Shown in pieces: positions 1 through 35,384 of a stretch of 35,384 bases of DNA. Both the position numbers and the translations under genes were made by a program. The notes below the pieces were generated by a model, which was not told the DNA's origin, made no database searches, and worked only from the letters and a program-made list of their open reading frames with translations. Position 1 is the first letter of the stretch, and each line of letters opens with the position of its first letter. The stretch lies in assembly GCA_947496065.1 (NCBI GenBank), contig CANMBF010000002.1, forward strand, positions 138,788-174,171, in the 5' to 3' direction. Origin of the DNA: Bacteroidota bacterium (lineage in GTDB: Bacteria; Bacteroidota; Bacteroidia; NS11-12g; UBA955).

Positions 1-326
1 CTGAAAACGATGAGTCCCACCAACCAAATGGTGAGCAAGCCAGCCAAGGCCGAAGGAAAACGAATGGCCCATTCAGTGAGTCCAAAATACTTTATGGATA
101 ATACTTGCAACCATATCATTAAAGGTGGTTTGGTATTGTATAAATCGGGCTGATGCTCGTAAGTGGTTACGATGTAATTGTGCGACGAGTGCATTTCGGC
201 CGCATTCACAGCCAAGCGCGACTCGTCCCACTGCACAATAGGCAGTTTACCTAAACCATAAAATTGTGTGAGTACACTGTAGAGTAATGTAAAAAAAAGT
301 AGACTTAAAACAACCTTATTCTTCAT
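1..326 (-). CDS. GT39/ArnT-like membrane glycosyltransferase, N-terminal part (runs off the left edge)
   Basis: The reading frame starts at an ATG (complement of 324-326) and stays open to the window edge, giving about 108 residues. It begins with a hydrophobic segment (residues about 4-20), then a short exoplasmic loop with VQWDESRLAVNAAEM, then NTKPPLMIWLQ and a second hydrophobic stretch. The acidic DE pair after the first helix and the KPPL motif are typical of the GT-C fold of the dolichyl-phosphate-mannose/ArnT family (GT39), which moves sugars from polyprenyl-phosphate donors to lipids or proteins on the outer face of the inner membrane. It starts 13 bp after the cyanophycin synthetase stop, so the two probably share a transcript. 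The acceptor cannot be told from this fragment. The family call is fairly sure; the exact role is unknown. Confidence 0.8.
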   Translation of the reverse strand, partial: MKNKVVLSLLFFTLLYSVLTQFYGLGKLPIVQWDESRLAVNAAEMHSSHNYIVTTYEHQPDLYNTKPPLMIWLQVLSIKYFGLTEWAIRFPSALAGLLTIWLVGLIVF

Positions 327-339
327 TACAAACTAGCGA

Positions 340-2970
340 CTAAGCCTTTGCCATTACTGCATTTTCTTCGGCTTCTTTTAATTCCATAATTTGCTCCAAT
401 GCATCAGGAATTACATCGCTACAAATTACTATGAAAGCATCTTTTTCAGCATGGCGGATGGCATAATTGATGGCCTCTTTTTCAAGCGGCAATACAGTGA
501 TTTTTTTATGTTCATCAACTTCTTTGATACCGCGTATCATCAAATCGATGATATCATTTTCCGAGCGACCTCTTAAATTGCGGTCTTGGCGAATGATAAT
601 TTCATCAAATATTTTAGCTGCTTCAGCACCTAATGATATGGTATCCTCATCACGCCTATCGCCTACCCCTGCTATGATACCAATCTTTTTGCTTGCATCG
701 GTTTTTGCGATAAATTTACCAATGGCTTGTATGCCCGCAGTGTTGTGCGCATAATCTACCATCACTGTAAAGTTCTTGAAATTAAACATGTTCATTCTAC
801 CAGGTGTTTGTGCTGGTGAAGGAATAAATGTTTGCAAGGCCGACTTAATATCTTCGATTTTAAAATTGCGTAAATAAGCTGCTAAAATAACTGGTAAGGC
901 ATTGGCAATATTAAATTCAGCACGACCGCCAAAAGTCATCGGAATGTTTGTTACTTTTTCAACTCTTATTTTCCATGCGCCTTTCATAATGGTAACGAAA
1001 CCATTTTCGTAAACTGCTGCTAAACCACCTTTTTTAGTATGTTCTACAATTCTTGGGTTGTTTTCGTCCATGCTAAAAAAAGCAACTTTACATTCCAAGC
1101 CCTCTTTCATTTTATAAACCAAATCATCATCGGCATTTAAAATGGCATACCCTTCTGGAAATACACTTTCAACAACAACTGCTTTTACGCGGGCCAATTG
1201 TTCGATGGTATCAATGCCCTGCAAGCCCAAATGATCGGCTGCTATATTGGTAACAATACCAATATCGCAATTGTGAAAACCTAAACCAGCTTTTAAAATT
1301 CCACCTCTTGCACATTCTAAAACAGCAAAATCAACTGTAGGATCTTTCAACACAAACTCGGCAGAAATAGGACCCGTACAATCGCCCTTCATCATCATTT
1401 CATTTTGAATGTAGACACCATCGGTGGTGGTATAACCAACTTTATGACCAACCTGCTTACACAAATGCGCCATTAAACGGGTGGTGGTGGTTTTACCATT
1501 GGTACCAGTAATTGCTACAATTGGAATGCGGGCAGATGATCCTGGAGGATATAACATATCAATCACAGGTTCTGCAACGTTTCTTGCTAAACCTTCAGTT
1601 GGATCTAAGTGCATTCTAAAACCTGGGGCTGCATTCACTTCTAAAACGGCGCCTCCGTTTTCACTAATCGGTGTACTTAAATCGGGTGCCATGATATCAA
1701 TACCACAAATATCTAAACCAATGATACGAGCAATGCGTTCGCACATAAAAATATTACTTGGGTGAACAATATCTGTAATATCTGTTGCGGTTCCTCCTGT
1801 GCTAATATTTGCAGTTGGTTTTAATAATAATTCTTCGTTGGCAGGTAAAATCGATTCCAAGGTTAAGCCTTTATCTGCTAAAATATTTTCTGTAAAACTA
1901 TCAATCCTAATAGCAGTTAATGTTTTCTCATGACCATACCCTCTGCGTGGATCGCTGTTTACGACATCGATTAATTGTTGAATGGTGTGCTTGCCATCGC
2001 CAATTACCGAAGCAGGTGTGCGTTTGGCCGCTGCTACAAATTTGTAATTGATGACTAAAATTCTGTGATCATGCCCTGTTATAAATTTTTCTACAATGAT
2101 AGAACGTGAATATTTCTTAGCGGCTTCGAAACCTTCTTTTAATTCTTCCCATGTGCGCATGTTAGTAGTAGCACCTTTGCCATGGTTGCCATTAATGGGT
2201 TTTGTAACCAAAGGATAACCAATGCGCGAAGCTGCTGCAGCTAAGTCTTCATTATCATAACAAATTTTGCCTTTGGGCACTGGTATTTCTGCCGCCTCTA
2301 ATAAATTTTTAGTATCCTCTTTATCGCATGCTATCTCAACTGCAATGCTACTGGTAGTGCTCACAACAGTCGCTTGGATTCTTCTTTGATTGATGCCATA
2401 ACCTATTTGCACCAAAGAACGTTTGTTCAAACGAATGTAGGGTATTTTGCGTTTAATGGCTTCTTCGACGATACTGCCAGTACTTGGCCCTAAGCGATCT
2501 TCTTCGCGTATTTCTCTTAAGCGTTGAATATCCTCTTCAACATGGTATGGTTCGTTATTAATTAAAGATTCGGCTATGCGCACTGCTGCTTTAGCGGCAT
2601 ACACCCCAGCCTTTTGTTCGAAATAATTGAACACCACAAAATAAATGCCCTTGGTGGTAGTTTCTCTTGTGCGACCGAAGCCACAATTCATGCCTGCCAA
2701 AGTTTGTATTTCTAAAGCGATGTGTTCTATCACATGGCCCATCCAAGTGCCTTCCTCCACCCTTTGAAAAAAACCACCTGGCACACCCGGACTACAGCGG
2801 TGTCCATGCATCGTTGGGAACAATGTTTTAAGGCGTTCAAGAAACCCATCAATGAGGTTGGTAGGCCTTTGCTCCATGTCCTCTAGGTCGAGGCGCATTA
2901 CAATTAATTTATGTCTACGTATGCTCCAATAGTTGGGGCCGTTCATGGTTTTAATGTCTACAATTTTCAT
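340..2970 (-). CDS. cphA: Cyanophycin synthetase (CphA1 type)
   Basis: The 876-residue product has the full three-part layout of CphA1, which polymerises aspartate and arginine into the nitrogen store cyanophycin using ATP. The N domain (about 1-160) contains HVIEH at 79-83, matching the HxxEH metal site reported for the primer-generating hydrolase of some CphA1 enzymes. The ATP-grasp domain (about 220-475), which adds Asp, shows KPINGNHGKGAT and EVNAAPGFRMHL. The Mur-ligase-like domain, which adds Arg, begins with the P-loop GTNGKTTT at 489-496 and continues with VMVDYAHN and GVGDRRDED. Length is normal for CphA1 and too long for CphA2. The start is ATG. A run of eight G lies 12 bp upstream. 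A GT39 gene follows directly, and an aminotransferase gene is divergent. No cyanophycinase is visible in this window. Confidence 0.95.
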   Translation of the reverse strand: MKIVDIKTMNGPNYWSIRRHKLIVMRLDLEDMEQRPTNLIDGFLERLKTLFPTMHGHRCSPGVPGGFFQRVEEGTWMGHVIEHIALEIQTLAGMNCGFGRTRETTTKGIYFVVFNYFEQKAGVYAAKAAVRIAESLINNEPYHVEEDIQRLREIREEDRLGPSTGSIVEEAIKRKIPYIRLNKRSLVQIGYGINQRRIQATVVSTTSSIAVEIACDKEDTKNLLEAAEIPVPKGKICYDNEDLAAAASRIGYPLVTKPINGNHGKGATTNMRTWEELKEGFEAAKKYSRSIIVEKFITGHDHRILVINYKFVAAAKRTPASVIGDGKHTIQQLIDVVNSDPRRGYGHEKTLTAIRIDSFTENILADKGLTLESILPANEELLLKPTANISTGGTATDITDIVHPSNIFMCERIARIIGLDICGIDIMAPDLSTPISENGGAVLEVNAAPGFRMHLDPTEGLARNVAEPVIDMLYPPGSSARIPIVAITGTNGKTTTTRLMAHLCKQVGHKVGYTTTDGVYIQNEMMMKGDCTGPISAEFVLKDPTVDFAVLECARGGILKAGLGFHNCDIGIVTNIAADHLGLQGIDTIEQLARVKAVVVESVFPEGYAILNADDDLVYKMKEGLECKVAFFSMDENNPRIVEHTKKGGLAAVYENGFVTIMKGAWKIRVEKVTNIPMTFGGRAEFNIANALPVILAAYLRNFKIEDIKSALQTFIPSPAQTPGRMNMFNFKNFTVMVDYAHNTAGIQAIGKFIAKTDASKKIGIIAGVGDRRDEDTISLGAEAAKIFDEIIIRQDRNLRGRSENDIIDLMIRGIKEVDEHKKITVLPLEKEAINYAIRHAEKDAFIVICSDVIPDALEQIMELKEAEENAVMAKA

Positions 2971-3082
2971 AAAAAAATAAATGGGGGGGGTTAAGAATGT
3001 CAGGAATTTTTGTTAGTCTAGTGCAAAAAAGCAAAGATTTGCCATATAAACAAGTTTATGCGGTGTTATTCTATAAAATAAA

Positions 3083-3090
3083 TAAATTTG
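3083..3090 (+). promoter_or_regulatory. Candidate Bacteroidota -7 promoter element for the aminotransferase
   Basis: The octamer TAAATTTG fits the TAnnTTTG -7 consensus and lies 33 bp before the TTG start codon, giving a leader of roughly 28 nt. No convincing TTTG -33 element is seen at the expected distance, so the call is weak. Confidence 0.3.
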
Positions 3091-3123
3091 TGAGCAACAA
3101 AAAAATTTAACCCTTTAACAAAT

Positions 3124-4305
3124 TTGCATCACCAAGCCCTCCATCGCCTTTTTTTAAAACATGTTGGTCAAACATCTTCGGCTCCCCTTGCCCTGCAAAT
3201 AGAGCGGGCCGAGGGCATTTACATGTATGCAAAAGACAAAACGTATATCGATTGCATCTCTGGTATTAGTGTAAGCAATGTGGGGCATGGCAACAAGCAA
3301 GTCGTAGAAGCAGCAAAGGCGCAACTCGATAGCTATATGCATTTAATGGTGTATGGCGAAATGGTGCAAGCCCCTCAAGTGGAGCTGGCAACAAAATTAG
3401 CCAGTGTTTTACCGGCCTCACTTAACTCGGTTTATTTTGTCAACAGTGGCAGCGAAGCCATAGAAGGTGCTATGAAATTAGCGAAGCGTGTAACAGGCAG
3501 ACATCAATTTGTGGCCCAATATTTAGCCTATCATGGTGGTACGCATGGGGCCTTGAGTTTAATGAGCGATGCCTATTTTAGTCAGAAATTTGTACCATTG
3601 CTGCCAGGTATTTCTTTTATCCATCAAAATGATTTAAGCGAAATAGAAACAGCCATCACAGATGCAACTGCAGCTGTTTTTATAGAACCCATTATGGGTG
3701 AAAAAGGTTATGTACCTAGCGACATAGCTTATCTCAAAGCCATTAGAAAAAGATGTGATGAAACTTGCACTTTGTTGGTGTTCGATGAAATACAAAGTGG
3801 TTATGGGCGCTGTGGTAGTTTATTCGCTTTAGAAAAATATGGTGTAACTCCTGATATATTAATCTTAGCCAAAGGCCTTGGTGGTGGTATGCCTTTGGGC
3901 TGTTTTATTGCCGATAAAAAAATAATGGATGTATTCCAAGACAATCCAGTGTTGGGTCATATTAATACCTTTGGTGGGCACCCTGTAAGTTGTGCGGCTT
4001 CATTGGCAGCGCTTAAATATATTATCGACCACAAATTGGCCGAAAAAGCCAATGCCAAAGAGAAGGAATTTAGAAACCTATTGGTGCATCCCAATATCAA
4101 GGAAGTGAGTGGAACAGGCCTCATGTTAGCCATCGATTTGGAAGATAAAATCTATTGCAGACAGGTAATCGACAAATGTGTAAGTGCAGGATTATTAATC
4201 GATTGGTTTCTGTATAGCGAAAATAAAATCCGTTTAGCTCCACCTTTAATCATTGAGAATGAAGCCATTGAAAAAATTTGTGGCATTATTCTTGAGAATC
4301 TTTAA
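3124..4305 (+). CDS. Class-III PLP-dependent aminotransferase (acetylornithine/ornithine aminotransferase-like)
   Basis: The product is 393 residues, the usual size for this fold-type I family. Visible landmarks are VNSGSEAIEGAMKLAKR (cofactor phosphate binding), YHGGTHGALS, the VFDEIQSGYGRCG segment whose Asp contacts the pyridine nitrogen, and ILAKGLGGGMPLG, whose Lys forms the Schiff base. HINTFGGHPVSCAA is the usual follow-on motif. Such enzymes move an amino group between an omega- or alpha-amino donor and 2-oxoglutarate. The substrate cannot be read from the sequence, but the divergent position next to cphA makes an arginine/ornithine-related donor reasonable (inference). The start is a TTG; no in-frame ATG exists before residue 34, deep inside the conserved region. 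Confidence 0.9.
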   Translation: MHHQALHRLFLKHVGQTSSAPLALQIERAEGIYMYAKDKTYIDCISGISVSNVGHGNKQVVEAAKAQLDSYMHLMVYGEMVQAPQVELATKLASVLPASLNSVYFVNSGSEAIEGAMKLAKRVTGRHQFVAQYLAYHGGTHGALSLMSDAYFSQKFVPLLPGISFIHQNDLSEIETAITDATAAVFIEPIMGEKGYVPSDIAYLKAIRKRCDETCTLLVFDEIQSGYGRCGSLFALEKYGVTPDILILAKGLGGGMPLGCFIADKKIMDVFQDNPVLGHINTFGGHPVSCAASLAALKYIIDHKLAEKANAKEKEFRNLLVHPNIKEVSGTGLMLAIDLEDKIYCRQVIDKCVSAGLLIDWFLYSENKIRLAPPLIIENEAIEKICGIILENL

Positions 4306-4369
4306 AATAACAATGCAACCTTTTAAAAAGGATGTTGTCAAAATAACACATGAAATAAACAACATACAC

Positions 4370-5263
4370 ATGAAACAGAACAGAAAAACAAACGCAGTTA
4401 AAATGATGGCAAGTGCTTTATTCTTGGCTGGCTTATCCATCACTTTTTATTCTTGTAAAAAAGAGAAAAACGACACTTTAGAAACCATAGCTTCTGCTGA
4501 AGATAATTCTACAGCAGAGAATGAATTTACTTCGGTATTTGATGTAACAGATGATTTCGCAAGCAACGATGCCCGCACCAGAGGTGGCAATACCATTTTA
4601 CCAAGTGGCGCAGTTGTTAGCTTTACCGATAGCTCTTATAGCGATGGCGATGGTATAGAATGTACCATTGATTTTGGCCCTTTAAAATCTATTGCACCTT
4701 ACGGCTTACTTTGTAACGATGGTCGTTACAGAGCAGGCTTATTACACATCTCTTCTACCAACCGTTATGGCATTGTTGGTTCAGTATTCACTGTGACTGC
4801 AAACGATGCTGATCAATATTATGGTGGTAGCTTGCCAACCAGCTTAACACAATTAACAGGTACCATTGCATTGAGTCGTGTTTCTACCAATAGCGTAAAC
4901 ATTAAAGTTAGCAATGCTACTGCAACCAATTCAAATGGTAAAGTTTCATGGCAAAGTGATAGAACCATTACTAAAACAGTTGATCCAGGCATTGGTTTAT
5001 TAGGTGATGAGTTTGACATTACAGGTAGTGCAAGTGGTGTTAACCGCAATGGCGAAAACTTTACCATTACAATTGATAAAGCTTTACACAAAAAAATTGA
5101 ATTGGGTTGTGCACGTACCTTCGTGGTTGGTCAAATTACTTTAACCAATACCACTTCGAACAAAACAATCAAAATAGATTACGATCCATTCAGCAATGCC
5201 GCTTGCGACTTAATTGCTAAGGCTACAATCAACAACAAAGAATTCACTTACGTTGTGCGTTAA
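4370..5263 (+). CDS. Uncharacterised lipoprotein
   Basis: I chose the ATG at 4370 because it begins a good export signal: a basic start (MKQNRK), a hydrophobic core MMASALFLAGLSITFY, and Cys29 followed by KKEK. An upstream in-frame start would overlap the aminotransferase gene and bury the signal. The mature part (about 268 residues) is rich in Ser, Thr, Asn and short beta-strand-like stretches, with ITKTVDPGIGLLGDEFDITGSASGVNRNG typical of an extracellular beta-sandwich protein. Four Cys residues beyond the lipid Cys could form disulphides. I do not recognise a named family. It probably sits on the outer membrane. It is followed directly by a strong terminator. Confidence 0.75.
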   Translation: MKQNRKTNAVKMMASALFLAGLSITFYSCKKEKNDTLETIASAEDNSTAENEFTSVFDVTDDFASNDARTRGGNTILPSGAVVSFTDSSYSDGDGIECTIDFGPLKSIAPYGLLCNDGRYRAGLLHISSTNRYGIVGSVFTVTANDADQYYGGSLPTSLTQLTGTIALSRVSTNSVNIKVSNATATNSNGKVSWQSDRTITKTVDPGIGLLGDEFDITGSASGVNRNGENFTITIDKALHKKIELGCARTFVVGQITLTNTTSNKTIKIDYDPFSNAACDLIAKATINNKEFTYVVR

Positions 5264-5283
5264 TTGTAAGTAATATTAATTTC

Positions 5284-5320
5284 AAAGTCCCGAAAAAGTA
5301 ATATTTTTCGGGACTTTTTT
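5284..5320 (+). terminator. Strong intrinsic terminator after the lipoprotein gene
   Basis: AAAGTCCCGAAAAA (5284-5297) pairs perfectly with TTTTTCGGGACTTT (5304-5317) around the loop GTAATA, followed by more T. The next gene's ATG is the base right after the T-run (5321). Confidence 0.9.
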
Positions 5321-6445
5321 ATGCTGCAAAGAATACTCATTTTTTCTCTCCTCCTTTTGCTATTTGTTCAATGCAATACATCGGTTAATTCCAAAAAAAA
5401 GTCAGTTGCTGTTACCGATAGTTTTTATACGTTGCCGGATAGTTTTGCGAGCTTCAGCAAATCCTTTACCGATAGTTTAGATGCTTATTTCAGTCATGAT
5501 TTTAACGGCACCGTTATAATGACCAAGGGTCATAAACAATTTAAAAAAGCCTACGGCTATGCTGATGCTTACAGAAAAGAAAAGATGCCTTTGAATGGAT
5601 TGTTTCAATTGGCCTCGGTCTCTAAAACCATTACAAGCGTAGCAACATTGCTTTTAGTGCAGCGCAAACAAATCAATATCGATAGCAGTGTTAAATGTTA
5701 TTTAAAAGATTTTCCTTATGGCGACGTAACGGTTCGTCAATTGCTCAATCACCGCAGTGGTTTGGCCAACTACATGTATTTTACAGATGGTTATTGGCAG
5801 GATACAGGCCGTTGTATGAGCAACAAAGATTTTTATGATTTCATGGTGAAACACCAACCAACGCCTTATTTAAAACCTGATGTTTCTTTTAGCTATTGCA
5901 ATTCTAATTTTGCATTTTTAGTTGTATTAATCGAAGAAATTTCTGGCAAAAGTTTTCCTGAATTTGTGAGAGACCATATTTTTAAACCTTGCGGCATGCG
6001 CCATACATTTTTCTATGGCTACAAACCAGCATCGAACCAATCGCCTGTAATGACTGGCCGATTCGATAAATATGTCTACAATGAAACCTATTACATGGAT
6101 GGTATCTTAGGTGATAAAAGTGCATACAGCAGTGTAGAAGATATGTTCCTTTTTCACCGTGGCTTGTTAGATGGGCGTTTATTGAATAAAGACTTAATGG
6201 CCATGTTGCAAACCCCAAGTTTTGGACCGAATATTTATGGCGGCAGTTATGGCTTAGGTTTTCGTTTGAAGCTAACACCCAATGGGCAGTGGACCTACCA
6301 CAATGGCTGGTGGCGTGGCTTCTGGACGTTCTTTTGGAACCGCTTCGATAAAGATATTTGCTTCGTCATATTAACGAATAATCACAGCAGCGCAGGGCAG
6401 GTGGATGAAGTGATGTTGGGACAATGGTTGATAGATGCGAAGTAA
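5321..6445 (+). CDS. Serine hydrolase lipoprotein of the beta-lactamase/PBP4* family
   Basis: The 374-residue product begins with a lipoprotein signal (MLQRILIFSLLLLLFVQC, lipid Cys18). The catalytic serine motif SVSK is at 99-102, the YCN triad at 192-194 (YxN), and HNG at 327-329 takes the place of the KTG box, as in class C/esterase-like members (Pfam Beta-lactamase). Other family marks are LLNHRSGL and GLGFRL. Members are D-aminopeptidases, esterases or carboxypeptidases; true beta-lactam hydrolysis should not be assumed. The start codon touches the T-run of the preceding terminator, so its leader must contain the hairpin or be absent. It converges on the DUF1016 gene. Confidence 0.88.
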   Translation: MLQRILIFSLLLLLFVQCNTSVNSKKKSVAVTDSFYTLPDSFASFSKSFTDSLDAYFSHDFNGTVIMTKGHKQFKKAYGYADAYRKEKMPLNGLFQLASVSKTITSVATLLLVQRKQINIDSSVKCYLKDFPYGDVTVRQLLNHRSGLANYMYFTDGYWQDTGRCMSNKDFYDFMVKHQPTPYLKPDVSFSYCNSNFAFLVVLIEEISGKSFPEFVRDHIFKPCGMRHTFFYGYKPASNQSPVMTGRFDKYVYNETYYMDGILGDKSAYSSVEDMFLFHRGLLDGRLLNKDLMAMLQTPSFGPNIYGGSYGLGFRLKLTPNGQWTYHNGWWRGFWTFFWNRFDKDICFVILTNNHSSAGQVDEVMLGQWLIDAK

Positions 6446-6523
6446 AGCGTCTTTCTATAACACATCATGATTATAAAATTCAACTATAAAAACATATAGC
6501 TACTTTTACCTTGCGTGAAAAAT

Positions 6524-7618
6524 TTATTCTGTTACTAATTTCTTAAGTGTTGCCTTGCTTGGCAAAAACAATTTATACTGCGAGGCAAATATTTGTTTAT
6601 TATCCTTGGGCAAAGTAATTTCAACCACCGCATCCGATTTATCCTTGCAGATAATGATGCCTATCGTGGGCTTTTCAAATTTCTGTTTTATAAAACGATC
6701 GTAGTAGTTAACATACATTTGCATCTGGCCAATATCTTGATGTCTGAGTTTTCCAATTTTTAAATCTATCAAAACAAAACATTGCAATAGCCTATTGTAT
6801 AAAACAAGGTCGACATAAAAATTTTCTTCTTTGAAAGAAAATCGTACTTGCCTACCTTGAAACAAGAATCCTTTCCCCATCTCTAATAGAAAATGTTCAA
6901 TTTTGTTTATGATAGCTGTTTCTAAGTCGGTTTCTGAATAGCTAATTTTCTCGTCTAGACCTAAAAATTCCAAAACATATGGTGTCTTTAATACATCCTC
7001 AGGATTTTCTATTATCTGTCCCTTTTTTGCTAATTCTTTAACTTTACTCGGACTTTTGCTTAAGGTGAGTCGTTCAAACAAACCGCTCTCCAATTGCCTT
7101 TGTAACTCTCGAACGCTCCAATTATTTTGAATCGATTCAATTTCATAAAAAGAACGTTCATTCCCATCGTCAATTCTACTAAGTATCACATAATGCGACC
7201 ATGACAATTGAAATCGTTCTGAAAATTTTTTAAAGTAATTTTCTTGCAATCTCCGAGACACTGTCTCGGATTTTTTATCTAGCACCTGCATTGGTTTCAA
7301 TTTCCGAGACGCTGTCTCGGAAATTGAAAATGTTAGATAAAATTTTCTCATATTCTCTAAATTGTCAACCGAAAAACCCCTTCCAAACTCCTTCACCAAT
7401 GATTTACTAAGAAGCAATAGTGTTTGTTGACCGAAAGCTGCTTTTTGTTTTCCTTTTTGCTCTTGTTCAACAATCAGCTGGCCTATTTGAAAATAGGTGA
7501 AGACCATCAAACTATTCGTTTGCCTTACTATCTTTTGTCGGGCATTTTGAATCAAATCAATGGCTTGCTGAATGATTGCAATTGGATTGTCTAAGCTATC
7601 TATCTTACTATTTGCCAT
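6524..7618 (-). CDS. DUF1016/YhcG-type PDDEXK nuclease family protein
   Basis: The 364-residue product has the two-part DUF1016 layout. An N-terminal helical domain (about 10-175) has TYFQIGQLIVEQEQ, FSVDNLENMRKFY and LSWSHYVILSRI. A C-terminal PDDEXK-like domain has FYVDLVLYNRLLQCFVLIDLKIGKL with Asp270, Asp285 and Lys287 as likely metal-site residues, and GQMQMYVNYYD. The family is common in variable regions and is often linked to restriction or mobile DNA; its exact role is unsettled. Between FYLTF (93-97) and FSERFQLSWS (132-141) there is an extra stretch of about 30 residues carrying the repeat SETASRKL / SETVSRRL, encoded by two DNA palindromes 17 codons apart. The start is ATG. The gene is isolated on its transcript. 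Confidence 0.88.
   Translation of the reverse strand: MANSKIDSLDNPIAIIQQAIDLIQNARQKIVRQTNSLMVFTYFQIGQLIVEQEQKGKQKAAFGQQTLLLLSKSLVKEFGRGFSVDNLENMRKFYLTFSISETASRKLKPMQVLDKKSETVSRRLQENYFKKFSERFQLSWSHYVILSRIDDGNERSFYEIESIQNNWSVRELQRQLESGLFERLTLSKSPSKVKELAKKGQIIENPEDVLKTPYVLEFLGLDEKISYSETDLETAIINKIEHFLLEMGKGFLFQGRQVRFSFKEENFYVDLVLYNRLLQCFVLIDLKIGKLRHQDIGQMQMYVNYYDRFIKQKFEKPTIGIIICKDKSDAVVEITLPKDNKQIFASQYKLFLPSKATLKKLVTE
7252..7270. repeat. Coding palindrome, copy 1 (9-bp arms)
   Basis: TCCGAGACA and TGTCTCGGA flank a single C inside the DUF1016 gene. It encodes SETVSR on the minus strand and shares its core with the palindrome at 7295-7329. Confidence 0.85.
7295..7329. repeat. Coding palindrome, copy 2 (16-bp arms)
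   Basis: Perfect 16-bp arms (7295-7310 and 7314-7329) flank GCT inside the DUF1016 gene, with the same CCGAGAC core as copy 1. It encodes ISETASRKL. The two cores are 51 bp apart, keeping the reading frame. Confidence 0.9.
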
Positions 7619-7755
7619 TTTAGCGCACGATGATTGTTAATTTATTTTTGCTACTTAGTTAAAATTAATTATTAATAAATAATCTGCTATCAATTATAAT
7701 CAACATAAGGATCAAAACAAATATAATAAATATTGTAAATTGTTTTTACAATAAA

Positions 7756-7773
7756 GGCTTTAATAAGAAAGCC
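7756..7773 (-). terminator. Weak hairpin downstream of the VWA gene
   Basis: GGCTTT and AAAGCC flank AATAAG, and read on the minus strand the stem is followed by TTTATT. A second hairpin (ATTGTAAA / TTTACAAT, 7732-7752) lies beside it. The stem is short, so termination is uncertain. Confidence 0.3.
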
Positions 7774-7833
7774 ATTTTCTAGATAAAAATCAAAACAACA
7801 ATATTTAGAAAGAACAATTCAAAGGCAAACTTT

Positions 7834-8928
7834 CTAACGCACCGTCTTCCTTCTATTCTTAATATAATCTTCAAAAATATAATCGCCCAAACCGTTCAAT
7901 GAGCTGTAAAAAGCTTTGCCATTATTGGTGCGTGTAAACTCCTCTACAAACTTCACCAACCAAGGATCTTTGGCAATCATAAAAGTAGTAATCGGAATGT
8001 TCAACCTGCGGCATTGGGCCGCCATGGTTAAGGTCTTGTTCAATATTTTGCGGTCGAGGCCCCAACTGTTTTTATAATAGCGATTGCCTTCTCTTAAGCA
8101 GGTAGGCTTGCCATCGGTAATCATAAAAATTTGCTTGTTGGCGGTTTTTCTTCTGCGCAATAAATTCATGGCCAACTCCAAACCCGCATAGGTATTGGTG
8201 TGATAAGGTCCCACTTTTAAGAAAGGTAAATCCTTCACCTCGACAGGCCAAGCATCGTTGCCAAATACAATGATATCTAAAGTATCTTTCGGATAACGGG
8301 TTTTAATTAATTCGGCCAAAGCCATCGCTACTTTCTTAGCAGGTGTAATACGGTCTTCGCCATACAAAATCATACTGTGACTGATATCAATCATCAGCAC
8401 GGTGCTATTGTTACTTTTGTTTTCACGCTCGTTGATTTCGAGGTCATCGCTGGTCAAATTAAACTCTTCAATACCATGGTTAATTTGCGCATTGCGAATA
8501 GAGGCAGTGAAATTAATATTCTCCAAACTATCCCCATAGTCGTAGGGTTTGCTATCGCTGCTCAACTCATCGCCCTGACCAGAGACAGTGGTTTTGTGTT
8601 CCCCATTGTTGGCCTTTTTTAATTTACCAAATATCTCATCTAAACTTTGTTTGCGAATCACCTGACCGGTTTTATTGGTGACTTCAAAGTCGCCACTCTG
8701 TTCGTTTTCATTGAGGTAACCTTTGTCTTTTAAATCTTGTATAAAATCGCCCATGCCATATTCGCCATTGGTAATATGGTGTTGGTTGTCGAGTTGGTGC
8801 ATCCAATCGAGTGCTTCGCCCGCATCGCCATTAGTATACTGTAGCAATTGGGTGAAGATATCTAAGAGTTCATCGAACTTGTTTTTATCTTCTTCGGGCC
8901 TAAAATCGGTGAATACAAAATTTTGCAT
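7834..8928 (-). CDS. VWA domain protein (MIDAS-containing)
   Basis: The 364-residue product lacks a signal peptide and is likely cytoplasmic. The N-terminal half (about 1-165) is acidic and helical with no family I recognise. The C-terminal half is a von Willebrand A domain: the MIDAS motif DISHS at 181-185, a conserved Thr in HTNTYAGLELAM, and FMITDGKPTC with the third metal-site Asp. Similar proteins usually work with a MoxR-type AAA+ ATPase encoded next door, to insert metals or assemble complexes. No such ATPase is visible in this window; the upstream neighbour is an unknown secreted protein. An unusual set of GATAGTATC repeats lies in its upstream region. Confidence 0.85.
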   Translation of the reverse strand: MQNFVFTDFRPEEDKNKFDELLDIFTQLLQYTNGDAGEALDWMHQLDNQHHITNGEYGMGDFIQDLKDKGYLNENEQSGDFEVTNKTGQVIRKQSLDEIFGKLKKANNGEHKTTVSGQGDELSSDSKPYDYGDSLENINFTASIRNAQINHGIEEFNLTSDDLEINERENKSNNSTVLMIDISHSMILYGEDRITPAKKVAMALAELIKTRYPKDTLDIIVFGNDAWPVEVKDLPFLKVGPYHTNTYAGLELAMNLLRRRKTANKQIFMITDGKPTCLREGNRYYKNSWGLDRKILNKTLTMAAQCRRLNIPITTFMIAKDPWLVKFVEEFTRTNNGKAFYSSLNGLGDYIFEDYIKNRRKTVR

Positions 8929-8986
8929 TTTAATTATAACAAACGAACGGAAAAAAGGTTGGGAATGGATTTATTTTGAAATGTTT

Positions 8987-9032
8987 GATAGTATCATATG
9001 ATAGTATCAAAACTGGTTTATTTGATACTATC
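8987..9032. repeat. Three GATAGTATC repeats (two direct, one inverted) upstream of the VWA gene
   Basis: GATAGTATC occurs at 8987-8995 and 9000-9008, and its reverse complement GATACTATC at 9024-9032. The last two form a 13-bp inverted repeat with TGATAGTATCAAA / TTTGATACTATCA arms. No T-run follows, so it resembles an operator more than a terminator. Confidence 0.5.
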
Positions 9033-9109
9033 ACCAACCATCATTGATTAATTTCTTCATTTTTCGGATTGGATGAAAGGGTATTTTTAGTTTGACAATT
9101 AGAGCATTA

Positions 9110-10150
9110 TCAATGCGTCCATTGATAATAGTCCTCGAAGAACCAAAACAAAGTTGGCAATGTTTCCGTTTTACGAATAATATCAGCATCCACAGAGAAT
9201 TTTAAAATTTTAGGGGAATTCATAGCTTCCTTCAAATCGAAATTAAAAGTTTTAATTTTATTACTTGTTTTATCAAATGTAATGCTTGTAACCTTTTCTA
9301 AAAATTTTGGACTGCTTATGACTGTATCCTTCCCTATCGTTGGATTATTTACATCTGTCTGTAAAAATACTGTTAACTTTTCTTGGTATTTTAGTTGGAA
9401 ATCAAAATATGAAATATTTTTCTTTTGTTGCTGATCATAGATATTTGCATCAGTTGCATTTTTGTCTTCCCACCAAAAAGCTTCAAAATAAAATGAGCTT
9501 AAATTGAGTGAGCGACTCAATTTCTGAAACAACAAGGAATCTGAATGCGTTATATTTTTAAATAATTTAACATGGTTGAGTTCCCAATAATTGTCATCCC
9601 AGTCATCACTTCTAAACAATATCGTATTATCATTTTTTGAATAAAAAAAGAGAAGTTGAAGCCATTGATAATCTTCCTTACTTAATATCGCCTTTATATC
9701 ATTTACCGTCATCCAACAAAACGGTTGATTTCTTGTTGTAAAACCACCATAGGACGGCTGAAAAGTGATGGCAAGCGCAACAAAATGATTGCTCTCTGTT
9801 TCTTCAAACGGAGACGAACTAATTTCTTTACAAAACCAAAATTCATTCAATGCCTCAAATTTTAGCGGTACATTTATTATTGTATCCTTACCTTTTAAAT
9901 TGACTGTTTTTTCATTAGAACCTCTTAGCTTTAGGTAATCAAGACCGTAAGTTGAAACAAATGAATCATTCTTATAAGCCTTAATCTTCCCATCCAAAAC
10001 CAATTGATACAATTTCTTTTTAAGGCTAGTTTCCTTGGCCTTAAAATAAGCTTGCCATTGCGCCTCTGTGGGTATTGGTTTCTCAACTTGGGCTTGGGTA
10101 GTTGTAAAACAAACTACCAATAAAAGAAAGAGTATTGTTTTTAATTTCAT
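9110..10150 (-). CDS. Uncharacterised secreted protein
   Basis: The 346-residue product starts with a clear signal peptide (MKLKTILFLLLVVCFTTTQAQ, probable cleavage after AQA/Q near residue 20). The mature protein is rich in aromatic residues, with clusters such as EFWFCKE, WDDNYWELNHVKLF, SSFYFEAFWWEDKN and TLFWFFEDYYQW, and a probable folded core with two Cys. I do not recognise a domain. It starts 49 bp after the muramidase gene on the same strand and could share its transcript. Envelope or periplasmic location is inferred from the signal only. Confidence 0.7.
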   Translation of the reverse strand: MKLKTILFLLLVVCFTTTQAQVEKPIPTEAQWQAYFKAKETSLKKKLYQLVLDGKIKAYKNDSFVSTYGLDYLKLRGSNEKTVNLKGKDTIINVPLKFEALNEFWFCKEISSSPFEETESNHFVALAITFQPSYGGFTTRNQPFCWMTVNDIKAILSKEDYQWLQLLFFYSKNDNTILFRSDDWDDNYWELNHVKLFKNITHSDSLLFQKLSRSLNLSSFYFEAFWWEDKNATDANIYDQQQKKNISYFDFQLKYQEKLTVFLQTDVNNPTIGKDTVISSPKFLEKVTSITFDKTSNKIKTFNFDLKEAMNSPKILKFSVDADIIRKTETLPTLFWFFEDYYQWTH

Positions 10151-10199
10151 AATGGATAGGGGTTAAACGCAGTTATCTGCATTAAATTGTTTAGGTAAA

Positions 10200-11360
10200 T
10201 TATTCGTACAACAAATACTTCAGGCGCATTTGCTTATAGCTTGTTAAATCCTTTTGCCAACTTTGCTTGATATCTTTTAAAGTTTTGCCCGCTATAATTT
10301 GCAAACGCAATTGATTGGTGCCCGCCAAAATATCAAAGAAGTTGTTAAAAAACTTGGTCTTGTCGGCACTACTCCTATACATTAAAATGAGCCAATTTAA
10401 ATTCAAGGCCGAATCGTATCGGGCTTTCTCGTAACCATACCATGTTAAATCGAAGCCCACACACTCGAAGCCCATGAACTTGGGTTTCTCGGCCACGCCA
10501 GGGATACTGTAAGGCCGGTATTTTAAATTGCCCCAACCCAAATCAGGCGTGCCAAAACATTGGTAAGGTTTATCTGTACCTTGACCAATGCTCACCACCG
10601 TACCTTCGAACAAACCCAAGGAAGGATATAAATAAATAGACGATTGGGTTTGCAAATTGGGCGATGGTTTTATTGGCAATACATAAGGCATTATATGCGT
10701 ATAATTTTTACAAGAGATGATGGTTAAATCGCATTTCATTTTGCCTTTCAACCAACCTTCGCCATTGATCATTTTGGCGATTTCGCCAACTGTGCAACCG
10801 TGCACCAAAGGAATGGTGTGCATGCCTACAAAACTTCTAAAGGCTGTATCTAACACCGGACCATCAATGTAATGTCCATTCGGATTCGGTCGGTCTAGCA
10901 CCATCATTGGAATTTTATTTTCGGCACAAGCTTCCATCACATAATGCATGGTGCTGATGTAAGTATAGAATCGCACCCCCACATCCTGTATATCGAACAC
11001 CACTTGGTCGATGCCTTTTAAATCGTCGGCCGTTGGTTTTTTATGACTGCCGTACAAAGAAACTATTTTAATACCTGTTTTTTCGTCTTTGCCACTGCTA
11101 ACATGTGTGCCGGCACTGGCATTGCCTCTAAACCCATGCTCGGGTGCAAATATACATTGGATGATAACGCCTGCTTTTTGCAATGAATCTACCAAATGGG
11201 TTTTGCCAATGCTACTCGTTTGATTCACCACTAAAGCCACTATTTTCTTTTTTAATTGAGGCACATACTTATCGGTTTGAGCCGCGCCTATCATTATATT
11301 TTGCGCTTGACTGCTCAATGCTAAAAGTGTAAAAAAGAGGATGTATAATCGGCTTTGCAT
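10200..11360 (-). CDS. namZ: NamZ-like exo-beta-N-acetylmuramidase (DUF1343, GH171)
   Basis: The product (386 residues from the ATG at 11358-11360) has a signal peptide ending near SSQAQ. Family marks are VALVVNQTSSIG, FAPEHGFRG (with the Glu thought to act as catalytic acid in NamZ), VVFDIQDVGVRFYTYISTM, LDRPNPNG, GPVLD and SLGLFEGTVVSIGQGTDKP. DUF1343 enzymes remove terminal MurNAc from peptidoglycan fragments during cell-wall recycling; a related one is known from Tannerella forsythia. A possible in-frame TTG three codons upstream lies inside a candidate promoter, which supports the ATG. Length agrees with the family. Confidence 0.9.
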   Translation of the reverse strand: MQSRLYILFFTLLALSSQAQNIMIGAAQTDKYVPQLKKKIVALVVNQTSSIGKTHLVDSLQKAGVIIQCIFAPEHGFRGNASAGTHVSSGKDEKTGIKIVSLYGSHKKPTADDLKGIDQVVFDIQDVGVRFYTYISTMHYVMEACAENKIPMMVLDRPNPNGHYIDGPVLDTAFRSFVGMHTIPLVHGCTVGEIAKMINGEGWLKGKMKCDLTIISCKNYTHIMPYVLPIKPSPNLQTQSSIYLYPSLGLFEGTVVSIGQGTDKPYQCFGTPDLGWGNLKYRPYSIPGVAEKPKFMGFECVGFDLTWYGYEKARYDSALNLNWLILMYRSSADKTKFFNNFFDILAGTNQLRLQIIAGKTLKDIKQSWQKDLTSYKQMRLKYLLYE

Positions 11361-11366
11361 GCTTTG

Positions 11367-11395
11367 CAAATATAACTTTAAATAATAACATCAAA
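11367..11395 (-). promoter_or_regulatory. Candidate Bacteroidota promoter for the NamZ-like gene
   Basis: On the minus strand TTTG (11395-11392) is followed after 17 bp by TATATTTG (11374-11367), matching the -33 TTTG and -7 TAnnTTTG consensus. The transcript would start a few bases before the ATG, giving a very short leader. Confidence 0.4.
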
Positions 11396-11835
11396 TTGAC
11401 CTTCAAGTTTAATTGTGCTCAAGACCGTTTTGCGGGTTGAGTCCACGGACTCTTTCACGACGAAGGAGTAATGGTGTGAAATTTTTATTTTTCAGAGATG
11501 AAGGGTGAGCCTGCGCGAGAAGAAAAATGAAAATTTCTCATTCGTGGTGGGCTTTTACTCGCTTTGCTCATGAGAGCGCCTTCGGCTAAGTTTGCTTACT
11601 TTTTGCCCACCAAGTATTCGCTTTGATGCCTTAATTTTAAATTAAATTATCAAAAAACAAAAAGTAAGAAGAAGTGAAATCAATTGTCGAAGATTCTATG
11701 CAATTTCTTAAGCTCTAACATATTTTATAGCATATCAATAATTTCATTAGGATCAATTCTTAGTGAAATAAAAAAAACCGTTCCAATTGCTTGGAACGGT
11801 TTCTCATTTATTATTTACTTTTTAAAAAGCTGAAA
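11370..11835. other. Intergenic region with structured, non-coding sequence
   Basis: No open frame of note is seen. It holds GAGTCC-AC-GGACTC near 11440, a 7-bp inverted repeat GGTGGGC / GCCCACC framing 11546-11611, and CTTACTTTTTG / CAAAAAGTAAG further right. The block from about 11420 to 11615 is less AT-rich than its flanks, which suggests a dispersed intergenic repeat or a decayed gene. The dnaK terminator is at its right end. Confidence 0.4.
11769..11801 (-). terminator. Intrinsic terminator of dnaK
   Basis: AAACCGTTCCAA (11774-11785) and TTGGAACGGTTT (11790-11801) form a perfect 12-bp stem with loop TTGC. Read on the minus strand it ends in a T-run. Confidence 0.9.
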
Positions 11836-13746
11836 TTATTTCACTTCTTCGAAAGGCACGTCTTCAACATTGTTAGCATTGGCGTTGTCGCCTTCTGGCT
11901 GAGTAGCGCCTGAACCTGCATCGGCACCTTGCTGACTTTCTTGTTGCGCTTGGTAGATATCTTGACTAGCGGCTTCCCATGCTTTGTTCAATTCTTCTGA
12001 AGCACTATCACAACCTGCGATGTCTTTTGCACCATGCGCAGTTTTCAATTTCGCTAAAGCAGTTTCAATCGCTTCTTTTTTCTCTGCTGGCAATTTATCT
12101 CCGTAGTCTTTCAGATTTTTTTCTGAAGTGAATACTAAAGTATCTGCTGCATTTAATTTTTCGATTTCTTCTTTCGCTTTTTTATCAGACTCGGCATTGG
12201 CTTCAGCTTCGCGTTTCATTTTCTCGATTTCTTCTTTGCTCAATCCAGATGAACTTTCGATTCTGATTTTTTGCTCTTTGCCTGTGCCTTTATCTTTAGC
12301 ACTTACATTCAATATACCGTTGGCATCAATATCAAAGGTTACTTCGATTTGAGGCACACCGCGTTGTGCTGGTGGTATACCATCTAAGTTAAACATACCG
12401 ATGGTTCTGTTGTCTTTTGCCAATGGGCGCTCGCCTTGCAACACGTGCAATTGAACACTTGGTTGGTTATCGCTAGCAGTACTAAAGGTTTCACTTTTCT
12501 TAGTTGGAATGGTTGTGTTAGATTCAATTAATTTAGTTAATACACCACCATAGGTTTCGATACCTAAGCTCAATGGTGTTACATCTAATAACAACACATC
12601 TTTTACTTCGCCTGTTAATACACCACCTTGAATGGCTGCACCAATTGCAACAACCTCGTCTGGATTCACACCCTTTGAAGGGGCTTTACCAAAGAATTTT
12701 TCTACTGCTGCTTGCACTGCTGGTATACGTGTGCTACCACCTACTAATATTACTTCGTTGATATCGCTGGTACTTAAACCTGCATTTTTCAAAGCCGATT
12801 TACATGGCGCGATGGTTCTTTGCACTAAATCGTCAACCAATTGCTCGAATTTCGCACGGGTTAAACTTCTTACTAAGTGCTTAGGAATACCATCTACTGG
12901 CATAATGTACGGCAAGTTAATTTCTGAAGTGGTAGTGCTCGATAATTCAATCTTCGCTTTCTCTGCCCCTTCTTTCAAACGTTGCAAAGCCATTGGATCT
13001 TTTGAAATATCTAAGCCCCCATTTTCGTCTTTAAATTCTTGTACCAACCAATCGATGATTTTTTGATCGAAATCGTCACCGCCTAAGTGTGTATCACCAT
13101 CGGTAGATTTTACTTCGAATACACCATCGCCTAATTCTAATACTGACACGTCATGCGTACCACCACCACAGTCGAACACCACAATTTTCATTTCGGCATT
13201 CTTTTTATCTAATCCATAAGCCAAAGCTGCTGCTGTTGGCTCGTTGATAATTCTTCTTACAGTTAAACCTGCAATTTCACCGGCTTCTTTCGTCGCTTGT
13301 CTTTGTGCGTCGTTGAAGTAAGCAGGCACTGTAATTACAGCTTCTTTAACTTCATGACCCAAATAATCCTCTGCCGTTTTTTTCATTTTTTGCAGAACCA
13401 TGGCGCTAATTTCTTGTGGCGTATATAATCTGTCATCGATCTTAACACGTGGGGTATTGTTCTCGCCTTTCACCACTTCGTATGGTACACGACCAGTCTC
13501 TACAGTTACTTGATCGAATGTATTACCCATGAATCTTTTGATAGAAAAGATGGTATTACGCGGATTAGTAATGGCCTGACGTTTTGCAGGGTCACCAATT
13601 TTGCGTTCTCCATCCTTCATAAAACCAACAACCGAAGGCGTTGTTCTTTTGCCTTCGCTATTAGCGATTACCACTGGCTCATTACCTTCCATTACAGAAA
13701 CGCAACTGTTGGTAGTACCTAAATCTATTCCTATTATTTTACTCAT
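11836..13746 (-). CDS. dnaK: Molecular chaperone DnaK (Hsp70)
   Basis: The 636-residue product begins [18 protein letters not shown], the ATP-binding phosphate-1 loop, and contains [55 protein letters not shown] and [11 protein letters not shown] of the actin-like ATPase domain. The substrate-binding domain follows ([25 protein letters not shown]), then a helical lid and the acidic end [10 protein letters not shown]. The ATG at 13744-13746 is preferred over a TTG four codons upstream because homologues start [10 protein letters not shown]. No grpE or dnaJ is adjacent, and no CIRCE element is visible in the 124-bp upstream gap. It refolds proteins with DnaJ and GrpE in the cytoplasm. Confidence 0.97.
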
Positions 13747-13870
13747 AATGTTGTTCAATTATTTTCTCTATTAGTATCAAATAAAATGCCATGGCCTTTG
13801 TTATGCCATTATCGAACTTTGTCACTGAAATTAGCGTAGATAATGACAGATAATACGTCAAAAAGGCATA

Positions 13871-14893
13871 CTAATCCTTCACAAAGCCCAACTTCTTATA
13901 GTCGGGTTGTCGGGTTAATTGATCGCGGGTATAAGGACCTATTCGGATGTTATTATAACGTGATATTCTACGTGCTGCAAACAAGCCCACGCCATTAACA
14001 ATATTGCTATAATCGGTTTGTTTTTGAACAATACCAATAGAAGGTTCGGCCACAGAGATGTAGTTATCAAATTCCAAATTGGCATTGCTTAATTCAAATC
14101 TGCAGGGCACTATTTTTCTAAAGACAGTGGTATCTAATTGCAAGCGAGCGAGCAGCGATTCATAAAAAAAATTACCATCGATTCCCACCGAAACACTTTC
14201 ATGCTCGTTGGCGTCGAAGACCCTATATTTATTAACCATGCGCAACTTCAGTGTTTTAAAAACCTTTAGGTTGGTGTCTTTTTTATTCACCTCTAAGTAA
14301 TTGAAATAAAAATAAGCATCGAATACTTTGGCATTGGTGGGTCCTTGAAATGAAACACGCAAAATACCCGGTGTAAATTCCATCTCCTTATTAAAAAAGG
14401 TCATGCCAATAGGTGCTAACAAAATGGTTGAGTCGGGCACATTGGTGATGGCTTGTACGACTTTTTTCTGAGAAGGCCTTTTTATTTCTAATCGGTAGTG
14501 GTAGAACTCATAAGGGTTTGCGGGATTATTAGCGTAAATTTTTTCTTTGGTGGCATACAAATAATTCACTGATGAATTAAAAATACCCGGTGCTTTGGGC
14601 AGATAATTAACTTTATAAAGTGGCAGGCTGCGACCCGTTTCTACTTCGATTAAGAAGGGTGCCAATGAATCAAAATAAAGCGAATCGGATTGTTGCGCAA
14701 CTTGGGTAACACTCGAATTTGGATTGGTGAACACCTTGTTAATTTTAATATATTGAGTGACTTGCGATGGATCTAATAAACCAAAAACCGCCATATTTTC
14801 TTCGTAGGGCCCAGTGATATTAATAGAATTGTCGCAAGCCGTAAAGTTAAAGCAGAATAAAACACCCGGTATTAGATAGCCAAAGTTTTTCAA
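13871..14893 (-). CDS. DUF4249-like lipoprotein, copy 1 of a tandem pair
   Basis: The 340-residue product starts at a TTG (no ATG available before the signal) and has a lipoprotein signal ending FNFTAC with lipid Cys20. Mature sequence includes MAVFGLLDPSQVTQYIKINKVFTNP, SLYFDSLAPFLIEVETGR and SIGIVQKQTDYSNIVNGVGLFAARR. The IKINK-type strand near the N-terminus and the NGVGLFAAR ending resemble DUF4249, a Bacteroidota family often found near TonB-dependent receptors; no receptor is seen here. It is clearly homologous to the next gene upstream (14986-16011), so the pair came from duplication. Probably anchored to the outer membrane; function unknown. Confidence 0.7.
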   Translation of the reverse strand: MKNFGYLIPGVLFCFNFTACDNSINITGPYEENMAVFGLLDPSQVTQYIKINKVFTNPNSSVTQVAQQSDSLYFDSLAPFLIEVETGRSLPLYKVNYLPKAPGIFNSSVNYLYATKEKIYANNPANPYEFYHYRLEIKRPSQKKVVQAITNVPDSTILLAPIGMTFFNKEMEFTPGILRVSFQGPTNAKVFDAYFYFNYLEVNKKDTNLKVFKTLKLRMVNKYRVFDANEHESVSVGIDGNFFYESLLARLQLDTTVFRKIVPCRFELSNANLEFDNYISVAEPSIGIVQKQTDYSNIVNGVGLFAARRISRYNNIRIGPYTRDQLTRQPDYKKLGFVKD

Positions 14894-14985
14894 AATTTAA
14901 AAGCGCGTGTGTGTCTCTTACAAAGATGCTTATTTTTTTGCAAATAATATTGGTGCTTATTTTACCAATTGGTTAAGCAGTCGCT

Positions 14986-16011
14986 TTATTTCACAAAGTT
15001 CAAAGCACGGAATTCGGTAGTCAAATACAAAGTCGACTGCGCCACAGTGCCCAACTGTAATTTGTTGTAGCTGGTAATTCTGCGCGAGGCGAATATCCCT
15101 AAACCATTCTTAATATTGGTATATTCAGTTTGCTTTTGTACAATACCAATCGAAGGTTCTGCTGATTGAATATAATTATCTAACTCCAAATTACCCACGG
15201 TTAATTCCATTCTGCAAGGCAACAATCTTCTGAAAACATTGGGATCGGATTGTATGCTTGCCTTGATTAAATCATAAAAAGTATTCGAGGCAATAGTGGT
15301 AGTTACTTGCTCACCGCCCAAATCATCTATGGTGCGAATATTATTAATTAAGCGCCAACGCACTGTTTTATTTACTTTCACATTGGTGTCTGTTTTATTA
15401 ATTTCTATGTAATTAAAAAGAAAATAAGCATCGGCCAATTTTGAATTGGTAGGCGAAAAATAAATGATTTTAAATGATTTATTGGGCACAAAATCAATGG
15501 ATGGGGTGATTTGAGAACGCACTGTCAGTGGCGATGTCAACAAGATAGAATCAGGACAATTACTTACAGCTGTAATTATTTTTTTGGTTGCAGGCAAGCT
15601 AAATTCTAAGCGGTAATGCAACAACTGAGACGTATTAAGTGGATTGCGAGAATAAATTTTTTCTTTGGTGGCGTATAAATAATTGGGAGAGGTAGCAAAT
15701 AGACCACTGTCTTTTAACAAGATATTGGCGCGCACTAATTTTATTTTGCGACCCGTCTCAATTTCTAAGAGTTGAGGGGTTAAACTATCAAAATAAAGTG
15801 AATCAGCCACTTTTGCCACATCTGTAGCAGAGGCATTGGGATTGGTAAACACTTTGTTGATTTTTATAAATTGAACCGATTGAGATGGATCTAACAGACC
15901 GTAAACAACCGCACTCTCTTGGTAATTGGCCAAAACATCAATATCATTTGAGCAGCCATAATTGGTAAAAACAACAAATAGTAAAGTTAAATAATAACAA
16001 CAAGTCTTCAT
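14986..16011 (-). CDS. DUF4249-like lipoprotein, copy 2 of a tandem pair
   Basis: The 341-residue product has an ATG start and a lipoprotein signal MKTCCYYLTLLFVVFTNYGC with lipid Cys20. It lines up along its whole length with the product of 13871-14893: AVVYGLLDPSQSVQFIKINKVFTNPNAS, LYFDSLTPQLLEIETGR, NYLYATKEKIYSRNPLN, RLLPCRMELTVGNLELDNYI, SIGIVQKQTEYTNIKNGLGIFASRR. The 92-bp gap between the two genes is compatible with one transcript. The sequences are related but far from identical, so the duplication is not recent. Function is unknown; the family assignment is by resemblance only. Confidence 0.7.
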   Translation of the reverse strand: MKTCCYYLTLLFVVFTNYGCSNDIDVLANYQESAVVYGLLDPSQSVQFIKINKVFTNPNASATDVAKVADSLYFDSLTPQLLEIETGRKIKLVRANILLKDSGLFATSPNYLYATKEKIYSRNPLNTSQLLHYRLEFSLPATKKIITAVSNCPDSILLTSPLTVRSQITPSIDFVPNKSFKIIYFSPTNSKLADAYFLFNYIEINKTDTNVKVNKTVRWRLINNIRTIDDLGGEQVTTTIASNTFYDLIKASIQSDPNVFRRLLPCRMELTVGNLELDNYIQSAEPSIGIVQKQTEYTNIKNGLGIFASRRITSYNKLQLGTVAQSTLYLTTEFRALNFVK

Positions 16012-16027
16012 TATATATAAATTTCGT

Positions 16028-16035
16028 TAATTTTG
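16028..16035 (+). promoter_or_regulatory. Candidate -7 promoter element for the LamG-like/coiled-coil gene
   Basis: TAATTTTG fits TAnnTTTG. Transcription would start near 16041, leaving about 20 nt before the ATG at 16062 but only about 9 nt before the ATG at 16050. No clear -33 TTTG is seen. Confidence 0.35.
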
Positions 16036-16061
16036 CTTTTTAATTCAAAATGCCTGCAAAG

Positions 16062-17432
16062 ATGAAGAAATTATTTGTACTTTTTAACTGCCTAGTTGGA
16101 ATAATTGCCTACGGACAGGAAGTTCAAAAAGATTTTACAAAAATTTTACTAGATGAAAATTTTAACAATGGCGACAAAAATTGGAACTCTACCTTTAATG
16201 TCGACAACCTTTTTATTGCTCAAAATGGGTATTATGAATTGTTCAGACGATCGAAAAAATCGGGGTATTTTTTATTGCCCAACGACAAAACCGAATATGG
16301 CTCATTTGAATTAGAAACCGCCATTACCTTTGCTGAACATGATAACCGCAAGCAAAGTGCTGGTATTCTCCTAATGGCTAAGGACAATAGCAGCGGCCTG
16401 TTAGTGGAAATTAATCAGAAAAAAGAATTCCGTGTTTTAAGAATTTACAACGACCGTCAAGTGCCTAAAATGGGCAGTGGCAATGGTTGGATCAAAGCCC
16501 CTACCTTTCTCTCTAAGACACAAAACACCATTACCATTCGTACTTACGACAAGGTCTACGACTTACTCATCAACGGTCAGTTTGTGGTGTCCTTTACCGA
16601 AATTGAATTGAACAAAGGCATGGTAGGCCTCTACATTGGTGCAGATAGCAAAGCCAAATACGATTATTTAAGAATTAAAGGCGAAGAAAAAACCGACCTT
16701 ACCACCATAGAAGTATCCAGTTCTAAAGAAGAAGAAAAATCATTCACCCAAATTATCATCAATCTCAAAAATCAAATCAATAAAAGAGACAAAGAGATTG
16801 ACGAATTAAAAAGCAAATTGAAATTGGCCAGCAATGGCGCTATAAACAATGCCAATCGCGATACAGGCATTATTAACGAGCGCAATAAATTACAAGTGCG
16901 TGTCAACCAATTAGAATCCGATAACGAAGATTTACAATTGCAATTGGTAGCATTGGAAGAAGAGAAAAAGAAACTCGAAGATTTTAAAGCGGGTGTACAA
17001 AGCGGTCAGGAGAATGGCGATATCATTATCAACCTCACCAATATGGTATCCAATCAAAAAACCAAAATTGAAGAGTTGGAACAGCGCAACAAAAGCTTGA
17101 ACAACGAGAACAATAGTTTATTTTTGGAGACCAAAGACTTAACTAAACAACTTGATATTCGCATCAATGCATTGACTTCAGAAAAAGCGAAGAACATTAC
17201 CATGCGTTATGAGTTAGACAGCTTGAAAAAAGTGATTGGTAATTTAACCGATAGTTTAAAAGCCAAAGAAGCCTTGTTAAAAAAGGGCGATGCCAACACA
17301 GCGCCTCCTAAAGAATTGACCGACGAAGAGCAGTTGCAACAACTGATAGAGAAAGAAAGACAGGAGCGCATTAAACGCAGAGAAGAAGAAGAGCGCAAGA
17401 AAAAAGAGGAAGAAGAAAAAGGCAGTAATTAA
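16062..17432 (+). CDS. Secreted protein with LamG-like domain and long coiled coil
   Basis: Starting at the second ATG gives a clean signal peptide (MKKLFVLFNCLVGIIAYGQ) and 456 residues. Residues about 25-205 look like a concanavalin/LamG-type jelly roll (ILLDENFNNGDKNW, GSFELETAITF, SAGILLMAKD, ITIRTYDKVYDLLINGQFV, MVGLYIGADSKAKYDYLRI), as in DUF1080-like binding domains. Residues about 225-395 form heptad-rich coiled coil, and the tail (about 415-456) is a highly charged Glu/Arg/Lys helix. No catalytic motif is seen, so a structural or binding role in the envelope is more likely than an enzyme. The next gene starts 1 bp after its stop, suggesting translational coupling. Confidence 0.75.
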   Translation: MKKLFVLFNCLVGIIAYGQEVQKDFTKILLDENFNNGDKNWNSTFNVDNLFIAQNGYYELFRRSKKSGYFLLPNDKTEYGSFELETAITFAEHDNRKQSAGILLMAKDNSSGLLVEINQKKEFRVLRIYNDRQVPKMGSGNGWIKAPTFLSKTQNTITIRTYDKVYDLLINGQFVVSFTEIELNKGMVGLYIGADSKAKYDYLRIKGEEKTDLTTIEVSSSKEEEKSFTQIIINLKNQINKRDKEIDELKSKLKLASNGAINNANRDTGIINERNKLQVRVNQLESDNEDLQLQLVALEEEKKKLEDFKAGVQSGQENGDIIINLTNMVSNQKTKIEELEQRNKSLNNENNSLFLETKDLTKQLDIRINALTSEKAKNITMRYELDSLKKVIGNLTDSLKAKEALLKKGDANTAPPKELTDEEQLQQLIEKERQERIKRREEEERKKKEEEEKGSN

Positions 17433-17433
17433 A

Positions 17434-17805
17434 ATGCAAATTGTCAGTGCTAGGCTTTTAAATATTCTTACTTTCAACAATCAACAGGTGGTGGCCATGG
17501 CCTTGTGGCCTTTTATTATTTTAAAAGACAAAGCCACCCAAAATAATTTGGTTATTGTTAACCACGAGAAAATTCACCACCGCCAACAACTCGAATTATT
17601 AATACTTCCCTACTATATTTGGTATTTTGCTGAATACTGGTCCAGTTTGCTGCGCAATGGTTTAAGACACCAGCAGGCTTATATGAACATCAGTTTCGAA
17701 AAAGAAGCTTATGCCCATCAAAACAATTTAAATTATTTAAGCAACAGAAAATGGTTGAGCAGTTGGTCGTTTTTTAAAGCGAAGTTTAATTCAACTTCCA
17801 AGTAA
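17434..17805 (+). CDS. Small protein with HExxH motif (possible minimal metallopeptidase)
   Basis: The 123-residue product has HEKIH at residues 44-48 at the start of a helix (NHEKIHHRQQLELLILPYYIWYFAEYW) and SFEKEAYAHQ at 87-96, where Glu89 or Glu91 could be the third zinc ligand, as in gluzincins. A hydrophobic helix (about 54-70) could touch or cross the membrane. No signal peptide is evident. Its ATG is 1 bp after the stop of the LamG-like/coiled-coil gene, so the two are probably made together. Related short HExxH proteins are, as I recall, common in Bacteroidota but uncharacterised. Catalysis is inference from the motif. Confidence 0.65.
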   Translation: MQIVSARLLNILTFNNQQVVAMALWPFIILKDKATQNNLVIVNHEKIHHRQQLELLILPYYIWYFAEYWSSLLRNGLRHQQAYMNISFEKEAYAHQNNLNYLSNRKWLSSWSFFKAKFNSTSK

Positions 17806-18195
17806 AATGCTTGTTATAAATACAAGGTACGCTCAATATTTACAGACACATCCTATACGGCCCCTGTCTGATTACAGGCCCCTGCTAAGCCACTTTGATA
17901 GTTAATTTTTTTGCCAATAGCAAGGCACCAAAAGCCTGTTTTTTGGCCAAGGAAATATCAGAATACAAGTTTTCAAAGGAAGGCATTATTCGAAGTCTTA
18001 TCCTCTGATTTATAGCTATTTAACGCCATTACACATGGATTAATTTCAAACAACAAGTTTAAAAATAGCGAATTTTTATTCGTCACTTAATGGTGTCTTT
18101 TAAATAAAATGGAAGCGATAAAAATACATCAAATGTACTATAGCAGCGCATAAAAATTGATATATGTTTGTACCAACTAAATAAATATAATTAAC
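17806..18195. other. Intergenic region, no gene seen
   Basis: No credible frame is present on either strand. The only signals noted are a short CCTGT / ACAGG hairpin near 17875 and the candidate promoter at 18163-18170. Confidence 0.5.
18163..18170 (+). promoter_or_regulatory. Candidate -7 promoter element for the lipoprotein at 18196
   Basis: TATGTTTG fits TAnnTTTG and lies 25 bp before the ATG. No TTTG is seen at the -33 distance. Confidence 0.35.
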
Positions 18196-19032
18196 ATGAA
18201 AAAATTTAAATTAAGTTTAATGATGCTTGCAGCAATCGTTGTACTTGCATCTTGCGGTGGTCAAATCAGATTGACCGAAACAGAATCTATAGGGAAAGAT
18301 GCTGTTATGAATTCTGTATGTGAAAATAACGACATTAAAGTAACTTACGACATGTGGGCCGAAAATGGGATCACGTATTTTTCTATCTACAACAAAGCCG
18401 AAAAACCTATGTACATCGACTGGAAACGTTCTGTATTTGTTTACAACGATTGGAAAAACGACTATTGGGTTGAAAAAAGTACAAGCCAAGAGTATTTAGT
18501 GCCTTCTGGCACTGGTAAAGCAATTACCTATACAAGAAGAATGTCAACTGTAGTAGCAGAAAGGTATACCTTCATTCCTCCTCATACTTATGTATCGGTT
18601 CCAATGAGTTATACCATCATGAGTTCAGCATTAACTTCAACATCTGAAACTACTGGCGACGACAAAATGGCCATCACAATTACTGACAACTTAAAAACGA
18701 ACCCTAACCATCAAAAAGTAAAAATCCCTAGCACTACTGGCAAAGGCACTGTTAAAGCGTATGAGTTATCTTACTCGAAAGAAACATCTCCATGCAGATT
18801 TAGAAATTTCTTAACCTATGCATTCGACGAAAAATTTGCTAATGAAAAATTCATTGAAAACGAATTCTATGTAAGTAAACACATACAAATGAGTATTAAA
18901 AATTTCTTAGGCAAAAAAACAAAAGCAAAAGTGAGCGTAAAATCATTTGGCAAAAAATCCAAAGGTAAAGTAAACATCTACGATTCTCCATATAAAAAAG
19001 GAACAAGTTTCTATAAGACCTTGATTATGTAA
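18196..19032 (+). CDS. Uncharacterised lipoprotein
   Basis: The 278-residue product has a textbook lipoprotein signal: MKKFKLSLMMLAAIVVLASC with lipid Cys20, followed by GGQ. The first part of the mature protein (VTYDMWAENGITYFSIYNKAEKPMYIDWKRSVFVYND) resembles an immunoglobulin-like or lipocalin-like beta fold. The C-terminal 60 residues are strongly basic (LGKKTKAKVSVKSFGKKSKGKVNIYDSPYKKG). I do not recognise a named family. It stands alone between a promoter-like element and a good terminator, so it is probably a single-gene transcript. Outer-membrane anchoring is inferred. Confidence 0.75.
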   Translation: MKKFKLSLMMLAAIVVLASCGGQIRLTETESIGKDAVMNSVCENNDIKVTYDMWAENGITYFSIYNKAEKPMYIDWKRSVFVYNDWKNDYWVEKSTSQEYLVPSGTGKAITYTRRMSTVVAERYTFIPPHTYVSVPMSYTIMSSALTSTSETTGDDKMAITITDNLKTNPNHQKVKIPSTTGKGTVKAYELSYSKETSPCRFRNFLTYAFDEKFANEKFIENEFYVSKHIQMSIKNFLGKKTKAKVSVKSFGKKSKGKVNIYDSPYKKGTSFYKTLIM

Positions 19033-19051
19033 TCAAGTGTGAAAACATGAT

Positions 19052-19085
19052 AAAAAAACCCGGGCTTTGTGTTCGGGTTTTTTTT
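19052..19085 (+). terminator. Intrinsic terminator after the lipoprotein gene
   Basis: AAAAAAACCCG (19052-19062) pairs with CGGGTTTTTTT (19074-19084) around an 11-nt loop and ends in a T-run. Confidence 0.85.
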
Positions 19086-19198
19086 GCGCTATTAGTTTTA
19101 AAAATTTACTTTTATTGGACTAAACATTCTCTTATCTAATATGTTAATATTTATTACCCAATCCCATAAATATAGATTTTCTTTGCAAAAGAATTCCA

Positions 19199-22024
19199 AT
19201 GAACCAACAAGACACGATAGAAATAACAGGCGCCGCAGAACATAATTTAAAAAACATAGATTTATCGATTCCGCGCAATCAGTTGGTTGTTTTCACAGGA
19301 CTGAGTGGCAGCGGCAAATCGAGCTTAGCATTTGATACCATTTTTGCCGAAGGACAGCGCAGATATTTAGAAACATTTAGTGCTTATGCCCGTCAGTTTA
19401 TTGGCGACATGAAACGCCCTAAGGTCGATAAAATCGACGGCCTTTCACCAGTCATTAGTATTGAACAAAAAACAGTGAGCCGCAATCCGCGCTCTACGGT
19501 CGGCACAATTACCGAAGTATACGATTTTCTTAGATTATTATTTGCCCGTGCTGGCGATGCTTACAGTTATTTGAGTGGTAAAAAAATGGTGCGCTATAGC
19601 GAAGATCAAATTTTAGCGACCATACTCGATAAATTTAGTCTTAAAAAAATAACGGTCTTGGCGCCTTTGGTAAAAGGTAGAAAAGGACATTACCGCGAAT
19701 TGTTTGAACTCATCCGCAGACAAGGTTATAGAAAAGTGAGGGTCGACAATGTGATTTTAGAAATAGAAAGCGGCATGCAACTCGACCGTTATAAAATTCA
19801 CGACATCGAAGTGGTGATCGATCGCATTGAACCAAACGATGCCAATAAAAACCGCATTCACGAAAGTGTGAAGACAGCTTTCAAAATGGGCAAAGGCACT
19901 TTAACGATTTTAGACAACACCGAAAATACCGTTCATTTTTTCAGTAAGTTTTTAATGGACCCCGAAACAGGCTTGAGTTATGATGAACCACAACCCAATA
20001 CGTTTTCTTTTAACAGTCCTTATGGTGCCTGCCCTAATTGCAATGGCTTGGGTATTGTGAGCGAAGTTAACATCGAACACATTATTCCTGATCGCACCAA
20101 GAGCATTAACAAAGGTGGTATTTTACCAATTGGCGAAGTGCGCGAAAATTATACCTTCTCTCAATTGAGAGGTTTGGCTAAAAAATACAAATTCAGTTTG
20201 GCCGATTCAATTAGCAAATTGAGTGATGAAATTTTAGAAATTATTTTACATGGCAGCGACGAAAGTTTTCCTGTGACCTATACGAACTACGAAGGTAAAA
20301 CACAAACGATAGAAGCCACTTTCAAAGGCATTATTCCAATTATCGAAGAGCAGTATTACGAAGGCAATAGCGAGAGTTTAAGTCGCTGGGCCGAGGAGTT
20401 TATGCACGCCAAAGATTGCCCTGTGTGCAATGGTCAACGTTTAAAAAAAGAAGCATTATTTTATAGAATAGAAGGCAAAAACATTGCCGATTTATCTCAA
20501 ATATCAATCAGTGAATTGAACACTTGGCTGCAAACCATAGAAGCCAAATTAAGTGATAGACAAAAAATAATTGCCTCAGAAATCATCAAAGAAATTAGCA
20601 CGCGTGTTGGCTTTTTAGTGAATGTAGGTTTAGATTATTTAACCATGAACAGTCCTGCGAATACCCTGAGTGGTGGCGAGGCTCAACGCATTCGTTTGGC
20701 TACGCAAATTGGTTCTCAATTGGTGAATGTCTTATACATTTTAGATGAGCCAAGCATAGGTTTACACCAACGCGACAACGAAAAATTAATTACCTCCTTA
20801 AAGCAATTGCGCGACTTAGGCAACAGTGTCATTGTTGTTGAACACGACAAAGACATGATGGCCGAGAGCGATTATATTATTGACATTGGTCCGCATGCAG
20901 GTGTGAATGGCGGTCGCATTGTAGCGCAAGGCACCTACCCTGAATTCTTAAAACAAAATTCCACTACTGCGCAATACATCAATGGCACCAAAACCATCGA
21001 AGTACCTAAGAAGAGAAGAAAAGGCAATGGCCACAAAATTGTATTGAAAGGTTGCACTGGTCACAATTTAAAAAATGTGAATGTAGAGTTTCCACTTGGT
21101 CAGTTTATTTGCGTAACAGGTGTTTCGGGCAGTGGTAAGTCTTCGTTAATTAATGAAACCTTGTACCCTATTTTAGCCAAGCATGTATACAATAGTAAGT
21201 ACCAATGCTTGCCTTATAAAAGTATAACTGGTTTAGAAAATATTGATAAAGTGATACGCATTGACCAGTCGCCAATTGGTCGTACGCCAAGAAGTAATCC
21301 TGCCACTTACACGGGGGTTTTCAGCGATATCAGAAATTTATTTACCCTATTACCAGAGGCCAAAATAAGAGGTTATAAACCTGGCCGTTTTTCATTTAAT
21401 GTGAGTGGTGGTCGTTGCGAAACTTGCAAAGGCGGAGGCTACAAAGTAATACAAATGAATTTCTTGCCCGATGTGGAAGTATTGTGCGATGTATGTAATG
21501 GCAAGCGCTATAACCGAGAAACTTTAGAGGTGAGATACAAAGGCAAAAGTATTAACGATGTGTTGGACATGCCGATTGAACAAGCTGTCGATTTTTTCGA
21601 TAATATGCCCATGATTAACCGCAAAATGCAAGCATTGAAAGATGTGGGCTTGGGTTATATCACTTTAGGACAATCGTCTACAACACTTAGTGGTGGCGAA
21701 GCGCAGCGTGTTAAGTTGGCCGAAGAATTAAGTAAAAAAGAAACAGGTGCTACCTTTTATATTTTAGATGAACCAACCACTGGTTTGCATTTCGATGATA
21801 TCAATGTATTGTTGGGTGTATTGAATCGCTTAATCGAAAAAGGTAATTCAGTATTGGTAATTGAGCACAACATGGATGTGATTAAAGTAGCAGATTATTT
21901 AATTGATTTGGGTCCAGAAGGTGGGCATGGTGGTGGTGAAATATTAGCGATAGGAACGCCGGAAGAATTGATAAAATCTGCCAAGAGCCATACGGCTAGG
22001 TATTTGAAAAAAGAGTTGGTATAA
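19199..22024 (+). CDS. uvrA: UvrABC nucleotide excision repair ATPase UvrA
   Basis: The 941-residue product has the tandem ABC layout of UvrA, which scans DNA for bulky damage and hands it to UvrB. Walker A motifs are GLSGSGKS at 34-41 and GVSGSGKS at about 641-648. ABC signatures LSGGEAQR occur near 490 and 830, and Walker B with LDEPSIGLHQ and LDEPTTGLH. Zinc ligands are CPNC (about 278) with CPVC (about 408), and CETC (about 741) with CDVC. The UvrB-binding and insertion regions (ISIEQKTVSRNPRSTVGT, DQSPIGRTPRSNPATYTG) are intact. Length matches the family. It ends 7 bp from the stop of the convergent barrel gene. Confidence 0.97.
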   Translation: MNQQDTIEITGAAEHNLKNIDLSIPRNQLVVFTGLSGSGKSSLAFDTIFAEGQRRYLETFSAYARQFIGDMKRPKVDKIDGLSPVISIEQKTVSRNPRSTVGTITEVYDFLRLLFARAGDAYSYLSGKKMVRYSEDQILATILDKFSLKKITVLAPLVKGRKGHYRELFELIRRQGYRKVRVDNVILEIESGMQLDRYKIHDIEVVIDRIEPNDANKNRIHESVKTAFKMGKGTLTILDNTENTVHFFSKFLMDPETGLSYDEPQPNTFSFNSPYGACPNCNGLGIVSEVNIEHIIPDRTKSINKGGILPIGEVRENYTFSQLRGLAKKYKFSLADSISKLSDEILEIILHGSDESFPVTYTNYEGKTQTIEATFKGIIPIIEEQYYEGNSESLSRWAEEFMHAKDCPVCNGQRLKKEALFYRIEGKNIADLSQISISELNTWLQTIEAKLSDRQKIIASEIIKEISTRVGFLVNVGLDYLTMNSPANTLSGGEAQRIRLATQIGSQLVNVLYILDEPSIGLHQRDNEKLITSLKQLRDLGNSVIVVEHDKDMMAESDYIIDIGPHAGVNGGRIVAQGTYPEFLKQNSTTAQYINGTKTIEVPKKRRKGNGHKIVLKGCTGHNLKNVNVEFPLGQFICVTGVSGSGKSSLINETLYPILAKHVYNSKYQCLPYKSITGLENIDKVIRIDQSPIGRTPRSNPATYTGVFSDIRNLFTLLPEAKIRGYKPGRFSFNVSGGRCETCKGGGYKVIQMNFLPDVEVLCDVCNGKRYNRETLEVRYKGKSINDVLDMPIEQAVDFFDNMPMINRKMQALKDVGLGYITLGQSSTTLSGGEAQRVKLAEELSKKETGATFYILDEPTTGLHFDDINVLLGVLNRLIEKGNSVLVIEHNMDVIKVADYLIDLGPEGGHGGGEILAIGTPEELIKSAKSHTARYLKKELV

Positions 22025-22031
22025 ACCTATC

Positions 22032-22679
22032 TTAATTCAACGGAAATGAAAAGCTGAGATAAATATTTCTACTTCTTATGCGAATATCATTTGGATTGTA
22101 ATATTTAGGCACCAAGTTATTTAAACCATAATTGTATTGCAGAGAACAACGAATATCTGTATTTAAAAAATGGGTGGTGGTTAATTTAAACACCAAGCCC
22201 ACATCATTGCCTCTTCTGTTTGATGCCGAAGTATTGCCATAGCGCATTTTATAGCGTGTGGAGGCTTCGGTAAAATGCCCACCAATGGGCAATGCTAAAT
22301 AAGGACCAGCGCCTAAATAGATTTCTTGCCCTGGGCGATCAGCAATTAAAGTTTGCATGAGCGGTAAATCTAAACGCATATATTTGGCCACTACATTGCT
22401 ATTGGCAGCATTGGCAACATAGATACTATATGCAGTCTTTACAAACGAGAGCGAAGGATTAAAACTTAGGTACTGAAATTTATTGCTTTCAGATTTTAAA
22501 TTCAATATGGTTTCAATGCCTAGCCCATAACCAAATCGACCGCCCATGGCGATAGCAGGACGGTAGCGCAAACTACTTAAGCCCACATCGGTTTTAATAA
22601 ATAACTTTGTTTGTGCTTCACTATTTATGCTTTGTAAAAGAAAAACGAGCAGAAAAAAATAAAATTTTAGTTGTTGCAT
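22032..22679 (-). CDS. Outer-membrane beta-barrel protein (OMP_b-brl-like)
   Basis: The 215-residue product has a signal peptide (MQQLKFYFFLLVFLLQSINSEAQ) and alternating amphipathic strands typical of small barrels: LFIKTDVGLSSLRY, GGRFGYGLGIETIL, KYMRLDLPLMQTLI, EIYLGAGPYLALPIGGHF, NDVGLVFKLTTTHFLNTDIRCSLQYNYGLNNL, and a terminal strand ending in RNIYLSFSFPLN. This is the pattern of the PorT/OMP_b-brl_2 families of Bacteroidota. Substrate or partner is unknown. It converges with uvrA, ending 7 bp from it, with no terminator visible between them. Confidence 0.8.
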   Translation of the reverse strand: MQQLKFYFFLLVFLLQSINSEAQTKLFIKTDVGLSSLRYRPAIAMGGRFGYGLGIETILNLKSESNKFQYLSFNPSLSFVKTAYSIYVANAANSNVVAKYMRLDLPLMQTLIADRPGQEIYLGAGPYLALPIGGHFTEASTRYKMRYGNTSASNRRGNDVGLVFKLTTTHFLNTDIRCSLQYNYGLNNLVPKYYNPNDIRIRSRNIYLSFSFPLN

Positions 22680-22771
22680 GTTAGGTTACAAATTTATTTA
22701 AAATGCTTGGAATGATGCCGTTTAATTATTTGTGTTTTTTTACAAAAAATAAGTCCTAAAATTGAAGTGAA

Positions 22772-23194
22772 ATGGAGATTGAAGTAAAAAAAATAATAAG
22801 TGAAGCCGAGCGTCAAATGGCTTATGACATCAGGCACACTGTTTTTGTGATTGAGCAAGTGGTAGATCCTACCGAGGAGTTCGATGAATATGACGGTGCT
22901 TGTACGCATTTTATTGCATATGCCGATAAGGTTGCCTGTGGCACTGCTAGGTGGCGATTCAAGGCTGAAGGTATCATTAAGTTAGAGCGTTTTGCGGTCT
23001 TAGAAAACTACAGGGGCAAAGGTGTGGGTGCCGCATTAGTCGATGCAGTGATCAACGATTTACCCTATGCTAACACGGTTATGATGCATGCGCAACTACA
23101 CGCCCTACCTTTTTACGAGAAGCAGGGCTTTGCTGCCTATGGCGATGAGTTTGACGAAGCTGGTATCAGGCACTATGCGATGAAGCTGGTGTAA
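22772..23194 (+). CDS. GNAT family N-acetyltransferase (ElaA/YjcF-like)
   Basis: The 140-residue product is a single GNAT domain. The N-terminal IRHTVFVIEQVVDPTEEFDEYDG is the usual opening of the ElaA/YjcF group. Motif A is LERFAVLENYRGKGVGAALVDAV, with the acetyl-CoA pyrophosphate loop RGKGVG at 81-86, and motif B is MMHAQLHALPFYEKQGFAAYGDEFDEAGIRHYAM. It transfers an acetyl group from acetyl-CoA to an unknown amine in the cytoplasm. The ATG gives the full domain. A palindromic repeat cluster follows it. Confidence 0.9.
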   Translation: MEIEVKKIISEAERQMAYDIRHTVFVIEQVVDPTEEFDEYDGACTHFIAYADKVACGTARWRFKAEGIIKLERFAVLENYRGKGVGAALVDAVINDLPYANTVMMHAQLHALPFYEKQGFAAYGDEFDEAGIRHYAMKLV

Positions 23195-23236
23195 GGTTGC
23201 GAGCTTTTACATCTCATCAGAGCAGAGGATGGTATA

Positions 23237-23249
23237 ATCCCTACGGGAT
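23237..23249. repeat. ATCCC-TAC-GGGAT palindrome, copy A1
   Basis: Perfect 5-bp arms around TAC. The GTTACAGATATT box found beside copies A2 and A4 is absent here. Confidence 0.7.
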
Positions 23250-23272
23250 AAAAGTTGTCCTTGATCGCTAGT

Positions 23273-23300
23273 GTTACAGATATTATATCCCTACGGGATA
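23273..23300 (+). repeat. REP-like module A2: GTTACAGATATT box plus palindrome
   Basis: The 12-nt box (23273-23284), one spacer base, then TATCCCTACGGGATA (23286-23300). Confidence 0.8.
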
Positions 23301-23357
23301 ATTTTGCGGCTTGGTCGACTTTGTTGCATCTTGATATCTAATGTTTGCTAGAGTAAA

Positions 23358-23370
23358 ATCCCTACGTGAT
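23358..23370. repeat. Degenerate ATCCC palindrome, copy A3
   Basis: ATCCCTACGTGAT has one mismatch in the right arm. No full box precedes it. Confidence 0.5.
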
Positions 23371-23393
23371 ATTGACTACTTTTTGTTTTGTCT

Positions 23394-23421
23394 GTTACAG
23401 ATATTCTATCCCTAAGGGATA
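23394..23421 (+). repeat. REP-like module A4: GTTACAGATATT box plus palindrome
   Basis: The box (23394-23405), one spacer base, then TATCCCTAAGGGATA (23407-23421). Confidence 0.8.
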
Positions 23422-23474
23422 GAAATACATAACACTAGAATTATTACTTTGCTTTTCACTACCCCTAACGCAAC

Positions 23475-23582
23475 GACCCCGCAGGGGTCGAATATCTGTA
23501 ACCGGCACAATGTAATTGTGCCGGACAAGCATCGACCAAGCACAACTGTGTTTGGCGACCAATTTGCACACTTGCAAATTGG
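23475..23582 (-). repeat. 108-bp multi-hairpin repeat, copy B1
   Basis: In order on the plus strand: palindrome GACCCCGCAGGGGTC (23475-23489), one base, AATATCTGTAAC (23491-23502, the reverse of the A box), a perfect 10-bp-stem hairpin CCGGCACAAT-GTA-ATTGTGCCGG (23502-23524), a near-perfect hairpin (23536-23555), and CCAATTTGCA-CACT-TGCAAATTGG (23559-23582). It is repeated at 23723-23830. Confidence 0.9.
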
Positions 23583-23667
23583 ATGACAAACAACATAGAA
23601 TCAAAGCAAAAAAAAGACGGCAACCAATCTCAATTAATACGACCTCGACACAAGCAACAATTATGAC

Positions 23668-23682
23668 GACCCGAAAAGGGTC
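23668..23682. repeat. GACCC-GAAAA-GGGTC palindrome
   Basis: Perfect 5-bp arms around GAAAA, between the two 108-bp units. It may be a remnant of a third unit. Confidence 0.5.
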
Positions 23683-23722
23683 AGACATTTATACCATCTG
23701 CCACACAAGCATCAACCACAAA

Positions 23723-23830
23723 GACCCCGTAGGGGTCGAATATCTGTAACCGGCACAATGTAATTGTGCCGGACAAACACTAACAAAGTACCACTGTGTT
23801 TGGCGACCAATTTGCACACTTGCAAATGGG
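23723..23830 (-). repeat. 108-bp multi-hairpin repeat, copy B2
   Basis: It has the same order and the same length as copy B1 in the same orientation, 248 bp downstream start to start. The first palindrome has GTA instead of GCA at its centre, the second hairpin (23750-23772) is identical, and the last hairpin has one mismatch (TGCAAATGGG). Confidence 0.9.
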
Positions 23831-23903
23831 ATGACAAACACGCGCATATGACAAGCACCTCATGATGTGACAAACACGCCCGCCCAAAAAAGTAAAACCC
23901 AAT

Positions 23904-23927
23904 AAAAAACCCCAGTTACCTGGGGTT
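23904..23927 (-). terminator. Intrinsic terminator of recA
   Basis: AACCCCAG (23908-23915) and CTGGGGTT (23920-23927) flank TTAC. Read on the minus strand the stem ends in six T. Confidence 0.9.
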
Positions 23928-23982
23928 CTTTACACACATTAATACAATTAATATTTCAGTTATTAATTATCTTAGTCTTTAT

Positions 23983-25020
23983 TTAATCTTCCGTTTTATC
24001 TTCGGCTATTGCCAAATTTCCGGACATTAATTTATCTTTTAATTTTTGCTCTATCTCTTTCCACATTTCTACATTGTCTTCGAGCAACTCTTTTACTGAA
24101 TCGCGACCTTGACCCAACTTAGTGCCACCATAGCTAAACCATGAACCACTTTTTTGAACAATGCCGTTGTCAACTGCTAAGTCTAACACCTCGCCAACAC
24201 GTGATATACCTTTGCCGTACATGATATCAAATTCTACCACTCTGAAAGGCGGTGCTACTTTATTTTTAGCAACCTTTACCTTTGTTCTGTTTCCTACTAT
24301 TTCATCACCATCTTTGATCTGACCAATTCTGCGAATATCTAAACGCACTGACGCGTAAAACTTCAAAGCATTACCACCGGTTGTTGTTTCAGGATTACCA
24401 AACATTACACCGATTTTTTCTCTCAATTGGTTAATGAAAATACAAATACAACCTGTCTTGTTAATCGTACCTGTTAATTTTCTTAAAGCCTGTGACATCA
24501 AACGGGCTTGCAATCCCATTTTGCTATCACCCATATCGCCTTCAATCTCTGCACGAGGCACCAAGGCCGCTACCGAGTCAATCACGATAACATCAATTGC
24601 ACCTGAACGGATTAGGTTATCTGCAATCTCTAAAGCTTGCTCTCCGTCATCCGGTTGTGAGATTAATAACTCTGCAGTATTTATACCCAATTTTTGCGCA
24701 TAAAACTTATCGAATGCATGCTCCGCATCTATAAAGGCACATAGGCCGCCTTTCTTTTGTGCTTCTGCTATACAACTCATGGCCAAAGTAGTTTTACCAC
24801 TACTTTCTGGACCATATATTTCTATTACTCTTCCTTTCGGAAAACCGCCAACACCTAAGGCCAAATCTAAGCCAAAGGACCCTGTTGAAATTACCTCTGT
24901 GGCGACAACTGTGTTGTCATCCATCTTCATCACTACGCCTTTACCATAACTCTTCTCGAGTTTATCAATCGTTAGTTTTAATGCTTTTAGTTTTTCTGTA
25001 TTCGAATCTGCTGCTGCCAT
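23983..25020 (-). CDS. recA: Recombinase RecA
   Basis: The 345-residue product (ATG at 25018-25020) has all RecA landmarks: [13 protein letters not shown], Walker A GPESSGKT at 70-77, [23 protein letters not shown] (Walker B and loop L1), [37 protein letters not shown] (loop L2), and the C-terminal IAEDKTED tail. It forms filaments on single-stranded DNA for strand exchange and SOS signalling. A start eight codons upstream would add MLISYHRD, which is not usual. No LexA-type operator is recognisable to me in the AT-rich upstream gap. It is followed by a clear terminator. Confidence 0.97.
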
Positions 25021-25367
25021 ATCTCTATGATACGAAATAAGCACATTCCTGCTTGGTCTTATTCACAATATTTTTGAGATATGCACAAGTTGTTCCAAAA
25101 TTTTAAAACTGAAACTGTTGAAATAAATAAAAAATGAAATAAAATAAAATCTATAAAAATTAAAACACAATAACTCTTGAATAAACGCCATCTCTTCAAA
25201 CATTCATAAAAACATTTGATGGCGTCTAGCGCTTTAAAAAAGGGGGCTTTTTGTGCAATACTGACGCCTCTCCTCCACCCATGTTTGTATAGATGAAAAA
25301 AATCATGAAAAAGAACATCATAATGTAACATCAATTTAAAAAAAACATAGTATTCTTGCCCTAAGAA
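25021..25367. other. Intergenic region between recA and the Ppx/GppA gene
   Basis: No gene is seen in these very AT-rich 347 bp, which must hold divergent promoters. A possible hairpin joins ACGCCATC (25185-25192) to GATGGCGT (25218-25225) across a 25-nt loop, and AAAAAG-GGGG-CTTTTT follows near 25240. A tiny frame starting MKKIMKKN near 25292 is too short to support. Confidence 0.4.
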
Positions 25368-26258
25368 ATGAAATTTGGCGCTATTGATATTGGATCTAAC
25401 GGTGTACGCTTGCTAATTGCCCGTCCCCTGCAACTCGACGAACTTAAACCCGAGTGGAAAAAAGTAGAATTTACCCGCTTGCCCATTCGCTTAGGCGACG
25501 ATGTATTTAGCACCAAAGAAATAGGCAAGAAAAAAGCCGACCTACTCACCAAAGCCGTTAAAGCCTTTAGTTTATTGCTCGATATTTACAATGTAGATTT
25601 TGTGCGTGCCTGCGCCACCAGTGCCATGCGCGATGCCAAAAATGCTGAGAAAATCATTAAGCTTATAAAAAAAGAGACCGGCATAGAAATCGATGTGATT
25701 ACCGGCAATGCCGAAAGTAAACTCATCATGAATGCCTTCCTCCATTTATTGCCAAAAGAAGATACTTTTTTACACATTGATGTGGGTGGCGGTAGTACTG
25801 AGCTCACCCTGATACAAGACAACAAACCATTGGTGGCCAAAAGTTTTAACATAGGTACTGTGCGTGCCCGCGAGAATAAAATCAAAGATGAGGAAACCGA
25901 GAAGCTGCATGCTTGGGTGAAAGAGAATGCCAGTTGGGTGCCTAAACTGCGCGGTGTAGGCACAGGTGGCAACATTCATAAAATTGGCGAATTGGCCAAT
26001 GTGCCCCAAGGTGGTTTTTTAAAATTAAAAAAGCTAGAACAGATTACAGAGGACATTGAAAAAATGGACCAACACGAGCGTATCTACCATTTAAAATTAA
26101 ATCCAGATAGGGCCGAGGTGATTGATTATGCTGGTAAAATTTACATTGATATTTTTAAACGCACCAATGTTACCGATATTATGACTCCCTACCACGGTTT
26201 AAAGGATGGCATTATCCAAGACCTTTGGGAGCGTTATTACAAGCGCCAAAAAGATTAA
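25368..26258 (+). CDS. Exopolyphosphatase / pppGpp phosphatase family protein (Ppx/GppA)
   Basis: The 296-residue product has the actin-like phosphate-binding motifs of Ppx/GppA: AIDIGSNGVRLLIA at 5-18, ACATSAMRDA at 81-90, ITGNAESKLI with likely catalytic Glu116, and HIDVGGGSTELTLI at 136-149, then GVGTGGNIHKIGELA. It stops after the two ASKHA subdomains and lacks the C-terminal HD-like domain of E. coli Ppx, as in the short form of many bacteria. It releases phosphate from polyphosphate or from the 5' end of pppGpp; which of the two cannot be told here. Cytoplasmic. Confidence 0.9.
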   Translation: MKFGAIDIGSNGVRLLIARPLQLDELKPEWKKVEFTRLPIRLGDDVFSTKEIGKKKADLLTKAVKAFSLLLDIYNVDFVRACATSAMRDAKNAEKIIKLIKKETGIEIDVITGNAESKLIMNAFLHLLPKEDTFLHIDVGGGSTELTLIQDNKPLVAKSFNIGTVRARENKIKDEETEKLHAWVKENASWVPKLRGVGTGGNIHKIGELANVPQGGFLKLKKLEQITEDIEKMDQHERIYHLKLNPDRAEVIDYAGKIYIDIFKRTNVTDIMTPYHGLKDGIIQDLWERYYKRQKD

Positions 26259-26364
26259 TGGATTGCATTAGCTAGAACATTTCTTTTGGAATGGTATACC
26301 TTACCATTGTTTAAGTACTAATAGAGTGAATGACTTTTAAGATACCATGGTTAAAACACAATGA

Positions 26365-26823
26365 GTGAATAAAAAATATTTTAAAATATTGAAACTGCAA
26401 AACTTATTGATGCTATTAGTTGGTTTGCTTTTTGTAAGCGCTTTTAAACCATACAAAAAACCTACGCTATTTGTAATTAATAAGCATTTTAATTCAGACA
26501 CGCCTAGCCGCGAAGAATTAATCAAACAACTCACCAAAAAATGGGTGTCTACGGCCTATATTTCCGATAGCGGTGAAACACCTTTCAAAGGCGGCTTTAC
26601 CATAAACTTAAAATCCGATTTTAGTTTTACCTCTTTCTTCAAACCGAATAACCATAAAAAAGGACAATGGAAATTGAGCGATGATTCAACTTTTGTATTT
26701 TACATGAAAGCAGTCGACCGATTTAGAATTATTGCGTTGAACGATACCATTTTAGTTGCAAAAACTTTGTGGGTTAGCAATGGTATAATTTACAAATTCA
26801 AATCAGCAAAGCCGAAGAACTAA
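26365..26823 (+). CDS. Small exported lipocalin-like protein
   Basis: The 152-residue product starts at a GTG (an ATG at 26361 is out of frame and stops after three codons). It has one N-terminal hydrophobic segment (about 11-27, LQNLLMLLVGLLFVSAF) that could be a signal peptide or anchor. The rest (LIKQLTKKWVSTAYISDSGETPFKGGFTINLKSDFSFTSFF, KGQWKLSDDSTFVFYM, FRIIALNDTILVAKT) matches the strand order of lipocalin-like domains found in many Bacteroidota proteins. No enzymatic motif is seen. The next gene follows on the same strand. Confidence 0.6.
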   Translation: MNKKYFKILKLQNLLMLLVGLLFVSAFKPYKKPTLFVINKHFNSDTPSREELIKQLTKKWVSTAYISDSGETPFKGGFTINLKSDFSFTSFFKPNNHKKGQWKLSDDSTFVFYMKAVDRFRIIALNDTILVAKTLWVSNGIIYKFKSAKPKN

Positions 26824-26891
26824 TTACTTTGCGATTAATGGTGTTCGCACAAACAATTAAATTTACCTATTCTAAAATTAACACGAATCAT

Positions 26892-27440
26892 ATGAAAACC
26901 ATTAGCTATCTCGTACTAATATCCCTTCTTGCAACAAGCTGCAGCGGCCCTATTCAAAATGATAGCCAACAAGTTTCATCAAACGATTCTTTAAATGCAG
27001 ATAGTACTACAAAAAGATTGGCAAATTCCGTTGAGGCAGCAGAATTAAAAACCACACCCCAAACACATCTTAAAGATACAAGCTTTATCAAAGGGAACTA
27101 TGTACTTTTCCTTCGGCCAGATGATATCACTTTTGAAAGCTATGCGAAGGATGAAAACAATGGCATTTATGAGATTGATTCAGATTTTGGATTTGCCATG
27201 GCTGCCACCATGGAGATAATGGCAAAAAACAAACGTTACAAAAACATCAAAACCGACATCTCTACCGCAAGGTATATTGTCATTCAGGATTGTAAAAATG
27301 GCCCTTTAGTGGTAGATAGAGACAGCATCAACTATGGCCTACTATTGACAAGAAAAGGTTACGTCATACAAACCAGTGCTTTTGTGCACAGCGGTGATTA
27401 TTTGGCGGAAGTTGATGCGTATTTTAAGGTGAGAAAGTGA
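26892..27440 (+). CDS. Uncharacterised small lipoprotein
   Basis: The ATG at 26892 begins a good lipoprotein signal MKTISYLVLISLLATSC (lipid Cys17). Starts further upstream would hide it. The 182-residue product has a Ser/Asn/Asp-rich linker (about 18-45), then a folded region with GNYVLFLRPDDITFESYAKDENNGIYEIDSDFGFAMAATMEIM and YIVIQDCKNGPLVVDRDSINYGLLL. I recognise no family. It ends in front of a bidirectional terminator shared with the toxin operon. Confidence 0.65.
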   Translation: MKTISYLVLISLLATSCSGPIQNDSQQVSSNDSLNADSTTKRLANSVEAAELKTTPQTHLKDTSFIKGNYVLFLRPDDITFESYAKDENNGIYEIDSDFGFAMAATMEIMAKNKRYKNIKTDISTARYIVIQDCKNGPLVVDRDSINYGLLLTRKGYVIQTSAFVHSGDYLAEVDAYFKVRK

Positions 27441-27484
27441 TGGTATGTTGTTGGTGCGTTCATTAACAATAATATTAACTTTAT

Positions 27485-27512
27485 AAAAAACATACTGAGT
27501 GGTATGTTTTTT
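27485..27512. terminator. Bidirectional intrinsic terminator
   Basis: AAAAAACATAC (27485-27495) and GTATGTTTTTT (27502-27512) form a perfect 11-bp stem with loop TGAGTG. It has T-runs on both strands and sits between the convergent lipoprotein and immunity genes. Confidence 0.9.
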
Positions 27513-27516
27513 CCCT

Positions 27517-27981
27517 CTACCTATAACCTCCCCAATCAAAAGGAATGTCCACCCAATCCTTACCTTGCAAAATATTGATGAGTTGGGCATCTGTTACGCC
27601 TGTGAGCCAATCAAAGAATTGCTTGAGTTCTGCATCTAATGTTTCAAGATTGTTGGAAAGGGAAAAGTTAGATTTAAAATCCTCTATTTTTAAGATTTTT
27701 TCAAGATAATCATCGATTCTTATCATTCCTGCATTTTGTACAGTTGAGCTAATGCGATAGAATCTAAAATTAATTAATGACTTATTTTCATTAATTATCA
27801 AACTTAACTTTAATTCATTTAATTCATCTTTACTTTTAGCAATTAAAGTGATGGTTTCAAAATTTAATCCAGATTCAATGTTGTTGTCGAACTTTAAATA
27901 ATTATCGATTTTAAATGAATTTAAATAGTTCTTTAAATGAATTTCTAACTTTTGATAGAATTTATCCTTTGAATCTGGCAT
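27517..27981 (-). CDS. Candidate immunity protein of the polymorphic toxin
   Basis: The 154-residue product has no signal peptide, is acidic, and alternates beta strands and charged helices (ESGLNFETITLIAKSKDELNELKLSLIINENKSLINFRFYRI, then FKSNFSLSNNLETLDAELKQFFDWLTGV), ending in an aromatic tail DIPFDWGGYR. I recognise no family. Its ATG is 3 bp after the toxin stop codon, so translation is probably coupled. Its low GC matches the toxin tip rather than the rest of the operon. A small cytoplasmic protein placed directly after a toxin C-terminus is the standard position of an immunity gene; binding to the tip is inference. Confidence 0.6.
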   Translation of the reverse strand: MPDSKDKFYQKLEIHLKNYLNSFKIDNYLKFDNNIESGLNFETITLIAKSKDELNELKLSLIINENKSLINFRFYRISSTVQNAGMIRIDDYLEKILKIEDFKSNFSLSNNLETLDAELKQFFDWLTGVTDAQLINILQGKDWVDIPFDWGGYR

Positions 27982-27984
27982 AAT

Positions 27985-30900
27985 TTAAAATATAAGTTCT
28001 AATTCCATGTTATAAAATAGGCTTTTTGGCATACTAATACCTGACTTCAAATATAAATCTCCAAAATCAATAATTGTATAATTTTCTTTTAATAAATATT
28101 CTACCCATTCCTTGTCAAGTTTATACATTTTTGAGTTTAAAATTTGTTCATCTGTGAGCTTTAATTTATACCCATCAGTCATTCTGAAAAATTCATCTTC
28201 CGCCGCATTAAATTTAATTTCCCACTCCCCTTTCAAAGAGGACAAATCGAAAATCTCAATGTTATCATACCCTTTATCCAACATTTCCTTATAAATATCT
28301 TTAACACCCTTTACTTTCTCATTCCCCATAGCCCTTGCAACTATGGCTATCTTGCCATTGGTTCCGTATTTAATTTGATCAATCTTATAACCTAAAAACT
28401 CATCTCCTACTTTTAATTTATTTACATTTAAACCCTTTTTCAATCGTGTTAAAATCCCTGAAATGGTCTTGCTTAATAAATTGTTTTTACAAAATCTTTT
28501 TAGCCTTGCCCACGAGCGCAACAGATGAATCTTGCTGCCGTACTTCGGCAAAGCTTTCCCCAACACATAAGCACCCTCGGCTGCCATGGCGAATTCGGCC
28601 GCTGTGTGGAAGGCTTCCCACTCATGAAAGAAGGCTTGGTTGGCGTTCCACTCGGTCTGGGTTTTAATGCTGTTCTTGAAATCTGATACGGCTAAGTCGG
28701 CTGTGCTAGTCGCTACACATAAGGTGGCTGCTAAATTCAAAGAGGCTCCGCCTGTTGCTGCTGCCGATACAACACTTACACCAATTACCACCATGTTTAC
28801 CACCTTGCGGGTGTGCTCATCGGATACCTGCTGTTGTAAACGGTCTTGCAGCTGCAAAGCCATGAAGGCCGGCATCTGCATGCTTTGCCCTGCACTTAAG
28901 CCCAACTCAAAATACTGACCGCCCAGGGTAACAGTCACCATTTCGAAAGGACTGAAGGTCTCGTTATAATCTACCACCGTGGTTAAATGCGGTGGCCTTG
29001 CAGGATCGTATACCTGCGGTCGGATGTCTTTGATGAAATAGGTTTGCGTAAATTGTAATTCACCTTTTTCGTTGAAGACTATATCGCCCGCTTTAGCGTT
29101 ATAAAAAATACCTGCACTCTCCTCTACGCCCTTACAAGTTAAAGCAAACTGCTGGGGAACGATGGTGAGTTGCTCGGTGTTCTCCTTAATGCCCACATAA
29201 AATTCATTGTAACGCTTCTCGTAAAACAAAGGATTGTTCAACAAATCTTCGGCCTCTAAAGTGGCACTGCCTTGCTGTATTTTTAAGTTCGCATACTGCT
29301 CATACACCCAGGCATTCAATACTTCGAAGGCAGCACCAATGTCCGCATCGTCATTGCTGTTCCACAAATGGCGTAACCATTGGTATTGATTGGCCATGGC
29401 GCCTTTTTGCAAAAGTTCTAAGACATCGAAATCGGGCGTGCTGCGCAACAAGGTGTTAATTAATTGCACATCGCCTATTTGCCAATAACTGGTATTGGGC
29501 AATAAGGTATTGAGCAGGTAAATTCTTTCGGCAGGTGCGATGGCCGCCCACTCGCATTCCGCAGGGGTATTGTGCTTTAAATAATTGTATAAATAATCGG
29601 CCTTCCATTTTTCTACCAAGGCCTTGTGCATGGCATCGGCCAAAGCAACGCCTTTGGCAGCACCCTTGGCCAAATCTTTTAATTGAATGGTATTAACGGC
29701 TTCGAACAATTGTTCGCTATTGGTATTAATGTATTGCGCTATGGCCGTTGATTCGCCTTTGTTCGATTGGTGTTGGGAGATAAATTGTTGCTGTATGCCA
29801 ATGGCCCGCTCTTGTTGTTTAGCACTTATACAATTCACAAAACTGGCATAGGCATTGGGCTTTAAATTAGCCAGATTAAAGTAATAAATGTAATCGGCTA
29901 CACTGCGTTGCGTCGAGAGAATATTCACCAAAAACTGACTCGCATTGAACAGGGTATCCTTGTATTTAAAGTACAATTTGTCGTTGCCAAAGATGCTAAA
30001 GCTGGCCCCTATGTCTTCTATGATTTTATCACCTACTTTTTTTGAAAGAATTGCAGTAGCATAATCGGTATTCAATTGAGCGGTTTCAAAATCAATCACA
30101 GCAAAACTGTTGAGCACTGAGCCCTCGCCTGTTTTAACAGCCGAGGCATGGTTCAAACGACTTTTAAACAAAGCTGCTTTGGTGGTATAAGCATTGTTTG
30201 CAAAGACTATGTAAGGCATGATGCCCGTTTTGCTAGCGTTAGAAGATAACTCACCTATAAAGGCTTTATCATTGTCATCGATATAACCAATGCCCATGCG
30301 TGCTCTGTATTTTATACCTTTGCATTCGAAACCCATTAAACAACCCAAAGGAAATAAATAATTGGTGGCTTTGCGAACTTCAACACCCTCTTTTTCTTCT
30401 ACCAAATAACCGCGACCCAATGTCGAAAATCTTAGATTCTTTGCACCCGAAGGCAAGGTCATGTACTCGCCACTGTGACTGATAAAAGTATAAGTACCAT
30501 CTGCATTGGCCAAGGGTTTAAACTTGCTGATATCGCCTATAGAAAGTGATTTGCTTTTGTCTTCATTGGCAAACAAATTAACTTTAGGTTGCGGATCAAA
30601 AATTTGTAACCACTGATCGAAATTGAGCAATGCAAAAGGTGGGGCATAGTCCATTAAATTTTGTGTAATGGCTGCCTTGATTAAATCGTTGCCAAAGACA
30701 TGCTCCAATTGAAAACAACCATGCCCTATTTCGTGCGCCAAGGTATGTGGATTCAATTCTGCATTGTTTAAAAATACAAAACCAAAGGGTTCACCTAAAC
30801 TCATAAAACCTTTCACGGCATCTTTCGAAAGGTTTAATACAAAAACATAAGCAGTATCGTTGCTACTGTTTTTTTGCAACCATGGATGTGCATTTTTATA

Positions 30901-33288
30901 TGCTGTTATGAAGCGATTCAAAGCAGCTGAATAACCTAATTGTACAGCCGTTTTTTCGGCTTCTAATACTTCGGTGTTGGCATCATAATCTTTAAGTTTT
31001 AATGAGGGGCCAATTTTTAAATTGAATTGCAAGGCGTACTGCTTCAACAATTGGTTCATTCTGCTTTCAATTGCTGTTGCTTGCATATCGGCACCTAAAC
31101 CATTCACGGGCACCAGCACTATGTTTTGTTTTTTAGCATCTACCGTAATTAAATTAAGCTTGCCTAAAATCCAACGCTGACTGGCTTGCTGGGGTGTTAA
31201 ACGATAAGTGGCCACCGCCCAAATGGCATCGGCATATAAATTTAAACGGCCATTGACTTGTATAGAAAATGTTGTACCATTTCTTTTGCATGGCAGCAAT
31301 GTTCCATCGCTTCTTACAAAGCGAATGCTATCGGGTGGGCAAGACCATTTTTTACTTTGCACCACCTGTGCTTCAATTGTTATTTTATCGCCCGTTTGAA
31401 TTAATTTCCAGGCGGCATAATAGTTGGTATCACTGCTCTCTAATTGATCGTAGGTTTTGCCTGCAGTTAATTGTGTTAAGCCCATGGCATCGTATCCTTG
31501 CGCGACTGTTGCCGTAAAAAATACTTTGGCCATGTTAGGTGGCAAACGGGTGGGCGTGCCTTCGCCAGTGCTCAAGTCTTTGACAATATGCTCGGTGCTT
31601 GGTCCCTCGGCCTCGCTTACCTGACCGCCTGCACTGATGAAATATTTTTTACCGTTGGCATCAGTCAAAACAGTGTTGCTGCCTTTGGGTATTTTTTGTG
31701 AACCATTGCTGCCTTCAATTACTATATCACCATTGTCACTCCTTGTCACTTTTGTGATACTGCCTTCATACTTTACGGTACCAAAACGGTTCCAATTATT
31801 GCCAAATAAACTGCGCCAAGCTTTGCCAATATTTTTAACAGTGCGATCACTTATTTCGAGCGGTGCTTGCAGTAATTTTATTTGACCTGTAATGAGTCTT
31901 TTCTCATTGTTTAAAAAGACATGATTGAAGGTGCAAGGCAGGGGCACTTTACCTGTAAAAGGCAGTGTTACAAAACCTGCACCACTGAACCAACCATTGC
32001 CACCCGTGGCAGCAGTCACCCTTACATCGAAGTCGGCTGCTTTAATCACATCGCCATTTTCGAGGCTCAACAAAGCTTGTGTATTGCTTAAATCAAACGA
32101 AGGCAAAGCCTTGCCACATTGCTTAGCAAACTGCTGATACGCACTTTCTTTTTGTATGGTTTTAAAATTAAAAATTGCACTTGGTTCACTCTCTGTTTCG
32201 GCACAAACACCACTCACTTTAATTTGATAAAGTTGATTGGCTTTTAATTGCGGGATGAGCAATTGATTGCTAAAGGCCTGTAAGCTTAAGAAATTTTTTT
32301 GTTCTGCTTCTTTGTAATAGACCACATAACTTCTGCAGCGTTGATTGACTTCCCAATTCATTTGTAGGCCAGTGCCATCGCCCGCAGTGGTCGTAATATT
32401 CTGAGGTGTAGGACAAGCACTGCCATACACAAAACTCACTACTTGACTGTAGCCATCGTTATCAAAAATAGCTTTGCCGTTCACATCGATGGCTTGCACT
32501 TGTAGGGCATAGGTCCTGCCCTCTATCATGGCTGGTTCTGAAGGCCCATAAATAAAAGTGGTTTGATCGGTAAGTGCTTCGAAAAAATTGACACTGCTGC
32601 TCAACATTACCTCGTTGGCATTGCGCGTGGCAGGATACACTTCGTTCATGCGAATGCGGTAACGCACTGTTTGCATTAAATCAGCTGAAATGGTATGCCT
32701 TGGTGTAAATTGTATTTGAAAAAATTGAGGGGTTTGTTGGCTCACATAACTCTTATCGAAAGGCAAATTGATGATGGGTGGCAGGTGTTTAAAAATGGCT
32801 GTGGTAGCAGTTCCCCAATTGCTTACTTGCAGGGCGTTGTGGTATTCCTTGGCCATAATTGAAAAGCTATACAATCCTTCGGGCAAATAGGAACCACCTG
32901 CTAAAAATTGCGACTCGTTGAGTCCTTGCAATACAAGGTTATTGGTCTTAAATAAATCGGCTATGTCTTGTCCACTCAGTTGTGTTGGAATGCCCGCTAT
33001 TAAAGTGATGGGAAGCGCAGATCGATGCGTAGGTTTGGTTTCTAAAGTAATGCCCGGACCATCAATCCGCAATTGCAAATACACTTGCACCACAGGAGTT
33101 GCAAAATCTTTGTTGAGCAATTGAATATTGATGCGATCGCTGCTCGCATACTGGGGCAAGCTTAAAGTATAAGGAGGGGTTAAGAATACTGTTGTTTGTA
33201 TCGGATAATTTTGTGCATCCAATTTGCAATTCAAGATGAATATGCATGCAATAAAAATAGATTTAATATACCTCCAATTAATTCCCAT
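27985..33288 (-). CDS. Giant secreted TANFOR/FnIII polymorphic-toxin-like protein with internal metallopeptidase
   Basis: The 1767-residue product has a signal peptide (about 1-25, SIFIACIFILNCKLDAQ). Residues about 28-290 resemble the TANFOR region of large Bacteroidota proteins (ITLETKP, LSGQDIADLF, LPEGLYSFSIMAKEY, INLPFDKSYVSQQTPQFFQIQFTPRH, YGPSEPAMIEGRTYALQVQA). A fibronectin type III domain spans about 292-376. A zincin motif HEIGHGCFQLEH occupies 852-863, with a Met-turn-like NLMDY at 877-881. A hydrophobic Ala/Val/Gly-rich segment (VVIGVSVVSAAATGGASL) lies near 1510-1535, and the tip (about 1620-1767) is a separate basic-acidic domain. The gene overlaps the upstream barrel gene by 11 bp and is followed after 3 bp by a small gene. 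No T9SS C-terminal signal is apparent. The toxin role is inferred from architecture. Confidence 0.8.
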   Translation of the reverse strand: MGINWRYIKSIFIACIFILNCKLDAQNYPIQTTVFLTPPYTLSLPQYASSDRINIQLLNKDFATPVVQVYLQLRIDGPGITLETKPTHRSALPITLIAGIPTQLSGQDIADLFKTNNLVLQGLNESQFLAGGSYLPEGLYSFSIMAKEYHNALQVSNWGTATTAIFKHLPPIINLPFDKSYVSQQTPQFFQIQFTPRHTISADLMQTVRYRIRMNEVYPATRNANEVMLSSSVNFFEALTDQTTFIYGPSEPAMIEGRTYALQVQAIDVNGKAIFDNDGYSQVVSFVYGSACPTPQNITTTAGDGTGLQMNWEVNQRCRSYVVYYKEAEQKNFLSLQAFSNQLLIPQLKANQLYQIKVSGVCAETESEPSAIFNFKTIQKESAYQQFAKQCGKALPSFDLSNTQALLSLENGDVIKAADFDVRVTAATGGNGWFSGAGFVTLPFTGKVPLPCTFNHVFLNNEKRLITGQIKLLQAPLEISDRTVKNIGKAWRSLFGNNWNRFGTVKYEGSITKVTRSDNGDIVIEGSNGSQKIPKGSNTVLTDANGKKYFISAGGQVSEAEGPSTEHIVKDLSTGEGTPTRLPPNMAKVFFTATVAQGYDAMGLTQLTAGKTYDQLESSDTNYYAAWKLIQTGDKITIEAQVVQSKKWSCPPDSIRFVRSDGTLLPCKRNGTTFSIQVNGRLNLYADAIWAVATYRLTPQQASQRWILGKLNLITVDAKKQNIVLVPVNGLGADMQATAIESRMNQLLKQYALQFNLKIGPSLKLKDYDANTEVLEAEKTAVQLGYSAALNRFITAYKNAHPWLQKNSSNDTAYVFVLNLSKDAVKGFMSLGEPFGFVFLNNAELNPHTLAHEIGHGCFQLEHVFGNDLIKAAITQNLMDYAPPFALLNFDQWLQIFDPQPKVNLFANEDKSKSLSIGDISKFKPLANADGTYTFISHSGEYMTLPSGAKNLRFSTLGRGYLVEEKEGVEVRKATNYLFPLGCLMGFECKGIKYRARMGIGYIDDNDKAFIGELSSNASKTGIMPYIVFANNAYTTKAALFKSRLNHASAVKTGEGSVLNSFAVIDFETAQLNTDYATAILSKKVGDKIIEDIGASFSIFGNDKLYFKYKDTLFNASQFLVNILSTQRSVADYIYYFNLANLKPNAYASFVNCISAKQQERAIGIQQQFISQHQSNKGESTAIAQYINTNSEQLFEAVNTIQLKDLAKGAAKGVALADAMHKALVEKWKADYLYNYLKHNTPAECEWAAIAPAERIYLLNTLLPNTSYWQIGDVQLINTLLRSTPDFDVLELLQKGAMANQYQWLRHLWNSNDDADIGAAFEVLNAWVYEQYANLKIQQGSATLEAEDLLNNPLFYEKRYNEFYVGIKENTEQLTIVPQQFALTCKGVEESAGIFYNAKAGDIVFNEKGELQFTQTYFIKDIRPQVYDPARPPHLTTVVDYNETFSPFEMVTVTLGGQYFELGLSAGQSMQMPAFMALQLQDRLQQQVSDEHTRKVVNMVVIGVSVVSAAATGGASLNLAATLCVATSTADLAVSDFKNSIKTQTEWNANQAFFHEWEAFHTAAEFAMAAEGAYVLGKALPKYGSKIHLLRSWARLKRFCKNNLLSKTISGILTRLKKGLNVNKLKVGDEFLGYKIDQIKYGTNGKIAIVARAMGNEKVKGVKDIYKEMLDKGYDNIEIFDLSSLKGEWEIKFNAAEDEFFRMTDGYKLKLTDEQILNSKMYKLDKEWVEYLLKENYTIIDFGDLYLKSGISMPKSLFYNMELELIF

Positions 33289-35050
33289 TGTTACTTACTA
33301 CTCCTTTCTCTTTTTTGATTTTTTGAATGTTAAAAAAGTCCATATTTACAGAATAAACTAGCGACACTGTGGTTTCGTTACTGCGCGTTTGATGCGTGTA
33401 TAAGCTAGTTTTAGGGCGGTCGCTGCGGTTCAACATCAAAACAGACAAGCTAAACTGATGCACTTTTTGAAACGTATAATTCAGCATGCCTCGCATGTTA
33501 AAAGTACCACCCGATGCAACGCCTTGGTAATAACTATTGGTATAACCCAAAGACAAGGTGGGCTTCAAAGTTTTATTGAACAATGGTTTTGAAAAATTAA
33601 CAAAAGGACTGATGTTCAAGAGCTGCATTTCGTTCACGGTGCTGCGACCGGCATTCACTGAAAATACAAGGGTTTCGCCCGACTTGAGGCGTTGATAAGC
33701 GAAGGCCAGATTGGCATTGAAAAAGGCATTGCTATTGATGAGTTTTTGATTTTGTTGGTCGGACGCAATTTGATAATTCAAGCTGTGGGTTAAACTGGTT
33801 TTTACCAAAGTATCTGACTTTAATTGCAGCGATAAAAAAGCAGAGAGATTCTGAGAAATTTGTCTGAAATTCAAAGTATCCCAAGCCAAGTAGGGATTGA
33901 TTTGATTTTGATAATCGGTATAAGGGCGGACATTGGTATAGCTTAAAAAATTGGAGTAATTAAAATTCAGGTTTAATTTTTTACTAGCATTCACTTGTAA
34001 ATTTAGGTTACCAACGGTGCGGTTCATGGTGCTCAACTTGGTTTGCTTAATATTGTCGTGTTGCACGCCAAGATTGGCGGTGAGGTTGACTTTCTGTTTA
34101 AAGAAAGGCAGCGTAAAACCAGCACTGATATTCTCTAAATCGTTGTTAAAATAGTAGGCGCCAAGGGTGCGGTAAAAAGGATCAACCCGCTGATAATTCA
34201 TTTGCAATGACCCGCGTTTGAGGGCATAAGTAAAGCCCGTTTTAATGGCTTTGTAGAGCGCAGTAGAGGCATTCACATTTCGAAATTGCAGCAGTGTTGG
34301 CAAGGCCAAATTGGTTTCATTGATCTGTATATTTTCGGATAACATAGAATACGCTACCTCGGCATTCAGACTTAATTTTTTGAAAATATTTTTTTGCATT
34401 TGCAAGCTGCCATTCCAATTTTGTTGTGGCAACAAGGGTACCCCAACACTAGGTGGTACAATGGAATTTGCTAGGTCTTTAGCAGAAAACAATACTAATC
34501 CCCAATGCCCTAGTTTAGGGTGATTATAGCCTATTTTACAACCTGCTCCTAATCTTTTATACGCCGGTTGAATCGTTGTAGAATTAGTCAACTCAGTTGA
34601 CGAAATTGCTTTTTGAAAACGACCATAAAAAGCGCTGAATGTAAATTCTCCGGGAGTTAAATCGATGGCCGCTCCTTCAAACATATGACCGCTTACCGTA
34701 TAGCTGGAATAGCTACAAGCAATGGTACCGAAGTGGGTGGCCACCCATTTGTAGCGAGGGTGTAGGGAGGTTTGATTGAAGGTAGGTTGGGTATAGCTAC
34801 TACCCAAATTGGAGTACATAAAATTAAAAGGGGCATCAATGAAGCCGAGTATTTTAAGATTGATACTGCCATTCAGCAAATAGGAATAAGGATTGCGCGA
34901 CGGCATTTTACCATTGGCGTTGTAGTAAATCTGATTGAATGAAAGTGCGCCACTGCCTTTCAGGATATCGCCTTTTGCAATGCTGGCCATATCTTGGGAA
35001 GAACATAACAATACCGACCCTATTAAGTATAGACTTAATAATGTTTTCAA
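33278..35050 (-). CDS. Outer-membrane beta-barrel protein linked to the TANFOR protein
   Basis: The 590-residue product starts at a TTG, the only start that keeps the signal peptide (MKTLLSLYLIGSVLLCSSQ); an in-frame stop lies three codons upstream. After ILKGSGALSFNQIYYN the protein shows about twenty amphipathic strands (KWVATHFGTIACSYSSYTVSGHMFEGAAIDLTPGEFTFSAFYGRFQKA, KLNLNFNYSNFLSY, SLTHSLNYQIAS, TTVSLVYSVNMDFF), as in large outer-membrane barrels. As I recall, barrels with the YKW and SGH...GAAIDLTPGEFTFSAFYGRFQ segments are often found next to TANFOR proteins. It overlaps the start of the giant gene by 11 bp, so the two are surely co-transcribed. A role in export or surface anchoring is inferred. 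Confidence 0.8.
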   Translation of the reverse strand: MKTLLSLYLIGSVLLCSSQDMASIAKGDILKGSGALSFNQIYYNANGKMPSRNPYSYLLNGSINLKILGFIDAPFNFMYSNLGSSYTQPTFNQTSLHPRYKWVATHFGTIACSYSSYTVSGHMFEGAAIDLTPGEFTFSAFYGRFQKAISSTELTNSTTIQPAYKRLGAGCKIGYNHPKLGHWGLVLFSAKDLANSIVPPSVGVPLLPQQNWNGSLQMQKNIFKKLSLNAEVAYSMLSENIQINETNLALPTLLQFRNVNASTALYKAIKTGFTYALKRGSLQMNYQRVDPFYRTLGAYYFNNDLENISAGFTLPFFKQKVNLTANLGVQHDNIKQTKLSTMNRTVGNLNLQVNASKKLNLNFNYSNFLSYTNVRPYTDYQNQINPYLAWDTLNFRQISQNLSAFLSLQLKSDTLVKTSLTHSLNYQIASDQQNQKLINSNAFFNANLAFAYQRLKSGETLVFSVNAGRSTVNEMQLLNISPFVNFSKPLFNKTLKPTLSLGYTNSYYQGVASGGTFNMRGMLNYTFQKVHQFSLSVLMLNRSDRPKTSLYTHQTRSNETTVSLVYSVNMDFFNIQKIKKEKGVVSNNGN

Positions 35051-35162
35051 TAGTTTTTAGTGTTAGTGTATGGTTACTGTCGTTTTAAGTAATAACCATT
35101 TAGCAATTTTAAAAAACTAAATGCAAAAATGCAATAAGAAGGGTTTCCTAATTGACAACTTG

Positions 35163-35200
35163 AACCCCTAATTTTCTAAAAACTTTTAAAAATTAGGGTT
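35163..35200. terminator. Possible intrinsic terminator or structured element
   Basis: AACCCCTAATTTT and AAAAATTAGGGTT pair with one bulged C around a 12-nt loop, with T after the stem on the plus strand. It could end a transcript entering from either side; no plus-strand gene precedes it. Confidence 0.35.
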
Positions 35201-35224
35201 TTATGAATTGATAAATATTTTTTT

Positions 35225-35255
35225 GGGCAGGGTTGATTTGGGGTTAAAAAGGGGG
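35225..35255 (+). other. Canonical G-quadruplex motif
   Basis: Four G-runs (35225-35227, 35230-35232, 35240-35243, 35251-35255) are separated by loops of 2, 7 and 7 nt, which fits G3+N1-7. Further runs continue to 35280. Confidence 0.6.
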
Positions 35256-35287
35256 TTGATGACATGGGCTTAGGGGGAGGTAGTAGG

Positions 35288-35384
35288 TGACTCGTCCTGA
35301 AAAAAGTTTACAGTTTAATTGTTTAATCCTGTAATTAGTTTACTATTCTTTTTTAGTCCTGATTTGAGTTTACAAACATAGGAT
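35288..35384. mobile_element. Probable end of an IS21-like insertion sequence, cut by the window edge
   Basis: The 18-bp unit (G/A)TCCTG-N6-GTTTAC occurs at 35294-35311, 35326-35343 and 35356-35373. Multiple spaced copies of a transposase-binding repeat next to a TG terminus are typical of IS21-family ends; a TGACTCG at 35288 could be that terminus. No transposase is in the window, so the call rests on the repeats only. Confidence 0.4.

Follow-up and report, generated by a model that had tools for sequence, protein, structure and literature searches.

Why should a nuclease gene carry two related DNA palindromes within its own reading frame? This question is raised by a 35,384-nt stretch of a Bacteroidota genome (contig CANMBF010000002.1; hereafter the window). 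A preliminary description of this DNA regarded the palindromes as insertions into a gene of the DUF1016 family, comparable to the palindromic elements (RPE) of Rickettsia, and suggested that the nuclease itself may recognise them, an interpretation which is partly supported by the analysis presented here. Our comparisons of related genes indicate that, very probably, each DUF1016/YhcG gene carries a palindromic site recognised by its own product.

Proteins of this family span bacteria, archaea and phages, and a co-evolving self-site would provide a handle on what such a protein binds, where, and via which residues. No tested function for DUF1016/YhcG proteins was found in the literature covered, and the titles and abstracts concerning DUF1016, YhcG, PDC-S02 or COG4804 contained no report of an embedded self-site (most subscription journals and work available only on bioRxiv lay outside this scope).

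The window gene and its two palindromes

The host of both sites is a gene of the DUF1016/YhcG nuclease family (positions 6524-7618, minus strand; 364 aa). Its product matches the Pfam domains DUF1016_N (E 6.8e-38) and YhcG_C (E 2.5e-54), both above the curated cut-offs (130.3 and 183.8 bits versus 32.8 and 32.5; PF17761 and PF06250), as well as the PADLOC profile PDC-S02 (E 5.1e-132), in which we take PDC to stand for phage defence candidate. No family matching the protein was present in NCBIfam.

Palindrome 1 (7295-7329; 35 bp in all, no strand assigned) is an inverted repeat whose 16-bp arms, 7295-7310 and 7314-7329, are 100% complementary and enclose a 3-nt centre. Palindrome 2 (7252-7270, no strand assigned), TCCGAGACACTGTCTCGGA, is 19 bp long, with perfect 9-bp arms and a 1-nt centre. 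Their centres, at 7312 and 7261, are 51 bp apart, and both palindromes keep the reading frame of the minus-strand ORF: the 27-bp units 7299-7325 and 7248-7274 encode ISETASRKL (codons 99-107) and KSETVSRRL (codons 116-124), respectively. The arm lengths, the spacing and the peptides SETASRKL and SETVSRRL given in the preliminary description were all reproduced. Their core, CCGAGAC-N1-3-GTCTCGG, occurs twice in the window versus never in 100 shuffles. When the codons of residues 99-128 were shuffled 20,000 times, no perfect arm exceeded 10 bp; the real stretch has arms of 11 bp (clipped at the end of the stretch; 16 in full) and 9 bp.

Both sites lie within a linker (codons 98-139; 7202-7327, minus strand) that is expanded between two predicted DNA-reading parts of the protein. 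The conserved Asn and Trp anchors are separated by 54 residues in the window gene versus 23 or 26 in most compact relatives, which bears out the earlier estimate of about 30 extra residues; the confidence of the protein model is lower at residues 101-120. The nearest relative found (L002; the loci compared are designated L with a number) is 98% identical to the window gene, with the second palindrome unchanged and the first differing by one base, which leaves one position unpaired. No third copy of the core, at up to three mismatches, was found in the 2.9-Mb assembly (96.6% complete), and RPE-like dispersion was rejected for this core. Overlapping short inverted repeats were also observed around TGATAGTATCA (8984-9033), adjoining the next gene.

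The palindrome across the DUF1016/YhcG family

Loci for comparison were drawn from the genus and phylum of the window, from named genomes of many phyla including archaea (the best 80 of 580) and from viral contigs. They contained 252 matching ORFs, 244 of them with both anchors, which yielded 238 distinct genes free of N; since only the best-ranked loci were taken, genes with long inserts may be under-sampled. The stretch examined is bounded by the motifs NLxxM and W[STG]H.

As a rule, members of the family have a palindrome at this point of the linker. Sites with 9 or more of 11 pairs complementary were present in 198 of 238 genes (83%), versus 79 of 2380 codon shuffles (3.3%) and 4 of 234 stretches taken downstream in the same ORFs. 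The level of at least 8 of 11 pairs was attained by 234 of 238 genes and 40 of 234 downstream stretches, but it is a weak one, as 492 of 2380 codon shuffles (20.7%) also reach it. Among the four genes failing this odd-centre test, the sites of L225 and L228 are weak; the palindromes of L132 and of the second gene of L044 are even-centred and fail for that reason. The longest perfect palindrome of the ORF falls within the linker stretch, which makes up 11.5% of the ORF, in 168 of 230 genes.

The position of the site is largely constant. In 226 of the 234 best sites the centre coincides with a first codon position. Among compact genes whose site is in frame, it lies 18 nt before the conserved Trp codon (W-18) in 146 of 150, and likewise in 54 of 54 compact genes of a separate new set (see below), in which only in-frame centres were sought. 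The unit of about 27 bp has AATT-like ends, variable arms and a centre that is often CA(S)TG-like. Pairs 3-9 are complementary in 77-96% of cases (best and all sites), versus 27-58% when right arms were shuffled among genes.

The possibility that a conserved protein loop gives rise to palindromes by accident of its codons has a practically negligible probability. Some peptide patterns do recur (xETxSRKL, xQTLSAKL), but shuffles that keep the peptide reach the 9/11 level far more rarely than the real genes, and a peptide-driven origin was refuted on this basis. Peptides vary widely among genes while complementarity stays. The preliminary description had set an ancient conserved loop, with the DNA palindrome not preserved, against its own reading: the position is indeed ancient, but the DNA palindrome is kept while the peptide changes, and that reading was not refuted on this account. 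Selection of the site as DNA is thus supported by the gene comparisons.

Alternatively, selection might act on a hairpin in the mRNA controlling translation or mRNA stability, which we consider very improbable. Transcribed arms of 8-16 bp would form a hairpin; however, mRNA selection would favour G.T mismatches, and the 226 best in-frame sites showed no wobble bias in their pairs 2-9 (39 G.T and 59 A.C), which disfavours the hairpin. Two further observations described below also argue against it, namely the coupling of the site to residues of predicted DNA-reading helices and the presence of family-type sites in non-coding DNA beside the genes.

Genes with long linkers contain tandem units: 30 genes have 2-5 sites at the 9/11 level, a few of them probably by chance. 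Copies within a gene share 5.0 of 7 core bases (53 pairs) versus 2.9 between multi-site genes (2362 pairs). The insert of the window gene is such a tandem array of the family site, in two copies. The size of the extra stretch was correctly described, but the palindrome itself is the family rule at that place and the insert only adds copies. The postulated parallel with RPE was not supported: the site is about 27 bp long, both genomic copies reside in one gene, and insert-free genes of the family carry the palindrome at the same codon position.

Several other observations concern the arrangement of the sites. In L062 one palindrome occurs in two reading frames, with unrelated peptides, and in L047 the best site is outside the usual frame, so that DNA rather than peptide seems to be copied. 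Three loci (L008, L011 and L080) contain two DUF1016 genes each, with unlike sites.

Within the phylum of the window, at least 153 of the 392 genomes sampled had DUF1016 matches; one site unit is present in a gene of Wolbachia phage WO. DUF1016/YhcG matches were found in 4417 of 5426 E. coli genomes and covered 80% or more of yhcG in 3310 of these; a near search of E. coli with L149 gave no match. The yhcG gene of E. coli K-12 (L251:5828-6955) has three units, encoding IHQTMSGEL, IPQTPSAEF and IWQTLSAKS, which are absent from the annotated features shown. In another E. coli allele (L257:601-1713), the block that differs from K-12 spans the recognition helix and the palindromes, both flanks being nearly identical. 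Junctions adjoining transposase genes in L253, L260 and L254 are located inside the third palindrome of E. coli yhcG (K-12 nt 378-410), the matches ending at 406 or starting at 385, and two alleles annotated as frameshifted (L256 and L258) are devoid of 80 nt of the repeat-bearing linker.

Co-variation of site bases and protein residues

The first coupling run included 226 genes with an in-frame centre, and later runs the 192 of these at the 9/11 level or above. Mutual information (226 genes) singled out, in the numbering of the window protein, residues 85, 88, 89, 141, 144 and 169, whose codons all lie outside the palindrome, together with columns encoded by the palindrome itself. Contingency tables of the 192 genes revealed the preferred combinations: R85 with G at pair 7 (74/76), E88 with C at pair 8 (37/39), K88 with G or T there (33/34), R89 with C or T at pair 5 (45/46), R or K144 with C at pair 4 (64/76) and K or R169 with C at pair 3 (43/46). 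The suggestion that the nuclease itself recognises the palindromes is strongly supported by this co-variation of palindrome bases with residues encoded elsewhere.

The code deduced from these alignments is chemically sensible and extends beyond phylogeny. In within-cluster permutations the top columns were 141 and 169 (pair 3), 144 (pair 4), 89 (pair 5), 85 (pairs 6 and 7) and 88 (pair 8), each with 0 of 200 permutations; since many other columns also reached 0 of 200, at smaller z, the control for phylogeny is incomplete. When 513 nucleotide columns elsewhere in the gene served as controls, none scored as high, for any of the six residues, as its best palindrome column. With phylogeny controlled for, residue 154 was also coupled to pair 4 (z about 15) and may be a further contact.

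The code was then used for prediction from genes less than 35% identical to the one predicted. Pair 3 was predicted with an accuracy of 0.97 (0.23 from the nearest relative and 0.11 from the majority base), pair 5 with 0.84 (0.42 and 0.65) and pair 7 with 0.81 (0.39 and 0.43); there was little gain for pair 6 (0.57 versus 0.51) and none over the majority base (0.48) for pair 8. Closely related genes illustrate the joint changes: A to C at pair 5 with Y89R (L188/L191, 96% identical), G to C at pair 9 with K85Q (L134/L135, 93%), and G to A at pair 3 with T141S and S169V (L024/L094, 90%). In a few close pairs, such as L172/L195, the core changes while the six residues do not.

The code, fixed beforehand, was applied to a new set of loci (L251-L341 minus L253-L256, L258-L260 and L273) comprising two other classes, around the genomes of L089 and L109, and a few others. 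After removal of 11 duplicates and 3 genes without anchors, 64 genes were left, of which the 58 with a site at 9/11 or above entered the prediction. A gene's own site ranked on average at the 94th percentile among the sites of the others; 29 of the 58 genes are at least 60% identical to a training gene, and the other 29 gave a mean percentile of 0.92. Bases were predicted correctly in 56 of 58 genes at pair 3, 47 at pair 4, 49 at pair 5, 41 at pair 7, 41 at pair 8 and 36 at pair 9. For pair 6 the prediction failed in this new set (28/58, where a constant guess gives 0.45).

With a code derived from single-site genes, the 70 sites of 30 multi-site genes had a mean percentile of 0.85 for their own proteins. 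Some array sites of L042, L039, L048 and L050 misfit their own protein, as does the best site of one L080 gene.

Structural models (mean pLDDT 81 for the window protein and 84 for the compact L103) place these residues on predicted helices. Residues 85, 88 and 89 are found on one helix, residues 141 and 144 on a helix starting at the Trp, and residue 169 begins a later helix, with the residues encoded by the site located in the linker between the first two. In the window gene, model and coupling together define a predicted recognition helix at residues 84-98 (D85, E88, N89; pairs 5-9; 7325-7369), the helix 140-146, WSHYVIL (S141, V144; pairs 3 and 4; 7181-7201), and the helix 169-177, with V169 at its start (pair 3; 7088-7114), all on the minus strand. 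The sequence comparisons support a reading of the palindrome by the N-terminal domain as symmetric half-sites, the first helix being matched to the outer bases (pairs 5-9) and the later helices, via residues 141, 144 and 169, to the inner ones (pairs 3-4). Both copies in the window gene appear to fit its own combination D85 E88 N89 S141 V144 V169, for CCGAGACA.

Site copies beyond the linker and possible roles

The search for the core in other genes, envisaged in the preliminary description, located the window's 17-bp core in 3 of 395 genomes of the phylum, always inside a DUF1016 gene. A second core was present at 9 places in 8 of 296 genomes: one in a DUF1016 gene, seven, flanked by AATT-like sequence, in small ORFs or non-coding DNA, and one in an unrelated ORF lacking such flanks. 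This distribution weighs against the self-site reading. The single place of a third core is inside a DUF1016 gene. Family-type palindromes within 100 nt of DUF1016 ORF ends numbered 5 in 24 kb (21 per 100 kb), versus 8 in 920 kb (about 1 per 100 kb, i.e. about 20 times sparser) more than 1 kb away; those of L103, L114, L041, L080 and L050 lie 19-36 nt from the ORF ends.

With the palindrome flanking L060 left out of the scores, flanking sites fit the code of the neighbouring gene (at or above the 90th percentile) in L103 (4 of 6), L114, L040 and L116, and misfit it in L041, L080, L050 and L110. Upstream sites that match the code of their own gene were confined to L116 and L114, which weighs against feedback as the use. 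A second site at the promoter was rejected as a general rule: 1.0 Mb of flanks of 106 genes contained only 8 further matches at up to three mismatches (0.2 expected), and two of these are mutual matches between the pair of DUF1016 genes in L108.

Six family-type palindromes directly downstream of L103 (L103:6990-7540), in DNA without a clear gene, four of them fitting the L103 code, form a cluster that looks like a centromere-type arrangement. In L264, L265, L266, L268 and L271 one palindrome occurs repeatedly just 3' of a gene ending in ..QYRLTEKGKHLI; L273 (12 kb around L268 and L271) also contains abortive-infection-like genes.

It is conceivable, though improbable, that the unit of about 27 bp is a mobile palindromic element which spreads among DUF1016 genes and their flanks in the manner of RPE or REP, with the protein perhaps acting as its carrier or mover. 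Such spread would fit the arrays of up to five good units, the other-frame copy in L062, the out-of-frame best site in L047, the density of palindromes near ORF ends and the occurrence of one core in non-coding DNA of several genomes. However, the window genome has two copies only, both in the gene, the W-18 position is fixed in insert-free genes, and the residue-base coupling needs recognition by the encoded protein.

If self-recognition is accepted, the use of the site has to be considered. We tentatively favour a feedback function, although our confidence in it falls just short of an even chance. The protein would bind its own site as a dimer and, sitting on its own gene, would lower the transcription of the latter; extra copies of the site would strengthen this feedback. 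Such control would restrain a potentially harmful nuclease of a family matching PDC-S02, and would travel with a horizontally moving, possibly anti-phage gene.

The main rival explanation, possible but in our opinion unlikely, shares self-recognition and regards the site as a cleavage target: the nuclease would destroy further copies of its element that enter the cell or, upon some trigger, the resident copy, and specificities would diversify so that different members can share a cell. In its favour is the conservation of the nuclease core. The PD-(D/E)XK domain of the window protein (residues 208-357; 6548-6997, minus strand; Pfam and the fold of the L103 model) has the catalytic D, D/E and K (D270, D285 and K287), and the catalytic residues are intact in all 177 genes with a covering alignment (61 genes were uncovered). 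Cleavage as the purpose would also agree with the match of the family to PDC-S02, with the several paralogues in many genomes and with the diversity of specificities: 122 different cores occur in 192 genes, and of the 25 gene pairs with at least 90% identity, 13 have unlike cores. This frequent change fits either orthogonality between coexisting members or neutral co-drift. On the other hand, such a gene would need protection from cleavage by its own product, and no partner common to the loci emerged; a type I restriction system as a constant companion was rejected, as an HsdM-like ORF was near only 14 of 90 loci. Moreover, the variability of the key residues is unexceptional (ranks 12-88 of 217), which leaves positive selection on them unsupported.

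Whether feedback or cleavage is the use, the natural protein-DNA specificity pairs of this family are many and can serve the study of recognition codes, and why a nuclease would read its own gene becomes directly testable in E. coli K-12. For the broader view, belief and doubt are evenly matched in our assessment: this may be a nuclease family built on self-reference, with the target in its own gene, protein and target co-evolving by a readable code, and the gene being regulator and target at once. Together with the linker arrays and the non-coding satellites, it might then represent a new class of self-marking element, with specificity groups resembling plasmid incompatibility groups.

Some features of the site recall known systems. 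Autoregulated repressors may have operators lying inside coding sequence, but the DUF1016 site differs in that an entire nuclease family has it, at a single codon position. The C-terminal domain of the L103 model has the fold of EndoMS/NucS (5gke: Z 11.5, 113 residues aligned, rmsd 3.1), whose N-terminal domain is unlike that of DUF1016 and for which we know of no embedded site. With Foldseek alone it was mainly the nuclease half that was matched, and sequence searches of the PDB gave no significant relatives (best E 0.31 and 0.085). RPE, elements of about 100-150 nt, are inserted in intergenic regions, RNAs and genes, according to the part of the source consulted (PMC4316617). They resemble the DUF1016 units as palindromes within unbroken reading frames; however, the latter are about 27 bp, bound to one gene family and co-varying with the protein, and the window core is limited to one gene whereas RPE are dispersed.

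ParB-parS and Noc-NBS likewise combine dimeric DNA-binding domains with short palindromes, and B. subtilis spo0J itself contains a parS. A possible likeness of DUF1016 proteins to these domains comes from the alignment (VIA-align) of the N-terminal domain of the L103 model, which matched 7nfu (Z 8.2, rmsd 3.1, 99 residues) and 6y93 (Z 7.8, rmsd 3.3, 103/105 residues); at least nine ParB/Noc entries had Z 6.7-8.2 among the 50 matches listed, values which helical folds can reach by chance. In the part of the published account consulted, helices a4, a6 and a8 of ParB touch parS, and residue 173 reads base 1 and residue 201 base 6, Noc numbering being different (PMC7383237). As far as this account extends, the first helix reads outer bases and later helices inner ones, an arrangement that in DUF1016 is suggested by co-variation only. 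The DUF1016 proteins differ in having a nuclease domain in place of the ParB/Srx CTPase domain (a Pfam scan at E <=0.001 gave only DUF1016_N and YhcG_C), and in possessing a site that lies inside their own gene and differs from gene to gene.
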